NCBI GenBank assembly: GCA_004172865.1
Contig: SEBV01000007.1
Location: forward strand, 186,001 to 250,000
Direction: 5' to 3'
From: Gammaproteobacteria bacterium
Lineage (GTDB): Bacteria > Pseudomonadota > Gammaproteobacteria > Pseudomonadales > Cellvibrionaceae
DNA: 64,000 bases
The notes under the pieces were generated by a model. That model made no database searches and was not told where the DNA came from. It saw only the letters and a program-made list of their open reading frames with translations. The translations under genes were made by a program, and so were the position numbers. The number at the start of each line of letters is the position of its first letter. Within the stretch, counting starts at the first letter, position 1. Positions 1 to 64,000 of this stretch are shown here, in pieces.

Positions 1-1890
1 CCTATTATTGCGATTTCACTTACACTGATTGCGGTATTTGTACCTATTGCATTTGTAAGTGGTTTGACTGGTCAATTCTATAAACAATTTGCGTTGACCA
101 TAGCAATTTCCACGGTGATTTCTGCAATCAACTCATTAACTTTGAGCCCAGCGTTAGCAGCACTTTTATTGAAAGGCCGCGATGAACCTAAAGATCGTTT
201 GACGCGCGGAATGGATAAAATATTTGGTCGTTTCTTTGGTTGGTTTAATCGTACCTTTGCGCGAACTTCTGGCAGCTATTCAACCAAAGTTGGAAAAATC
301 CTGGGCCGCAAAACTGCAGCAGTAGGTGTGTACGCTGTGTTGCTTGGTATTACTGCAGTTGGCTTTAATATTATTCCGAAAGGTTTTGTTCCTGCGCAGG
401 ATAAACAATATCTAATTGCTTTCGCACAATTGCCAGATGGCGCAACACTTGATCGCACTGAAAAAGTTATTAGTGAAATGGGCAAGATTGGTTTGGCAGA
501 AGCCGGTGTTGAAAGCGCGGTGCAATTTCCCGGTTTGAGTATTAACGGATTCACCAATAGCTCAAGCGCAGGCATTGTATTTTTAACCTTAAAACCTTTC
601 GAGGAGCGCCACGGCAAAGCACTTTCTGCCGGTGCGATTTCACAAAAATTGCAAGCCAAATTCGGTGGCGTGCAAGAAGCTTTCATTGCGGTATTTCCAC
701 CACCACCGGTTAATGGGTTGGGTACAACAGGTGGATTTAAATTGCAAATTGAAGACCGCGCCGGTTTGGGTTACGAAGCGCTTGCCGATGTACTAAAACA
801 AGTGCAGGAAAAAGCCGCGCAACGTCCCGAATTGGCTAGCGTATTTTCAAATTACAAAATTAATGTGCCGCAACTTTATGCAGATGTCGATCGCACTAAA
901 GCAAAACAACTTGGCCTGAATGTGAAAGAAATTTTCGACACCATGCAAGTTTATTTGGGTTCGCTTTACGTGAATGATTTCAATCAATTCGGTCGCACTT
1001 ACCAGGTAATCGCACAGGCGGATGCAAAATATCGCAGCACGCCAGCAAGCGCATTAAATTTAAAAGTTCGCAACAATCAAGGTGATATGGTGCCGCTCGG
1101 TGCAGTGTTAACCATGAAAGAAAGTTACGGGCCTGAAAGCGCGGCGCATTACAATGGTTACCTCGCAGCTGATCTAAACGGTAACGCTGCACCGGGATAT
1201 TCCAGTGGCCAAGCGCAAGATGCCATCACGCAAATTTTGAATGAAACTTTACCGAGCGGAATTGTATTTGAGTGGACTGATTTAACCTATCAGGAAGTAT
1301 TAGCGGGCAACACGGCAATTTATATTTTGCCACTGTGTTTGTTGTTAGTGTTTTTGGTTCTTGCGGCGCAATACGAAAGTTTGGCTTTACCTTTGGTAGT
1401 AGTTTCTATTGTACCTCTGTCAATTCTTTCAGCATTGTTTGGTGTTTGGATTAGCGGTGGTGACAACAATATCTTTACGCAGGTGAGTTTATTTGTATTG
1501 GCAGGCCTCGCGAGTAAAAACGCAATTTTGATTGTGGAATTTGCGCGGGAATTGGAACAGCGTGGCATGGCAACTTTCCAGGCGGCGATTACCGCAAGCC
1601 GTATGCGTTTGCGTCCAATCCTGATGACATCTTTCGCATTTATTATGGGTGTGTTGCCAATGGTATTTTCAACGGGTGCCGGTTCAGAGATGCGTAGTGT
1701 TATGGGTATCGCGGTGTTCTCGGGCATGTTAGGTGTAACTTTCTTTGGATTATTTTTCACGCCTATGTTCTATGTGTTGTTGCGCAAACTTGAAGGTAAA
1801 CGTGTTTACAAAATAGAAGGTAAATCTGAGCGCTATGAATCCTACGGTGAAGTAATGACGCCGAAGGATTTGAAGGAGTTGCATGTATGA
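1..1890 (+). CDS. RND efflux permease, HAE1/AcrB type (5' truncated by window edge)
   Basis: This is the C-terminal ~630 residues of an inner-membrane proton-driven drug efflux permease. The frame is already open at base 1, so the start lies outside the window. Visible parts are the TM5-TM6 region (IAVFVPIAFVSG, then the TGQFYKQFA segment), the second periplasmic porter loop with its FIPKGFVPAQD-like entry (here IPKGFVPAQDKQY), and the C-terminal TM bundle with the signatures GLASKNAILIVEFA and MRLRPILMTS typical of HAE1 pumps. The stop overlaps the next gene's start (ATGA), so the two are translationally coupled. The partner gene is an outer-membrane channel, and the adaptor presumably lies upstream. 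Family is certain; the substrate cannot be told. Confidence 0.95.
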   Translation, partial: PIIAISLTLIAVFVPIAFVSGLTGQFYKQFALTIAISTVISAINSLTLSPALAALLLKGRDEPKDRLTRGMDKIFGRFFGWFNRTFARTSGSYSTKVGKILGRKTAAVGVYAVLLGITAVGFNIIPKGFVPAQDKQYLIAFAQLPDGATLDRTEKVISEMGKIGLAEAGVESAVQFPGLSINGFTNSSSAGIVFLTLKPFEERHGKALSAGAISQKLQAKFGGVQEAFIAVFPPPPVNGLGTTGGFKLQIEDRAGLGYEALADVLKQVQEKAAQRPELASVFSNYKINVPQLYADVDRTKAKQLGLNVKEIFDTMQVYLGSLYVNDFNQFGRTYQVIAQADAKYRSTPASALNLKVRNNQGDMVPLGAVLTMKESYGPESAAHYNGYLAADLNGNAAPGYSSGQAQDAITQILNETLPSGIVFEWTDLTYQEVLAGNTAIYILPLCLLLVFLVLAAQYESLALPLVVVSIVPLSILSALFGVWISGGDNNIFTQVSLFVLAGLASKNAILIVEFARELEQRGMATFQAAITASRMRLRPILMTSFAFIMGVLPMVFSTGAGSEMRSVMGIAVFSGMLGVTFFGLFFTPMFYVLLRKLEGKRVYKIEGKSERYESYGEVMTPKDLKELHV

Positions 1891-3114
1891 AACAGCCCGC
1901 ACGGTTTCTAAAAATTTTTAGTCTAGCGCTCTTGCCCTTAGTGATTGCAGCTTGCAGTACTTACAAAACAGTTGATGGTGTTCGTTCGTCGGTAGATTTA
2001 CCGGAAACACCTGCGGCATTCACTTTGCCGCAGTCAGCAACTAATCAGGAACCTGTTGCCGCGTGGTGGTCGCAGTTTAATGATGAGCAATTAAATGGTT
2101 TGATTAGCAGTGCATTAGTGCAAAATCATTCGCTGCGAATTGCGCAAGCGTCATTAGCGGAATCGCGCGCGCTTTTGCGAAATTCAAGTGTCTGCAGAAG
2201 TTGCGAGTGCGTACATTGCGTTACGCGGCAATCAATATTTATTGAGTGTTGCACAGCAAAATGCGAATAACCAGCAAGAAACTTTAGCCTTAACTCATAG
2301 CTTTGCAGACGTTGGGCGTGGCGACCAGTTAGATATTGCACGTGCAGAATCACAACTTGCGTTAACACTTGCAGCTCTCCCCAGTTTGGAAGCGCAAGTA
2401 AATGTGGCCTTAAATCGCATTGGTGTTTTAACTGGCAAGCCAACAGCGGAATTAAAAAATCAATTGGCGGCGGTTAAACCTTTGCCGTCGGCTCCGTCAA
2501 CTTTTGCGGTGGGCAATCCGGTTGAATTGTTAAAACGTAGGCCGGATATTCGTCGTGCGGAGCAAGCATTAGTGGGTGCAGTTGCTGACTACAATATTCG
2601 CATTGCAGATTTTTATCCGAGCGTAACGTTTACCGGCGGGCTTGGCTATTTATCCACCGATTGGACGCGTTTAGGTGATACCAATACGGATACTTTTAGC
2701 TTCACGCCGCGCATTCATTGGGCTGCATTTAATCTCGGTCGCGCCAATGCACAGGTGGATGCGGCAGATGCTCGCACGCAAGCGCGCATCGCCGAATTTG
2801 AACAGCAAATGTTGGTGGCGCTGGAAGAAACTGATAATGCTTTGCAAAATTATTCATATGAAGAAGAACGCCGCACCCGTTTGCAAAAAGCGGCGCAGTC
2901 GAGTTATCAGGCTGCAGATTTTGCGCGCAAAAAGTTTGAGATTGGTAGCAGCGATTTCTTAACCGTGCTGGATGCACAGCGTTCGCAACTAACAGTGAGC
3001 GCACAATTGGCGCAAAGCGATATGCAACTATTATTGAACCTGGTTGCGGTTTATAAATCGTTAGGCGGTGGTTGGGAAGTTGCAGAGCAAGAAAAGCTTG
3101 TTGGTATGCGTTAG
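1887..3114 (+). pseudogene. NodT-type outer-membrane efflux lipoprotein, broken by an internal deletion
   Basis: This is the channel partner of the preceding RND permease, with the start in an ATGA overlap. The 5' part encodes a lipoprotein signal (LVIAACS lipobox) and the N-terminal helices to ...QASLAESRALLRN. After about base 2180 the frame changes, and the rest of the family (IQVSAEVASAYIALRG..., LKRRPDIRRAEQAL, VLDAQRS, YKSLGGGWE) continues in another frame to 3114. Compared with OprM-like proteins of ~470-490 residues, roughly 80 residues are missing at the junction. That stretch covers the first beta-barrel hairpin and the start of the following helix. The 5' frame stops at 2270. A GTG at 2188 could restart the 3' part, but it would have no signal peptide and half a barrel. 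It is most likely non-functional; an assembly collapse is the alternative. Confidence 0.85.
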
Positions 3115-3164
3115 AAATTAAAGAGTTTTTGTAAGAAAATTTTCCGATTGTAACGAGTGCTTCG

Positions 3165-3207
3165 CGGGAAAACGTCATAGTGTTTAATGACGTTTTCCCG
3201 TTTTTTT
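3165..3207 (+). terminator. Rho-independent terminator of the RND operon
   Basis: A perfect 14-bp stem (CGGGAAAACGTCAT at 3165 with its complement ending at 3200) encloses an 8-base loop and is followed by seven T. It lies just after the channel gene. Its T-run touches the 3' end of the convergent GGDEF/EAL gene. Confidence 0.92.
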
Positions 3208-5404
3208 ATGCGCGTAACTTTTTGCGTGGTGTAGATGAGGCACCGATGTTAAATAGCAATTCAAATTGTCTTGCAGGCATGGGTTTGCCAAATAAATATC
3301 CCTGGCCTTCATCGCACAATTCATTGCTCAAATAATTATGAGCTTCTTCGGTTTCTATACCTTCGGCGATGGTTTCCAAATCGAAACTGCGAGCCATATC
3401 TAAAATCGCTCGTATTACTGACGCATCGCGAGTGGAGGTGAGCATGCCGCGCACGAAAGATTGGTCAATCTTAATACGCGTTAATGGGTAAGTTTTCAGC
3501 AGACTAAGTGATGCGTAGCCAGTGCCAAAATCGTCGAAGGCGATGCTCAGGCCGTAATCATGCAAGCGCTGCAAAATACCCAGAACAACATCATCATTGT
3601 CCAACACGATATTTTCAGTAACTTCCAGTTCCAATGCTTCTGGCGGTAAACCGTGGCGCTCAAGAGTTTTAATAACTTGATCTGCAAGATCGCCAACGCG
3701 GAATTGAGCACCGCTCAAGTTGACACCTATGCGAAACGAAGGTGCGCCGTTGCGGCGCCAAAATGCCGCTTGCGCGCAGGCCTCATCGAGAATCCAGCTT
3801 CCCACTGTGGCGGCGAGCGGGCCACCTTCGAGTGCAGGCAAAAATGCCGCAGGCACGAGCAAACCGCGCTCAGGGTGATGCCAGCGGAGTAGGGCTTCTG
3901 CACCCGTTAATGAGCCATCGGTAAGGTTAACTTGTGGTTGGTAGAACAGTAAAAATTCACCTTCATCCAATGCGCGGTGCAGTTCCAACCCGTAAAGTCG
4001 GCGCGCCATAGCTTCCATCCGCAAGGCGGGAACAAACAAAAATGTCCTGCCTCGCCCTGAGCGTTTAGCTTTGAAAAGTGCGAGATCAGCATTACCCACC
4101 AATTCCAGCGCTTCCTGACCTTGGCTGGGCGATAGCGCAACGCCGCAACTCGCAGCGACACGCACTACGTGGCCGTCCACATCCATAGGCGTGTTGATAT
4201 GGTTGATCATAGTATTCGCCAGCTGCATGGCGATTTGTGGATCGGTAACGTCCGCCAGCAAGACTGCAAATTCATCGCCGCCAATACGCGCAACAACGTC
4301 GTAGGGCTCAGCGAGGTTTAGTAAACGATTGGCAACTTCCTGCAGGATTCCATCGCCAAGGGTGTGCCCCAAGGTGTCGTTAACGTCCTTGAATCCGTCG
4401 AGGTCGATCATTAACACGGCGGCGGGTGCAGGTCTGGTAAGGGTTTCTTCAACGCACCGGTAAAACCTGCCGCGATTGGCAAGCCCGGTTAATACATCAC
4501 GATTTGCTTGTTCACGAAGTTCCTCTTCTTCGCGTTGCTGCAGGGTTAGATCCTTGAGCACCGCCTCAAACTTCATGCTGTTGCCATCGCGCCAGCCGAA
4601 GAGCGCGAAACCGAAACGGAATTCCGAACCATCTTTACGCAAGCCGCTGACTTCAGCGGGAATAGAAATATGATCGAGTGAGCCTTCGGTGGCGGCCTGC
4701 TCAATGAGATGGCGAAAATCGGTACGCTCACGTTCGGGCAGCAATAAATCGAATGTCAGATGGCTTTTATCTTCAAGTGAATAGCCGTGGGATTCAGCGG
4801 CGGCCTTATTCCACTCCAGTATTTTGCCTTCCTTATCGAACCAGATAACCGGCGTTGCCGAGCTGCCAGCGTAGATGTCGAAGTTCGGTCTGCCGCGCTC
4901 GGTAGAAACTTCAATACGGCGCAACTCAAGGCGATCAGACGCCATTTTTGCGAGGTCGATCAAGCGCTGCTCATCGTCTTTAGTGAAATCGAGATGCGGT
5001 TTATCGTCAATGACACAGAGTGCGCCGAGCGCGAGACCTTCGGGAGAAAATAGCGGCACACCGGCGTAAAAACGCACGTTGGTTGGGCCGGTAACGAGGG
5101 GATTATCGTGAAAGCGTTCGTCCTTACTGGCATCTGGAACTACCATCACGTGTTGTTGATTGATGGCGTGCGCACAAAAAGATACGTCGCGGCTCATATT
5201 AACGTCGCCTACGCCTACGCTGGCAGCGAAGAAAACATGATCGTTACCAATCATATTGACGGCCGAAACTGGCATGTCGAACATACGCGAAGCAATATGG
5301 ACGACAGGGTCAAGGCTTCTAATGGACTGCTCGTCATCTAACCCATACTCTGTCAGCGCCGCTAACCGGTCCGACTCGTTTGGAAAAATTATGGGGCATT
5401 TCAT
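3206..5404 (-). CDS. GAF-PAS-GGDEF-EAL cyclic-di-GMP signalling protein
   Basis: This 732-residue cytoplasmic protein makes and/or breaks cyclic di-GMP. Order of domains: GAF about 25-165, PAS about 175-290, GGDEF about 295-455 with intact RIGGDEF at 373-379, and EAL about 465-720. The EAL domain keeps EALLRW (503), ELEVTEN, the FDDFGTGYAS loop, KIDQSFV and the AEGIE segment, so both catalytic domains look competent. The inhibitory I-site RxxD upstream of GGDEF is replaced by EPYD, so product inhibition is probably absent. There are no membrane segments; sensing is through GAF and PAS. A very strong ribosome site (AGGAGGGTG) precedes the ATG. The gene stands alone, divergent from the MFS gene. 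Confidence 0.95.
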   Translation of the reverse strand: MKCPIIFPNESDRLAALTEYGLDDEQSIRSLDPVVHIASRMFDMPVSAVNMIGNDHVFFAASVGVGDVNMSRDVSFCAHAINQQHVMVVPDASKDERFHDNPLVTGPTNVRFYAGVPLFSPEGLALGALCVIDDKPHLDFTKDDEQRLIDLAKMASDRLELRRIEVSTERGRPNFDIYAGSSATPVIWFDKEGKILEWNKAAAESHGYSLEDKSHLTFDLLLPERERTDFRHLIEQAATEGSLDHISIPAEVSGLRKDGSEFRFGFALFGWRDGNSMKFEAVLKDLTLQQREEEELREQANRDVLTGLANRGRFYRCVEETLTRPAPAAVLMIDLDGFKDVNDTLGHTLGDGILQEVANRLLNLAEPYDVVARIGGDEFAVLLADVTDPQIAMQLANTMINHINTPMDVDGHVVRVAASCGVALSPSQGQEALELVGNADLALFKAKRSGRGRTFLFVPALRMEAMARRLYGLELHRALDEGEFLLFYQPQVNLTDGSLTGAEALLRWHHPERGLLVPAAFLPALEGGPLAATVGSWILDEACAQAAFWRRNGAPSFRIGVNLSGAQFRVGDLADQVIKTLERHGLPPEALELEVTENIVLDNDDVVLGILQRLHDYGLSIAFDDFGTGYASLSLLKTYPLTRIKIDQSFVRGMLTSTRDASVIRAILDMARSFDLETIAEGIETEEAHNYLSNELCDEGQGYLFGKPMPARQFELLFNIGASSTPRKKLRA

Positions 5405-5692
5405 TGCGCACCCTCCTGTTGTTTTTCCTTAATGAATGGTGTGTTTAGAGTATAGAAAAGGAAAAAAATTAAGCCCTGCTATGCGGTTACATGTGCCAGT
5501 TTTTCGATATTTTACAAAACTTGGCGTTTGAAATTAGGGAAGGGTGAGATAATTCGCCTAGTTTTTAAAAACTTATTAGTCTGCGTCTCATGTGTTCCTG
5601 CGAATTCATTAGCCAGCATTGTTGCCAATGGCTACCGCTAATAGTTGCTCCTCGATAATTGTCACGCTAAAGGTGAGTGTAAAAAAAATTCC

Positions 5693-6838
5693 ATGACGAC
5701 CAATGATTTTAAACAACGTGTTTCCACTCGCCTGGCCTTTTTGGCGGCCGGCATGGCGATGTCTGCCTGGGCGCCGCTGGTGCCTTACGCAAAAATGCGA
5801 CTCGACCTTGAACAGGCCGAACTTGGCTTTTTGTTATTGTGTTTAGGTGTTGGCTCAATGTTGGCGATGCCAATTTCCGGCGCTTTGGCCGCGCGTTTCG
5901 GTTGCCGTCGTTTAATTGTGATATCGGGCACGCTCATCTGTTTTCTGTTGCCATTGCTGGCGATAGCACCTAACGCAATAACACTGGGGCTAACCTTGTT
6001 TATGTTCGGCGCTAGCATCGGCACATTAGATGTCGCCATGAATATCCAAGCCGTAATTGTTGAAAGAAATCAAGGCGGCTCAATGATGTCCGGCTTTCAT
6101 GGCTTATACAGCGTGGGCGGTTTTGTTGGCGCAGGCATAATGACATTGCTGCTATGGAGCGGACTAAACACCTTGTGGTCGAGCGTGGTTGTGGCTGTTT
6201 TAGTGGCGGCTTCCATTGCGATTGCGAATCCAAATCTGCTGCGCTCGCCCGAACCTTCTGAGCGCGATGCTCCTTTATTTGTGATGCCACACGGTGCGGT
6301 AATTTTTATCGGTGCGCTCTGTTTTATGATCTTTCTCGCCGAAGGTGCCGTGCTGGATTGGAGCGCATTGTTGCTCACGGGCGGAGGCCTCGCCGCCGCT
6401 CAAGGCGGTCTTGGTTATGCGGCTTTTTCCATTGCAATGACGGTTGGACGCTTGACGGGCGATAAAGTTGTAAAACGCTGGGGCGGTAAACGCGTGCTTT
6501 TTACGGGTGGATTACTGGCATCTGCAGGTTTCTTCGTTGCGGTTTTAGCACCTTCACCAGTCATCGCTTTAATAGGTTTTGTGCTAATTGGAATTGGTGC
6601 TTCAAACATAGTGCCGATTCTTTTCACCGCGGCAGGTGGTCAGCAGGATATGCCAGCAAGCCTAGCAATCAGTGCGGTAACCACAATCGGCTACGCGGGT
6701 ATTTTGACGGGGCCAGCGTTAATTGGCTTTGTTGCACATGCATCGAGCTTGCACATTGCATTTGCAGGTTTGGGTTTTGCGATGCTACTTGTGGCTGCCA
6801 GCGCGCGCCGGGCAACCCGGAACTTCGCGCATCAATAA
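5693..6838 (+). CDS. MFS transporter, YbjJ/fucose-permease-like
   Basis: This is a 381-residue inner-membrane protein with about 12 hydrophobic segments. Signatures include the N-half GALAARFGCRR loop (motif A-like) and LDVAMNIQ...MSGFHGLYSVGG, which is typical of the YbjJ-type branch of the fucose permease group. I start at the ATG at 5693, which begins MTTNDFKQRVS and has AAAGGTGAG upstream. An earlier TTG at 5645 would add 16 polar residues with no support. The substrate is unknown. It is monocistronic, convergent with the CDF gene and only 32 bases from it. Confidence 0.88.
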   Translation: MTTNDFKQRVSTRLAFLAAGMAMSAWAPLVPYAKMRLDLEQAELGFLLLCLGVGSMLAMPISGALAARFGCRRLIVISGTLICFLLPLLAIAPNAITLGLTLFMFGASIGTLDVAMNIQAVIVERNQGGSMMSGFHGLYSVGGFVGAGIMTLLLWSGLNTLWSSVVVAVLVAASIAIANPNLLRSPEPSERDAPLFVMPHGAVIFIGALCFMIFLAEGAVLDWSALLLTGGGLAAAQGGLGYAAFSIAMTVGRLTGDKVVKRWGGKRVLFTGGLLASAGFFVAVLAPSPVIALIGFVLIGIGASNIVPILFTAAGGQQDMPASLAISAVTTIGYAGILTGPALIGFVAHASSLHIAFAGLGFAMLLVAASARRATRNFAHQ

Positions 6839-6870
6839 CAATTGAATTTGGTTGTAGTGAGCGATAAAGC

Positions 6871-7860
6871 TTAATCAGGATGTAGGCTGCACGAGTGGGT
6901 AATTGAACCCTGCTCAAATTGCAGTGTGCTGTGGTGAATGCTAAAGCGAGATTTTAGTTCATCGCTTAATTGGGTTAGCGCCGCGTCGCCCGGGTAGCCG
7001 CCGGGCATGACTAAGTGAACGGTGAGGGCGCTTTCGGTTGTGCTCAATCCCCAAATATGTAAGTCGTGAATATCGCTCACGCCCGGCATTTTCCGCAAAA
7101 ATGTTTCCACTTTGTTGATGTCGATGCTGGCAGGCACCGCGTTTAACGCAAGCTGTAATGACTCTCGCAACAATCCCCAAGATGCCACAACAATCACCAC
7201 TACAATCACCAAACTCAATGCGGGATCAAGCCAATACCAGCCGGTAAAGATCATCGCCACACCGGCAATTACCACACCCAATGACACGGCCGCATCGGCA
7301 GCCATATGCAAATATGCACCGCGAATATTAATGTCGTGCTTGCTACCTTTCATAAATAAAAGCGCAGAAATTGTATTCACAGCAATCCCGACACCGGCAA
7401 CAATTGTGACGGTCAAACCCGCCACCGCTGGCGGTTCTGCAAAACGTTGAATGGCTTCGAGCGCAATCGCACCGCAGGCCACCAATAACAATGTTGCGTT
7501 AGCCAGCGCTGCCAAAATTGAACTGTTGCGAAGCCCGTAGGTGTAGCGCGCATTCGGCGCTTTGCGAGCAAGAATTGCAGCCGACCACGCCAATATTAAA
7601 CCTAAAACATCCGAAAGATTGTGGCCTGCATCCGCCATCAAAGCGGTGGAATTGGCGAGGAATCCGTAGGTGAATTCAATCACCACAAACACCGCATTTA
7701 GAATCACTGCAATAGTAAATGAGCGGTCGTGATTCGTTGGTAATGTGTGATGGTGATGAGCATGCGAATGGCCGTGACCATGATCATGTTCGCTGTGATT
7801 GTGATCGTCGGGGTCATGTTGATCGTGGTCTTGTTCATGTTGGTCATGAGAGTGGGGCAT
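6871..7860 (-). CDS. Cation diffusion facilitator (zinc/cobalt exporter type)
   Basis: A 329-residue inner-membrane metal/proton antiporter. The first ~40 residues are a metal-binding tail with more than 15 His, interspersed with Asp. Six TM segments follow. The TM2 site is visible as DAGHNLSD (D77, H80, D84) and the TM5 site as HMAAD, so the intramembrane metal site has the usual His/Asp composition. A cytoplasmic C-terminal domain (about 240-329) contains DIHDLHIWGLS, which matches CDF regulatory domains. It is probably a Zn or Co efflux pump of the DmeF/CzcD group; the exact metal cannot be told. No MerR or other regulator is adjacent. Confidence 0.93.
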   Translation of the reverse strand: MPHSHDQHEQDHDQHDPDDHNHSEHDHGHGHSHAHHHHTLPTNHDRSFTIAVILNAVFVVIEFTYGFLANSTALMADAGHNLSDVLGLILAWSAAILARKAPNARYTYGLRNSSILAALANATLLLVACGAIALEAIQRFAEPPAVAGLTVTIVAGVGIAVNTISALLFMKGSKHDINIRGAYLHMAADAAVSLGVVIAGVAMIFTGWYWLDPALSLVIVVVIVVASWGLLRESLQLALNAVPASIDINKVETFLRKMPGVSDIHDLHIWGLSTTESALTVHLVMPGGYPGDAALTQLSDELKSRFSIHHSTLQFEQGSITHSCSLHPD

Positions 7861-8136
7861 GCAATATTTCCTGAGCTGGAAAGGTGTAATAAGAGCGGAA
7901 AATTTTTCGAATCATAACCTATCTATTTTAATCTTATAGACACTCGCTTATTTAAAGTTCAGTGAGTTAAGTAGGCGATCAGCAAATGATTTTTAAAAGG
8001 TGTTGTTTAGCGTCAAATCCCTTAAGCTCGGTAGCGCACAGACTGGCGCGCCAAATTTTCGTTAACTCGTGGTTTGTATTGATAGCGTGGGAGTAGCCCT
8101 CAGCCGTCTTACCAACAAATAAGCTTTGGAGCTTCT

Positions 8137-9225
8137 ATGACCGCCCTTAATAATTTATTTGTACCGTTAAATATCGGCGACTTAACGGTACCTAATCGAA
8201 TTTGGATGGCGCCTTTAACGCGTTGTCGCGCTGGTGAAGAGCATATTGCAAACGAGCTGATGGCGAAATATTACGCGCAACGTGCAAGTGCCGGTTTAAT
8301 CATCGCCGAAGCAACTATGGTGACTGAAGGTAATTCGTCCTTCTGGCAAGAGCCAGGCGTTTATTCCGAAGAACAAGTCGCCGGTTGGAAAAAAGTGACC
8401 GATGCAGTTCACGCCGCCGGTGGCCGTATTTTTTTGCAGCTGTGGCATGGTGGCCGAGCTTGTCATCCATTACTTAATGATGGCAAAGAACCGGTTGGCC
8501 CGACTGCAATTGCGATTAAAGATGAAGTTCATACACCACAAGGTAAGCAGCCGTATGTGGTTCCCCATGAACTAAGTGACGATGAAATTCCAGCGATAAT
8601 CGCAGGCTTTAAGAAAGCTGCGGAAAACGCAAAAGCTGCGGGTTTCGACGGCGTTGAAGTACATGGCGCTAATGGCTATTTGCTCGACCAATTCTGGCGC
8701 GATGGTTCCAATAAACGCAGCGGCAATTACGGTGGCCCAATTGAAAATCGCGCGCGCTTACTATTGGACGTTATTGCAGTAGTCTCCGAAGTTTGGGATA
8801 GCCAACAAGTTGGCGTGCGCATCTCGCCATTGAACAGTTACAACAGCATGATCGATAGCGATCCAATCAGTATTTCAACCTGGTTGGCGAAACGCTTGAA
8901 CGATTTGGATTTAGCCTATTTGCATGTAATGCGTGGCGATTTTTTCCAAGCGCAAAAAGGCGATGTATTAACGCCTATTCGCGAACATTATAAAGGCGTA
9001 TTGGTTGGCAATATGGGTTACAGCGCGAGTGAAGCTGCTGAAGCAATCGCATCCGGCAAATTGGATGCAGTGACCTTCGGTACACCGTTTCTTGCAAACC
9101 CTGATTTGCCCGCGCGTTTTAAAGCAAGTGCGCCGTTGAATAAACCAGATCAGGCAACTTTCTATACTTGGGATGAAAAAGGTTACACCGATTATCCAAC
9201 ACTAAAAGACGCCGTTAGTACGTAA
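8137..9225 (+). CDS. Old yellow enzyme-family alkene reductase (NemA-like)
   Basis: A 362-residue FMN-dependent TIM-barrel reductase that uses NAD(P)H to reduce activated alkenes, maleimides or nitro esters. It shows the family opening FVPLNIGDLTVPNRIWMAPLTR, the LWHGGR segment, the substrate-binding His/Asn pair in HGANGYLLDQF, and the following GGPIENRARLL strand. Length is normal for bacterial OYE. The start has TTTGGAGCTTCT before ATG. No TetR repressor of the NemR type is adjacent, and the gene is separated from its neighbours by 85 bases or more. Confidence 0.94.
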   Translation: MTALNNLFVPLNIGDLTVPNRIWMAPLTRCRAGEEHIANELMAKYYAQRASAGLIIAEATMVTEGNSSFWQEPGVYSEEQVAGWKKVTDAVHAAGGRIFLQLWHGGRACHPLLNDGKEPVGPTAIAIKDEVHTPQGKQPYVVPHELSDDEIPAIIAGFKKAAENAKAAGFDGVEVHGANGYLLDQFWRDGSNKRSGNYGGPIENRARLLLDVIAVVSEVWDSQQVGVRISPLNSYNSMIDSDPISISTWLAKRLNDLDLAYLHVMRGDFFQAQKGDVLTPIREHYKGVLVGNMGYSASEAAEAIASGKLDAVTFGTPFLANPDLPARFKASAPLNKPDQATFYTWDEKGYTDYPTLKDAVST

Positions 9226-9310
9226 GTTTGTTGAACTTATTTGACGATTGTTATTTATTTAATTTGAAATTTTCAGAGCGTTCCAGGCTAATAACCTTGG
9301 TAAATTTATT

Positions 9311-10339
9311 ATGAGCACACCCGATTACGAATCCATATTTAAAACGTCTCCGCATCCCTATGTAGTGATCAACAGTGACTTGACTGTGCTTGATGCTAAC
9401 GATGCTTATTTGTTATCGAGCGGTACAGATAAAGAAAATATTATCGGCAAATATGTTTTCGATAATTTTTCTGAAACTGCTAACGCGGAAGTCTCAGTTG
9501 AGCGTTTGAAGGATTCTTTGGAAGCCGCATTAAAAGACCCTGAAACGGGTTCTTCAATAGCGGTGGAAAGCGAAGGAAAAACTTTTGTGGTTACGCGGCA
9601 AGCCTTAGCAGAACCGGCCAGTGAAATAGAAAAATATCGGATGGCGGCTGCTCATAAGGATGAATTTTTGTCCCTGCTCGCGCATGAGTTGCGTAATCCA
9701 CTTTCGTCGATCAATGCGGCGGCAGAAATCTTAACTATGGGTCAACCTGACCCTGCACGTTTGCAAAAAATGACGAGTGTGATCAAACGTCAAATTACTT
9801 TGCTTGCATCATTAACGGATAATCTTTCTGATGTTTCCCATCTCAGTAAAGGCCTGTTGGATGATTTGTTGGTGCTCGATATCAAGCATGTAATTGCGGA
9901 AGCGATTGAACAACACAGCGCGTTTATCGATTCGAAAAATCATAAACTGACGCTTAATGTTCCCTCTGAAGAAATTAAAATTTCCGGCGATCACAAACGT
10001 ATCGCACAAGCGCTTGGCAATGTATTAACTAACGCTGCAAAATATACACCTAATGGTGGAAATATTGGTGTAGATGTAAGTCTTGCGGGTGAGCAAGTAG
10101 TTATAGATGTGACTGATGACGGAATAGGAATATCGTCCCAATTATTGCCGAATATTTTTGACTTGTTTGCGCAAGGAAAAAAAGACTCCGACCATTCGCA
10201 ACGTGGCTTGGGAATAGGGTTGGCGGTTGTTAAAAGTATCGTGGAAGCGCACGGTGGAAGTATTAGTGCGTGCAGTAATGGAAATGCGAAGGGCAGTCGT
10301 TTTGAAATCCGTTTGCCTCGGCTTCAAGACAAAGAATAA
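9311..10339 (+). CDS. PAS-domain histidine kinase
   Basis: A soluble 342-residue sensor kinase. A PAS domain (about 5-105) is followed by a HisKA dimerisation helix with phospho-acceptor H125 in LLAHELRNPLSSI. The HATPase domain (about 220-335) has N-box NVLTNAAKYT, G1 DVTDDGIGIS and G2 RGLGIGLAVVK. There are no TM segments and no receiver. It is convergent with the hybrid kinase at 10466-11971, whose HisKA-HATPase core is very similar in wording, so the two are likely paralogues. The partner regulator is unknown. Confidence 0.92.
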   Translation: MSTPDYESIFKTSPHPYVVINSDLTVLDANDAYLLSSGTDKENIIGKYVFDNFSETANAEVSVERLKDSLEAALKDPETGSSIAVESEGKTFVVTRQALAEPASEIEKYRMAAAHKDEFLSLLAHELRNPLSSINAAAEILTMGQPDPARLQKMTSVIKRQITLLASLTDNLSDVSHLSKGLLDDLLVLDIKHVIAEAIEQHSAFIDSKNHKLTLNVPSEEIKISGDHKRIAQALGNVLTNAAKYTPNGGNIGVDVSLAGEQVVIDVTDDGIGISSQLLPNIFDLFAQGKKDSDHSQRGLGIGLAVVKSIVEAHGGSISACSNGNAKGSRFEIRLPRLQDKE

Positions 10340-10386
10340 ATTTTCCAGTTGCAGCAACTCAGAAAATTTAATTTTTATTAGTGGAT

Positions 10387-10410
10387 GTTGGCTCGCAAAT
10401 GCAAGCCAAC
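10387..10410 (+). terminator. Weak hairpin between convergent kinases
   Basis: A 7-bp stem (GTTGGCT/AGCCAAC) extends by three pairs after a mismatch, 47 bases after the PAS kinase. There is no clear T-run on either side, so termination is uncertain. Confidence 0.35.
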
Positions 10411-10465
10411 TTTATGAATAACCAGAAAGCAAAAAACAAAAAGCCAAAATTCCTAAATTTCGTGG

Positions 10466-11971
10466 CTAAACAATTAACCCAATAGATTCCAGCTTTTTGA
10501 AATCCAGGGGTTTAACAAAGTGATCGTCAAAACCGGAATCTAACGCTGCTTGCCTGTCAGTTGCCTGACCATAGCCTGTAAGTGCTATCACCGTAAATGT
10601 TGAGCCATTGGGTAATGCGCGTAATTTTTTCGCTACGTCATAACCATTGAAGTCTGGCAATCCTATATCCAATAAAATAATGTCCGGACCAAATTCAATT
10701 GCGGTTTCAACGGCGCTAGCGCCCGTGAATGCGGTTTGAACATTGTGTCCGTTGAGTTCAAGCAATTGCGCAAGTGTAATTGCACCGTCTTCATTGTCAT
10801 CAACAACTAAAATACGTTTGATGGTTTCTTCAACTTTTGTATTTTGAATAGTAGGAGCGCTCGGTAGGGATGTATCTATCGGTAAAGATATTTCAAAAAC
10901 GCTACCTAGCCCTAAACCTTTACTGCTCGCTTTAACTTCGCCGCCATGAAGTCTTACTAAAGCGCGTACTAACGATAAACCAATTCCAAGGCCGTCATGG
11001 ACACGATCAGTGACGTGGCCGCTTTGCGTAAACAGATCAAAAATAGTGTTGATGCTATTAGGCGCAATTCCAATTCCATTATCGGTTAATCGGATAATAA
11101 TTCGGCTATCTACCACTTCTGTTGTTAAATCAATTTTCCCGCCGGGTTCAGTAAATTTCGCAGCGTTGATTAAAAGATTTGCCACGATTTGCGAGAGCCG
11201 AACTTGGTCGCCGCTTACCCAAATATCGTCTTCCGGCAGAGTCACTGTCAAATTATGTTTGCGTTTCTCGATAGACTGACTGCTTTGCTCTATGGCGCTA
11301 TCGATAAATGTTTTTAGTCCGACTCGCTCCCAGCGTAATGAAATTTTGCCTTTTGAAATGCGCGATACATCCAGCAAGTCATCAACTAAGTGCGCCAAAT
11401 GATTGGTATGGCGAAAAATAGTGTCGCGCGCAATCTCAAGTGCAGGATCAATTTCAGGTTGTAATTTTCGCCAGAGTTCTACGGAGTTTCTGATAGGCCC
11501 TAAAGGGTTGCGAAGTTCATGGGCTAGCGTTGCCAGAAATTCATCTTTGCGGCGATCTACTTCGCGCAATTCGCGCTCTACTTTTCCAAGTCGCAACAAA
11601 GCTTTTACGTTTGAAATTAATTCGTCTGGTTCTATAGGTTCTACTAAATAATTATCGGCGCCGCCATCTAAAGCGCGAATTTTATCGGCTGAACCAATAA
11701 ATGATGCGGAAGTTTGTAACACTAATATTGTTTGTGTTTCTGGGTCTTCTTTTAATCGACGACATACTTCCAAGCCATTGATATCGGGAAGTTTCACATC
11801 GAGCAAAATCAAATTGGGATTTTCCGCGCGCGCTTTTTCCAAGGCTTCGCTTCCGCTAACAGCTTCTATAACTTTGAAACCCGCGCGCACCAGGGTTCGC
11901 GTTTTTGCGTAGCGCGCACCGTCGTTATCGTCAACGTTCAGAATAAGCGCATCGGTATATGAATTGGGCAT
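10466..11971 (-). CDS. Receiver-HisKA-HATPase-receiver hybrid kinase
   Basis: A 501-residue soluble hybrid kinase. The N-terminal receiver (about 8-125) has acceptor D58 in LLDVKLPDING, but the usual Lys-Pro is Glu-Pro (YLVEPIEPDEL). HisKA carries H151 in TLAHELRNPLGPI. The HATPase contains LTDNGIGIAP and DGLGIGLSLVR. The C-terminal receiver (about 385-500) has VVDDNED, LLDIGLPDFNG and FVKPLDF. I start at the ATG at 11971 because GGGAA lies just before it, inside the end of the upstream gene. An ATG at 11986 would overlap that gene. It is the last gene of the stressosome-type operon, so it is a plausible phosphorelay output of that module. Confidence 0.92.
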   Translation of the reverse strand: MPNSYTDALILNVDDNDGARYAKTRTLVRAGFKVIEAVSGSEALEKARAENPNLILLDVKLPDINGLEVCRRLKEDPETQTILVLQTSASFIGSADKIRALDGGADNYLVEPIEPDELISNVKALLRLGKVERELREVDRRKDEFLATLAHELRNPLGPIRNSVELWRKLQPEIDPALEIARDTIFRHTNHLAHLVDDLLDVSRISKGKISLRWERVGLKTFIDSAIEQSSQSIEKRKHNLTVTLPEDDIWVSGDQVRLSQIVANLLINAAKFTEPGGKIDLTTEVVDSRIIIRLTDNGIGIAPNSINTIFDLFTQSGHVTDRVHDGLGIGLSLVRALVRLHGGEVKASSKGLGLGSVFEISLPIDTSLPSAPTIQNTKVEETIKRILVVDDNEDGAITLAQLLELNGHNVQTAFTGASAVETAIEFGPDIILLDIGLPDFNGYDVAKKLRALPNGSTFTVIALTGYGQATDRQAALDSGFDDHFVKPLDFKKLESIGLIV

Positions 11972-11975
11972 AAAA

Positions 11976-13775
11976 TTATTTCCCATCTAGGTTGTGCTCT
12001 TTTGAATGACGCGATTCTGAAATTGAGCTACCAATTAAAGTTCTTAAAGTAGATATCAACTGTTGCTTGAATATTGGTTTTATATAGTAGGCATCCGCAC
12101 CAAGCGACAAACCTTTGCGTTTGTCTTCCACTTCGGTGGCAACAATCACGGGCACACGGCGACGCACAGGGTCATTTTTAATTTGCGCTAACCATGCCCA
12201 TGAATCTTCACCGTTTAACAGAATATCGAGAATTACGGCAGCAGGTTTTACGCTTCCCCAAATATCCTCTGCTTCGCGAATGGAGCTCGCGGTAAATACC
12301 TGGAATTCGGTATCCACCAAAAACTTTTCGTAAAGTAAGCGAACTTGCGCTTGGTCTTCCACGACTAAAATTTGCAAGCGGTTTTCGTCGCGAATGGTGT
12401 TTGTTAAAACTTCCTCGTCAATATTTTCTTTAGCAAAAAAGTGTTGCGGTAAAGTTACAGAAAACGTTGACCCAACACCAACTGTACTTTCAACCGCGAC
12501 GCTACCATTTAAAATGGTGGCCAAATTGCGGCACAGTGGTAAACCTAAACCGGTACCTTTTACATGGCGTTGAAGCGGATTTTCAAGTTGACTGAATTCT
12601 TCAAAAATTAATTTTTGATCGCGCTCTTCAATGCCGAGGCCGGTATCTTTTACGCTAAATTTAACCAAGCCCTGTTCGGGGATAGTAATTACACTTACGG
12701 TGATTTCACCTTCCTGAGTGAATTTCAGCGCATTTGAAATAAAGTTACGCAAAATTTGCGAGAGCTTGGCTTCGTCCGTAAACATTTCCAGCGGCGTGTT
12801 CGGTATAACGAAATTTAAATTCAGTGAGGTAGAAACCAAAAGTGGTTTCAGCATTCCTCGCAATGCGCTGAACATTTCAGTCACGTCAAATTCGTGTGGC
12901 CGCACATCAACTTTACCAGCTTCGATTTTCGCCAAATCCAATAAGTCGTTAACCAATTCATTCAAGCCGAGCGCGCCTTGCAAAATAAACATAATTTGCT
13001 TTTCTTGCTCGACGGTAAGTTCGCCGTCGACACGATCTAACAATAATTTTGAGAGCGCACGAATCGAACTTAATGGCGTACGGAATTCATGGCTCATGTT
13101 GGATAAAAACCGCGATTTCATTTCATCGGCGCGACGTAAATGATCAGCTTTTTCATCCAGCTCTGCGTAGAGAGCAACTACACCACGATTGGTATCTTCC
13201 AGTTCGCGTGTTAGCTGCAGCAAATCTTCCTGACGATTTTTCAATTCGGAGAGTGCGCCCAGTAATTCCTGATTTTGTTCGAGCACTTCGGACATAGTGA
13301 TGTTGGCAGGTAGTGATGCCAATTGTGCGACCAAATCACTGCTCATTTTCGGCGTGATTAAAGGTGCATCGCGCGGAAAGATTTTTTGTAAAATTATTTC
13401 CGTACCAATATCCTTCACGGTTTTTATATCAAACTTATCCATCAATCGTCGCGAGCCTAATAATCCTTTACCCATGCCAGTGGAGGATTTATAAGCACCT
13501 GAAAAAATAAGATCGAGGTTGGTAATGCCAGGACCTTTGTCTTCAATATGAATGGTAAGAATTTGCGGTGTAGTTTCGCCTTCAATGGTGAAATGAACTT
13601 TGCCCGAGCCAGCGTAGTTGTAAATGTTGCGCGCCAGTTCAGACACTGAGGTCGCGATGCGCACCTGATCCTGGCTACCGAATCCGCACAGCTTGGAAAT
13701 TTGATGCGCGCGTTGACGCGCACCAACCACATCCAGCTCAGTTTTAATTCCAACCGTTAAAATACGAATTGTCAT
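11976..13775 (-). CDS. RsbT-like ATPase fused to HisKA-HATPase-receiver hybrid kinase
   Basis: A 599-residue protein with two separate GHKL ATPase folds. Residues 1-135 resemble RsbT/anti-sigma kinases: VSELARNIYNYAG N-box, IEDKGPGI G1 and GMGKGLLGSRRL G2. A coiled coil (about 160-220) leads to HisKA with H229 in NMSHEFRTPLSSI. A second HATPase follows (about 335-450, VKDTGLGI, HVKGTGLGLPL), and then a receiver (about 470-590, VVEDQAQ, VILDILLNGED, YIKPIF). It begins directly after the stop of the upstream RsbW/SpoIIE-like gene. The fusion suggests that stressosome partner-switching feeds straight into histidine phosphorelay; that link is inference. Confidence 0.92.
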   Translation of the reverse strand: MTIRILTVGIKTELDVVGARQRAHQISKLCGFGSQDQVRIATSVSELARNIYNYAGSGKVHFTIEGETTPQILTIHIEDKGPGITNLDLIFSGAYKSSTGMGKGLLGSRRLMDKFDIKTVKDIGTEIILQKIFPRDAPLITPKMSSDLVAQLASLPANITMSEVLEQNQELLGALSELKNRQEDLLQLTRELEDTNRGVVALYAELDEKADHLRRADEMKSRFLSNMSHEFRTPLSSIRALSKLLLDRVDGELTVEQEKQIMFILQGALGLNELVNDLLDLAKIEAGKVDVRPHEFDVTEMFSALRGMLKPLLVSTSLNLNFVIPNTPLEMFTDEAKLSQILRNFISNALKFTQEGEITVSVITIPEQGLVKFSVKDTGLGIEERDQKLIFEEFSQLENPLQRHVKGTGLGLPLCRNLATILNGSVAVESTVGVGSTFSVTLPQHFFAKENIDEEVLTNTIRDENRLQILVVEDQAQVRLLYEKFLVDTEFQVFTASSIREAEDIWGSVKPAAVILDILLNGEDSWAWLAQIKNDPVRRRVPVIVATEVEDKRKGLSLGADAYYIKPIFKQQLISTLRTLIGSSISESRHSKEHNLDGK

Positions 13776-14804
13776 TTAGAGTCCTGCAATATCTCGTATA
13801 ACTACAATGGTTACGTCGTCGCGCCCACGAACAAAATCGCGGTACAACACTGCCGCAATTAAACTTGGATGCGACCTTTCCAAACCGGGATAAGCATCGA
13901 GATCCCAACGCGTGGCAAGTCCATCCGAGTGTGCGATCATCAGCGAGCCGCTTTGCCAGGAATGAGAAAATTCCTGCACCTTTCGCAGATTACTACCGAC
14001 TATGCCGTTGTGCGAAATCAAATGGCGACGGCCCGGATTTTCAAACACGCTCACTGCAATATTACCCACCCCTGCGAATCGCAATTGCCCACGCTCTTCG
14101 TCAATTTGCGCTATGGCAACCGCTGCTCCACGAGTGCCGTGCAATGCAGCATGCGCACGTTCGAGCATTACGCCTGGTGGTCGGGTTAAATTTTCCGCTA
14201 CAACATCCACTGCAGCTCGCGATGCAATTGCAGCGTCGGGGCCATGCCCTAAACCATCTGCAACTAATAGAGTTAAAGTATTGCCATCGGATTCAGTCGT
14301 CCATGCGTCACCGCACACAACTTCGCCTTTTATGGGTATGCAAATCGCACCGATTTGCCACTGCTGATCTGCTTTCGGAATTTGATTTGCCCAGATCACC
14401 ATCAGGAGCACTGCGCCTTGACTGTAATTGGAGTAAATATCGAATTCTTGTGAGAGGCGGCTCATGGCCCCGAGCCCACCGCCGTAGGTTCCGGTGGTGG
14501 AATTACCGTCTTCCATTTGCAATGTGATATTGGAAATTCCGGGGCCGCTATCGACAGCAATTATTTCAATGCCGACGCAATCGCCGTCATCGATGGTACG
14601 TATAAGAATTTCGCCGTGTTGGGCGTGCTTGATAATATTGGTGGCGGCTTCGGTAACTACGAGAGCAGCCTGGCCTTTTTTGGTTTCGTCGAAACCTAAA
14701 CGTGCTGCGAGTAAAGTGACGGAACGGCGCACCGCAGAAATTTCACTCGGCTCCCCGATGTGAAATGCCTGTTGCGTGCTAAAGCGCTTCAAAACTGTTT
14801 CCAC
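13776..14804 (-). CDS. Anti-sigma-type ATPase fused to SpoIIE/RsbX-like phosphatase
   Basis: A 342-residue two-domain protein. Residues about 1-140 are an RsbW/RsbT-like GHKL kinase domain (VVTEAATNIIKHAQ N-box, AVDSGPGISN G1, GTYGGGLGAMSRL G2). Residues about 145-342 are a PP2C-type SpoIIE/RsbX phosphatase domain with metal-binding Asp in GDAWTTE and VADGLGHGPDAA, and a C-terminal RGRDDVTIVV. In stressosomes RsbX dephosphorylates RsbS and RsbR and resets the complex. The fused kinase domain could act on STAS partners. It overlaps the RsbT-like gene by 16 bases, so translation is coupled. Confidence 0.92.
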   Translation of the reverse strand: METVLKRFSTQQAFHIGEPSEISAVRRSVTLLAARLGFDETKKGQAALVVTEAATNIIKHAQHGEILIRTIDDGDCVGIEIIAVDSGPGISNITLQMEDGNSTTGTYGGGLGAMSRLSQEFDIYSNYSQGAVLLMVIWANQIPKADQQWQIGAICIPIKGEVVCGDAWTTESDGNTLTLLVADGLGHGPDAAIASRAAVDVVAENLTRPPGVMLERAHAALHGTRGAAVAIAQIDEERGQLRFAGVGNIAVSVFENPGRRHLISHNGIVGSNLRKVQEFSHSWQSGSLMIAHSDGLATRWDLDAYPGLERSHPSLIAAVLYRDFVRGRDDVTIVVIRDIAGL

Positions 14805-15205
14805 TTAGCGATCTTTACTGTGGTGCCTTTACCGGGAGTTGTATCAATTTCGAACTCGTCTGAAAGGCGCTTTGCACCGCTCAAACCTAAACCCAAACCA
14901 CCACCGCTGGTATAGCCATCAGTCAACGCAAGCGCTATGTCTGGAATACCTGGACCTTGGTCAATAAAGCTCATTGCAAGTCCGCGTCGGCTTCCATCAA
15001 ATATATGCTCAATATGAGCTTCGCCGCCGCCGCCGTAACGTAAAACGTTACGCGCAAGTTCACTGGCGGCAGTCACTACTTTGGTCTGCTCGACTAGACC
15101 GAAGCCGATAGCGATTAAATCCTCCCTAACTTGCTTACGTAGCCGAACAACATCTTCGTCAGTTTTTAATGGCAGCACTGTGGCTTCCCCTTGAGCTGGC
15201 GTCAT
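14789..15205 (-). CDS. rsbT: RsbT-like serine/threonine switch kinase
   Basis: A 138-residue GHKL kinase matching RsbT in length and order of motifs: AASELARNVLRYGGGG (N-box), FIDQGPGIPD (G1) and GLGLGLSGAKRLSDEF (G2). RsbT phosphorylates the STAS proteins RsbS and RsbR in the stressosome, is released, and then activates a downstream partner. That partner is RsbU in Bacillus and proposed to be two-component proteins in Gram-negatives. It lies between the RsbS-like and the RsbW/SpoIIE-like genes, in the canonical R-S-T-X order. Confidence 0.93.
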   Translation of the reverse strand: MTPAQGEATVLPLKTDEDVVRLRKQVREDLIAIGFGLVEQTKVVTAASELARNVLRYGGGGEAHIEHIFDGSRRGLAMSFIDQGPGIPDIALALTDGYTSGGGLGLGLSGAKRLSDEFEIDTTPGKGTTVKIAKWKQF

Positions 15206-15259
15206 ATTAAAGCGTCCGCTGTCACGAATTATCGGTGTGTTGGATCGATTCGCGCATGC

Positions 15260-15616
15260 TTAAGGGTTGCCCCGATCCAGCAATTTAATACCTCGCTCAA
15301 CATTGAGTGCGGTACTTACACCTTCGAGTGTTAAACCAAGTTCCACCAAAGTGATAGCGACTGCTGGCTGCATACCGACTAGAACGGTGCGTGCATCCAG
15401 AATTTTGGCCATGGCTGCAGTGTTGCTGATCATTCGCCCGATGAATGAGTCGACTATATCGAGCGCTGAAATATCAATCAGCACTCCAGTCGCACGATCA
15501 GTCACGATTCGATTGGTTAAATCGTCCTGCAAGGTCATCGCAAGGCGGTCATGCATATCAACTTGAATGGTAACCAGCAACAGCCGTCCCATCCGCAGAA
15601 TAGGAATACGTTCCAT
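15260..15616 (-). CDS. rsbS: RsbS-like STAS-domain stressosome protein
   Basis: A 118-residue single STAS domain that aligns along its length with RsbS. The phospho-acceptor serine is S57 in IVDSFIGR, equivalent to the known RsbS serine in a DSFIAK context. The GMQPAVAITLVELG segment is also the RsbS form. It would form the stressosome core with RsbR and hold RsbT until it is phosphorylated. The upstream RsbR-like gene ends six bases before it. Confidence 0.94.
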   Translation of the reverse strand: MERIPILRMGRLLLVTIQVDMHDRLAMTLQDDLTNRIVTDRATGVLIDISALDIVDSFIGRMISNTAAMAKILDARTVLVGMQPAVAITLVELGLTLEGVSTALNVERGIKLLDRGNP

Positions 15617-15622
15617 AGATAA

Positions 15623-16489
15623 TTAGCGCTCGTTATCTGAATAACTAATAGTTGAACCTGTGCGCTGCAATGCAACAACAAAGGCATCCGCAAGCGTGGC
15701 CTTGGTAATAACGTCTTCCAGATTTACACCAAGATGCACGATGGTTTGGGCGATCTGTGGGCGAATACCGCTGATAATGCAATCTGCACCCATCAAACGA
15801 GCAGCGGCAATAGTTTTCAATAAATGCTGCGCAACCAAAGTATCTACAGTAGGAACGCCGGTAATATCGATAATCGCAATGAGCGCGCCGGTATCAACAA
15901 TTTTCTGTAGCAAGTTTTCCATTACAACTTGAGTACGAGCGCTATCGAGTGTTCCAATCAGTGGCAATGCCAAGACATTTTTCCACAATTGAACTACCGG
16001 TGTAGAGAGTTCTAATAATTCTTGTTGTTGACGTTGAATGATTTGCTCGCGCGTTTTTTGATAAACCTCAATGGTGTAAAGGCCAAGATCATCAAACAAG
16101 GTGCTGGTGGTTGCAATTTCTTCGCTCAATTCCAGCGGAGTATTTGCAAGCGCAGTACGAAGATAATTAAACAATGGAGACTTGAGTGAAAATACAAAAT
16201 TTGCAGTCTCAATTGGTGAAAAACCCTGACGTGCGCGGCTCTGGGAAATTTCGGCTAACAAATGACGAATATCTTCCCAGTCAGTTGCAGATGTATTAAC
16301 CGTTGTGCTTTTTTTAAGGGTTGTAGCCAATAACTGAAGAAACTGTGACGCTTGATGACGAAGTTCGCTTTCAGAGCTTTTGTCGCGACGAACCAGGCGA
16401 GAAGTTAAATTCGCTATCCAACCATCAAGCAGCTCAGCTTGATGAGAAGAAATGATGCTTTCAAGTTGAGTGGTTTTGTTGTTACTCAT
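15623..16489 (-). CDS. rsbR: RsbR-like stressosome sensor with RsbRD-type N domain and STAS
   Basis: A 288-residue protein. The N-terminal helical domain (about 5-155) resembles the RsbRD N domain rather than a haem globin; I see no obvious haem ligand motif. The STAS domain (about 170-285) keeps both regulatory threonines in context: VPTVDTLVAQHL and GIRPQIAQTIVHLG. The start is the ATG at 16489, with TGAGGAT five bases upstream. A longer frame to 16639 would add 50 residues with no ribosome site. It heads the operon, and the divergent BLUF gene shares its 338-base upstream region. The signal sensed is unknown. Confidence 0.92.
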   Translation of the reverse strand: MSNNKTTQLESIISSHQAELLDGWIANLTSRLVRRDKSSESELRHQASQFLQLLATTLKKSTTVNTSATDWEDIRHLLAEISQSRARQGFSPIETANFVFSLKSPLFNYLRTALANTPLELSEEIATTSTLFDDLGLYTIEVYQKTREQIIQRQQQELLELSTPVVQLWKNVLALPLIGTLDSARTQVVMENLLQKIVDTGALIAIIDITGVPTVDTLVAQHLLKTIAAARLMGADCIISGIRPQIAQTIVHLGVNLEDVITKATLADAFVVALQRTGSTISYSDNER

Positions 16490-16827
16490 ATTTATCCTCA
16501 AAAATTTAGGCAGTATCGATAACTCAATTGGCACGCAAAGAGATGATGCTTTTGTTTGCGGCAAAAAAACATGCCGAATGTAGCAGTAAAACATGAAAAT
16601 GACATCTCTTTTCACCCCGTGCAGACTTGAATTCTCCACGTGTTCGTCAAAGCAATAAAAACAATTGGGTTGATGAAAAAATGCGCAAACTCTTGAAAAT
16701 TTTATAAATGAAATTTTGCTGCTAAAGTTATCGTTGTAAGGCTTTTTTAATCGAAATGATTAGTATTTGGTTTTAAGGTTCTAAAAAATAAATTGGTATC
16801 TTTAGCTGCAAGTAAAGAGGAAATTTT
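16490..16827. promoter_or_regulatory. Divergent intergenic region between stressosome operon and BLUF gene
   Basis: 338 bases without a gene. It must carry the promoters of both the stressosome operon (leftward) and the BLUF gene (rightward). No convincing -35/-10 pair, hairpin or palindrome stood out. The half near the BLUF gene is strongly AT-rich. Confidence 0.5.
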
Positions 16828-17247
16828 ATGGCGGCGTTACAAGCAATTGTGTACATAAGTTCAGCAACGCGTTTATTGGCCGGTGAAGAGCTCGATTCGC
16901 TTTTGGATTTAATTAGAAAGCGAAACGAAGCTGAAAATATCACCGGGTTTTTAATGTATTGTGATGGAAACTTTATGCAGTACATCGAAGGGCCGCAGGA
17001 ATCGCTGCAAAAAATTTATCAGAAAATATGTGCTGACCCATCGCATACCGATATTGTTGAGATGATTAATCAACCGATAGATGCACGCGAATTTGCCGGC
17101 TGGTCTATGGCCTATTCAATTGTACACATCCAACAGTTTAACGAACTGTGCCGCGCCGAGTGGAAAGAGAGCGGTGAAGGTAATATTTCACAAGGGCAAT
17201 TTTTGCTGCGTAATTTTTGGGTGCAATGTACTAATCAAAATTTTTAA
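16828..17247 (+). CDS. BLUF-domain blue-light receptor, short type
   Basis: A 139-residue protein that is essentially one BLUF flavin-binding domain (about 4-97) plus a short C-terminal cap. The photocycle residues are present by eye-alignment to Slr1694/PixD: Y9 (VYISSA), N33 (RKRNEAENITG), Q51 (GNFMQYIEG) and W92 followed by Met (GWSMAY). It should bind FAD and signal by protein-protein contact, as there is no output domain. AGAGGAAATTTT precedes the ATG. It is divergent from the stressosome operon, suggesting, but not proving, a functional link. Confidence 0.95.
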   Translation: MAALQAIVYISSATRLLAGEELDSLLDLIRKRNEAENITGFLMYCDGNFMQYIEGPQESLQKIYQKICADPSHTDIVEMINQPIDAREFAGWSMAYSIVHIQQFNELCRAEWKESGEGNISQGQFLLRNFWVQCTNQNF

Positions 17248-17283
17248 ATGATTATTTTTGTTCGGATTTCTGCAATTCTTTTT

Positions 17284-19224
17284 TTACAGTTCTTTTTGTG
17301 GTTCTTTTTGCAGTACTTTTTGTAGGCCCAAGCGTTTTATGCGCGATGCTAATGTGGTTGGTTTTAATCCCAACAACACCGCCGCGCCATCATCACCGAA
17401 TAATTTCCAATCACATTTTTCTAACGCGATTAACATATTGCGTTTTACGCGCTCCTGCATTTCATCATCAAATACAATTTGTGATGAGTTTTCTATCTGC
17501 TGACTTACTTCTTGTGCAATTAGATTGCTGGCTTTTTGATTGGGCAAATCCAAGCCTAAATGACCTTGCTGCGCGGTGATAACCGCTCGTTCCATTACAT
17601 TTTGCAATTCGCGAATGTTGCCGGGCCACGCATAATGTTGTAATTGCGCGAGATCTGATTTGCGCAGCTTGCAATTATCTTTGTTAAATTTTTGACCAAT
17701 GGTGTCCAGAAAATGAATCGCTAAAAGGGCGATATCGTTCTCGCGTTCGCGCAATGGGGGTGAGTGAATAGGAAATACATTTAAGCGGAAATACAGATCT
17801 TCGCGGAAACGTTGCTGTTCGGCTTCCTGTTTTAAATTTTTATTGGTGGCGGCGATTACACGCACATCTACATTGCGGGTTTTTTCTTCGCCGACGCGTT
17901 CAAGTTGGCCTTCCTGCAATACGCGCAATAATTTACTTTGCAATTCCAGCGGAATTTCACCAACTTCATCTAAAAATAAAGTGCCACCATTGGCGAGTTC
18001 AAAACGGCCGATGCGATCTCGCACTGCGCCAGTAAATGCGCCGCGAATATGACCAAAGAATTCGCTTTCAAAAAGTTCGTGAGGAATTGCCGCGCAATTT
18101 ACGCGAATCATGGGTTTATCTTTGCGTGTGCTTGCTTCGTGAATTGCTCGCGCAATTAATTCTTTGCCAGTGCCGGATTCGCCGGTAATTAAAACGTTGG
18201 CATCGGTTTGCGCCACTAAACCAATTTGCTGGTGAATGCGTTTAATCGCGGGGCTTTCACCAATGATACCGTGGTAGCGTTGCTCGCTTAAAATTTCTTG
18301 CTGCAGATAGGCGTTTTCATCTTCAAGCCGAACTTTTAATTCTTTTAATTCCTGTAATGCATCGCGCAATTTTTTTTCGGTTTCCATGCGTTGGCTGATA
18401 TCGCGAAACACAACGACTGCACCAATGATGCTGCCTTCCGAAATAATGGGCGTGCTGGTGAATTCAACAGGGAAGGGTGTGCCATCGTGTTTCCAGAAAA
18501 CCTCCTGAATACCTTCGTGGACAATGCCATCGCGAATTGCGGCGTAAATCGGGCATTCTTCAACGGGGTAGTGGGTTCCATCTTCGTGGGTGTGGTGATG
18601 AACGTAATGGATATTTTGCCCGAGCACATCGGTGTCGGTGCGCCCCAACAAACGTTTCGCCGCCGGGTTGATAAAAGTGCAAAGCCCGTTGGTGTCTACG
18701 CAATAAATTCCATCGCCAACGGATGTGAGCATCAACAAATTGTCGCGTTCGCCTTGCTGGAAAATAGATTGCAAATGCTTCCATTCCAGAATGCCGTTGC
18801 GCGCAATTTGATCGGCGTAGGCTTTATCGCGGCTGCGCTCTTCTGAATCCACATCTTTAATGGACACCACTAAATACTCGCGACCTTTAATGACGGTGCG
18901 CGATGCGGATAGCTCAACGGGAATACGCATATCGTTTTTCAAGCGGCAGGAAATGCGTTTACTTTTAGCGTGGCCAGTGAGCATGGCTTCTTCGGTGAAG
19001 ACGATAAGTTGCCCAAGCTCGCGCCCATGAATATAGGAAATGGACATCTTGAGAATTTCCTGGCGACTAAAACCCAGCAAATCGCAGGAGGCAATATTGC
19101 AGTCGATATATTGGTTCTTCTGCGGATCAAGCAGCATTAAAGGTTCCGGACACTGCTCAAATGCCGCGTGCCGCATCCAGTAAGCGAGTTCCTGCCAGCC
19201 ATCGTTCGTATCATTGTCAATCAT
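17284..19224 (-). CDS. Sigma-54-dependent PAS-PAS-AAA+-HTH transcription activator
   Basis: A 646-residue bacterial enhancer-binding protein. PAS1 (about 20-125) and PAS2 (about 160-280) are followed by a coiled coil (about 275-315). The AAA+ domain has Walker A GESGTGKE at 348-355, the sigma-54 contact loop GAFTGA at 395-400 and Walker [13 protein letters not shown] Fis-type HTH near 595-640 ends the protein. There is no receiver, so control is by ligand or redox sensing in PAS. It is divergent from the nitrilase cluster, which has a sigma-54 promoter, so it is almost certainly that cluster's activator. A perfect palindrome 15 bases before its own start suggests autoregulation. The last codons are a degenerate 12-base repeat ([11 protein letters not shown]). 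Confidence 0.93.
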
Positions 19225-19238
19225 AAACTTCTACTCAA

Positions 19239-19261
19239 TTGCGTAGCTTAATGCTACGCAA
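19239..19261. promoter_or_regulatory. Inverted repeat, probable enhancer site for the sigma-54 activator
   Basis: A perfect 9-5-9 inverted repeat: TTGCGTAGC, five bases, GCTACGCAA. A third related half-site (CTATGCAA, complement TTGCATAG) lies at 19272-19279. It is centred about 150 bases upstream of the -24/-12 element and 25 bases from the activator's start codon, a normal position for an upstream activating sequence and for autoregulation. Confidence 0.7.
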
Positions 19262-19329
19262 GCGCGTAATTCTATGCAAGTGCGTTGTGTTTTAAATGCC
19301 ATCACATTAGTCACTTTCTAAATAAATTT

Positions 19330-19342
19330 AATCTATCACTTT
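19330..19342 (+). promoter_or_regulatory. Possible IHF site
   Basis: AATCTATCACTTT matches the IHF consensus WATCAANNNNTTR at all but two positions. It lies between the presumed enhancer site and the sigma-54 promoter, where IHF bending is commonly used. The match is weak and the region is AT-rich. Confidence 0.3.
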
Positions 19343-19386
19343 GTTTTATATCGCTTTTATTTTATTTAACAAAATCCACTCTAGTT

Positions 19387-19402
19387 TGGTACGCAAGTCG
19401 CA
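19387..19402 (+). promoter_or_regulatory. Sigma-54 (-24/-12) promoter of the nitrilase cluster
   Basis: TGGTACG, four bases, TCGCA, against the consensus TGGCACG-N4-TTGCA. The invariant GG (19388-19389) and GC (19400-19401) have the required spacing. Transcription would begin near 19413, about 80 bases before the first gene of the cluster. Confidence 0.8.
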
Positions 19403-19493
19403 ATAGGGATTGTGACTGATTAAGAGTTATCTGTTTCCAATTAATAAACCAAACACCTCCACCAAAAACTTATACCTACTTGAGGAACACCCT

Positions 19494-19976
19494 ATGCCTA
19501 GCGTTGATATCCCCCATTACAAAGACGGTGACTTTCTGGTCGATTACGAAGAGAAAGTTTTTGAAGACGTACAGGCAGAGCCCGGTGCAAAAGCCTTGCT
19601 GACTTTTCATACCGTGGCCTTTGAAGGCTCGATTGGGCTAGTGAATTTGCTACAAGCCAAACGCATTTTGCGTAAAGGTTTTGAAACCAAAATCCTGTTG
19701 TACGGGCCAGGTGTATTACTCGGCGTGCAACGCGGTTTTCCGCGCTTGGGTTCAGAAGCCTTTCCTGGTCATCTCGCTTACAACGCGCAGCTGAAAGCAT
19801 TTATGGCGGAAGGCGGTGAAGTTTATGCCTGTCGTTTTGCCTTGCAGGCGCTCTACGGTCAAACCGAAAAAGCGCTGATTGAAGGTATTCGCCCGATAAA
19901 TCCGCTGGATGTTATGGATTTGCAGCTTTTGATGCGCCGCGAAAATGCCTTTGTTGTCCATACGTGGACGACCTAA
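19494..19976 (+). CDS. MSMEG_0572/Sll0783-family nitrogen-starvation protein (Nit1C gene 1)
   Basis: A 160-residue soluble protein recognised as the first member of the conserved Nit1 nitrilase cluster. The Synechocystis homologue sll0783 is nitrogen-starvation induced and needed for polyhydroxybutyrate accumulation; its biochemical role is unknown. The fold looks DsrE/peroxiredoxin-like alpha/beta ([42 protein letters not shown]), which is my inference. GAGGAA precedes the ATG. It is first behind the sigma-54 promoter. Confidence 0.88.
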
Positions 19977-20047
19977 GTCTGGGCAACCTAAACACCGCGT
20001 AAATCCATCAACCGTTTTTTCATCAAACAAGACACTCAGGGTTTCCT

Positions 20048-21130
20048 ATGAACAAAGTCATAGCCGCTGCCGTTCAGTGCAGCCCGGTACTTTACTCCTG
20101 TGCCGGAACTGTCAACAAAGTCTGCGAATGGATTGCAGACCTCGGTAAACAAGGTGTGGAGCTGGCGGTCTTTGCGGAAACCCTGGTGCCTTACTATCCC
20201 TATTTTTCGTTTGTGCAGCCGCCTTATGCGATGGGTGCGCAACATCTTTTACTGTTGCAGGAATCTGTTGTGATTCCGTCGATTTACACCGAGCAAATCG
20301 CCGCTGCCGCTAAAGCTGCAAAAATGGTGGTTTCGGTCGGTGTGAACGAGCGCGATGGAAACACTATTTATAACGCGCAGTTATTGTTCGATGCCGATGG
20401 CCGACTCGTGCAGCATCGCCGCAAAATTACGCCGACTTACCATGAGCGCATGGTGTGGGGCCAAGGCGATGGTTCCGGTTTGTGTGCGGTGGATACCGCC
20501 GTGGGCCGCGTTGGTTCGCTTGCCTGTTGGGAGCATTACAATCCATTGGCGCGTTACGCCTTGATGGCAGATCACGAACAAATTCATGTGAGCATGTTCC
20601 CCGGTTCGCTGGTGGGTGAGATTTTCGCCGAGCAAATTGAAGCCACGATTCGTCACCACGCGCTTGAATCCGGCTGTTTCGTAGTGAACGCCACCGGCTG
20701 GCTTACGCCCGAGCAACAAGCGCAAATTGTTAAGGATACCGGCGGGCCGATTTCCGCAATTAGCGGCGGGTGCTTTACCGCAATCGTCTCGCCCGAAGGT
20801 CGATTGTTGGGCACTCCATTACGCAGTGATTCCGGTGAAGGCGCGTGTATTGCAGAGTTGGATTTCAACTTGATCGCCAAACGTAAACGCATGATGGATT
20901 CCGTCGGTCATTACAGTCGCCCGGAATTGCTCAGTCTACTAATTGATAAAACCCCCACAAAACATATTCATCATATGCACGGAGCTGATATGCACAGTAC
21001 TGACATGCAAGGCAAAGCCATTCCCGAAAACAAATTCACCATTGCAGCTGTTGATGCCAAGGCTGTGGGTGAAAGTGCTGTGGGTGAAAGCTCTGATGTC
21101 TATGTCGCGCAAGCGGCAAACAGCAATTAG
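20048..21130 (+). CDS. Nitrilase, Sll0784/Nit1 family (NitC-like)
   Basis: A 360-residue carbon-nitrogen hydrolase. The catalytic triad is visible: E44 ([10 protein letters not shown]), K126 ([12 protein letters not shown]) and C160 ([15 protein letters not shown]). Nitrilases of this cluster convert nitriles, or in cyanotrophic bacteria cyanide, to carboxylate and ammonia. Residues after about 300 form an odd tail with a His/Met-rich stretch ([15 protein letters not shown]) and a tandem [10 protein letters not shown] repeat, outside the catalytic fold. It is the second gene of the operon. Confidence 0.94.
21062..21091 (+). repeat. 15-base tandem repeat in the nitrilase tail
   Basis: Two adjacent 15-base copies (GCTGTGGGTGAAAGT and the same ending in C) encode AVGES twice. 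This keeps frame, so slippage would only change the tail length. Confidence 0.8.
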
Positions 21131-21142
21131 GGGAATCATCTT

Positions 21143-22279
21143 ATGTCGTTAAATAGCCAACAGCTTACCCAAATTCAAACCAAGGGAATTCGGTGGATTG
21201 AACCTGCCGCCATAGGACTTGCACGCACTGGCGGCGCGGGGCCAACGGATCACAAAGCCTTTAGTTTCGAAAGTCAGACCAGCATGATTCCGGTGTTTAA
21301 CGAGCAAATTCAGCGCTCGCCGTTTAGCGCCAAATTTTCAGATGACAGTACCCAAGTGCTGATTTTTGAAGATGACAAACTCATCGACAAAGCTTCAATT
21401 CCCGGTCGCCCCAAGTTTTACGATTTGGAATCTGCCGACGGAATTCCCTATTGGAAAGTGGCAACGCTGCACAGTAAAGATGTACTCGCCACGACGGTTT
21501 TACAAGAGTGCGTTCGCTACCGTAACCGCGATACCTCCTGTCAATTTTGCGCTATTGAAGAATCCCTGAAAGCCGGTAAAACCATCGCCCGTAAAACGCC
21601 AGAACTACTCGCCGAAGTGGCGCGCGCAGCGGTTGAATTGGATGGTGTTACGCAAATGATTATGACCACCGGCACGCCTAAAACATTAGATCGTGGCGCT
21701 GCAGTGTTAGTTGAATCCGCCGCGGCAGTTCGTAGGGTGGTGGATATTCCCATTCAAGCACAATGCGAACCGCCGGATGATGACATCTGGTTCCAGCGTT
21801 TGAAAGATGCCGGTGTGGATGCGCTCGGTATGCATTTGGAAGCGGTAAGCGACCGCGTGCGCAAAGCAATTATGCCCGGCAAAGCGACAGTGCCGATTGG
21901 GCGTTACATGTCTGCCTTTAAAGCCGCCGTTGAAGTCTTCGGCAAAGGTAACGTGAGTACTTACATTTTGGCGGGCTTGGGCGATACCGAAGATGAAATC
22001 GTCGCCATGAGTTTGCAGCTGATTGAGCTAGGCGTTTATCCCTTCGTAGTGCCCTTTGTTCCCGTCGCCGGAACGCCGCTCGCTAATCACCCCATGCCCG
22101 ATGCCACCATGCTCGACCGCATTTTCAGTCAGCTCGGCCCCGCGCTTTATCACAAAGGTATAACCTCGGAATCGCTCAAAGCGGGCTGCGCAAAATGCGG
22201 TGCTTGCTCGTCTCTCAAAAGTTACGAAAAACAAACTGTTGAACAACAATTCACGGAAAAGGAGCTGGCTCATGGCTAA
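21143..22279 (+). CDS. Radical SAM protein, MSMEG_0568 family (Nit1C)
   Basis: A 378-residue member of the Nit1 cluster. Its candidate iron-sulfur cysteines are C123, C133 and C136, a C-x9-C-x2-C spacing rather than the classical C-x3-C-x2-C. The segment ECVRYRNRDTSCQFCAIEE is followed by a TIM-barrel-like body (MIMTTGTP, GMHLEAVSDRVRKAI, GLGDTED) similar to biotin/lipoyl synthase-type enzymes. A second cysteine set, C349-x2-C352-x2-C355, lies at the C-terminus and could hold another cluster. The substrate is unknown. It overlaps the GNAT gene by 8 bases. Confidence 0.9.
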   Translation: MSLNSQQLTQIQTKGIRWIEPAAIGLARTGGAGPTDHKAFSFESQTSMIPVFNEQIQRSPFSAKFSDDSTQVLIFEDDKLIDKASIPGRPKFYDLESADGIPYWKVATLHSKDVLATTVLQECVRYRNRDTSCQFCAIEESLKAGKTIARKTPELLAEVARAAVELDGVTQMIMTTGTPKTLDRGAAVLVESAAAVRRVVDIPIQAQCEPPDDDIWFQRLKDAGVDALGMHLEAVSDRVRKAIMPGKATVPIGRYMSAFKAAVEVFGKGNVSTYILAGLGDTEDEIVAMSLQLIELGVYPFVVPFVPVAGTPLANHPMPDATMLDRIFSQLGPALYHKGITSESLKAGCAKCGACSSLKSYEKQTVEQQFTEKELAHG

Positions 22280-22835
22280 GTTGCGCTACAGCTTTAACGA
22301 CGAGACCTTTACAGATTTTCGCTCCCAGCACATTCAGGTAAAAGTGGCCGAAAGTTCGTGGGAGAAGCAGGGCTATTTTGCGCTGCGCAAATCGGTATTT
22401 GCCAAGGAGCAAAAAATCCTCCCGGATAACGAACAGGACGGCCAGGATTTTCGCGCAATCGCCATAGTGGCGCTTACCTCGAACTGGGGCGTTTCCGATG
22501 ATGTAGTTGGCGCCGTGCGAATTTATCGGGTAGATGGCGCGCCGCATGAACAAATTTGGTTTGGTGGTCGGCTGTGCGTAACGCGTGCCTATCGCGGGCA
22601 TCAATCCATCGGCAAAGCCTTGATTAACGAAGCTGTCTCACGCGCAAAAGATTTGGGTTGCACGACTTTCCTCGCTAACGTCCAGCCGCAAAATGAACAT
22701 TATTTTCAATCGGTGCATTGGAAAACAGTCGGCGCCATTGAAGTTGCTGGCTTGCCGCATGTGCGTATGGAAGCGGATTTATCGGCATATCCGTTTATGG
22801 CCAGATGCTTGTTTACGGAGAGGTGTTCGTCATGA
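22272..22835 (+). CDS. GNAT N-acetyltransferase, MSMEG_0567/Sll0786 family (Nit1C)
   Basis: A 187-residue protein with a GNAT core: VVGAVRIYRV (beta4) and LCVTRAYRGHQSIGKALINEAV, where R-G-H-x-S-I-G-K takes the place of the usual acetyl-CoA pyrophosphate loop. The ATG at 22272 has AAGGAG nine bases upstream and overlaps the radical SAM stop. An upstream alternative at 22200 would lie inside that gene. The acceptor substrate is unknown. The stop overlaps the next start (ATGA). Confidence 0.9.
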   Translation: MAKLRYSFNDETFTDFRSQHIQVKVAESSWEKQGYFALRKSVFAKEQKILPDNEQDGQDFRAIAIVALTSNWGVSDDVVGAVRIYRVDGAPHEQIWFGGRLCVTRAYRGHQSIGKALINEAVSRAKDLGCTTFLANVQPQNEHYFQSVHWKTVGAIEVAGLPHVRMEADLSAYPFMARCLFTERCSS

Positions 22836-23899
22836 ATGCGTTTCTCGCCAAAAGCCCGGTAGTAAATCATGTTGAGCATCAACATGAATTGGATAGCCTT
22901 TGCGCCAGCTTGCGCGAATTACCTGAAATTGCAGCCAAGCGTGCCATCAGCCTCGCGGCAACTCAACGCGACGAGCTGACTCCACTCAGTCTCGAACAAA
23001 AATATGCATTACCAGGCGATGATTGCGCCGCGTTTAAATCTGGCGATGGCTACCAATTATTGGCGATGGAAGGAATGTTGCCTCCCTTTGTAGCGCAAGA
23101 CCCCAAAGCCGCCGGTTGGTCATCAGTAATGGTCAATGTGAGTGATATCGCGGCCATGGGCGGCAGGCCGTCGGCCATCGTCAACGCCTATTGGCATCAC
23201 GATTCCGAAGCCAGCGCAATTTTGCTTAAGCATATGAAGCGCGCATGCGATGTATTTGGAATTCATTTTGCGGGCGGCCACAGTAGCATTCAATCCGGCT
23301 ACACACCGGCGCTGGCAGTAGCGATCACGGGCTACGCAAAAAACTTGCTGTCGTGTTATCACCTCAAGCCCGGCCAACGTTTATTTATGCTTACAGATCT
23401 CACCGGTAGCTGGCACGGCAACCTGCCTTATTGGGGGTGCGTGCAAGGCAAAACGCCGGAGCAAATTCGCGAGCAATGGAATATTCCTGCGCAGCTCGCG
23501 GAAGCAGGTTTAGCGGTTGCAGCCAAAGATATTAGCAACGGCGGAATTATGGGTACCTTGATCATGATGCTCGAACTCACCGGCTGCGGTGCAGATATCG
23601 ACCTCAATGCCATTCGCCACCCGCAAGGAGATTTGTTGCGCTGGCTGCGCGCCTTCCAAAGTTTTGGATTTTTATTGGCTGTAGATTCCGATCGCGTTTC
23701 GGCGATGCTGAAATTTTTTCAAAATTCTCATCTCAGCTGTTCACCCATTGGCACTATCACCAGCAGCGGAAAAATTAATCTGGATTACTTCGGCGCTAAG
23801 GCGGAGTTTTGGGACATTCACGCACAACCGCTAACCGGAATGGGCGTTAAAGCAGAAGCCGAAATGAGTGAAGGAGAAATGAAAAATGCCATCCGTTAA
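22832..23899 (+). CDS. AIR synthase-related (PurM-like) protein, Sll0787 family (Nit1C)
   Basis: A 355-residue ATP-binding protein of the PurM/SelD/HypE superfamily: PGDDCAAFKSGDG near the N-terminus, MVNVSDIAAMGGRPSAI, GGHSS and KDISNGGIMGTL in the second half. The enzyme presumably activates an oxygen atom of a substrate with ATP, forming a new C-N bond or phosphate ester, but its substrate is not known. The start at 22832 has GGAGAGG upstream. It overlaps the next gene by 14 bases. Confidence 0.9.
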   Translation: MNAFLAKSPVVNHVEHQHELDSLCASLRELPEIAAKRAISLAATQRDELTPLSLEQKYALPGDDCAAFKSGDGYQLLAMEGMLPPFVAQDPKAAGWSSVMVNVSDIAAMGGRPSAIVNAYWHHDSEASAILLKHMKRACDVFGIHFAGGHSSIQSGYTPALAVAITGYAKNLLSCYHLKPGQRLFMLTDLTGSWHGNLPYWGCVQGKTPEQIREQWNIPAQLAEAGLAVAAKDISNGGIMGTLIMMLELTGCGADIDLNAIRHPQGDLLRWLRAFQSFGFLLAVDSDRVSAMLKFFQNSHLSCSPIGTITSSGKINLDYFGAKAEFWDIHAQPLTGMGVKAEAEMSEGEMKNAIR

Positions 23900-24173
23900 T
23901 TTCAATGTGGTTTGGCCCGACGGCGAAAAAACAACTTACTACTCACCATCAACAATTGTGTACGAACATTTGGAGGCAGGACGCGTTTACACGCAAACCG
24001 AGTTTTCAAAATCCATTCATGCGGCACTCAATGAAGCCTCCGAACGTGTCTACAAACGCTTTGGTTATTACTGCACGGCAGCGAGCGCAGAGTTGGAGCG
24101 CATTAACCACAAATTGCAATTTTTACGTGAGCAAAATATTGCTGGCGACGTAAAACTTATTTCATTTATTTAA
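23886..24173 (+). CDS. MSMEG_0570-family small nitrogen-starvation protein (Nit1C)
   Basis: A 95-residue soluble protein, the small conserved member of the Nit1 cluster (VWPDGEKTTYYSPSTIV..., LNEASERVYKRFGYYCTAASAE). Function is unknown. It starts inside the 3' end of the PurM-like gene, after AAGGAG, showing tight translational coupling. Confidence 0.88.
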   Translation: MPSVNFNVVWPDGEKTTYYSPSTIVYEHLEAGRVYTQTEFSKSIHAALNEASERVYKRFGYYCTAASAELERINHKLQFLREQNIAGDVKLISFI

Positions 24174-24220
24174 CGTGTGACATTTCTTTAAAAAATGTCA
24201 TTTAATTAGCAGGAATTATC

Positions 24221-25507
24221 ATGAATAGCATCGCAAATACCGACGCAATCGCAGAACAAAAAATCACGCATTACAGCGCAATTGTTATTGGTGCGGGGCA
24301 AGCTGGTTTGTCCATGAGTTATTGTTTGAAAGAGCAGGGCATTGATCATTTGGTGTTGGAAAAATCCAATCATATCGCCAGCAATTGGCGCAATGAACGC
24401 TGGGATACTTTTTGTTTAGTAACACCCAATTGGCAATGTCAATTACCGGGTTTTCTTTATCAGGGAAGTGATCCACACGGTTTTATGGTCAAGGATGAAA
24501 TTGTTGAGTATCTCGAAAGTTATTACGCATTTTTTAAACCGCCGGTAATTTTTAATTGCCCGGTAATTTCGCTTACGAAAAAAGATAATCTGTTTACTGT
24601 AGTGACTGCAAAAAAAACCTATACGGCAGATCAAGTGATTATTGCGTGCGGCAGCTATCACGAGCCATCTATTCCAGAAATGTCCAAGGCCATGCCCGCG
24701 CATATTCAACATGTTCATTCGAATGCTTATAAAAATCCGCAGCAACTTCCTGACGGCGAAGTCATGGTGGTGGGCACTGGGCAATCAGGTGCACAAATCG
24801 CGGAGGATTTACACTTGGCGGGCCGCAAAGTTCATTTATGTGTTGGCAACGCGCCGCGCGTTAATCGTCGTTATCGTGGACGAGATGTGGTGGATTGGTT
24901 AGACGATATGGGCTATTACCAAACCACATTGGAAACTCATCCCGATGGAAAAAATGCTGTGCATTCCACCAACCATTATGTGACTGGTCGCGATGGTGGT
25001 CGCGATTTGAATTTGCGAATTTTTGCCGAACAAGGCATGAAGCTTTACGGCCATTTAAAAAATGCAACGGGCGATAGTTTATTTTTCGGTGACGATTTAA
25101 AAGCTAATCTGGATTATGCCGATGAGGTTGCAAAACGCATTGTGGATTACATTGAAACTCATATCCAAAAAAATGCGATAGATGCTCCAGCAGACGATAA
25201 TATTTACAGCGATTACTTGCCAGAAATTACAACAGAATTATTATTCAACGTAGCGAATATCACCTCTATTGTGTGGTCAACGGGTTTTAAAATGCGCTTT
25301 GAATGGATCAAACTTCCTGTATTTGAAAGCAATGGTCATCCAAAACAAAAGCGCGGTGTGACTGATGTTGATGGTTTATATTTTATCGGATTAAACTGGA
25401 TGCATACCTGGGGTTCAGGTCGTTTTTATCAAGTCGGGCGCGATGCGGAATATCTGGGAGAAATAATTAGTACCTACGCAGAGGTAGAGCAAAAAACGTT
25501 TGCATAA
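24221..25507 (+). CDS. FAD-dependent oxidoreductase, MSMEG_0569 family (Nit1C)
   Basis: A 428-residue flavoprotein with two Rossmann motifs: FAD-binding IVIGAGQAGLSMSY near residue 21 and a second, NAD(P)H-type GTGQSGAQIAEDL near residue 190. Architecture resembles flavin monooxygenases (YhhX/CzcO type), so oxygenation of the product of the upstream enzymes is possible. It is the last gene of the cluster, 47 bases after the small protein, and is followed by a terminator. Confidence 0.9.
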   Translation: MNSIANTDAIAEQKITHYSAIVIGAGQAGLSMSYCLKEQGIDHLVLEKSNHIASNWRNERWDTFCLVTPNWQCQLPGFLYQGSDPHGFMVKDEIVEYLESYYAFFKPPVIFNCPVISLTKKDNLFTVVTAKKTYTADQVIIACGSYHEPSIPEMSKAMPAHIQHVHSNAYKNPQQLPDGEVMVVGTGQSGAQIAEDLHLAGRKVHLCVGNAPRVNRRYRGRDVVDWLDDMGYYQTTLETHPDGKNAVHSTNHYVTGRDGGRDLNLRIFAEQGMKLYGHLKNATGDSLFFGDDLKANLDYADEVAKRIVDYIETHIQKNAIDAPADDNIYSDYLPEITTELLFNVANITSIVWSTGFKMRFEWIKLPVFESNGHPKQKRGVTDVDGLYFIGLNWMHTWGSGRFYQVGRDAEYLGEIISTYAEVEQKTFA

Positions 25508-25540
25508 GCGCATAGCTAATCAATAAGTTAAAAAAACAAG

Positions 25541-25568
25541 ACGGGCCAACAGCGGCCCGTTTTTTTTG
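25541..25568 (+). terminator. Rho-independent terminator of the nitrilase operon
   Basis: ACGGGCC stem with GGCCCGT complement, 6-base loop and a run of eight or more T, 33 bases after the flavoprotein stop. Confidence 0.9.
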
Positions 25569-25792
25569 TATAAAATATTGTGCGAATTTTGCGCTGTCAG
25601 TTTTTGTTATTTGTGCCCATTATTTGTCAATAATAGGTTAGTTAGAGAACAGAAATGTAAGCTGGGTATAATTAGTATTTTACTATTCAGCCATGCTTCA
25701 TGTTCTGCAGTCGAGAATTACGTTATATTCCGCAACCGTTCCATTCTTACAATAACGCACATTGGTTCAACCTCTTAGCTTTAGGAATTATT

Positions 25793-26332
25793 ATGAAAAA
25801 ACTCATTATTGCTATTCTCGCCATGAGCTTGTCCGGTTTAGCAGGTGCCGAGACCCCAACCAAGCCCACAAAAAGTCCGGTTACTGTCAGTAACTTGAGT
25901 AAAGCAGCGTTAACGGGTTTGCAACTATCGGTTAAAAAAGGTGTTTTGGATGGAAAAGTAACAACAGAAACTTCTGCATGTGTTGCGGGATTAAAAGCTT
26001 CAAGCTTCAATTTAATTTATGAGCCTATGGTGAGAGAAATATTTACCACCGAAGAGGAAGAAGAAGTTGAAGGTTTTTTCAAGAGCGATGTAGGTGAAAA
26101 GTATGCGAAATATGGATTATTGCAAATCTATGTTTCGGTAGGTCTTCCATCGCCAGAAGAAATGCCAACTTTGTCAGAACGCGAATTAAATGAAGTGGAA
26201 AAATTTAGCAAAACATCCGGTGGCGAGAAATTAATGATCAAACATTCATTTCAGACATTGGAAGCGAATTCAGCAGTGCAGACTCGCATTCATGAATTGC
26301 TAACAAGTTGTGGGCATGTGGATAAAGTTTAA
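25793..26332 (+). CDS. Small exported protein of unknown function
   Basis: 179 residues with a clear Sec signal peptide (MKKLIIAILAMSLSGLAGAE, cleavage after AGA). The mature part is acidic and mostly helical, with two cysteines (SACVAGL and TSCG) that could pair. I do not recognise the family; DUF2059-like helical exported proteins are a possible relative. The start at 25793 follows TTAGGAATTATT; an in-frame upstream ATG would bury the signal peptide. It is a single gene followed by a terminator. Confidence 0.75.
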   Translation: MKKLIIAILAMSLSGLAGAETPTKPTKSPVTVSNLSKAALTGLQLSVKKGVLDGKVTTETSACVAGLKASSFNLIYEPMVREIFTTEEEEEVEGFFKSDVGEKYAKYGLLQIYVSVGLPSPEEMPTLSERELNEVEKFSKTSGGEKLMIKHSFQTLEANSAVQTRIHELLTSCGHVDKV

Positions 26333-26356
26333 CTACATAGTTAAAAGATTAGACAA

Positions 26357-26386
26357 AAAATAAAGCCGCGTAAGCGGCTTTATTTT
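26357..26386 (+). terminator. Terminator of the exported-protein gene
   Basis: 13-bp perfect stem AAAATAAAGCCGC / complement with GTAA loop, followed by T-rich sequence. The same stem, almost unchanged, recurs at 26531-26560 for the convergent gene. Confidence 0.85.
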
Positions 26387-26390
26387 TTTA

Positions 26391-26530
26391 TCTCGCACCC
26401 AAACTCCCGCTTGGGAACGAGACGAACGAGAAAATATTTGTCTAAATAGGGAGTCGTCATTCTCGCGCAGCAGGAATCCAGTCGTTGATTTTTCATCTCG
26501 CTGAAGCGCCCACCTAGAGAAAAAGAAGAA
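26391..26530. repeat. Degenerate dispersed-repeat remnants between convergent genes
   Basis: Contains a stretch resembling palindromic intergenic repeats (CCCGCTTGGGAACGAG near 26406) and another like the common GTCATTCCCGCG...GGAATCCAG element (GTCATTCTCGCGCAGCAGG at 26456). Only one copy of each is present in this window, so the identity is by resemblance. Confidence 0.4.
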
Positions 26531-26560
26531 AAATAAAGCCGATTATGCGGCTTTATTTTC
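26531..26560 (-). terminator. Terminator overlapping the end of the RND permease gene
   Basis: 12-bp perfect stem AAAATAAAGCCG / CGGCTTTATTTT around a 6-base loop. The stop codon of the minus-strand RND gene lies in the loop. T-rich sequence follows on the minus strand. Confidence 0.8.
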
Positions 26561-29500
26561 TAGCAGTTCTGAATCATCAACTTTTTGCGGCTGATAATTA
26601 ATTGCTTCAGGTTTCCGAATATTTAAAAGCTTTAGTATTAAACGATAAATCAGTCGTACGAACGTTAGCGTCAATATTATTTCCAGCGCAATTAATACCC
26701 CGCTAGTAAATGTTCCTCTTTCTGCTGCGCGACGATGGAATTTTTTCACTAATCTTTCGCGAGCAATTTCAATACTGTCGTAAAAAGTTGGAATCATCAG
26801 CAATGTTAAAATTGTGGATGTTATGGTGCCACCGATAATTGCAACGGCGAGTGGTTGATAAAACTCACCTCCTTCACCCATGCCGATGGCAACAGGGATC
26901 ATTCCCGCAATTAATGCGAATGTGGTCATTAGAATAGGACGCAATCTTGTGCGTCCTGCTTGCATTAATGCTTCTTCGCGACTCAAGCCTTCTTTCTCTT
27001 TAGTGCGCGCGCAATCGAGTAATAAAATTGCATTTTTTGCGACCAGTCCCATCAACATAATAATGCCGATAAAGCTCATGAGATTAAGTGTGTGGCCTGT
27101 CGATACGAGTGCAATAACAACACCAATTAAACTCAATGGCAAACTCATCATTACGGGCACAGGCGCTAGAAACGAACCGAATTGGATAACTAAAATAAAG
27201 TACATGAGCGCAATGCCGGAAATAAGTGCGGTAGACATAGCGCTAAAAAGTTCATCTTGCTCGCGCCCGGCACCCCGCAATTCAATTCCATAACCTGGCG
27301 GAAAATCAATTGCATTTGCGAGTTTCATTGCAGCGCTAATCACTTCACCTTGCGCAACACCTTCAGCATTTGCAGTAACTGTTACTGCGCGTTTGCCGTC
27401 GGTATGCATGATGCGTGAAGGAGCTTTATCCATTTTAATGGTGGCAATTTGTTCGAGCGGAATTACGCTGTTGCCACTGCCTGTAACTAAAGGCAGTCGT
27501 GCAAGTGCTGCGATATCAGTACGATCTTCTGGGTGTAAACGCAAAGCGACATCGCGCGTTTCGCCAGTGGGATCAACCCAATCGCCCACTTCAATTCCAG
27601 CGAAGGCAACACGCAATGCCTGCGCTGCATCGCCCACAACAATTCCCAAATTACTGGCAAGGCTGCGATTTAATTCAATTTGCAATTCCGGCATAGGATC
27701 TTGTTGCGCGAGGCCAACATCAACTGCGCCTTTTATTTTGCGTAAATCATCCATGTAGGCGTTGGTTAATTCCATTAATTTTCGGGAATCCTGACCGTAA
27801 AAATTAATGCGAATTGGTTTGTCGCCACCGTTACTGGTGTCATCCTGCACTGTGTATTCCGCACCGACTAAACGGTTAATGGAACGACGCAATTCTTTGC
27901 CGATCTCTGCGGCGTTGCGATTGCGCAGGCTGGGTTTTCCAATATCAATTTCGAGTCGACTTTCATCTCTGCTGATGTCGCTGTAAATAGATTTCACTTC
28001 AGGCAGTTTGCGCGCAAGTTCAGCCGCTTGACCAGTTTTTATGCGCGCATATTCAAGACTTGCACCAGCGGGCAAACGAATATCCACCACCAATCTGCCG
28101 TTGTCCGCAGCCGGTAAAAAACTCGTGCCGCCTTTCCATGATTGCAAACCTAATGCAGCAACAAGACTTAACACTGCAATACATCCCATAGCGCGACGAT
28201 GCCCAAGCGCCCAACGAATTACCAAGGTATAGCGATCTGCTTGCTGATCAAACCAATGATTAAAACGTTTTAATACTGCACTGAAACCACGTTTAGGTTG
28301 CTCTTGATAACCCACAGGATCACCCCAGCGCGATGACAACATGGGGTCGAGCGAAAACGAAATAAATAATGAAACAAGTACGGAAGCAACAACCGTTAAT
28401 GCAAAAGGTTTAAACCATTGACCGGGGCCGCCACCCATAAATGCGACGGGCACAAATACTGCGACAATTGATAGTGTGGTTGACATGACCGCGACGCCAA
28501 TTTCTTTCGTGCCTTCGCGCGATGCGGTAACGCGATCTTCGCCGCGTTCCATATGGCGAACAATATTTTCGCGCACCACAATTGCATCATCAATTAACAC
28601 ACCTATCGCGAGTGAAAGCCCAAGTAGTGTCATAAAGTTTAACGAGAAACCAAACAGCCACACCGCAATAAATGCCGCGAGCACAGAGGTGGGTAAGGCG
28701 AGTGCAGTGATAAGTGTTGAGCGCCAGGAATTTAAAAATGCATAGACAACAAAAATAGTTAAACCCGCGCCGAGAATTAGCGACTCGATAACATTATTTA
28801 AACTTTGTTCGGCCCATTCGCCACCATCGTTTGCAATCTCAATTTCGGTTCCAGGTTTAAGCGTTTTGCGAAGTTCTTCCAGATCTTTACGTACCGCTTT
28901 TGAAACTGCAACGGTGCTTGCTTCGCGGGTACGAATAATATTGATGCCGACTGATGCATGATTATTGTAGAGCGCGATGCTATTGCGCTGCGCCGTACCA
29001 TCGACAACTTCTGCCACATCGCCCAAACGTAAAACATCGTCACCATTGCGTTTAATAACGATCTGGGAAAAATCTTCTGGTGTAGCGAGGCGGCCAAGTA
29101 ATCGAATACTGTGATCTTCTAAATCGCCTTCCAATTTTCCGCCGGGTGCAGTGAGATTTTGACTTTGCAAACTACGCTCAACTTCGGCAACTGAAATATT
29201 GTGCATGCGTAATTTTTCGCTGCGCACTAACACCGACAATTCGCGCGTTAGATCGCCAGAAATATCCACCACCGCAACGCCGGGAACACCGCGTAAACGG
29301 TCGCCAATTTCTTTTTCGGCGAGAAGCGATAATTCGATATGGCTTTGGCTGGATGATGACAAAGAGAGCGACATAATTGGCCATTCGTCAGGGTCCTGTC
29401 GGCGAATAATGGGCTCGCGCATTTCTATCGGTAATTTGTAACGCACGCTGGCAATTGAGTTTCGCACTTCGTCGGCTGCTTCAATTAAATTTTTATTGAA

Positions 29501-29788
29501 TTCAAATTCAATACGAAACCAACCGCTACCTTCATCGGCCCAAGCGCGCATATCGTGCACGCCAGGAATGCCCCGCATGGCTTTTTCCAACCGATCTAAA
29601 ATTTCTCGCTCAACGGTTTCTGGCGATGCGCCGGGGTAGGGAATGCTCACCTGCAAAATTGGCGGCGCAACATCGGGCCGCTCGTTTACGCGCAATTTAT
29701 TTAATGCCATCCAACCCACAGCCATAAGGCCAATGGTGATAACAACGGTGACTATGGGGCGCCGGATACTGAAATCTGATAAAAACAT
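26543..29788 (-). CDS. RND efflux permease, HAE1/AcrB type
   Basis: A complete 1081-residue inner-membrane pump. The proton relay Asp-Asp of TM4 is present in IGVLIDDAIVVREN, the porter domain opens with ERPDVAPPILQVSIPYPGAS, and GLVAKNAILLLDCA and TRLRPILMTTFAL mark the C-half. It forms an operon with the membrane-fusion adaptor five bases upstream, but no outer-membrane channel follows. Residues after about 1025 extend past the usual AcrB end by ~55 residues and include an extra hydrophobic stretch (VLIALEIILTLTFVRLIY). The substrate is unknown. Confidence 0.95.
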   Translation of the reverse strand: MFLSDFSIRRPIVTVVITIGLMAVGWMALNKLRVNERPDVAPPILQVSIPYPGASPETVEREILDRLEKAMRGIPGVHDMRAWADEGSGWFRIEFEFNKNLIEAADEVRNSIASVRYKLPIEMREPIIRRQDPDEWPIMSLSLSSSSQSHIELSLLAEKEIGDRLRGVPGVAVVDISGDLTRELSVLVRSEKLRMHNISVAEVERSLQSQNLTAPGGKLEGDLEDHSIRLLGRLATPEDFSQIVIKRNGDDVLRLGDVAEVVDGTAQRNSIALYNNHASVGINIIRTREASTVAVSKAVRKDLEELRKTLKPGTEIEIANDGGEWAEQSLNNVIESLILGAGLTIFVVYAFLNSWRSTLITALALPTSVLAAFIAVWLFGFSLNFMTLLGLSLAIGVLIDDAIVVRENIVRHMERGEDRVTASREGTKEIGVAVMSTTLSIVAVFVPVAFMGGGPGQWFKPFALTVVASVLVSLFISFSLDPMLSSRWGDPVGYQEQPKRGFSAVLKRFNHWFDQQADRYTLVIRWALGHRRAMGCIAVLSLVAALGLQSWKGGTSFLPAADNGRLVVDIRLPAGASLEYARIKTGQAAELARKLPEVKSIYSDISRDESRLEIDIGKPSLRNRNAAEIGKELRRSINRLVGAEYTVQDDTSNGGDKPIRINFYGQDSRKLMELTNAYMDDLRKIKGAVDVGLAQQDPMPELQIELNRSLASNLGIVVGDAAQALRVAFAGIEVGDWVDPTGETRDVALRLHPEDRTDIAALARLPLVTGSGNSVIPLEQIATIKMDKAPSRIMHTDGKRAVTVTANAEGVAQGEVISAAMKLANAIDFPPGYGIELRGAGREQDELFSAMSTALISGIALMYFILVIQFGSFLAPVPVMMSLPLSLIGVVIALVSTGHTLNLMSFIGIIMLMGLVAKNAILLLDCARTKEKEGLSREEALMQAGRTRLRPILMTTFALIAGMIPVAIGMGEGGEFYQPLAVAIIGGTITSTILTLLMIPTFYDSIEIARERLVKKFHRRAAERGTFTSGVLIALEIILTLTFVRLIYRLILKLLNIRKPEAINYQPQKVDDSELLENKAA

Positions 29789-29793
29789 ACGCC

Positions 29794-30966
29794 TTAACCT
29801 TCCTGTTTGGTTGTAGACATTTTGTCAGCGTTCAAATTAACGCCGTCAGCTTTTTCCATTTTTACTTCAGCACCATCCACTAATGCACCGCGTGGATGAC
29901 GAATGATTGTATCGCCTTGTGCGAGGCCAGTTACAATTGAGTAATCGCCAGTTTGTACGTCGCGCACGCCCAATTTTATTTCAACTTTTTTCAAATGATT
30001 TTTTTGCACACGCCATACATAAGTGTGGTCGCCCTGTTGTACAAGGCTTGCTTCGGGAATGGTTAAACCTTGTGTAGTTTCAGTTTGCACGCGGCCTTCT
30101 GCAAACATACCGACGGTTAAATTTTTATTATCGCCATTTTGTTTTTCGCTACCATCTTGTTTTTTATTATCGACGGCAACTTGCACACCAACTTGACGCG
30201 TGCTGCTATCGGCAACGGGATTCACGCGTTCGATATGCCCCTGAAAAATATGATCGCGATAACCGTTAATACGGAAATTAACTTGCTGCCCAACTTTTAC
30301 ATCCAGTGCTTGATCGGATGAAACAAAACCAGCGAAATAAATACTCGCGGGATCAATAACTTTGATTAAGGCTTTACCAATTTGTGCGGTATCGCCATTA
30401 GAAGCTTCGCGATTGCTGACAACTCCAGAAAAGGGTGCGCGTACTTCGGTGCGGGTTAATTGTTGTAAATCTTGTACGACGCGCGTGCGTGCTGCAGCTA
30501 GATCGCTTTGCGCAGTATTGCGGCGCAATTCAGCATCTTCTTTCGCTTGAGTTGAAACTGCACCGGAAGTGACCAACGTTTTCAGGCGATTAAATTGGCG
30601 TTCGGCCTGATCAAAATTTTGTTGTGCAGCGCGTTCAGCTTCTTGTGCAGAATTCAAAGCCTGACGAAAAGTGTTGTCGTCCAGGCGTGCCAACAAGTCG
30701 CCTTTGTTTACCTGGTCGCCATTATCTTTTAATACTTGCAATACGATTGCAGAGACTTCAGCACGTAAGTCTGCCTGCTTTTTGGCTTGCAATGATCCTG
30801 AAATAATCGGCCCCGTTACTATTCGGGTCGCTGAAATTTCTACCAGATCCTCCGCTACCAGCAGCATGGGAAGTGTTGTTTCCTTGGCGAGTGCATCTTT
30901 GGTGCCGGAGCCGCAGGCACTCAGGCAGGCTGCCAAACTGAGAATTATCAGGGATTTGGTAAACAT
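29794..30966 (-). CDS. RND membrane-fusion (adaptor) lipoprotein
   Basis: A 390-residue periplasmic adaptor with lipoprotein signal (LSLAACLSAC). The lipoyl/biotinyl half-motifs (ADLRAEVSAIVLQVLKDNGDQV and RTEVRAPFSGVVSNR) flank a coiled coil (about 95-165). A beta-barrel and membrane-proximal domain follow (QGDHTYVWRV). It bridges the downstream permease to an outer-membrane channel encoded elsewhere. It is first in the operon and a short palindrome lies 20 bases upstream of its start. Confidence 0.95.
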   Translation of the reverse strand: MFTKSLIILSLAACLSACGSGTKDALAKETTLPMLLVAEDLVEISATRIVTGPIISGSLQAKKQADLRAEVSAIVLQVLKDNGDQVNKGDLLARLDDNTFRQALNSAQEAERAAQQNFDQAERQFNRLKTLVTSGAVSTQAKEDAELRRNTAQSDLAAARTRVVQDLQQLTRTEVRAPFSGVVSNREASNGDTAQIGKALIKVIDPASIYFAGFVSSDQALDVKVGQQVNFRINGYRDHIFQGHIERVNPVADSSTRQVGVQVAVDNKKQDGSEKQNGDNKNLTVGMFAEGRVQTETTQGLTIPEASLVQQGDHTYVWRVQKNHLKKVEIKLGVRDVQTGDYSIVTGLAQGDTIIRHPRGALVDGAEVKMEKADGVNLNADKMSTTKQEG

Positions 30967-30985
30967 AGGGTGTTCCTTTAAATAT

Positions 30986-31000
30986 TCACAGTCACTGTGA
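30986..31000. promoter_or_regulatory. Palindrome upstream of RND operon, possible operator
   Basis: TCACAGT C ACTGTGA, a perfect 7-1-7 palindrome 20 bases before the adaptor start. The position suits a repressor site, but palindromes of this size arise by chance a few times in 64 kb and no regulator gene is adjacent. Confidence 0.35.
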
Positions 31001-31227
31001 GTTACTGCTTCCGGTTGGAATCAAGCGGTGATAAAGACGAATAGGTGGTAGAGACAAACTATAAGACGCGATTGGTGTTTGTTTAGATTCACTTAGCTAA
31101 AAATTTTTACGATAAGCCCAAATACTGCTTCCTTTGGAGCTAATTGATTAGCGAAATTGACCTAATAAAAGCATAAATGTAATCAGGATAACTCAATCTG
31201 AAAAATTCTAATGTATGAAGATGTAAT

Positions 31228-31620
31228 CTATTGCTGCTGGAAGTGGCGGTTTATTTCTTCTAACAATTTATGAAAGGAAACGGGCTTTTGAATAAAGATA
31301 TCGTAGGGCGCTACAAACTCGGTGGGGCGCATGGCGGCACTGGTGAGAATAAAAAAGCTATGGCTTAACGCAGGGTTGTTTTTAAACTGGCGACACAGTT
31401 CAGCGCCATCCATAAAGGGCATCATGTAGTCAGACAACACAATATCAGGAATATGTTCGGTGGCGATTTTTAACGCATCTGCACCATTATTCGCGGTAAT
31501 AACCTTGTAGCCACTATGTTCAAATAGCAGTGAGTAGGTGATAGCGATATCTGGTTCATCATCCACAATCAATATTAACCGTTCGTCCCTAATCGCTTTA
31601 GGATCGAGTTCTTGTTTCAT
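31228..31620 (-). CDS. Single-domain response regulator
   Basis: A 130-residue receiver with no output domain: acidic pair in LIVDDEPDI, acceptor Asp in VLSDYMMPFMDG, Thr/Ser switch region FILTSAAM and Lys in FIQKPVSF. The start overlaps the stop of the KaiC-like gene (ATGA), so the two are made together. It probably works as a CheY-like phospho-messenger linked to that ATPase. Confidence 0.93.
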   Translation of the reverse strand: MKQELDPKAIRDERLILIVDDEPDIAITYSLLFEHSGYKVITANNGADALKIATEHIPDIVLSDYMMPFMDGAELCRQFKNNPALSHSFFILTSAAMRPTEFVAPYDIFIQKPVSFHKLLEEINRHFQQQ

Positions 31621-33101
31621 TGACCCTCGACTTTTATCACGTCCGTTTTTACAGAATGTTGTGCAAGTTTTTCTGCCAAAACCGGGCGGCCTATACTCAC
31701 GCCTTGATCGGAAATTAATAGTATGTGATTGCTTGCGTCGTAACCATTTTGACGCAACTTCAATACTGCAATTTGACGATGATTGGATTCAGAAATAACA
31801 ACATACTGCAACAGAATAATATTTTCGTAGAGAACCGAAGAGGGCCCGGTACTGTCGGGTTGTAACTCTGAAAAATAAGGCAACTCACGCGTAATAAAGG
31901 TTGTAACCTGGCGGCAACGCAATTCATTAATCAGCGCCGTCAAAAATACGCGTGAACGACCACGATGCACGATAATGTCGAGCAACCCATCCATTCCATC
32001 AAGAAATAAACGCGATACTTTTCGTTGATCTACATTCGTTAAAATATCTTGGGCTAATTTATCCACAATAATTTCAAGCGGTGGATTCCATAATATATTG
32101 AGCTGTCCATTTTCGAAAAAACGAACCAAGTCGATATTAATACTGGCTGCTTTTGCAATCAGGCTCGAAGGCGATTCATAAAACCCAACAATCAAACAGG
32201 TTTCGCCGCGCAATAAACCTTCGTAAATAAAATGCAGGCCCATAAGGGTTTTGCCTACACCGGGATTGCCCAGCAATTCCGTGGTGGAACCTTTATTTAC
32301 GCCACCTTTGGTAATTGCATCCCAACCTGCAATACCAAAGCGTACTAATTCTTTCGATGCAATTTCTGTTAAGCAAGACGATGTACTTAATGCTTCGAGG
32401 CGCGGGTAAACCACAACGCCATCTTCACCTACTTCAAATACATGGCGACCTAGTAAATGTTTTGCGCCGCGAATTTTGAATACTTTCAATTCACGAGTTA
32501 ATTGCATTCCCTCTTCAAATTGACTGAGTTCAATTAGGCCATCCACCAGAGTATTTTCGGAATCCGCGATATTGCCTTCAGTAGGGGACAGCAAAAATGT
32601 CGTGCACTCCATGGATGAAACCAGCGAGCTTAAGGACAACATAAATTCTGAAAGGCCGGGAGTAGTGGGGCCGGATTCACGCACGGAGCGGAAACCGTCG
32701 ATAATTAAAATATCGGCTTGATGTTCTGCGAGTATGTGACTGATAAGTTCGAGTAGACCGCTTAATCCACCTTTGGCAAGTTCGTTGTAACCGCTAAACA
32801 ATAATAAATTTTTGCCAACAAGTTGCTCGTCAAAAAATGAAAAGTTACTGAGGTGGTTCAACATTTTGCCGTGAGTTTCGGCGATCAATGTAAACACGAT
32901 AACTTTTTTGCCTTGCGACGCATGCTCAAACCCAATTTGGCAAGCCATGGTGGTTTTGCCGCTACCCGCCAATCCTTGAATTAAATAGAGACTATGGCAG
33001 GGAAAGCCTCCGCCAAGGGCCGCATCTAATCCGTTTACGCCACTGCTTAATAAAGTCAGCTTATTTTTGGTTTGAATATTGTTTTGGGTAAGGTTGGTCA
33101 T
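31617..33101 (-). CDS. KaiC-like dual ATPase
   Basis: A 494-residue RecA-fold protein with two KaiC-type domains: CI with Walker A GLAGSGKTT (43-51) and Walker B ILIIDGF (131-137), CII with Walker A GNPGVGKT (278-285) and RLFLDGMDG. At the KaiC phosphorylation site a by-eye alignment leaves one Ser but places Val at the Thr (TGPSSVLYENIILLQYV). The EE catalytic pair is reduced to single Glu in both domains (IAETHG, FYESPS). No kaiA or kaiB is nearby, so it is a signalling relative rather than a clock. It is coupled to the downstream response regulator. Confidence 0.92.
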   Translation of the reverse strand: MTNLTQNNIQTKNKLTLLSSGVNGLDAALGGGFPCHSLYLIQGLAGSGKTTMACQIGFEHASQGKKVIVFTLIAETHGKMLNHLSNFSFFDEQLVGKNLLLFSGYNELAKGGLSGLLELISHILAEHQADILIIDGFRSVRESGPTTPGLSEFMLSLSSLVSSMECTTFLLSPTEGNIADSENTLVDGLIELSQFEEGMQLTRELKVFKIRGAKHLLGRHVFEVGEDGVVVYPRLEALSTSSCLTEIASKELVRFGIAGWDAITKGGVNKGSTTELLGNPGVGKTLMGLHFIYEGLLRGETCLIVGFYESPSSLIAKAASINIDLVRFFENGQLNILWNPPLEIIVDKLAQDILTNVDQRKVSRLFLDGMDGLLDIIVHRGRSRVFLTALINELRCRQVTTFITRELPYFSELQPDSTGPSSVLYENIILLQYVVISESNHRQIAVLKLRQNGYDASNHILLISDQGVSIGRPVLAEKLAQHSVKTDVIKVEGQ

Positions 33102-33312
33102 TTTTTTCGTCGTAATTTGTAGTCTGTTTTACAATCGTTAAGGGACACGCTGGCGGTAGTGTACTGTATTAATCGTTCACATCCTATTGAAGCTTGGAGA
33201 AAGCTTAAAGAGCGGTAAAACTATAATTTAATAATGATTTAGGCGACTTGGTTTTGCTGGAAAATAAATTAGAAATTTTACAAAGGCGTGAGTTTTTTGC
33301 AGATTTTTTACA

Positions 33313-33343
33313 TAAAAAAGGCGACAACTTTACAGTTGTCGCC
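33313..33343 (-). terminator. Terminator of the CE15 esterase gene
   Basis: GGCGACAACT stem with perfect complement and TTAC loop. On the minus strand it is followed by TTTTTT, 18 bases after the esterase stop. Confidence 0.9.
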
Positions 33344-33360
33344 CGTCTTTCAATTTATAT

Positions 33361-35325
33361 TTATTGCAGATTAGGTGTTGTCCAGTTTATCCAGCGTGCG
33401 CGATCCACGTTAAACGACCCATCAGTTTTAACTACGTTAGTATTTCCGTTACCTGTGCCTTTCAGGAATTTATCCACAAACGCATCGACTTCTGGTTGTT
33501 GTGATGCAGGGAAAGCACAGTGATTGTGGTTGCCCACTTGTGAGACTCCCATGCGGTCGCCAATTCCTAGCGCCAGCCAGATTTCACGCGCCGCAATAGC
33601 GCCAGTATAAGTACTTACATTACCAAGCCATTCCATGGAGGTATTTTCAATAACCAACAGCGCGCGCGGTGCGACCATGCCCAATATTTGGTGATGATCG
33701 AACGGCAGCTTGTTAGCGGTGTTATTGAATTGCGAGAACGAACTTCTGAACCACACATTTTCGCCGGTGATTTCGCTCAAGGTCTGTACGTTTTGACCTG
33801 CCGAACGTTGCGCATCCGACACGCGCCATAATGCGGAACCGCCAGAACCACTTTCCTGCGGAATCGTCAGCATAATGCGTTCGTCAGTTGCGCCGGCAAT
33901 CAACGCGCCTTTGCCATTGCGCGAACAACCGGTCATACCTAAATGGCTTGCATCAATTTTTGCGGCAGGCGTTTTTTCCAGTGCATCAATTAAACGGCTC
34001 ACGCCCCAAGCCCATGCGCTCATTGCGCCTGCTCCGTGACCAGTGCCATAAAGCGTGTAGAACTTGCCTTTCCCGCGTGAACTGCCATCGGTTTGCTCGG
34101 CAATGTCATTGTTGGGGAAGTTGATAATCGCAACGCCTCTGTTTAACAAAGCAGTGTTATTGAGTGATGAGCCGCCCATGGTAATCATCGCCGGGTAGGG
34201 CGCTGTGCCGGTGGTTGGTAGTTGAATGCTGGCGTTAAACGAAATAGTTTTTCCTGCATCCTGCACGGTTACTGCAATATTAGTGTTGGTAGCACTCGCA
34301 TTAACGTTTGCCGTGGCCCGGTCAGGTTTTTCACCTAGCTCGTAAACTTGCGCCTGCTTGTTAACTTCTGCACGGCGACACGCCCAATCATATTTAGTGG
34401 CGATGGTAGTGCCATTAATAAATTTGAATGGGTTTGGCAAAGCGGCATTGGTTGGCAGGCTTGCATAGGACGGCAATTCAGGCACGTAACATCCCGAACC
34501 GGAATTTTCTTTGCCCGTCGGCATCAACGGGTCTGATGCAGATGTACTCGAAGATGAACTGCTGGAAGGCGCAGAAGAACTGCTTCTTGATGAGCTGGTT
34601 TGCGAAACACTACTTGGTGTCGAACTAGCAATTACAGAGCTGCTCGATACGCTTGAAACCGGGCAAGAGCCACTGCCGCCAGTAATTCCATAGGGAGCAG
34701 GTTGGCCACTGCAGGTTGTACGGGAAATACAGCTTTGTTGATTTTCCCAACCCCAACCGCTCTGTGTGGTTACGCACAAGGGGTAACTCGTGCCGTACCA
34801 ATTACATTTTTGAGCGGTGCTAACACAAGCGCTTGATGATGCACTGCTCGCCGTGATTGAACTCGCTACAGACGATCTTGAACTTGTGACAACTGAGCCC
34901 ACACTGCCAAACGAAATGTAACCGCTGCAATACAACCACTCACTGTAACTGCCGCCACCGCAAGTACCGCTATAGGAACCGGTGTTAGTTGGTTGATCTT
35001 CTGCCTGTCGGATTGAGCCGTTTACCACGATGTAATCCACACGCACATCGCGGCCGGTAGCATCGTTAGTAAAGGCGACACGAACTTCACCAGTAAGACT
35101 GGTGGACGCGGTGTAACTGGCGAGTGCTGTTGTCGGTGTCCAGGACATCACCGTAGTGCCACCCACTTGCAAGGAAACTGACTCACTTCCCGACGCCCCC
35201 AACATACGAACTTCGATGTTATTTACTTGCGCGAACGAACTTATGCTCAATGATATTAATGTCATGAACATCACAAAACCTAACCTACATTTTTTGCACG
35301 ATTTTATAAATTGCCGAATGATCAT
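33361..35325 (-). CDS. Secreted 4-O-methyl-glucuronoyl methylesterase (CE15) with CBM60-like and CBM10 modules
   Basis: A 654-residue extracellular enzyme that cleaves lignin-glucuronoxylan esters. Order: signal peptide (to about SSFA, residue 32), a CBM60-like xylan-binding module (about 36-140, [31 protein letters not shown]), a Ser linker, CBM10 (about 172-212, [21 protein letters not shown]), a Ser-rich linker (about 222-265) and a CE15 catalytic domain (about 275-654). The triad is S468 in [10 protein letters not shown]491 in IPQESGSGG and His in PFDHHQILG (probably H545). The start at 35325 has GGAG seven bases before it. The same CBM10-linker plan recurs in the neighbouring cellulase. 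Confidence 0.94.
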
Positions 35326-35687
35326 AATAGACTCCGAATTATTGTTATTGCGAGATTCAGGCACGCATCGTTTGGATGAAACCAATTGATTTTGCCCGCT
35401 ATTGATCCTGCTTGAATACAAGTACACAGGATTCGCGATAATGAAACAAAAAATTAGGAATGGCAAACCTAAACACGATATGGCGCGGCGATGCAAATAC
35501 TTGGCATATAAATCGATAGAACGGTTTCAGATAAATTTAATTGTGAGATTAATATGAATTTACTGAGTTTTTTGACAGAGGATTTGAGAATAATTTGAGA
35601 GCTGATTGCAGCTGAAGAAAGATATTTTTTTATTCAAAAAACTCCGCATTGTAAAAACAATGCGGAGTTGAAAGCTAAACCAATAAA
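35326..35687. other. Intergenic region upstream of CE15 gene
   Basis: 362 bases without a gene. It holds the terminator of the cellulase gene at 35634-35668 and must hold the CE15 promoter, but no clear -35/-10 or operator stood out. Confidence 0.6.
35634..35668 (-). terminator. Terminator of the GH5 cellulase gene
   Basis: Perfect 12-bp stem ACTCCGCATTGT with complement, AAAA loop, and TTTTTT on the minus-strand 3' side, 19 bases after the cellulase stop. Confidence 0.92.
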
Positions 35688-37640
35688 TCAATTACCGGCA
35701 TTAACAATTGCTTGAATAATAGCGGGATAAACTTGAGCGCCAGTGTTGCGATCAAAAAGACCTGAGCCATTATTACCGGTGTAGCCAGCGTCCCAATAAA
35801 CTGGAACGAGTTGATGGTCAATTGCTGACTCGGAAATATATTGATCCCAATAAAGTCTATATTGCTCGTGATCAGGAATATTCGTTCTGGACATAGCCGC
35901 ATACTCGCCCAAAATTACACCTACACCTTTATCCACAAAATTAGTTTTCATTTTTTGGAATTGCGCATCAGTGTAACTTTCATTGGCCCAGGTTTCTGTT
36001 TTACTTGGGTCGGTGGCGTTTTTGCCCCACTGCGTAATGTTGCTGCTCGCGTTAAGTGTAAAGTTGTAGGGATCGTAATAATGCACTTCCATCAACAAAT
36101 GATTGGTTGTTGTGTCGGTAGGAATTTTTGCAAAATTTACGGTGTGGTCAATGTTGGTATTAAAGCCTTGCACAACCAGGAAACGCGATGCGTTTTTACC
36201 GCCAGTCCCACGCACGCTATTTACAAAAGTTTGGTTGAAACTATTTTGCACTGTGTAGTATTCCAACGTCGGTGTGCCGTAATCGCCATCCACCATAACT
36301 TCGTTAGTGCCCGCAAATAATAAGCGGTCATCGTAATCGCGGAATTTAGTAGCGATTTGATTCCACATAATATTCAAACGATTATTCACATAAGTTTGTT
36401 GTGCGTAAGTTGGTTGCATCCAACCGCCATCCCAGTGAATGTTGATCATTACATACATGTCTGCATTCAATGCGTAATTAACCACTTGCTCAACGCGTGA
36501 CATCCAGGCTGCATCAATTACAAAATTGTTGGCATCTGAAAAGCGACTAAAGGCAACTGGAATACGAATAGTTTTAAATCCAGCAGCTTTTACTGAATTA
36601 ATAAGTTGCTGCGTCGCTAATGGATTGCCCCAGGCTGTTTCACCGCCAATTGCTTCCAGCGTATTGCCAAGGTTCCAACCTACACCCATTTTTTGAGTGA
36701 GTTGCACAGCAGTTAAGCCGCTGGAACTTGCAACACTTGATGATGATTTGGAAAAACTTGAGGACGATTTACTAGAAGCGCTGGAAGATATTTTTGATGA
36801 ACTAAGTGAAGAGACAGAAGAAATTTTTGAAGAGCTGCTAGACACCACAACGGAAGAACTCACACTCGATTTTACCGAGCTGTTTGAACTTGCCACTGAA
36901 GAAGCTGCTCCCACCACGCCGTAAGGTGCAGGTTGCGTAACGCAAGTTGAGCGCGAAATACAACTTTTATTATTCTCGTAACCCCATCCGCTCGTAGTCG
37001 TTGTACATAAAGGGTAAAGCGTGCCGTACCAATTGCATTGCTCGCCAGAGGCAATCACGCTTGAAATAGCCGATGAAGCAACACTTGAGCTTTTAACGGA
37101 TGAGCTCGCTACAGATGCAACCGATGATTTTGAAGATGCGCTGCTAACAACACTTGCAACACTGCTTTTAGATGAACTGGTAGCCGCACCTGAACTGGAG
37201 GTAACTGTTCCGCCGCAAAGGCTGCCGGTAACCGCCGGAATTTCTGCGGTAGAACCGCCTTTATTACCCTGAATTCCAAACTCAACCGTTTGGCCGACCG
37301 GAACTGCGCCGTTCCAACTTATATTGGTAGCGGCGTAGGGATTATTACCGGTAACTGTAGCATTCCAACTGCTGGTCAGCACATCACCAGCGTTATATTT
37401 CCAACTAACATTCCAGCCAGTCACGGCGGCGCTGGTGTTATTGGTGACGCGAATAGCACCGGTAAAACCACTATTCCATTCGTTCGTGACCACGTACTGA
37501 CAACTTGCAAATGCGCTCGCGGAAAAAGCGGATGCAATTGCAAATGCGCCCAGCAAACTGCAGGTACGTGAGAGGGATTTAAAGGATTTTTTTGGCAAAA
37601 CGATATCAGCCACCGCCGATAAAAATTGTGGTATGTGCAT
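35688..37640 (-). CDS. Secreted GH5 endoglucanase with CBM2 and CBM10
   Basis: A 650-residue extracellular beta-glucanase. Order: signal peptide (to AFA, about 46), CBM2 (about 47-143, [21 protein letters not shown]), Ser linker, CBM10 (about 201-241, [21 protein letters not shown]), long poly-Ser linker (about 245-307) and GH5 catalytic domain (about 311-650), by wording closest to the GH5_4 group ([19 protein letters not shown]). The acid/base is E447 (AGTNEVMV) and the nucleophile E579 (VILGEYAAM). It could be cellulase, xyloglucanase or mixed. The start at 37640 has GGAAATTC upstream. It is transcribed in the same direction as the CE15 gene but with its own terminator. Confidence 0.94.
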
Positions 37641-38260
37641 ATGAATTTCCTGATTACCGAAACGCTCTGCGCCTCGTTGATTATTGTTTCGCAGCGAAGG
37701 CTGCATTCAGGACAGAATCTTTCACGCCAAGGGCAAGGTTTGCAAAATTTGAAGTAATGGAAACCCCGGCCAAGAAAATTGGCGTTGAACTTGAAAGATC
37801 TGTGAATTATTTAACCAAACAATATGTGCAGCATTCCATGGCGATAAGCCTATTTATTATATTTAAAAAAGTATTCATTGATGATAACAGTAGATAAGTC
37901 GTACTGACTATAACTTGCGCAGAATTTATCCAGTTTGTAACGCGATTTCACACTTCATCTCATTAACGCTGCCACAGCCATTGCCCTCATTTCGCTCCGT
38001 GATACGCAAACTTTGCACCGCACAGGCGCAGAAAATTAGATTTTATTTATACTGTCCTTTCACTTTTTTGTGGCAGCCAAAATACAGAGGCTCATAAGTA
38101 TTTGTAAAATATAGGAAAAGACTCATCTTTATAAAAATTGACCATTTGGTCATGTTATTGGAGCGCTTCTTGCTATTTTCAGGCCAGTGCATTCGTCACC
38201 TGATTTACAAATACCTGTTCGCTATACGCGGCTCCATAGTTGTTGAGTGAAAGAAAATTT
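37641..38260. promoter_or_regulatory. Divergent region between cellulase and DUF1592 operon
   Basis: 620 bases without a convincing gene. Short frames here lack ribosome sites and family resemblance. A 6-2-6 palindrome TGACCA TT TGGTCA sits at 38139-38152, about 110 bases before the next gene. It suits a TetR-type operator but is short enough to occur by chance. Confidence 0.45.
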
Positions 38261-40792
38261 ATGGCTGCTACAACCAAGCTTTTTTATTTACCGTCGCTAT
38301 CTGTTTTTTTGGGATGTTTAACCCTTGTTACCTGCCTTGCTGTCTCAACTTCAGCGCTGGCCATAAATGCCCATTCAAATCCGCAAGATGTAGAAGCCTT
38401 TCTGGATAAGCATTGCTCCAAATGCCATAACGACGAACGTATGTCTGGCAATTGGTCGCTCTCCGCCGTAAGTGTTGACGATATCGCTAAAGGCCAAAAG
38501 CTGGCCGAATGGGAAGGAATTTTTCGGGTTGTAGAACGCGGCGAAATGCCGCCGCGCAGCAAGCCGCAGCCCACAGGTGCAGAACTCAATAGTTTTATGG
38601 GATGGTTGCAAGGTTCGCTGGACGGTTACGCGGCGGCAAATCCCAATCCCGGCCGCGCCACTTTGCGCCGTTTGAATCGCGCCGAATACAACAATGCCGT
38701 TCGCGATTTGCTTGATCTAGACGTGAGCCTGAGCGAAGCCTTGCCGACTGACGATACCGGTTATGGCTTTGATAACATTGCCGATGTACTTTCGGTGTCG
38801 CCAACGTTAATGGATCGTTACCTTGCTGTAGCGGGCAAAGTAAGTCGCCTTGCAGTTGGCTTGGGTTCAGATCAACCCTATACAACCAGTTATCTTCTGC
38901 CAAAAGATGGTTCAATTCTAAACCAGGGAATTCCCTCCTACGACGAACGCACCAGCAATGATCTACCGCTGGATTCTCGCGGCGGCGGCGCCTTTAGATA
39001 CTACGCTCCTCACGACGGTACCTATGAAATCAGTGGTTACTTAAACTCGAACACCAATAACGAGGTCGACCGTTTAGCGGCAAACCGCGTTAATTTGCGC
39101 GTGCCTTTAAAAGCTGGGCCGCACACCATCGGTATAACCTTTCGCAAACAATTGGCGCTAAACGAAAGCGTTCAAACGCTGCACAACACAACCGACGTTA
39201 TAGCGTTACCGACTGAAGCCGCCGTGCCAATTACATTGGACTTTGTCGTCGATGGCGCCCGCGCTGGAAACACCAGCGTACCTTCTTACTTTATGTCGCC
39301 ACGTTTCGCGCAGCAGAATTTCCCGCGCGATGTGCTCGAAATTAACGTTGCAGGACCTTACGAAGTGACCAGCGCAGGTAATACACCCAGTCGCGCAAAA
39401 ATCTTCAGCTGTAAACCTTCAGTCTGGCCGTTTACCGAAAATTATTGCGCGCGAAAAATCATAGGGCAGCTAGCAGAACAGGCTTATCGTCGCCCAGTTA
39501 AAGATGATGATATCGATCGTTTGATGGTGGTCTACGATCAAGCTCACCAGGCGACTGATTTTGAGCACGGCATAGCGGCGAGCATTCAAGCTATTTTGGT
39601 GTCACCCAGCTTTTTGTTTTTGCATGAAAAAGATCCACAAAAAAGTGCACCTGGTTCGGTTAATCCCATTACCGATATTGAGTTTGCTTCCCGTCTCTCC
39701 TTATTTTTATGGAGCAGCCTGCCAGATCAAGAGCTTCTCGCTTTGGCCGAGAAAGGAGAGCTTCGCAAGCCGAAAATCCTGCAACAACAAGTCAGGCGTA
39801 TGCTGGCCGATAAGCGCGCGGTAGCGCTGGAACAGAACTTTGCAGGCCAGTGGTTGTACCTGCGTAACCTCGAATTTCAACGCCCTGATATTAAGGAATT
39901 CCCCGATTTCAACACCCAGTTAAGGCAGTCAATGAAGCGCGAAAGCGAGTTATTTTTCGGCTCAATCCTGCGCGATAACGCCAGTATTCTCGATTTTATT
40001 AAAAGCGATTACACCTATTTGAACGAGCGTTTGGCGAAGCATTACGGCATCGACGGCGTAAGCGGCCCAGCGTTCAGAAAAGTGGCAGTTACGCCAGAGT
40101 CCATGCGCGGCGGATTGTTGGGGCAGGGCAGTATCTTGACGGTGACTTCCTATAGCAATCACACCTCGGTCGTGCGTCGCGGCAAATGGATTCTCGATAA
40201 CTTGCTGGCCGCACCGCCACCGCCACCACCGCCAGATATTCCCGCGCTCAAAACCCAAAATGCTGGCAAAGCGCTTAATGCGCGCGAGCAGTTGGCATTG
40301 CACAGTGAAAACCCAGCGTGCTCGTCGTGTCACGTCAAGATGGACCCGCTTGGTCTGGCTCTGGAAAAATATGATGCAGTCGGAAAATACCGCACTTTGG
40401 ACGCGGGCCGTCCCATCGATGTAACCGCCAATATGCCAGACGGCAAAGCTTTCGAGGGTTTATACGGTTTGCAAAATGTCCTGATGGAGCGCAAGCAACA
40501 ATTTGCCAGCGCCTTTACGCAACGCTTGATGACTTATGCCTTGGGGCGCGGTTTGGAAGCCATCGACCAACCTAAAGTGCGCACCATTTTGCGGGCCACC
40601 GAGCCAGACAATTATCCGATTCGCGGCATCATTATGGGCATCGTAACCAGTGAGCCATTTAACTATCGAACCAGCAGTTCTCAACCGGTTATCTCGCAAG
40701 CTGTTTTGAAACACGCTGCCTTAACTCAGGCCGATTTCAGAAGCGTAACCAAACCCGATATTTTCAATCTTCAGGCGGCACAAAATGAATAG
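38261..40792 (+). CDS. DUF1587/1595/1592/1588/1585 dihaem c-type cytochrome protein
   Basis: A 843-residue exported protein of the planctomycete-type cytochrome family. The signal peptide ends near LAINA. An N-terminal haem motif CSKCH lies at 52-56. DUF1587 follows (RRLNRAEYNNAVRDLL), then DUF1595 (AYRRPVKDDDIDRL), DUF1592 (LSLFLWSSLPDQELL), DUF1588 with a second haem motif CSSCH near residue 687 in the context HVKMDPLGLALEKYD, and DUF1585 (RLMTYALGRGLE). A seven-proline run links DUF1592 and DUF1588. Biochemical role is unknown; it is probably a periplasmic oxidoreductase. The start at 38261 is the first ATG before the signal peptide. It overlaps the DUF1552 gene by 8 bases. Confidence 0.93.
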   Translation: MAATTKLFYLPSLSVFLGCLTLVTCLAVSTSALAINAHSNPQDVEAFLDKHCSKCHNDERMSGNWSLSAVSVDDIAKGQKLAEWEGIFRVVERGEMPPRSKPQPTGAELNSFMGWLQGSLDGYAAANPNPGRATLRRLNRAEYNNAVRDLLDLDVSLSEALPTDDTGYGFDNIADVLSVSPTLMDRYLAVAGKVSRLAVGLGSDQPYTTSYLLPKDGSILNQGIPSYDERTSNDLPLDSRGGGAFRYYAPHDGTYEISGYLNSNTNNEVDRLAANRVNLRVPLKAGPHTIGITFRKQLALNESVQTLHNTTDVIALPTEAAVPITLDFVVDGARAGNTSVPSYFMSPRFAQQNFPRDVLEINVAGPYEVTSAGNTPSRAKIFSCKPSVWPFTENYCARKIIGQLAEQAYRRPVKDDDIDRLMVVYDQAHQATDFEHGIAASIQAILVSPSFLFLHEKDPQKSAPGSVNPITDIEFASRLSLFLWSSLPDQELLALAEKGELRKPKILQQQVRRMLADKRAVALEQNFAGQWLYLRNLEFQRPDIKEFPDFNTQLRQSMKRESELFFGSILRDNASILDFIKSDYTYLNERLAKHYGIDGVSGPAFRKVAVTPESMRGGLLGQGSILTVTSYSNHTSVVRRGKWILDNLLAAPPPPPPPDIPALKTQNAGKALNAREQLALHSENPACSSCHVKMDPLGLALEKYDAVGKYRTLDAGRPIDVTANMPDGKAFEGLYGLQNVLMERKQQFASAFTQRLMTYALGRGLEAIDQPKVRTILRATEPDNYPIRGIIMGIVTSEPFNYRTSSSQPVISQAVLKHAALTQADFRSVTKPDIFNLQAAQNE

Positions 40793-42122
40793 ATCGCTTT
40801 CGCTTTCTCGTCGATCACTCTTGCGCGGAATGGGCGTCGCTATCGCCTTGCCGATGATGGAATCCATGATTCCATCTGCATTGGCGTCGTCGGCAATGAC
40901 CAATCGCCCTAAACGTTTGAGCGTGTTTTACACCCCAAACGGCATGCGTATGGATAAGTTCACGCCCTTGGAAGTTGGCGAAAATTACGCGCTCACACCT
41001 TTACTGGAGCCACTTGCGCGCCATAAAGACAAGTTCACCGTAGTCTCCGGTTTGGCTCACTACAACGCGAACGCATTGGGCGATGGCCCCGGCAGCCATG
41101 GCCGCAGTTGCGGCGCTTACTTAACAGGTGCGCACCCTAAACGCACCGAGGGTGCAGATATTCATTGCGGCATTTCCATGGATCAGCTGATCGCCAATCG
41201 CATCGGCCAAAACACGCAGCTTGCATCGCTTGAGTTGGGAATTGAACCGCCGAGTTTACTCGGCAGTTGCGACGTAGGTTACAGCTGCACTTATACCAAT
41301 ACCTTGTCGTGGCGCGGCCCTTCATCGCCTTTACCGGTAGCGGTAAAACCCGGCGATGTATTTGAACGCTTATTTGGCGACACCACGCTACTCGACGAAA
41401 AAAGCCGCAAAGCTCAACTCGCTACCAAAGCCAGTATTCTCGATTTCGTATTGGCGGATGCAACGCGCTTGTCACCTCGTTTGGGAGCGAATGACCGTCA
41501 TAAATTAGATGAATATCTCGACTCTATTCGTACTGTGGAACGTCGAATTCAAATGGCTAGCCAACAATCGCAGGATGTTGATACCAGCAAATTATTGTTG
41601 CCTGCAGGTATTCCAGAATCCTTCGTAGACCACGCGCACATCATGATTGATTTACAAGTTCTGGCGCTGCAAAGCGATATCACCCGCATCAGTACTTTTA
41701 TGTTGGGGCGTGAATTGAGCAATCGTGCTTACGCCGAAATTGGCGTGCCGGACTCTCATCACAGCCTCAGCCATCACGGCGGCGATGCAGAAAAAATTGC
41801 CAAGCTGGTAAAAATTAATCGCTATCACATGGACCAATTCGCCTATCTGCTCGACCGCCTCGGCACCACGGCGGACGGCGAGGGTACACTTCTGGACAAC
41901 ACCTTGGTAATGAGCGGCGCGAGTTTGGGTGAACCCAATGAGCACGACAATATGAATTTGCCCGCGATTGTTGCTGGCGGTGGACTGCGTGGAAATCGCC
42001 ATATCGCACAGCCCAAACACACGCCCATGTGTAATTTAATGGTGTCGCTCATGTCGGAAATGGGCGTACCCGTCGAAAGTTTTGGTGATAGTACCGGAGC
42101 TATACATGAACTTACCGCGTAA
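40785..42122 (+). CDS. DUF1552 protein with Tat signal
   Basis: A 445-residue protein with a twin-arginine leader (LSRRSLLRGMGVAIALP), implying export in folded form, possibly with a cofactor. The rest matches DUF1552 (YTPNGMRMDKFTP, SLELGIEPPS, HHSLSHHGGD, GASLGEPNEHDNMN), which resembles the sulfatase/DUF1501-like alkaline-phosphatase superfamily; that relation is inference. DUF1552 genes commonly sit next to DUF1592 genes. It overlaps both neighbours. Confidence 0.93.
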   Translation: MNRSLSLSRRSLLRGMGVAIALPMMESMIPSALASSAMTNRPKRLSVFYTPNGMRMDKFTPLEVGENYALTPLLEPLARHKDKFTVVSGLAHYNANALGDGPGSHGRSCGAYLTGAHPKRTEGADIHCGISMDQLIANRIGQNTQLASLELGIEPPSLLGSCDVGYSCTYTNTLSWRGPSSPLPVAVKPGDVFERLFGDTTLLDEKSRKAQLATKASILDFVLADATRLSPRLGANDRHKLDEYLDSIRTVERRIQMASQQSQDVDTSKLLLPAGIPESFVDHAHIMIDLQVLALQSDITRISTFMLGRELSNRAYAEIGVPDSHHSLSHHGGDAEKIAKLVKINRYHMDQFAYLLDRLGTTADGEGTLLDNTLVMSGASLGEPNEHDNMNLPAIVAGGGLRGNRHIAQPKHTPMCNLMVSLMSEMGVPVESFGDSTGAIHELTA

Positions 42123-43470
42123 ACTTTTTTCGATAAAATCTAACGCTCAAGCATTTGTCCTTGCTGCATTTTTATCGCCCGCATTTGTTCTGGCAGCGTC
42201 GCCCCAAAGTGATTTAATGGATGCGATTCATGCTGGCGATCCCATCAAAACCGAAGTTGCTTTGAGCGCGGGCGCTAATCCAAATCAGGTATTGGCCGAT
42301 GGTTCTTTGCCCTTGGCGTGGGCGGTGGATGCGCAGAGTTTGAGTTTGGTAAATATCCTCCTGAAACACGGCGCAAAACCCGATGCTAATAAAGTATCAA
42401 CGCAAAATTTCAGCCCACTCATTGAAGCTTGCCAGTGGGGCGATGCTGCAATTGTTAATAGACTTTTGGATGCGGGTGCAGATGTAAATCGCGCTACGGC
42501 TTCAGGCATTTCGCCTTTGGCACTCTGCGCCGGTAATTCGACTGTAGCTGTCGTAAATCGCCTGATTGAATTGGGCGCGAAAGTGGACGCTGCGGACGAA
42601 ACCGGTCAAACCCCTTTAATGTGGGCCGCCGCCAAAGGACAGGTACCGAATATCAAACTTTTGGTAAGTAAAGGTGCTGACGTAAACCGCAAAACCAGCG
42701 CAGGATTTACGCCATTATTTTTTGCGATAAAAAGCCCTGACGCGCAATCGCCGCTGGCAGTTATCGATGCGGGCGGCGATGCCTCTTATGTCGCGCCAGA
42801 CGGAACCTCGGCGGTGCAATTGGCGATTTACCAAAAGCAATTCGAGTTTGCGGCTGTGTTGATTAAGCGCGGTGCAGATCTCAACGCTCACGACCGCAAT
42901 GGCAATCAACTTTTGCACGCAGCGGTTTTAAATCACCAACCACAGCTCGTGAAGCTATTGCTGGAAAAAGGCGCGAATCCAAATGCGTTGACGGGCGCAG
43001 CGAAAGTGGTGACACGCTTCGAAGTCAATTTCACCAGCAGACCTTATGTCACTTATCCCAAATCGCCGCTGCTACTGGCCGCTGAACTTGGCGACGCCGA
43101 TTTGATGGCAACCTTGGTAAGCGCGGGTGCTGATACTAAATTTCGCGCGCAAGACGGCACTAATGTTTTACTCGCGGCTGCGCCGACAAATATCCAAGCT
43201 TTGGCGTACGCGCTTAAGTTGGCACCTGACGCAAATGTCACCACCAAAAGCGGTAAGACAGCGTTGCATTTGTTGATGGGCTACACCTCGAATTTGAGTC
43301 ATAGCACTACAGAAATGCACGACATGTTTCAGTTACTGGCAAAACACGGCGCGCGCACGAATATCGCCGATAAAGATGGCGACACCGCGGCAAAAATGGC
43401 ACTGAACGAAGAGTTCAAAGCTAAAATTGAATTCGCACAAATTTTTCGTCCACAGAGGTTAGCATTATGA
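42106..43470 (+). CDS. Exported ankyrin-repeat protein
   Basis: A 454-residue protein with a signal peptide (to about VLAAS) and some ten ankyrin repeats covering nearly the whole mature chain (e.g. SPLIEACQWGDAAIVNRLLDAGADVN, TPLMWAAAKGQVPNIKLLVSKGADVN). It is a periplasmic protein-interaction scaffold, presumably for the haem and Tat proteins of the same operon. The ATG at 42106 with CCGGAGC upstream overlaps the DUF1552 stop by 17 bases. Its stop overlaps the cytochrome start. Confidence 0.93.
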   Translation: MNLPRKLFSIKSNAQAFVLAAFLSPAFVLAASPQSDLMDAIHAGDPIKTEVALSAGANPNQVLADGSLPLAWAVDAQSLSLVNILLKHGAKPDANKVSTQNFSPLIEACQWGDAAIVNRLLDAGADVNRATASGISPLALCAGNSTVAVVNRLIELGAKVDAADETGQTPLMWAAAKGQVPNIKLLVSKGADVNRKTSAGFTPLFFAIKSPDAQSPLAVIDAGGDASYVAPDGTSAVQLAIYQKQFEFAAVLIKRGADLNAHDRNGNQLLHAAVLNHQPQLVKLLLEKGANPNALTGAAKVVTRFEVNFTSRPYVTYPKSPLLLAAELGDADLMATLVSAGADTKFRAQDGTNVLLAAAPTNIQALAYALKLAPDANVTTKSGKTALHLLMGYTSNLSHSTTEMHDMFQLLAKHGARTNIADKDGDTAAKMALNEEFKAKIEFAQIFRPQRLAL

Positions 43471-43955
43471 TATTGAAAATTTTTAACAACTTAGGTTTGC
43501 GAAATGTACGTCTGATTTTCGCTGGCGTTTTAGTTGTAGGCCAAACAATTTTTTTAGCTATGCCGGCATCTGCGCAGCAAGCAGTTATCGATGAGCGTAA
43601 AGAAGGTTTTAAAGCTATGGGTTCAGCGATGAAAGCCATAAATGCAGAATTAAAAAATGAAAAGCCAAATGCAGCAAACCTGCTTGCCGCCGCTGAAAAA
43701 CTCGCTAACTTATCTCCAAAAGTTCAAGGCTGGTTTCCCGAAGGCACTAGTCGTGACTCCGGCAAAGACACCGATGCCTTGCCATATATTTGGAAAAACA
43801 AAGAAAAGTTTGGTCAACTCAGCGATGCGTTAGTAGTGCAAAGCAAAGCCATGCTGCCACTCGCATCTGCTGCGGATATTTCAGGCATTAAGAAACAACT
43901 TGGTGTGCTTAAAGATACTTGTTCATCTTGTCACGAAAGCTTCCGCGCAGATTAA
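43467..43955 (+). CDS. Cytochrome c' family protein
   Basis: 162 residues with a signal peptide (cleaved near ASA|QQ) and a C-terminal haem motif CSSCH at 152-156, the classical cytochrome c' layout of a four-helix bundle with haem attached near the end. Such proteins bind NO or act in periplasmic electron transfer. It is last in the four-gene operon, with an ATGA overlap to the ankyrin gene. Confidence 0.93.
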   Translation: MILKIFNNLGLRNVRLIFAGVLVVGQTIFLAMPASAQQAVIDERKEGFKAMGSAMKAINAELKNEKPNAANLLAAAEKLANLSPKVQGWFPEGTSRDSGKDTDALPYIWKNKEKFGQLSDALVVQSKAMLPLASAADISGIKKQLGVLKDTCSSCHESFRAD

Positions 43956-44366
43956 TTTTATTGTAAAAATGGCGACAGTTAAAAGCTTCGCCATTAAAAA
44001 TTACTGATACTTCAAAAATTCATTCCGCATTTCGTATCTGCATTCTACTTTCATTGAGTCCCACATTACTCACCCAGCTCAGCGCATGTTGAGCTGGATA
44101 ATTGCTATTTTGCTCATACATTCATGCCAGCTAAAATTTTGCTTTAATATTTCTTCAGCTAATAACTAACAAAGATAATAGGCTTTACTAAACAAACGCG
44201 TAATACATCCTTTTCCTTGTCTTAAGGAAAAATCGGATGTGAATATAAATTAAATTTTTTTAGCAGATTGTCGATTTTAAAATAAACCAATCGACTAAAA
44301 GAACAGTCACAGATTATGACTTAATTATCCTTAACAACTTGGCGTTAATAACCTGGAGGATTTCCT
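43956..44366. other. Intergenic region with two hairpins
   Basis: 411 bases without a gene. AATGGCGA...TCGCCATT at 43968-43995 could end the cytochrome operon but has only a poor T-run. CCAGCTCA...TGAGCTGG at 44074-44097 is a perfect 8-bp hairpin with no T-run and unknown role. The remainder is AT-rich. Confidence 0.5.
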
Positions 44367-44786
44367 ATGAGAGTCATGGTAATAGTTAAAGCCACAAAAA
44401 GTTCCGAAGCTGGCATCTTGCCAACCACTGAACAGCTTACTGAAATGGGCAAATTCAATGAAGAATTGGTAAATGCCGGGATTATGCAATCAGGAGACGG
44501 ATTAAAACCAAGCTCGCACGGTGTGCGCGTGCATTTCTCAGGTGCGGATCGCACGGTCACTGATGGCCCGTTTACCGAAACGAAAGAACTAATTGCCGGC
44601 TATTGGCTGTGGCAAGTTAAATCGCTAGGCGAAGCCATAGAGTGGGTGAAACGCTGTCCAAATCCCATGATTGAAGATTCAGATATCGAGATTCGACCAT
44701 TTTACGAAGCAGAGGATCTTGGCGCGGACTTTACGCCTGAGTTAAGAGCGCAAGAGGAAAGGTTGAGAAAACAGATAGAAAAGTAA
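44367..44786 (+). CDS. YciI-like/DGPF-domain protein
   Basis: A 139-residue protein of the YCII-related family found as companion of ECF sigma factors and in small-molecule pathways. It shows MRVMVIVKATKSSEAG at the N-terminus and the hallmark DGPFTETKELIAGYW. No catalytic activity is established for most members. TGGAGGATTT precedes the ATG. No sigma factor is adjacent here. Confidence 0.93.
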   Translation: MRVMVIVKATKSSEAGILPTTEQLTEMGKFNEELVNAGIMQSGDGLKPSSHGVRVHFSGADRTVTDGPFTETKELIAGYWLWQVKSLGEAIEWVKRCPNPMIEDSDIEIRPFYEAEDLGADFTPELRAQEERLRKQIEK

Positions 44787-44840
44787 CGAGGGCAGCTTAA
44801 ATAGTAACGCTTTTAAATAATGTCTTATGCTATAAGTGCA

Positions 44841-44875
44841 AAAAGCGATGCAAACATTAATTTTGCATCGCTTTT
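44841..44875. terminator. Bidirectional terminator
   Basis: 14-bp stem AAAAGCGATGCAAA with complement, loop of 7 bases, A-run on the left and T-run on the right, between two convergent genes. Confidence 0.85.
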
Positions 44876-44901
44876 GAAAGTATCAAATTAAAGCTTTAAA
44901 T

Positions 44902-45669
44902 TCAGTGTTTTGGAAAGGCTGAAGCGATGGAGACATCTGTGGTTACAACGTCATGTGAATGCTTTAACCACATGCCAAATGAAGATATACCAATCAAGGC
45001 AGTAGTAACAAGTTCGCCACCATCTTCAAACAGAGTGAACAGTGTTTGTGACATATGTTCGCCGACTGAACCATGTATAGCGTCCACAACTACTCCAAAA
45101 AATATAAGCAGGGTGTAGTAACCAGTGAACACGAGGTAAGCGCTGAACTCTTCTTTATCCTGGACATAACGAACTCCTGCGAACCACAGTGCGGCAGATA
45201 ATAAGCCTGTAGAAGCAAAGCCAATCAAATCCCCAGCTACCGGCGCTACGCCGAAATACACATGAACGGTATTTCCAACAAATTCATGTAGACCAATTGA
45301 GTCATCCAAAAACGTTATAAACAGAATGGCCGACCATGCGTACCACTGCTTCTTAAGATGAGTCCAGGCGAACATAGCAAAAAATGCACAGGCTATAAGT
45401 TCCAATGCATAGCCAAGCATCTCTGGATAACCATCATCAACAAATGAAAATTTTACCTGGCCGTAAAAAAAGCTATCGACTAAATGATACTTTTCAACGT
45501 AGGCGTATCTAATAAACAGACCGACAAGAATCGCAATACTGCTAGCCACAAAAATAATACTTAAGCGTAATGAACGTTGTGGCACTGTTAGAAATTCTTT
45601 TGCGAGACCAAAACAACGAGGGATGAGGTAGGTGATAAAAGTACGTAAATACTCTGCGGTAGCATGCAT
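44902..45669 (-). CDS. Multi-pass membrane protein of unknown function
   Basis: A 255-residue inner-membrane protein with about six hydrophobic segments. Notable acidic/His positions inside or beside TM helices are FLDDSIGLHEFVGN and FEDGGELVTTAL, which look conserved-site-like. I do not recognise a family. The ATG follows TAAGGAGAAATT. It is monocistronic. Confidence 0.75.
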   Translation of the reverse strand: MHATAEYLRTFITYLIPRCFGLAKEFLTVPQRSLRLSIIFVASSIAILVGLFIRYAYVEKYHLVDSFFYGQVKFSFVDDGYPEMLGYALELIACAFFAMFAWTHLKKQWYAWSAILFITFLDDSIGLHEFVGNTVHVYFGVAPVAGDLIGFASTGLLSAALWFAGVRYVQDKEEFSAYLVFTGYYTLLIFFGVVVDAIHGSVGEHMSQTLFTLFEDGGELVTTALIGISSFGMWLKHSHDVVTTDVSIASAFPKH

Positions 45670-46309
45670 CTAAATTTCTCCTTATGAAACTAAATTTACT
45701 TCGCTCGGCATTGAGCGACAATTTGTAACAAATACGTCACATATTGCGCGCACAATTAAAGGTTTTGCAATAATTTTGTAATGCCGTTTGTCGGATAGCT
45801 AAACTAATTCGCTAGTTGAGACATACGACAATATTCAGGAGCATACAAAGCCATCAATTTCGGGAAGGAGTTAAAAAAAAGAGGGCCAGGAATTGTGATC
45901 AAATTCGAGTTAAAGAAAAATTTGAAAAAGTAGAAAGAGGGTTTTTTAGGACGCATAACTAAATATCAAAAATTTTAAATGAAAAAAGATATAAGTTGAG
46001 TGCGATTGGCAAGCCATATGAGAATTAATCTCAATTTCGGTAGTGGCAGTTGTTGGTCTATGAAATGTTATTGATATGCACTAGTTTTCCATCTATCACA
46101 AATATTTTAGGGGACGTTCAAAATGTAGTGACCTTAGTTATTAAATGGACATTAGTCGAATAAATAATAGTGGAGGGCTAATATTTTCACCTGTCATCAA
46201 GGACTGTGAAAAAACATCGGGGCGTAATTGTTATAAGAGAAAATTTAGACATTGACCCCGCTAATTCAGCTATTCTTTGCGAACTAAGTACCGCTCACCG
46301 GATTTTCAG
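45670..46309. other. AT-rich intergenic region
   Basis: 640 bases with no convincing gene, RNA or repeat. Stop codons are dense in all frames. It may be a decayed region. Confidence 0.55.
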
Positions 46310-47227
46310 ATGTCAGCCCGTCGCACCGAAGAAGCTCCTTCAAAACCCATAATACTTCGCCAAAATACACTTAAAGGCTTTTTGCTTGTTATGGTCGGGT
46401 TGTTCCTATTTGCCTGTATGGATAGCACCACTAAATATCTTGCGGCGCATTACAACGTACCTTTTGTTGTGTTTATGCGGTACCTCACTCAATGTTTTCT
46501 GATGGTATTAGTATTGGCGCCGCGTCATTCCGGGCATTTAATAAAAACACAGCGAACGGGTTTGGTTATTCTGCGTGCATTGTCTTTATGTGCAGCGTCG
46601 CTTTTTGTTGGCCTGTCTTTACAGCTTCTTCCCGTTGCTGAAACCACAGCCATTAATTTTCTTGCGCCAATGTTAGTCGTTCTCTTGAGCCCGTTACTTG
46701 GTGAGAAAATTAGTGTCACTGGCTGGATTGCGGTGGTGATGGGGTTCGCGGGCGTGTTGCTTATTGTTCGGCCTGGTAGCGGGCTTAATATTTATGGCGT
46801 TTTCTTTTGTCTGATTGCCGCTTTAGCAAATGCAACTTATCAACTCATGTCTCGTTTATTAGCGAGCACTGAAAAAGCGGTTACGCTCTTATTTTATACT
46901 GCATTAATAGGTTCGATTTGTTTTGGTTTGAGCATGCCTTGGTTTTGGGAGCACAAAACGCCCAGTTCGCTTGAAGTGGTTTTATTTTTGGGTATGGGTT
47001 TATTTGGCGGCTTGGGTCATTATCTTTTTACGCTTGCGTATAGCCATGCGCCTGCATCAATTTTATCTCCAGTTTTATATATGCAATTACTCTGGGCAGC
47101 ATTATTAGGTTGGATCATTTTCGATACCATACCCGACGTGTTGAGTATTTTGGGTATGATCATTGTGGCTGCATCGGGATTACTAATCGCACTCAAATCC
47201 AGACAAGTTAAAATTAATAAAACTTAA
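46310..47227 (+). CDS. EamA/DMT-superfamily transporter
   Basis: A 305-residue inner-membrane protein with ten TM segments in two EamA repeats (FACMDSTTKYLAAHYNVPFVVFMRY; AETTAINFLAPMLVVLLSPLLGEK; then the second copy ending PVLYMQLLWAALLGWIIF). Probably a metabolite or amino-acid exporter; the substrate is unknown. I start at the ATG at 46310; an upstream TTG would add eleven residues without support. Confidence 0.9.
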   Translation: MSARRTEEAPSKPIILRQNTLKGFLLVMVGLFLFACMDSTTKYLAAHYNVPFVVFMRYLTQCFLMVLVLAPRHSGHLIKTQRTGLVILRALSLCAASLFVGLSLQLLPVAETTAINFLAPMLVVLLSPLLGEKISVTGWIAVVMGFAGVLLIVRPGSGLNIYGVFFCLIAALANATYQLMSRLLASTEKAVTLLFYTALIGSICFGLSMPWFWEHKTPSSLEVVLFLGMGLFGGLGHYLFTLAYSHAPASILSPVLYMQLLWAALLGWIIFDTIPDVLSILGMIIVAASGLLIALKSRQVKINKT

Positions 47228-47290
47228 AAAAAGTCCGTTAACTAAGTAGTTAATGGATTTGTGAGTAGCAATATAAAATTTTTCCTTAGC

Positions 47291-47789
47291 TTATTTGGAG
47301 AACGCTTTCTTCAGGTTTGCAGCAGCAAAGAAAGTCTTCAGCATTTTTTGCTTTTTTAACCACAGCGCCCATTCCAAAGAATTCGTCAGTTACGCCTTAT
47401 ATTCACGATATTCGACATTTACACCTTCAATTTTCAAGCGATCAGCATAAGCCGCACCTTCCGAAAGAAGCGGGTCTATCTCTGCAGTGATAACAGTAGC
47501 TGACGGCAAACCTTTTAAAGAATCTACTTTGATAGGTAAGGCATAGGGTTTTTTTGCATCAGCTTCGTAGTATTTGAAAAACCATTTCAGCATATCTTTG
47601 TTAAGTGGTTTTGCATCTTCATTAGTTTTGTAAGAAGGCGAATTCATATCATCGCTTACAACGGGGTCAACCAATCTTGATGCAATGGAATTTGAATTTT
47701 TTTATCGCGGGCCATTAGTGAAACCACAGTTGCTAAATTCGCACAGGCATTTTTACCTCCCACCGCAATGTTTCGCATCCATGATAAGG
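47291..47789 (-). pseudogene. Decayed alpha/beta-hydrolase (acetyl-esterase-like) remnant
   Basis: The C-terminal half of an HSL-type esterase spread over several frames. Reading on the minus strand: RNIAVGGKNACANLATVVSL, where the catalytic GDSAGG is lost, a frame change near 47667, then SEGAAYADRLKIEGVNVEYREY, another shift near 47395 into GVTDEFFGMGAVVKKAKNAEDF, and a last shift into AAANLKKAFSK with the stop at 47291. The N-terminal half is absent. The mutated nucleophile motif argues for real decay rather than sequencing error. Confidence 0.85.
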
Positions 47790-48106
47790 TTTTTTATTAA
47801 ATTTATTTAAATTCTAAGTAAATATATTTTCTGAAGTTTTAAAAAAATATGACATTACAAATATGGATGCTAGGTTGAGTGTCCTGAAAATTATTTTTCA
47901 GTTTAGGCGTGGCGGGTTAGAGATTTGGGGGCGGGAGAGTTTTAGCTAAATACGAAATGATAATGGAAAAAAGTTAAAAATTACATTATCAATTTATACG
48001 GGAATTCGTGTGGGATTAGAGATAACAAATAAATAGTCCAAAAAAACTGCCTAGATTATGATTTAATCCATGGCTAGCTTTTTCGGATCTTTGACGGAAG
48101 GTTACT
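47790..48106. other. AT-rich intergenic region
   Basis: 317 bases without a gene, next to the esterase remnant. The missing 5' half of that gene is not visible here. No repeat or mobile-element end was seen. Confidence 0.5.
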
Positions 48107-48364
48107 TCAGTGTAATGTGGCTGGAATGCGTAATCTAATTCCGCGTTCCGCTAATGCGTCGATTTGACGTTTATTTAATTCGGCTACGAAAGCGTAGTAG
48201 GCACCACGAACTTTACGGTCGGCAATTGATGCGCTGCTTTGTAATAAATCCAAAATTCCACCCTCGTTTGCGAGTCTATGACGCTCGCCAGTGTGGTGAT
48301 AGTACTGACTGCCTAATTGGTGAAGGCGAAAAATAGCGGTTTGCGAAAAAATTAAGCTATTCAT
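48107..48364 (-). CDS. Small conserved-looking protein, unknown
   Basis: 85 residues, soluble, basic, mostly helical (LHQLGSQYYHHTGERHRLANEGG; VAELNKRQIDALAERGIRL). No family recognised. Reality is supported by a strong AGAGGAAATTTT before ATG and sensible composition against an AT-rich background. It lies divergent from the second BLUF gene. Confidence 0.65.
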   Translation of the reverse strand: MNSLIFSQTAIFRLHQLGSQYYHHTGERHRLANEGGILDLLQSSASIADRKVRGAYYAFVAELNKRQIDALAERGIRLRIPATLH

Positions 48365-48738
48365 AAAATTTCCTCTGAGTTGACTATCATATTGAATTTA
48401 TTTGATGAAAACTTTCAGCATCTGTCGCTAAAACTATCTGTATCCCAAGTAGTGTTGGGTGAATGCAGATTTTGGCGTCTTGTAGAAAGTTTTTCAGGTC
48501 ATCAAAAAACTATAATGTGCGTAAGTTATAGTCAGTACTTATTTTGTTCTGTACTCAAGCGCACATTGAATCCAATATATTGAGGTGTACATTTAGGCTG
48601 AGTTCCATTTAATTTTGATAAAAGTTAAGTTAGATGCCAAATTTATAAAGTTTTTACTAGTTGTGATAACCAGTTTCATTTTTCGAATAATTTATATCCT
48701 CAATTTGCTTAAATTTATCTTTGTTTATAGGGTGAGTC
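48365..48738. promoter_or_regulatory. Upstream region of second BLUF gene
   Basis: 374 AT-rich bases between divergent genes. A 67-codon open frame here has no ribosome site or resemblance and is left out. No clear promoter element was seen. Confidence 0.45.
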
Positions 48739-49158
48739 ATGATTTGCATGGTTTATATTAGTTCTGCGATTTTGGGATTAAATGATAGGCAAATAGCTAA
48801 CATTGTTCGTACTTCGCAAATTAACAACGAGCAACTGGGGATAACTGGAATTTTGCTCTACAACAATGGAAATTTTATGCAGTTGATTGAAGGAGAAGAG
48901 GAAAAAGTGGAAGCGCTTTATGAAAAAGTTAGAGGGGATAGGCGTCACACTGGCGTAACACTTTTACTAAAGGAACCTATAACGCATAAAAATTTCGACA
49001 ATTGGGTTATGGGTTACAGAAACATTGATAATTTAAAAAAGATCGAACCTGAACTATTAAGTCCATTTCTTGATGAAGATTTAAATTTTTCAATTTATAA
49101 AAAGAATCCATACCGAGCTTTGCAATTTTTAGAAATGTTTAAAAAGATTATTTCATAA
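48739..49158 (+). CDS. BLUF-domain blue-light receptor, second copy
   Basis: 139 residues, again a lone BLUF domain with short C-terminal helices. By eye-alignment the key residues are Y6 (MVYISSA), N30 (SQINNEQLGITG), Q48 (GNFMQLIEG) and W89 with Met (NWVMGY), so photoactivity is expected. GGGTGAG precedes the ATG. It is convergent with a hybrid kinase/KaiC-like operon, 15 bases away. It is diverged from the first BLUF protein at most non-core positions. Confidence 0.95.
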   Translation: MICMVYISSAILGLNDRQIANIVRTSQINNEQLGITGILLYNNGNFMQLIEGEEEKVEALYEKVRGDRRHTGVTLLLKEPITHKNFDNWVMGYRNIDNLKKIEPELLSPFLDEDLNFSIYKKNPYRALQFLEMFKKIIS

Positions 49159-49159
49159 C

Positions 49160-49179
49160 GGTTAAAATATGTTTTAACC
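49160..49179. terminator. Hairpin between convergent BLUF and kinase genes
   Basis: GGTTAAAA TATG TTTTAACC, a perfect 8-bp stem spanning the kinase stop codon. It is AT-rich without a real T-run, so it is a weak terminator at best. Confidence 0.4.
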
Positions 49180-50676
49180 ATTTAGAGTTGAGAGTATTTT
49201 AAGTAGTTGCGGCATATCAACTGGCTTTACAAGGTGATGATTAAAACCCGCCTCAGAAGATTTTATTCGATCACTATTTTGCCCGTAGCCGGTGATGGCG
49301 ATCATAAGTGCTGAGCCAGACTCAGGTCTTTCGCGCAAGGCTCTTGCGAGATCGGTTCCGTCCATGTCCGGCAATCCTATATCCAGTAAAAATGCATCAG
49401 GTGATTCCTTAAGGGATCTGCGCAGTGCCGCTTCAGCATCATGTTCAATACTGACTTCGTAGCCTGCCATTTCTAAAAACATTCCTAACATATTTGCAGC
49501 ATCAACATTGTCGTCAACAATAAGCACTTTTTGTTGGCCTGCAACTGAGCCAACTGCTTCGGTGTTGGATGAGGCTGAAGATGCGACATCCAAAGCACGA
49601 GGCAAGTTAACGGTGAAGGTGCTGCCCTTACCGAGGCCTGCGCTGTAAGCCTGAATGCTTCCGTGATGCAAATTGACAAGACTTTTTACTAACGCAAGCC
49701 CGATTCCTAATCCGCCTTGAGAGCGATCAGACGCGCGCTCAGCTTGTGCAAACATATCGAAAACATGCGACAAAGTGTCTGGTTCAATTCCTATACCATC
49801 ATCTTCAATGCTGAAAGATACTTCATCATCAGTTGCATTTATGGATAAAAGAATATGGCCACCTGCAGGTGTGTACTTCGCTGCATTGTTTAGAATGTTG
49901 GCGATGACTTGAATCAATCTTTTTTTATCGCCCGCTACAAATGCAGGTGACGATAAATTTTTAATCGTCAAGGTATGATTGCGCGAATCAATTAGCGGCT
50001 GAACTTGTTCTACAGCGCCCGCAACAATTTGGTTTGCATCCAATGTTATTTCATCTAGCGAAACCAAACCTCTGGACACTCTCGACACGTCCAGCAAATC
50101 ATCAATCAAGCCAGTCATATGTTTTACCTGGCGTGAAATAATGTCGCTGGTCGCACGAATTTTTTCTCGTTCCAATGTTGGAATTCCCAACAAGTCAGAC
50201 GCTGCGCTAATGGGAGCAAGAGGGTTACGTAATTCATGCGCAAGCATCGCGAGAAATTCGTCTTTACGTCGATCAATTTCCCGCATTTCATATTGTCGTT
50301 TACGCGCGCGCAATGCTGAGGTTGCGACGTTGACTAAAGTATCGCTTCTAACCGGACGCTCTAATAAAGTTACATTTCCGAGTTGCGGATAACGGCCACG
50401 CAGCTGTGACGTGTCACGACCTTCGCGTCGTAAAACGAGAAATGGAAAATCAGACCAGCTTTTTTGATTTTTAAGAAAAGGATTAATCGCGTTCAAAAAA
50501 TCATTACTAAGTGCCTCATCAGCAATCATCAAAGCACCAGCACCAAGATTAATTTGCTCAATAACATCAGCGATGTGAAGGCAGCGAAAGCACTCAAGAT
50601 CGGCACGGTGAAAGACTCCTTCTATGAGCCGACCATCCTTACCTGTGGGTGTGTAAATTAATAAACGATTTTCCAC
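49174..50676 (-). CDS. Hybrid kinase with degenerate N-terminal receiver
   Basis: A 500-residue soluble protein. Residues 1-120 look receiver-like but lack the acidic pair and acceptor context (GALMIADEALSND; LLERPVRSDTL keeps the end), so it is a pseudo-receiver. HisKA has H147 in MLAHELRNPLAPIS, the HATPase has IEDDGIGIEPD and GGLGIGLALVK, and the C-terminal receiver (about 380-500) has IVDDNVDAAN, LLDIGLPDMDG and LVKPVDM. It lies 39 bases after the KaiC-like gene, in one operon. Pairing of KaiC-like ATPases with such kinases suggests a signalling complex. Confidence 0.92.
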   Translation of the reverse strand: MENRLLIYTPTGKDGRLIEGVFHRADLECFRCLHIADVIEQINLGAGALMIADEALSNDFLNAINPFLKNQKSWSDFPFLVLRREGRDTSQLRGRYPQLGNVTLLERPVRSDTLVNVATSALRARKRQYEMREIDRRKDEFLAMLAHELRNPLAPISAASDLLGIPTLEREKIRATSDIISRQVKHMTGLIDDLLDVSRVSRGLVSLDEITLDANQIVAGAVEQVQPLIDSRNHTLTIKNLSSPAFVAGDKKRLIQVIANILNNAAKYTPAGGHILLSINATDDEVSFSIEDDGIGIEPDTLSHVFDMFAQAERASDRSQGGLGIGLALVKSLVNLHHGSIQAYSAGLGKGSTFTVNLPRALDVASSASSNTEAVGSVAGQQKVLIVDDNVDAANMLGMFLEMAGYEVSIEHDAEAALRRSLKESPDAFLLDIGLPDMDGTDLARALRERPESGSALMIAITGYGQNSDRIKSSEAGFNHHLVKPVDMPQLLKILSTLNG

Positions 50677-50715
50677 AAATATCCTTTAGCAAAAGTGTTG
50701 CGATTCATGAGCGAG

Positions 50716-52218
50716 TTATCCGGCAGTTTCCTGGGCTAGCATGGAATTATTATCAAGTGCTACCAGCGTAGGCACTCCAGTTAATATTCCCTGGAAGTTA
50801 TCCAGCACTGGCCCGACTTCAATACCCTGCGAAGTAATGCCAAAGCTGCGTAATGTTGTTTCATGCGCGCTACCACGTTTTTTGAAAACGGAAATTGCTT
50901 TTTCGACTTGACCACGTGCTTCGAAGTAACGAAGTACCAACACGTTATCCGCCATGTAGCTAACGTCAATCCCGGTCGTCATTGCACCCACAATTCCTTG
51001 TTGTACGCCAATCAAAAATGTCACGACGCCGCGTTGGCCGAGGTATTTGAGCAATTCGTGTAAATGCGTTGTAAGAAATTTTGCATCGGGCATAGCATTT
51101 AAGTAGCCGGTTAAACTATCGATAACAATAACTTTTGCACCTTGGTCGGCACATGCACAAACCGCATGCGTAAATTCACCAGGTGACATTTCGGCAGGAT
51201 CGATTTGATGCACTCTCAATAGGCCTGAGTCATAGTAAGAACGCACATCCATTCCTACACCTTTGCTTCGATTGAGCAGAGTATTGAACGACTCTTCGAA
51301 CAAAAACATGGAGGCTTTTTCTCCTCTCTGTGTTATTGACCTGACGAATTGCAATGCGAGAGTCGATTTGCCCGTGCCCGGTGGGCCGGAAATTAAGGTG
51401 CTTGATCCTTCCTCGATTCCACCACCCAAAAGTTCATCAAAGGTTTCAAGGCCGCTTTTAATTTGGCCTCGCTCTACAAGCGCGCGTGATTCCGCAGCCA
51501 CTACTTTCGGATACACAACTATCCCGCCGGTGATAATCGCGTAATCATGCGGGCCACGTCGAAAGGCAATGCCGCGATACTTAAGTATTCTGACAACACG
51601 GCGTTCTGCACCGTAATCTGACTCGGTGTTTTGAAGAGAAATTACACCGTGCGCAATACTTCGAACTTGCTGATCACCGCGAACAGATGTTTTGTCGTCA
51701 AGCAGTAGGGCAGTGCATGATCGCTTGGCAAAATATTGTTTAAGACCCAAAACATGTCGTCTGTAACGCAAGGCGCTGCCCGACAAGAGTTGTAGTTCTG
51801 ACAAAGAATCCAAAACAACACGAGTGGGACGAATTTTTTCAATCATTTCCAAGATGAAATTATTGGTCTCCCCAAATTCCACCTCTGAGGGATCCAACAC
51901 GGTGTATTGTTCGTCGGGATTCGTGAGGCTTTCTTCCGGGATAACTTCATGAACAGTTACGCCATCCATCGAAAAGCCGTGTGCCGCTGCAACCGCGCGA
52001 AGCTCGATATTATTTTCGGCAAGTGTAATGTAGAGAACGGCTTCACCTCGTGACGCGCCTTCTATTAAGAACTGCAGTGCTAATGTAGTTTTGCCAGACC
52101 CCGGATCACCCTCCAAAAGGTAGAGGCGCTCTTTCGTTAAACCGCCACCAAGCACATTATCGAGGCCTGGTATTCCTGTAGAAATAAACGCTGTACTTAA
52201 GGTGTTTTGCGGGGTCAT
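50716..52218 (-). CDS. KaiC-like dual ATPase, second copy
   Basis: 500 residues with two KaiC domains: CI Walker A GDPGSGKTT (37-45) and Walker B RVVLDSLSE, CII Walker A GPPGTGKST (278-286) and VIVIDSLTGY. CII retains an EE pair (FLFEESFN), while CI has one Glu. At the KaiC phospho-site it reads DVSYMADNVLV, which keeps Ser and changes Thr to Tyr. This is the type common in bacteria without kaiA/kaiB. It is cotranscribed with the hybrid kinase downstream. It differs clearly from the KaiC-like protein at 31.6-33.1 kb. Confidence 0.93.
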   Translation of the reverse strand: MTPQNTLSTAFISTGIPGLDNVLGGGLTKERLYLLEGDPGSGKTTLALQFLIEGASRGEAVLYITLAENNIELRAVAAAHGFSMDGVTVHEVIPEESLTNPDEQYTVLDPSEVEFGETNNFILEMIEKIRPTRVVLDSLSELQLLSGSALRYRRHVLGLKQYFAKRSCTALLLDDKTSVRGDQQVRSIAHGVISLQNTESDYGAERRVVRILKYRGIAFRRGPHDYAIITGGIVVYPKVVAAESRALVERGQIKSGLETFDELLGGGIEEGSSTLISGPPGTGKSTLALQFVRSITQRGEKASMFLFEESFNTLLNRSKGVGMDVRSYYDSGLLRVHQIDPAEMSPGEFTHAVCACADQGAKVIVIDSLTGYLNAMPDAKFLTTHLHELLKYLGQRGVVTFLIGVQQGIVGAMTTGIDVSYMADNVLVLRYFEARGQVEKAISVFKKRGSAHETTLRSFGITSQGIEVGPVLDNFQGILTGVPTLVALDNNSMLAQETAG

Positions 52219-52630
52219 TTGAATACCATTTCAGGGTGTTTTAATACGATGCTATTTTAAAGATTATATTGAATTCTAAATCCGTCATTACCTAAAACCC
52301 GAAGCATAAAGCACTGCTACTAGATCTTTTTTCTACAATGAAATTTTAATTTGATAAGCTTTTTAACCAATGAACTATTAAATAAAAAAGTTCATTTTTG
52401 AAAACCATTGCTTATTTTACAAGTTAGACGCCATTTTTTATGTTAGGAAGTTAACTTAAGAACGCAGATTTATATGGGGCGGGTGAGAATGTTTTAGGAA
52501 TAGATGAGTGACACATCGGTGAAGCAAGAACGACGATTGTTTGAATTTAACTACTGAGTATTTAGCTGTCGAGTATTTAACGCATCCTTGCGCTGGGGCA
52601 ATACTTTAATAAGCGATTTTTGTGATCGAG
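52219..52630. other. AT-rich intergenic region
   Basis: 412 bases without a gene. It should contain the promoter of the KaiC-like operon close to 52220-52300. Nothing else recognised. Confidence 0.5.
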
Positions 52631-53116
52631 TTAACCGCGACGTGCAGCTTCTATGGCGGCTACGTCAATTTTTTGCATGGTCATCATTGCATCAAATGCT
52701 CGTTTGGCAATGGTGGGATCTGGATCGGTAATCGCCTGACTCAAAGCAATTGGCGTAATCTGCCATGATAAACCCCACTTATCTTTACACCAGCCGCAAT
52801 CACTTTCTTTACCACCATTTTCAACAATGGCGTTCCAGTAGCGATCAGTTTCGGCTTGGTCAGCAGTTGCGACTTGAAACGAGAATGCTTCGCTATGTTT
52901 AAAAGCAGGCCCGCCATTGAGGCCGAGGCAAGGAATTCCCAATAGGGTAAATTCGACGGTCAAAACATTGCCTTGCTTTCCAGCAGGGTAATCTCCCGGA
53001 GCAAGGTGTACCGCGCTAACAAATGAATCAGGAAATGTCTGCGCGTAAAATGTTGCAGCTTCTTCGGCATCACCATTGAACCAAAGGCAAATTGTATTTT
53101 TTGCTGGATTAGTCAT
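52631..53116 (-). CDS. PhnB-like VOC-superfamily protein
   Basis: A 161-residue member of the 3-demethylubiquinone methyltransferase-like/PhnB family, which shares the glyoxalase fold (ICLWFNGDAEEAATFYAQTFPDS; GGKESDCGWCKDKWGLSWQITP). Function in most bacteria is unknown despite the historical name. The start at 53116 has ACGGAGAAGCG upstream; an extension to 53164 lacks support. Confidence 0.93.
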   Translation of the reverse strand: MTNPAKNTICLWFNGDAEEAATFYAQTFPDSFVSAVHLAPGDYPAGKQGNVLTVEFTLLGIPCLGLNGGPAFKHSEAFSFQVATADQAETDRYWNAIVENGGKESDCGWCKDKWGLSWQITPIALSQAITDPDPTIAKRAFDAMMTMQKIDVAAIEAARRG

Positions 53117-53188
53117 ATCGCTTCTCCGTTTAGTAAAAAAAGTGCATTCGCTCGTATTTTTCAAGCGCTATTCAAGTATTGGAAGGGT

Positions 53189-53323
53189 TTAGTTTCTATC
53201 CTTTATAGCGTCAATCCCCAACTTTTTAGTAGTTTCTTCGTGTTTTAAATAAATTACAAAGGTCGTAAAAAATATTGAAGATATAACGCAGATGCTCAGA
53301 AAAGCCCAAATATTTAAACTCAT
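53189..53323 (-). CDS. 44-residue single-pass membrane protein
   Basis: A very short gene: MSLNIWAFLSICVISSIFF starts the hydrophobic helix, followed by a charged tail (YLKHEETTKKLGIDAIKDRN). AAAGGGACATTA before the ATG gives a proper ribosome site. It lies between the VOC and the exported-protein genes in the same direction. Helix-plus-basic-tail is typical of small regulatory membrane peptides, but I recognise no family. Confidence 0.6.
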   Translation of the reverse strand: MSLNIWAFLSICVISSIFFTTFVIYLKHEETTKKLGIDAIKDRN

Positions 53324-53389
53324 TAATGTCCCTTTAATATTTCAACTGCAGGGCGATCTTATCTGACGGCTAACAGATTTTACATAAGT

Positions 53390-53758
53390 CTAACTGCCTG
53401 CTTTATTCACTAAAAGGTGCAGTTCAACTCCATCAGATTTTACGATGGATTCTTTTCCAATTTCGAGCATCAACGAAGGGTTTATGTCTCCAGAATTTGT
53501 TTTAACTGAGGACTTTGCTAAAACCGTGTTATTTGCAGATGGCGTGACATTGAGTGAAAATTTATAACCATTTTCGCCTGACATCTGTACTGATGCATCA
53601 ACCCCCGAAATAACAAATAATGTAGGCTTACCCAGCAAAACTCCATTGGAAGTGATGGCTGCAGAAACCTCATAGTCGCCATTTTTTTCTGCGAAAGCAG
53701 AATAAGCAAATGAACTTGCAGTCAACACGAACAAACAAAAATAAATTTTACGAAGCAT
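53390..53758 (-). CDS. Small exported beta-rich protein, unknown
   Basis: 122 residues with a Sec signal peptide (LTASSFAYSAFA|EK). The mature part is a run of short beta strands (GDYEVSAAITSNGVLLGKPTLFV; GYKFSLNVTPS) without cysteines. It resembles small periplasmic beta-sandwich proteins with no assigned function. It is monocistronic. Confidence 0.7.
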   Translation of the reverse strand: MLRKIYFCLFVLTASSFAYSAFAEKNGDYEVSAAITSNGVLLGKPTLFVISGVDASVQMSGENGYKFSLNVTPSANNTVLAKSSVKTNSGDINPSLMLEIGKESIVKSDGVELHLLVNKAGS

Positions 53759-53864
53759 ACAAAACTCCTTTGTTGATGATGAAAATTTACAGTTATTATT
53801 TTTATAGATTAAATTTTGATTGTTTTTTGTAGTGAGAACAAGTGTTTCTTAATAAACCTTCAAA

Positions 53865-54662
53865 TTACCCCAGCGTTGGAAGCTCAGCATAGAGTTTTTG
53901 AATGGCATCCTTACCATGTTTTCTTTCAAGTTTTCTCACAATAAAATGGCCTCTCGCCATATCTTGAAAGTGATCCATAAAAATAATATTGATGATTGCG
54001 CCACCTGCGGCACCGATGGTGGGTATAGCTTGTGCCGCGGCTTTTTCGGTAACTTGAATACCAAAACGCTCGGCGACTTTAGCAATAAATTTAATTAAAA
54101 ATGGGCCGCCTTTATCGGTGAGTGCATTTTTTACGATGAGTTCAGACGCATCCGCCAATGATTTTGAAAGTGCTGCACGCACGGCATAGTAGCCGCTGTC
54201 GGTGCTGTCATCTGACTTACTGTTGCCACCGAGTGCAAATACTTCCAAGCAGGCCAGTTTGGTTTCTATCGCGGAAATAGATTCGCCTTCGCTACGTGCA
54301 ACGTCTGCAATTGAGCGCAACATAATGGAAGTTGAAATAGGTAATTCCACAGCCATTGCTGCTATGCCGAAAAATCCACCTACGCCGCCGGTTACGGCGA
54401 CGCCGAGTTTATGCCAAATATTTGATGAGGCCTCGCCGGGAATATCCTTCATCGTAAAAATCGCAGCGTCTGATGCTTTTAACAAAGCGGCCTGCGTAAC
54501 TTCACCAATTCGTGTATTCCAATTTTTTGGCAACAACGCCAAACCTTTTTCTATTGGCATGCCGATAAAGTTTGTCGCCTTGGCGGCAACGCCCGGGTTT
54601 TCCAATAAGTTTTTCGCAACTTGAAGTTCTTTCAAATCTTGCTCGGAAAAAATTGTTGTCAT
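53865..54662 (-). CDS. EcsC-family protein
   Basis: 265 residues matching the EcsC family (NWNTRIGEVTQAALLKASDAAIFTM; GGFFGIAAMAVELPISTSIMLRSIADVARSEGE; AGGAIINIIFMDHFQDMARGHF), with amphipathic/hydrophobic helices that likely associate with the membrane. The biochemical role is unknown. The start at 54662 has GAGGTTTT upstream, preferred over an ATG at 54713 that would overlap the upstream gene's end. Confidence 0.88.
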   Translation of the reverse strand: MTTIFSEQDLKELQVAKNLLENPGVAAKATNFIGMPIEKGLALLPKNWNTRIGEVTQAALLKASDAAIFTMKDIPGEASSNIWHKLGVAVTGGVGGFFGIAAMAVELPISTSIMLRSIADVARSEGESISAIETKLACLEVFALGGNSKSDDSTDSGYYAVRAALSKSLADASELIVKNALTDKGGPFLIKFIAKVAERFGIQVTEKAAAQAIPTIGAAGGAIINIIFMDHFQDMARGHFIVRKLERKHGKDAIQKLYAELPTLG

Positions 54663-54709
54663 AAAACCTCGGGTTAATTTTTTTAATTGAACATTCAAGC
54701 TAGAGCCGC

Positions 54710-55594
54710 TCAATCGCGCGGTTTTGTGTGTTCGATAAATTCGACTACATCTTCACGAACTGGCGCTATAACTCTAAGTGGTGCTGAAAATGCACCTATC
54801 AATGTTGTGTGACTCGCGTGATCATACAGGTGTAGTGTGACTTGTGTACCGCTCGCTTTCAGTTTGTTAGCCAACGCTTGTGTGCTGCGAGTGGGACTGA
54901 CTAGTTTGTCGTCTGTTGCTGCTGCGAGAAAGGTTGGTATTGCGAGTGCAGACCCAAATTCGATGGGTTGAGCTTTTGCCGGGTAGTTCGGGTGAAAGAA
55001 AACTGGTTGTGCTTCCAGGTTGTCGGTGGGGAAAAAATCATAGGGGCCAGCTAGGCCAATCCAACCTGCAAGATCAGTTGGCTTGTGATTGGTTTCAGCG
55101 AGCCAGCGGGAATCTAGCGCCAACATGGCGGCATTGTATCCGCCTGCACTATGGCCCATCACAAATACCCGCTTGGGGTTTCCGCCCAAAACGGCTGCAT
55201 GTTCGAGGCCGTAAGCGAGGGCGAGGGCGCTGTCGCGCAAGAATTCGGGGTAGCGAACCTCGGGGTAAAGACGATAGTCAGCAACTAACACCAGAACTCC
55301 GCGAGCCGCGAGCGATGCCCCCACAAATTTATATTCGCTGCGTTCCCCGCTATTCCATGAGCCACCGTAAAAGAAAACTACTACTGGCCAACCTTCGTTT
55401 GGCGCTTTTGTTTTAGGCAAATAAATATCGAGTTTTTGGCGGCTGAGCGAGCCGTATTCCACGTTCGCCTTTAAAGTGTACCCACCACCGGCACTGGCAA
55501 TTGAGTTAAGTAAGCGCACTGGTGAGCATGATAAGAGAACGCATGCTGAGAATATCAGCGCCGAAAATGTGAGCATGGATTTTAATAACGACAT
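54710..55594 (-). CDS. Alpha/beta-hydrolase lipoprotein (carboxylesterase)
   Basis: 294 residues with a lipoprotein signal (FSACVLLSC lipobox). Esterase features are FYGGSWNSGERSEY (oxyanion region), the nucleophile Ser in GHSAGGYNAAML, Asp in AATDDKLVSP and His in YDHASHTT. Probably an outer-membrane-anchored carboxylesterase acting on small esters. It is 47 bases upstream of the EcsC gene, possibly one operon. Confidence 0.9.
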   Translation of the reverse strand: MSLLKSMLTFSALIFSACVLLSCSPVRLLNSIASAGGGYTLKANVEYGSLSRQKLDIYLPKTKAPNEGWPVVVFFYGGSWNSGERSEYKFVGASLAARGVLVLVADYRLYPEVRYPEFLRDSALALAYGLEHAAVLGGNPKRVFVMGHSAGGYNAAMLALDSRWLAETNHKPTDLAGWIGLAGPYDFFPTDNLEAQPVFFHPNYPAKAQPIEFGSALAIPTFLAAATDDKLVSPTRSTQALANKLKASGTQVTLHLYDHASHTTLIGAFSAPLRVIAPVREDVVEFIEHTKPRD

Positions 55595-55713
55595 TCAAAG
55601 AGCCTCAGTTGTATTTAAACGCTATACGTTGTGAGGCGCTTGTCGGATTGCGTATAAACGGGAAAACAAATTCGCTTTCCCGCTATAATTTAACGCAAGA
55701 TTTAATAAATAGA

Positions 55714-58272
55714 TTAATAAACGTCGCGTCTGTAGCGACCTGAATCGCTCAAAGCTTCAAATTCTGCTGTTCCCAAAATTTCTATCAGCGCTTGTTCAAC
55801 ACCAACCGCCATTCCGGTTAAACTACCGCAAATAAAAATAGCGGCATTTTTAGAAATCCATTCGCGCACCAATCCTTGTTCTTTCAATAATTGATGTTGC
55901 ACATAAGAACGCGTATCGCGCGAATAAATTTCATCTAACTTTTGTAGTAGGCCAGAATTTTTCCATGCATCAAATTCATCGCCATACAATCTGTCATGGG
56001 CGCGATTTCGTTCGCCAAAAATAAGCCAGTTTTGTTGTTCGCCTGCAAGCTCTCGCGCACGAAGATGCGAACGCAAACCCGCAATGCCGGTACCTGCGCC
56101 GATAAATATTATTGGGCCTTGGTGATCGTGTGAATGGAATGACGGATTTTTACGAACGCGAGCCAATACTTTTTCATTGCGCTGAGCGAACCTCGTGAGC
56201 CAACCAGAGCCTAAACCTATAACGCCATTTTCATCGAATGCTTGACGAATAACTAATTCCACATCTCCATCAGGATGTACAGACGCAATTGAATATTCGC
56301 GTTGCGGCAGTGGCTTTAATGATTCAACTAGAATATGCAAATCAGCGGTTTGTAAATGATGATCAGTAGGCAAAATATGTGTTGCGAACCATTGTTTAAG
56401 CGTTAAATCGTTTATGGTTTGATTACCATCCAAATTATGCTCGGCGAGAAATTTTTCAACTTTTGCGGGATCATGCTGCGGCTTTATTTCAAGAATATCG
56501 CCAGCTTGCCATGATTCACTAGCGGATTCTGCTACCAGATTAACCGCATAAATGGCGTTGCCAACACTACCTGCATTTAGCAAACGACGCGAGCTGAGAG
56601 CCCACGGTGTATAAGCAGTATCCTGACGTTGTGCGATAGTTGTTACGCCACCGAGTTTTGCAATTTCCTGTTCCCATTGTTGAATTGCATATTCATCGCT
56701 ATTGTCGACGTTAATACGTTCAAATATTGAGGTGGCGCCATTGCTGATTAACCACTGCTCAACCTCAATCGCAAAGCCACAATAGTCTTGATAGCACTTA
56801 TCGCCGAGCGCTAACAAACCGAAGCGAAGATTTTCAAAAGTGGTTTTGGCCTTCATCGAATTTTTGATAAAGCCTCGCGCCATGTCCGGTGCTTCACCTT
56901 CACCAAATGTCGATAATAAAAATAAAACTTTTTGGGTAGATGTGAGAACGCCGGTATTAACATCTGCTAAAGATTTAACACTCGTACTCACGCCACCAGA
57001 GCTGAGAATATTGGCAGTGTGCCACGCTAATTTTTCCGAGGTACCGCTTTGGCTTGCATAAACCACGAGATAATCTGGAACAGTTTCGGCGGCGCTAGTT
57101 AAAGTTGGGAGCGATGCTAATGCTTGTTTTGTTTCGCGTTTCTTTTTACGGCGATCTATGTAGAGCAAAAATCCGGTGATGGTAAACAACGGCATAAAGA
57201 GTGACGCCACCATATTTACAATTCGGCCCGGCGTTCCAAACCAATCGCCGGTGTGCAATTCATACATACTTTGGTAGATGCGTTTTCCCAAAGGTTCGAC
57301 AGGTTTATACGGTTGAAATTTCACGATTTCGCCCGCGGAATTTACGGACATGCTGTTGCGTTGGCGATCATGCAATGCTTCGGGCAAAACGTAAGAGATA
57401 GCAAAAGCTTCATGTGGTTTTTTTGGAATGGTGATTGATGCAGTTTTGTAGTTGCCCTCTGTTTTTGCTAAAAAAGCTTCCCATGCGATATCGGTGTTGG
57501 GTGCAATTTTTGGTAACTCCTGTTGTTCTCGCTCGCCACGACCGCCGCGTTCACCGCGTTGTGGTGGCACCTCACCGGTTAATACCACCGACAAACCGCT
57601 GCGATACCACGAGTAGGACCAGGACAATCCTGTTAACGCCAGCAATAAATAAACGATCAATACCCAGGTTCCAATTACTGAATGTAATGCCCAGTAAAAG
57701 CTTCTGCCTTTTAAACTAAAATCGATGCGAAACCAGTTACGCCAATTCAGCGCACGACGTGGCCAGCGCAAATACAATCCAGACAGGGCAAAATAAATAA
57801 GGGCGATTGAACTGAAACCCGTAATTTGTCTCCCTATGTTGATACCTTCGCCGCTGGGAACGAGTAGCCAGCGATGTAATTCCAGCACAGTGCGAAAAAA
57901 GGCTTGGCCAGTCAAAGACCCAGGCGTTGTACCGGTATAAGGATCGATATAAATAGTCTTCGCACGCTCGTTGCGATTAGTACTTGCGACTCTCACTAAC
58001 GCACTGCGGCCAGCCTCTGAAGACAGGGTAATTTGCTCAACCCAATCGCCTGGGTTATCGGCACGGAAGCGCGCGAGAAGGGCATCTGGCTCAAGTGGAG
58101 CAACGCCTTCATGGACTTGCACAGTCGCGATTCCGGGGCTGATAGCTTCCATGATTAGCTTTTCAAAGCTCATCAAAGCGCCGGTACCACCGACAAGCGC
58201 CAGTACCAATCCTGCAGTAATTCCCAAGAACCAATGAAGTTGAAAAACCCAATTTTTCACGTCTATCTCCAA
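55714..58272 (-). CDS. PepSY-flavodoxin-flavoreductase fusion
   Basis: An 852-residue inner-membrane protein. Residues 1-380 are a PepSY-TM region with four TM helices (WVFQLHWFLGITAGLVLAL; GLYLRWPRRALNWRNWF; MYELHTGDWFGTPGRIVNMV). Residues about 398-545 are flavodoxin-like (VVYASQSGTSEKLAW; LSTFGEGEAPDMA; LGDKCYQDYCG). Residues about 570-852 form a CPR/CysJ-type FAD and NAD(P)H reductase (REYSIASVHPDG; FIGAGTGIAGLRSHLR). Such fusions carry electrons across the membrane, typically for ferric-siderophore reduction. No TonB receptor is adjacent. A possible Fur box lies upstream. Confidence 0.93.
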   Translation of the reverse strand: MEIDVKNWVFQLHWFLGITAGLVLALVGGTGALMSFEKLIMEAISPGIATVQVHEGVAPLEPDALLARFRADNPGDWVEQITLSSEAGRSALVRVASTNRNERAKTIYIDPYTGTTPGSLTGQAFFRTVLELHRWLLVPSGEGINIGRQITGFSSIALIYFALSGLYLRWPRRALNWRNWFRIDFSLKGRSFYWALHSVIGTWVLIVYLLLALTGLSWSYSWYRSGLSVVLTGEVPPQRGERGGRGEREQQELPKIAPNTDIAWEAFLAKTEGNYKTASITIPKKPHEAFAISYVLPEALHDRQRNSMSVNSAGEIVKFQPYKPVEPLGKRIYQSMYELHTGDWFGTPGRIVNMVASLFMPLFTITGFLLYIDRRKKKRETKQALASLPTLTSAAETVPDYLVVYASQSGTSEKLAWHTANILSSGGVSTSVKSLADVNTGVLTSTQKVLFLLSTFGEGEAPDMARGFIKNSMKAKTTFENLRFGLLALGDKCYQDYCGFAIEVEQWLISNGATSIFERINVDNSDEYAIQQWEQEIAKLGGVTTIAQRQDTAYTPWALSSRRLLNAGSVGNAIYAVNLVAESASESWQAGDILEIKPQHDPAKVEKFLAEHNLDGNQTINDLTLKQWFATHILPTDHHLQTADLHILVESLKPLPQREYSIASVHPDGDVELVIRQAFDENGVIGLGSGWLTRFAQRNEKVLARVRKNPSFHSHDHQGPIIFIGAGTGIAGLRSHLRARELAGEQQNWLIFGERNRAHDRLYGDEFDAWKNSGLLQKLDEIYSRDTRSYVQHQLLKEQGLVREWISKNAAIFICGSLTGMAVGVEQALIEILGTAEFEALSDSGRYRRDVY

Positions 58273-58574
58273 TAATTATTTGGCATTTATATCGCTAAAT
58301 GCCTGTCTGGTATTTGTTGATCCATGAGCCAGTTAAGCGTCTTCAAAAATATGGATTAATGTGACAATAATTATAACGACAAATAGTTGCGGATGATATT
58401 GGTTCTCAATAATAAAGTTGGCCGGCAAATCTAGATGAGCCTCCTGCCTTTCATTCACCCTGCCAAGCGTAAGAAAAGTAAGTTTTTCAGCTGGATTTCA
58501 TGCCTTTAAAACCCTTAGCTTGTATGATGGCGTTTGAGATTAGTGACGAGTTGGATGAAGTAGGAAGAAATGCT
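58273..58574. promoter_or_regulatory. Upstream region of the reductase gene with a possible Fur box
   Basis: 302 bases between divergent genes. At 58394-58411 the sequence TGATATTGGTTCTCAATA resembles a Fur box on either strand (complement TATTGAGAACCAATATCA). The match is partial. The siderophore-reductase character of the adjacent gene makes it plausible. Confidence 0.35.
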
Positions 58575-58721
58575 ATGAACCGCAAGAAAAAGCTCAATGA
58601 CGCTTTTAACAAAAAGCTTAAAAAGATGAACGCCAAATTACGCGTTGTGAATAAACCCAAATACATCTCAAAAGCGGATCGCGAAGCCATGGCTTTGGCA
58701 GAGAATGAATTACGGAGTTAA
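58575..58721 (+). CDS. DUF2986-like small basic protein
   Basis: 48 residues, very lysine-rich (MNRKKKLNDAFNKKLKKMNAK), ending in NKPKYISKADREAMALAEN, a pattern I associate with the DUF2986 family of marine gammaproteobacteria. TAGGAAGAAATGCT gives the ribosome site for the ATG at 58575. An upstream in-frame ATG at 58500 is less likely. Function unknown, possibly RNA-binding by composition. Confidence 0.7.
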   Translation: MNRKKKLNDAFNKKLKKMNAKLRVVNKPKYISKADREAMALAENELRS

Positions 58722-58870
58722 ATCTAGGGCTAGCCATCATCAATAGGTGAGGTCATGAGTCCCGTTCTGGAGTTATCCGCACGTTTAACGATTTAGCAGC
58801 CGGTTTCAGGTTCCAATGGCTAGCGTCGCGACTCCACAGATTGGACTCAGGGCATTTTACCAATCCACTA

Positions 58871-59668
58871 CTAATCCCATTCAGGCGCAATGCTCGGATT
58901 TGCTAAACGATCATTGGCTTCCAGTGTCGCAATCTCCGCCATTTCGTCATCACTCAATTTTATATTGCGTGCCTGTAAATTTAATTCCTGATTAAAGCGT
59001 TTAGTTGATGAAGGAATAACTGCAAAGCCTTGTTGTAATGACCACGCCAATGCAATTTGTGCAGCAGAATATTTATGACGTTCCGCAATTTTTGTAATCA
59101 CCGGATCATTCATAACCTTGCCGTAAGCAAGCGGCATATAAGCAGTTATGTGTACGCCTTTATTGCGCGCAAAATCAACGACTTTTTTGTTTTGTAAGAA
59201 CGGATGAATTTCAACCTGATGAGTCGCAATTTCTTGTGCGCCCACAACATCAATTGCTTGTTGAAAAAGTGCGTTAGTGAAATTTGAAAGACCGATAGAT
59301 TTGGTGAAGCCTTGCGCTTTAGCTTCTGCGATAGCTTCCATATATTCGGTTATAGGAATCACGTTGGGCGATGGCCAATGCACCAAAGTGAGATCTACTT
59401 GTTCAAGACGCAATTTTTCCAAACTCTCTTTGAGGCTGGGAATTAATTTTTCGCGCGATAAATTATCAATCCAAATTTTTGTTGTAATAAAAATTTCACT
59501 GCGTGCTATACCGCTATCAACAATGGCTTTCCCAACTTCTGCTTCGTTGCCATAAATTTGTGCGGTATCTATATGTCGATAACCAAGTTCTAAACCTGTA
59601 GTTACTGAATCAATTACTTGCTGGCCTTTAAGGCGAAATGTACCTAAACCAATATTTGGAATATTCAT
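58871..59668 (-). CDS. Aldo/keto reductase (DkgB-like)
   Basis: A 265-residue NADPH-dependent carbonyl reductase of AKR class. The tetrad is visible in [17 protein letters not shown] (Asp, Tyr), FITTKIW (Lys) and [10 protein letters not shown] (His). The NADPH-binding end [14 protein letters not shown] is also standard. It lies 51 bases after the MFS exporter gene in the same direction, so the two are likely cotranscribed and controlled by the divergent LysR regulator. Confidence 0.94.
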
Positions 59669-59719
59669 TATAAATCCTCAATACTTTTTAAAAATTAGAT
59701 CAGAATAAATTTAAGAAAA

Positions 59720-60934
59720 TTAACAAGCGTGTTCGCTAAGTTTTGTGGCAATTAATGTGTCGGAAGGTTCAAGTTTTTCTTGCTTGTCTAATCGTCCGGC
59801 GAGTGTTGTTAATGCAAGTGCGCCCAACACAATCAGTGCGCCAATCCAGGGTGTATTCATCAAACCATAATTTGCAACAATTAATCCACCAATCCAGGCG
59901 CCGCCCGCAATACCTACATTAAATGCTGCGATATTTAAACCGGATGCTACATCTACCGCTTGCGGTGCATCAATTTCTGCGCGCTGCACTACATAAACTT
60001 GTAAGCCTGGCACATTACCGAAGGCGACTGCGCCCCACACCAAAACAGTTGCGAGAGCTAACCACATGTTTGGCGCGGTAAAAGTCAAAACAAATAGCAC
60101 TAGCGCGAGTAATGCGAAAACAATTTGTAGTGCGCGAATAGGGCCTTTTTTATCGGCTAATTTACCACCCCAAATATTTCCGAAGGCAACTGAAACACCG
60201 TACACCAACATTACTAATCCAACGCTACCTGCAGAAAAACCGGAGACTTCTTGCAAGATAGGCGCGAGGTAAGTGAAGGCGATAAATGTGCCGCCATACC
60301 CGAGCGCTGTCATCGCGTACACCAATAACAGACGCGGCTTTTTGAGTACTGAAAGTTGTGTTAGTAAGGGTGCTGGAGCGATGCTTGCGATATTTTTAGG
60401 AATCAAAATCCAACTGCCAATCACCGCGATAACTCCCAAAAGTGACACAGCCAAAAACGTTGCCTGCCAACCAAAATGCTGACCTATATACGTCCCGAGT
60501 GGAACACCTGTTACAAGAGCAACTGTTAGCCCGGTAAACATAATTGCAATTGCGCTCGCTGCTTTTTCTTTCGGAACCAAACTGGTGGCGATGGTTGATC
60601 CAATCGAAAAGAACACACCATGTGCTAAACCGGTGAGTACCCGCGCTGCCATCAGGGCTTCATAACTTGGTGCCATCCACGCGACTAAATTGCCGATGGT
60701 GAATAGCGTCATCAAGCCCAACAATAACTGCTTGCGCGGTATGCGGCCAGTAAGCGCAGTTAATACCGGCGCACCAATCGCGACGCCCAAGGCGTAAAGG
60801 CTGACGAGTAAGCCGGCTGATGGAACAGAAACGCCAAGGCTTGTAGCGATGGTGGGTATAAGACCGACGATGACGAACTCGGTGGTTCCAATGGCGAAGG
60901 CGCTGAGTGTTAGCGCCAAAAGTGCGAGAGGCAT
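59720..60934 (-). CDS. MFS exporter, AraJ/drug-efflux type
   Basis: A 404-residue, 12-TM transporter. It opens LALTLSAFAIGTTEFVIVGLIPTIA, carries the motif A loop ALTGRIPRKQLLLG and the antiporter motif C-like GVPLGTYIGQHFGW, all typical of DHA1-family exporters. It is first in an operon with the aldo/keto reductase and is divergent from the LysR gene, with 99 bases between. The substrate is unknown. Confidence 0.94.
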   Translation of the reverse strand: MPLALLALTLSAFAIGTTEFVIVGLIPTIATSLGVSVPSAGLLVSLYALGVAIGAPVLTALTGRIPRKQLLLGLMTLFTIGNLVAWMAPSYEALMAARVLTGLAHGVFFSIGSTIATSLVPKEKAASAIAIMFTGLTVALVTGVPLGTYIGQHFGWQATFLAVSLLGVIAVIGSWILIPKNIASIAPAPLLTQLSVLKKPRLLLVYAMTALGYGGTFIAFTYLAPILQEVSGFSAGSVGLVMLVYGVSVAFGNIWGGKLADKKGPIRALQIVFALLALVLFVLTFTAPNMWLALATVLVWGAVAFGNVPGLQVYVVQRAEIDAPQAVDVASGLNIAAFNVGIAGGAWIGGLIVANYGLMNTPWIGALIVLGALALTTLAGRLDKQEKLEPSDTLIATKLSEHAC

Positions 60935-61033
60935 AGTGTTCTCCTAAGGGATAAAAGATGCTCGCAGTATTCCGCTTGTACTGGCAAAGAAAAATCCCTC
61001 TGGCTACACTAGACTTTTGCTTGGGAGTCAACA

Positions 61034-61942
61034 ATGTTAAATATAGATGCCCTTATTGGCTTCGTTTCAGTCATAGATACTGGCTCATTTTCCGCCGCTG
61101 CAGAGCGCTTGGGTCAGACTCCATCGGGAGTAAGTAGAACTATTTCGCGCCTGGAAGCTCAGTTGGGCATGACCTTAATGAAGCGAACAACACGCAAGTT
61201 GGATTTAACGGAAGAGGGCGAATGGTTGCTAGTCCGTGCCCGTCAAATTCTGGCCGACTTGCAAGATACTGAAGAGCAATTAACGGCTCGGCTTTCGCAG
61301 CCGTCAGGCTTAGTGAGAGTGAATGCTTCGACGCCCGGCCTTGATCATTTGGTTGCGCCTTTTGTCGCCGAGTTTATGGATACTTATCCGCTCATTCGTT
61401 TGGAATTGGTCAGCGGCGAAACTTTTGTAGATTTAATCGAAGAGCGTGCCGACGTTGGAATTCGCATCGGCCCTTTAGCGGATTCAACTCTCAATGCAAA
61501 ACGTTTAGGCAGTAGCCGCGTGCGTTTATTGGCATCCCCCGATTATTTGGCGCGCCACGGAAACCCAACAGATATTAATTCACTCGCGCAACATCGCTTG
61601 CTGGGTTTTACCGAGCCTGCATCGTTAAATATTTGGCCTCTTCCGCAAGAGCAGGGCGAGGGATTAGCAGTTACACCAATTGTTGCAGCATCTAGCGGCG
61701 AAACATTATTGCACTTGGCAGTAGGCGGTGCCGGCATCGCTGCATTAACAGATTTCTTAACGCACAAAGAAATCACCAGCGGCAAACTTGTACCTGTACT
61801 GGAGTCGCAAACTTTACCGTGGTCAAAACCGGTGTGGGCCGTGTTTTATAAACAAAAAGTTTTGGCTCCGCGCGTTGCAGCGTTTGTGGATTTTTTGTCG
61901 CAGAAGTTGGCGGGAAATATTTTGGATGCGATTAGTCAGTAA
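61034..61942 (+). CDS. LysR-family transcription regulator
   Basis: A 302-residue regulator. The winged HTH at about 1-60 (FVSVIDTGSFSAAAERLGQTPSGVSRTISRLE) is followed by a LysR substrate-binding domain (about 90-295; SQPSGLVRVNASTPGLDHLV, ADVGIRIGPL). It is divergent from the MFS/aldo-keto reductase operon, its likely target, and probably autoregulated. The effector is unknown. Confidence 0.95.
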   Translation: MLNIDALIGFVSVIDTGSFSAAAERLGQTPSGVSRTISRLEAQLGMTLMKRTTRKLDLTEEGEWLLVRARQILADLQDTEEQLTARLSQPSGLVRVNASTPGLDHLVAPFVAEFMDTYPLIRLELVSGETFVDLIEERADVGIRIGPLADSTLNAKRLGSSRVRLLASPDYLARHGNPTDINSLAQHRLLGFTEPASLNIWPLPQEQGEGLAVTPIVAASSGETLLHLAVGGAGIAALTDFLTHKEITSGKLVPVLESQTLPWSKPVWAVFYKQKVLAPRVAAFVDFLSQKLAGNILDAISQ

Positions 61943-62019
61943 GTGTGTGTTGTAAGTTAGTTGGAATAAAATCACCCAGGTTATATAGTTGGCGCTGATT
62001 GAAAAATTGTCAGGCCAAT

Positions 62020-62467
62020 ATGAAATATTTTACCTATGAGTGGTGGTCAAACGAATCACCAAAAGCTGAAAAATGTATTTGAAGAGTATCGAAGCTATCT
62101 TGCTTCGATCAAGGATGTTTTGCCAGAAAAAATTGTTGAATTTGAAGCCGAATATAGTTTGCATGACTCCAAAATTAAGAAAATTTTCTGCTCTTTTAAA
62201 AATAAAGAAGTCATTCTTGAATTTCTTGGCTGGAATTTAAACCTAGAGCATCAAATTTATTACACCTTAATATTTTCGGGAGTTACTAAATTTAAACAAA
62301 CTTTACCGCAGCAAGAATATGTTGAATCTGAACTTGGTGATTTAGGTTATTGGGAAATTGAAAGTATAAATTCAGAAATTGAGGTGCGTATGTTGTTTGC
62401 GTCTGGAGCTGAATTTAATATAACTTTTAAAGAATTTAGCTTCATCACAAAAAATATAAAAGCATAA
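62020..62467 (+). pseudogene. DUF4085-like protein gene with a homopolymer frameshift
   Basis: Translation from ATG 62020 gives MKYFTYEWWSNESPKAE, then runs off at a stop. If the A5 run at 62069-62073 had four A, it would continue as NVFEEYRSYLASIKDVLPEK and on to 62467, about 148 residues. The MKYFT opening and VFEEYRSYL...SLHDSKI order fit a DUF4085-like cytoplasmic family. An ATG at 62036 opens the second frame but has no ribosome site. It is either a sequencing error or a recent lesion. Function unknown. Confidence 0.7.
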
Positions 62468-62641
62468 TAAGTTGTTGCAGCTTTAATCCGTTACTTCGTG
62501 CCTCAATTGTAAACTTTTTAAGTTGCGATTTTAACTAGGTGCCTCCACGGCTTAGTTGCGTAGAATATTTCATAAGACCACAATACGAAACTTCAATAAA
62601 TTCCATTTGTTAATAGTGCTATTAAAAAATAGGAGCTGACT

Positions 62642-63057
62642 ATGAAGCCATTGATTACAGTAATTACATTAGGTGTTGATGATTTAGAAAAATCACTTCT
62701 TTTTACAAGGATGGTTTAGGTTTTGAAACTGAGGGTATTGTTGGGAAAGAAATTGAATACGGTGCTGTTGTTTTTATACAGCTTCAAGCGGGTTTGCGTT
62801 TGGCGTTGTGGCCGCGTGAAAGTATTGCTCATGATACGGGTTTAAAGCTTGGTTCAGCCAACCCTGCTGAAATGACTATTGGCCATAATGTTTCAAGTAA
62901 GTCTGAAGTTGAAGATATTATGGAAAAGGCAAAAAATGCTGGCGCTTTTATTTTAAAGCCAAGTGGCGATACGTCATGGGGTGGTTACTCAGGTTATTTT
63001 CAAGACCCGGATGGTCATGTTTGGGAAGTTGTTTTTAATCCTCAGTGGGAAAATTAA
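62642..63057 (+). pseudogene. VOC/glyoxalase-family gene with a homopolymer frameshift
   Basis: AGGAGCTGACT precedes ATG 62642, giving MKPLITVITLGVDDLEKSLL, then a stop at 62717. Adding one T to the T5 run at 62700-62704 restores FYKDGLGFETEGIVG and the remaining sequence (FIQLQAGLRLALWPRES, GYFQDPDGHVWEVVFNP), a complete 138-residue VOC protein. The metal-site Glu in WEVVFNP is present. It is a likely sequencing error or a very recent mutation. Confidence 0.85.
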
Positions 63058-63221
63058 AAATCCGTGTTAATTGATAAATAGTGATTTTTAATGCTGATGC
63101 TGCGGTAAGTCTTATCAGATAAAAATTACTGCAGTATCAGCTCAAAATTGCGATGACTTTGTGATTTTAAAAAAGTACGCGAATACCCAAATCAAAAAAT
63201 AAAATGTCATCACTTTATTTA

Positions 63222-63815
63222 CTAGGTTGGAGTTTTAATTTCTCCTGTAAAGCGCCCTTTATAAATGATATCGCTCAATGGTAGGCGTTGAGATGGAACT
63301 TCACGTTTTTGAAGCGCTTCTGGTAATGTGGAAGCGTCACCTTGATAACCTATAGCGACTGCAGCTTCAACTTTTAAATTTTCTGGCAGGCCTAATACAA
63401 CCGGTGTCTTTTCATAATCGATTCCCGCCATGCCGTGCGCGATTAATCCCAAGTTATGCGCTTGAAGTGCCAGCGACATAAACGCGGAACCTGTATCGAA
63501 ACTATGAGTGTTCAAAGGTCGTGTTCCATCGTAAGACGTTACCGATGTAATAATGACCAAGGCACCTGAATTTTTTGCCCATCCCTCATTAAATGGAACC
63601 AGCAGACTCAAAAGAGTATCGAATTCAGGCTCACCGCGCACTCCGTAAAAAAAGCGCCATGGTTGTAGATTGGAGCCAGATGGTGCCCAACGTGCTGCTT
63701 CAAAAATCGTTAGAAGCTGCTCATGCGTTACAGGCCGATCAGAAAAAGCTCGCGGTGACCAACGATCAAGAAATTGCTTATCAATTGGGTATTCGGATGT
63801 ACGCGTACTGCTCAT
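63222..63815 (-). CDS. Nitroreductase-family protein
   Basis: A 197-residue FMN-dependent reductase. The family entrance is RWSPRAFSDRPVTHEQLLTIFEAARWAPSGSNLQPWRFFYG, with FMN-binding Arg and Ser/Asn as usual, and HGMAGIDYEK...VAIGYQGDAS in the C-half. The substrate is unknown (nitro compounds, quinones or flavins). It is monocistronic. Confidence 0.92.
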   Translation of the reverse strand: MSSTRTSEYPIDKQFLDRWSPRAFSDRPVTHEQLLTIFEAARWAPSGSNLQPWRFFYGVRGEPEFDTLLSLLVPFNEGWAKNSGALVIITSVTSYDGTRPLNTHSFDTGSAFMSLALQAHNLGLIAHGMAGIDYEKTPVVLGLPENLKVEAAVAIGYQGDASTLPEALQKREVPSQRLPLSDIIYKGRFTGEIKTPT

Positions 63816-64000
63816 AGCTTCTACCTCTGCTTTAACCGTTTATAGACGCCAACGAGCTCTTTATTGGCGAGTTAGTGGACATTCAGTTTCATGTCATTCA
63901 TTGCGAAACGCCGTTGATGATCACTTGGTGATGCCATAAGGCTCATCATGGCCACCGACAACCCATCCTAGCGCATTTTATCTATCGTTGTTGGCTCAGC

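Follow-up and report, generated by a model that had tools for sequence, protein, structure and literature searches.

A stressosome operon linked to two-component hybrid kinases in a gammaproteobacterium, with RsbT-like domains fused to its phosphatase and its first kinase

In Listeria and Bacillus subtilis, the switch kinase RsbT first phosphorylates RsbR and RsbS; once set free, it acts on RsbU (see PMC6614362). It contacts the linker of RsbU and orders it into a coiled coil (PMC12143880, which also points out RsbU_N kinases in stressosome operons). Beyond these, rsbRSTX modules with a globin-type RsbR and a single-domain RsbX have been described with eleven types of downstream protein, among them HisKA/REC phosphorelays (PMC9237108, Heinz 2022). 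In that paper RsbU_N is absent from the majority of the downstream proteins considered, the link from the stressosome to kinases without RsbU_N is left open, and the pair VvRsbT-VvD1 gave no positive interaction result, which counts against the reading favoured below. Further work has studied D1 and RSTX mutants of Vibrio vulnificus (PMC10014275) and the stressosome of V. brasiliensis (PMC4976288), and mentions the expression of rsbR, rsbS and rsbT in Burkholderia terrae (PMC5209427). Many bacteria have a stressosome but no SigB.

The locus described here lies in a 64-kb stretch of DNA, referred to as the window, and comprises six genes on the minus strand, given below in the order of transcription together with the linker of the first kinase.

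RsbR, 15623..16489, minus strand: RsbRD_N sensor domain and STAS domain (Pfam PF14361, 6.8e-27; PF01740, 9.3e-13)
RsbS, 15260..15616, minus strand: single STAS domain (PDB matches to RsbS 6jhk, 7.3e-31, and RsbS 6qcm, 2.8e-28)
RsbT, 14789..15205, minus strand: switch Ser/Thr kinase (Pfam HATPase_c and HATPase_c_2)
TX, 13776..14804, minus strand: RsbT-like GHKL domain (HATPase_c_2) and RsbX-type PP2C (Pfam SpoIIE)
D1, 11976..13775, minus strand: Pfam HATPase_c_2, HisKA, HATPase_c and REC
D1 linker, 13113..13298, minus strand: D1 residues 160-221, 62 residues, with the core ELEDTNRGVVALYAELDEKA
D2, 10466..11986, minus strand: Pfam REC, HisKA, HATPase_c and REC

All six open reading frames are present at the place and in the order given by a sequence-only reading of this DNA, namely RsbR, RsbS, RsbT, an RsbX-like protein and two hybrid kinases. 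They are separated by 6, 54, -16, 0 and -11 nt, so a single operon is likely; the open frame of RsbR extends up to a GTG at 16639. Rfam gave no matches within the window at gathering scores, a promoter scan found four candidates against 11.3 in shuffled sequence, and a terminator scan seven against 9.1. Among the NCBIfam matches listed for the six proteins no model rose above its cut-off, the best kinase match being TorS at 237/676.5 bits.

Compared by the text description in PMC9237108, the types of Heinz et al., VvRsbRSTX-D1-D2 of V. vulnificus among them, likewise consist of an RSTX core immediately followed by HisKA/REC proteins, with no SigB or RsbU gene. In those types, however, RsbR is globin-coupled and RsbX single-domain. 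The RsbR of the window carries RsbRD_N instead, and RsbT-like domains are joined both to its RsbX and to D1, which has the conserved linker as well. The RsbRST-RsbUVW-SigB-RsbX system of B. subtilis shares relatives of RsbR, RsbS, RsbT and RsbX and the Ser/Thr phospho-sites, but its output runs through the RsbU phosphatase to SigB, whereas here RsbU_N is unmatched and no SigB/F/G match exceeds its cut-off. In RsbU and the RsbU_N kinases (PMC12143880), too, a helical linker joins a regulatory domain at the N-terminus to a dimeric effector; that N-terminal domain is a four-helix domain in RsbU and an RsbT paralogue in D1. The MP1 plasmid of Deinococcus radiodurans R1 carries these six genes in unchanged order (DR_RS15570-DR_RS15595, annotated by domain names only); its D1 is 46% identical to that of the window over the RsbT-like domain and linker, and D2, unlike that of the window, has no C-terminal receiver.

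The suggestion that this architecture may be undescribed is therefore overstated as to kind, rsbRSTX with HisKA/REC proteins having been published (PMC9237108) and the six genes being present on MP1, and it gives too little weight to the RsbT-paralogue fusions and the linker. No description of the RsbT-kinase fusion or of the linker was recognised in the titles and abstract openings searched. The unusual part of the operon is thus the fusion of RsbT paralogues to a phosphatase and a kinase, together with the linker.

The first three genes have what is expected of a stressosome core: an RsbR with sensor and STAS domains and phospho-sites, an RsbS with its phospho-serine, and an RsbT with an intact GHKL site. 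S57 of RsbS falls on the serine of the solved RsbS chains 6jhk and 6qcm, and the STAS domain of RsbR aligns without gaps with Listeria RsbR chains, placing S183 on T175 and T217 on T209. T175 and T209 of Listeria RsbR, together with RsbS S56, are sites important for phosphorylation by RsbT (PMC6614362), and so S183 and T217 should both be phosphorylatable, with one serine in place of threonine; the conserved phospho-sites claimed earlier for RsbS and RsbR are thereby confirmed on known positions. RsbT keeps the ATP-site residues E49, N53 and D82, and a PDB sequence search with it gave no matches at E 0.001. Pfam matched no globin family in RsbR, its domains being RsbRD_N and STAS only.

The fourth protein was rightly recognised as RsbX-like in its phosphatase half, which matches a Moorella structure (3zt9, 6.4e-20) and RsbX (3w40, 1.7e-14) in the PDB. 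It differs from a single-domain RsbX in having an N-terminal HATPase_c_2 domain at residues 18-136, and is better described, from Pfam and the PDB, as a two-domain fusion of an RsbT-like GHKL domain and PP2C. The GHKL half retains E52, N56 and D85, and the PP2C half D166, D183, D294, D329 and D330, aspartates that we take to be metal-binding. At three other stressosome loci (L082, L083 and L084) a second RsbT-like reading frame lies beside or overlaps the PP2C reading frame, with no clean TX fusion, an arrangement that may offer a view of how the fusion arose.

The absence of sigma-B and RsbU, noted at first for the window, extends to the whole draft genome (99.89% complete, contamination 3.56), in which RsbU_N had no matches, B. 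subtilis serving as the sole control and being positive, and SigB/F/G had seven matches, none above cut-off. SpoIIE-type PP2C domains had five matches in the draft genome, including TX; the other four belong to two REC-PP2C-HATPase proteins, one REC-PP2C protein and one plain PP2C. One REC-PP2C-HATPase gene adjoins STAS and Hpt genes, the second has a STAS match close by, and the REC-PP2C protein also has a STAS neighbour. Sigma-B and RsbU homologues elsewhere in the genome that interact with this RsbT had been named as a finding that would speak against the proposal; other PP2C proteins do exist there, none with an RsbU_N match.

Conserved linkage had been proposed as a check in related genomes, and was borne out. 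RsbS (E <= 1e-12) is present in 12 of the 390 genomes sampled from the host's order, and in all 12, the window included, a histidine kinase gene lies directly 3' of the PP2C gene. Seven of these operons, again including the window, encode a full-length D1 with an RsbT-like domain, whereas four encode a shorter D1 in which the linker is partly kept and the RsbT-like domain is missing. In the divergent operon of G280 there is a single kinase of 819 residues that includes receiver and Hpt domains and a degenerate RsbT-like stretch and gave no linker match. A second gene, beginning with a receiver and matching a kinase core, comes next in 11 of the 12. The N-terminal part of D1 used as query (E <= 1e-10) matched 15 of the 390 genomes, namely the 12 with RsbS and three others, of which G044 has a divergent R-S-TX-HK set, and G095 and G161 gave no STAS match in the stretch read. 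Within the host's genus D1 is found in 5 of 21 genomes, so the operon is patchy; the same query matched 10 of 369 genomes in a class sample and 35 of 398 in a phylum sample, many matches covering the RsbT-like part only.

Beyond the order, the same succession of genes is also seen in Burkholderiales, Deinococcus and Actinobacteria, with shorter versions in Alphaproteobacteria. The full series R-S-T-TX-D1-gene six was found in D. radiodurans MP1, Deinococcus sp. KNUC1210, Caballeronia, Embleya and Nonomuraea, and also in genomes G697, G861 and G1027. Variovorax paradoxus has a six-gene row with a short D1 (by annotation and linker match), a five-gene version occurs in Sphingomonas, Salipiger, G895 and G888, and the archaeon Halobaculum has R-S-T-TX-HK-RR. 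Together, the six genes, their domains and the linkage in every RsbS genome of the order sample support a real stressosome module joined to two-component kinases, as first proposed, and without RsbU_N or SigB.

The first hybrid kinase, D1, was correctly called a kinase and proves to have an N-terminal RsbT-like domain as well. It consists of an RsbT-like GHKL domain (GHKL-N, residues 1-135) that keeps the GHKL Glu, Asn and Asp, a helical linker (160-221), HisKA (H229), HATPase and REC (D517); no further sensor domain was matched by Pfam, and a PDB sequence search with the RsbT-like domain gave no matches at E 0.001. D2 has the phosphorelay residues D63 (REC), H156 (HisKA) and D440 (REC), so that both proteins have the histidine and receiver aspartate of hybrid kinases. 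Pfam matched no DNA-binding domain in D2, and its final target should therefore lie elsewhere. Elsewhere in the host genome (C211, about 201300-203900) the gene of a REC-PP2C-HATPase protein is accompanied by one STAS and one Hpt gene, a set that resembles the HptB-HsbR-HsbA system of Pseudomonas. Its Hpt is a possible candidate target of the D1/D2 relay.

Gene six opens with a receiver match in every six-gene locus read, and its remainder varies: a kinase in Proteobacteria and Deinococcus (without the C-terminal receiver in D. radiodurans), a SpoIIE-type PP2C in Embleya (L090 7689-9344) and Nonomuraea (L091 7638-9206), and nothing further in Halobaculum, where it is a lone response regulator. 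Embleya and Nonomuraea thus have a stressosome module with a phosphatase output. As the receiver is constant and the rest variable, it is probably with this receiver that D1 interacts directly; the pattern fits both a direct transfer from D1 to it and a signal running outward.

Among the five D1 regions compared, conservation is highest in the linker. For the 19 D1 proteins left after thinning, its mean pairwise identity is 0.50, against 0.41 for GHKL-N, 0.43 for HisKA, 0.42 for HATPase and 0.28 for REC; for all 23 the values are 0.52, 0.43, 0.47, 0.45 and 0.30, respectively. As a query the linker found 11 of the 390 genomes sampled from the order, each of them one of the 12 in which RsbS is present (hypergeometric 1.7e-20, a figure that ignores kinship, 6 of the order's 142 genera being involved), while an equal-length piece of the adjacent HisKA matched 32 of 34 genomes in a smaller sample of the order. 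In the plasmid collection 23 of 72,556 records matched the linker, all of them RsbS-positive accessions and 17 from Deinococcus. A stressosome does not require the linker, since 76 of the 99 RsbS-positive plasmid records, and G280, gave no match to it. The C-terminal part of the linker persists where D1 lacks the RsbT-like domain (L059, L061, L062 and L066), and the linker stands beside a different His box, GGIAHDFNNLL, still matched by Pfam as HisKA, in L088, L108 and L109. In Salipiger the RsbT-like domain is joined to a HisKA_2 core, with no linker match in the plasmid search. The heptad signal of the linker is modest, being reached by 70 of 5000 shuffles.

The reading that we favour, with a confidence slightly better than even, is a stressosome with phosphorelay output in which RsbT, or the RsbT-like domain of D1, orders the linker and so switches the kinase. 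In the pathway that we infer, in each of its contacts and up to its final target, the stressosome would drive the kinases. RsbR and RsbS would form a STAS core holding RsbT, which under stress would phosphorylate RsbR (S183/T217) and RsbS (S57) and then be released, while the PP2C of TX would reset these sites. The phosphorelay would be entered at D1, by freed RsbT and/or by the RsbT-like domain of D1 docking on the core; the helical linker would be ordered into a coiled coil, comparable to the action of RsbT on the RsbU linker in B. subtilis, and the HisKA dimer thereby switched. Phosphate may then pass from H229 to D517 and/or to D63 in the first receiver of D2, whose relay (H156, D440) might end at an unlinked Hpt or regulator. 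Ordering of the linker is proposed because RsbU_N is absent and a conserved helix and an RsbT paralogue stand in its place. In the seven operons of the order whose D1 has its own RsbT-like domain, control in cis and in trans cannot be separated.

Gene content and order, domains, intact residues, the 12/12 linkage, RsbT paralogy, the lack of an RsbU_N match, the high conservation of the linker and its partial survival in D1 proteins that lack the RsbT-like domain, and the confinement of the linker to stressosome genomes in the samples searched all favour this reading. Against it stand the modest heptad signal, the RsbS plasmids without the linker, the relatedness of the genomes behind the linker counts, Salipiger with its RsbT-like domain and no linker match, and a poor AlphaFold2 model of D1 (three-row alignment, mean pLDDT 51.6, pTM 0.27). 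An alternative that we consider unlikely makes D1 a substrate of RsbT, transiently phosphorylated on Ser/Thr, with its RsbT-like domain serving only as a dimerisation partner for RsbT. This idea was offered by Heinz et al. for sensor kinases without RsbU_N (PMC9237108), and RsbT does keep its catalytic residues; speaking indirectly against it, the alignment shows the conserved part of D1 as a long helix in which conserved Ser/Thr are few.

The origin of the fused domains was examined in a tree built from 74 GHKL domains, with Lysinibacillus RsbW as a distant root and with some long branches. In this tree 21 of 22 TX domains form one clade (95/88), all 16 D1 domains and that of Salipiger form another (97/99), and the D1 domains, most RsbT proteins, including that of the window, and Lysinibacillus RsbT make up a 49-row clade (99/95). 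Judged by this distantly rooted tree, GHKL-N of D1 is a paralogue of RsbT and not of RsbW. The N-box Asn and most G1/G2 residues have been lost from the RsbT-like domain in 5 of 25 distinct D1 proteins, Salipiger being counted as intact (L060, L089, L090 and L091 among 17 D1 rows, and L111 among 23); all residues checked are kept in 19, and in L110 the change is limited to part of G2. By comparison, there is no such loss in 34 RsbT-type genes (three second copies included, RsbW and the Salipiger D1 left out) or in 23 TX domains. Pfam found no HATPase_c_2 in the degraded stretches of the five, and for the most degraded ones kinship is based on short BLAST matches; as L089, L090 and L091 group in the tree, there may have been only three events. 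We read this as an apparent relaxation of the need for catalysis in the D1 domain only, which would favour docking over kinase activity.

These losses also bear on the reverse direction, in which D1, through its RsbT-like domain, would act as a Ser/Thr kinase on RsbS and RsbR, and two-component input would modulate the stressosome. The complete or, in L110, nearly complete ATP site of the remaining D1 proteins is what such a kinase would need, yet we think this quite improbable, given that the site decays in D1 and in none of the RsbT-type and TX domains examined, that the four operons without an RsbT-like domain still keep part of the linker, and that the receiver-PP2C of Embleya and Nonomuraea looks like an output effector. 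Very improbable is a mere neighbourhood of kinases co-transcribed with the stressosome and answering their own signals without direct contact, for, complete as the kinase and receiver domains of D1 and D2 are, Pfam matched no other sensor domain in D1, the gene order recurs across phyla, and the samples searched gave the linker only in genomes with RsbS.

A stressosome with phosphorelay output can be carried a step further, tentatively and with somewhat less than even confidence. The RsbT-paralogue domain and the ELExTNxGVVALYAELD helix may together be the missing element that receives the stressosome signal in histidine kinases with no RsbU_N. They would then make up a portable cis-RsbT switch attached to varied kinase cores (mostly HisKA, HisKA_2 in Salipiger) in several phyla, its own catalysis dispensable, by which the stressosome would hold or release the kinase itself. 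In genome G1027, beside a full operon whose D1 has a degraded RsbT-like domain (L111), there is a separate pair (L110, 5518-8021) in which the genes of an RsbR and of a histidine kinase with a fused RsbT-like domain run divergently; the 15.5 kb read there gave no match to RsbS, RsbT or RsbX. This single case is compatible with direct commerce between the fused domain and RsbR. A kinase with a copy of the switch protein and a helix found, in the genome samples searched, only with stressosome genes hints at the route by which a stress signal reaches such kinases, and with D1's linker and RsbT-like domain the operon offers a concrete, testable interface. Natural variants are at hand, with the domain lost or deprived of its ATP-site residues, as is a laboratory organism with the same operon, D. 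radiodurans R1.

Several genes flank the operon in the window. A BLUF blue-light protein gene (16828-17247) is divergent from rsbR; it was considered as a light input and is treated as a neighbour, no match above 35% identity (E 1e-5) having been found in the related loci scanned. Upstream of the operon there is also a PAS-PAS sigma-54 activator (17284-19224), with a gene without Pfam match starting from 19494 on the strand opposite to it. At the other end a PAS-HisKA-HATPase kinase (9311-10339) is convergent with D2; the close relative L008 and its duplicate L113 have a counterpart, 48% identical to it, in the corresponding position.
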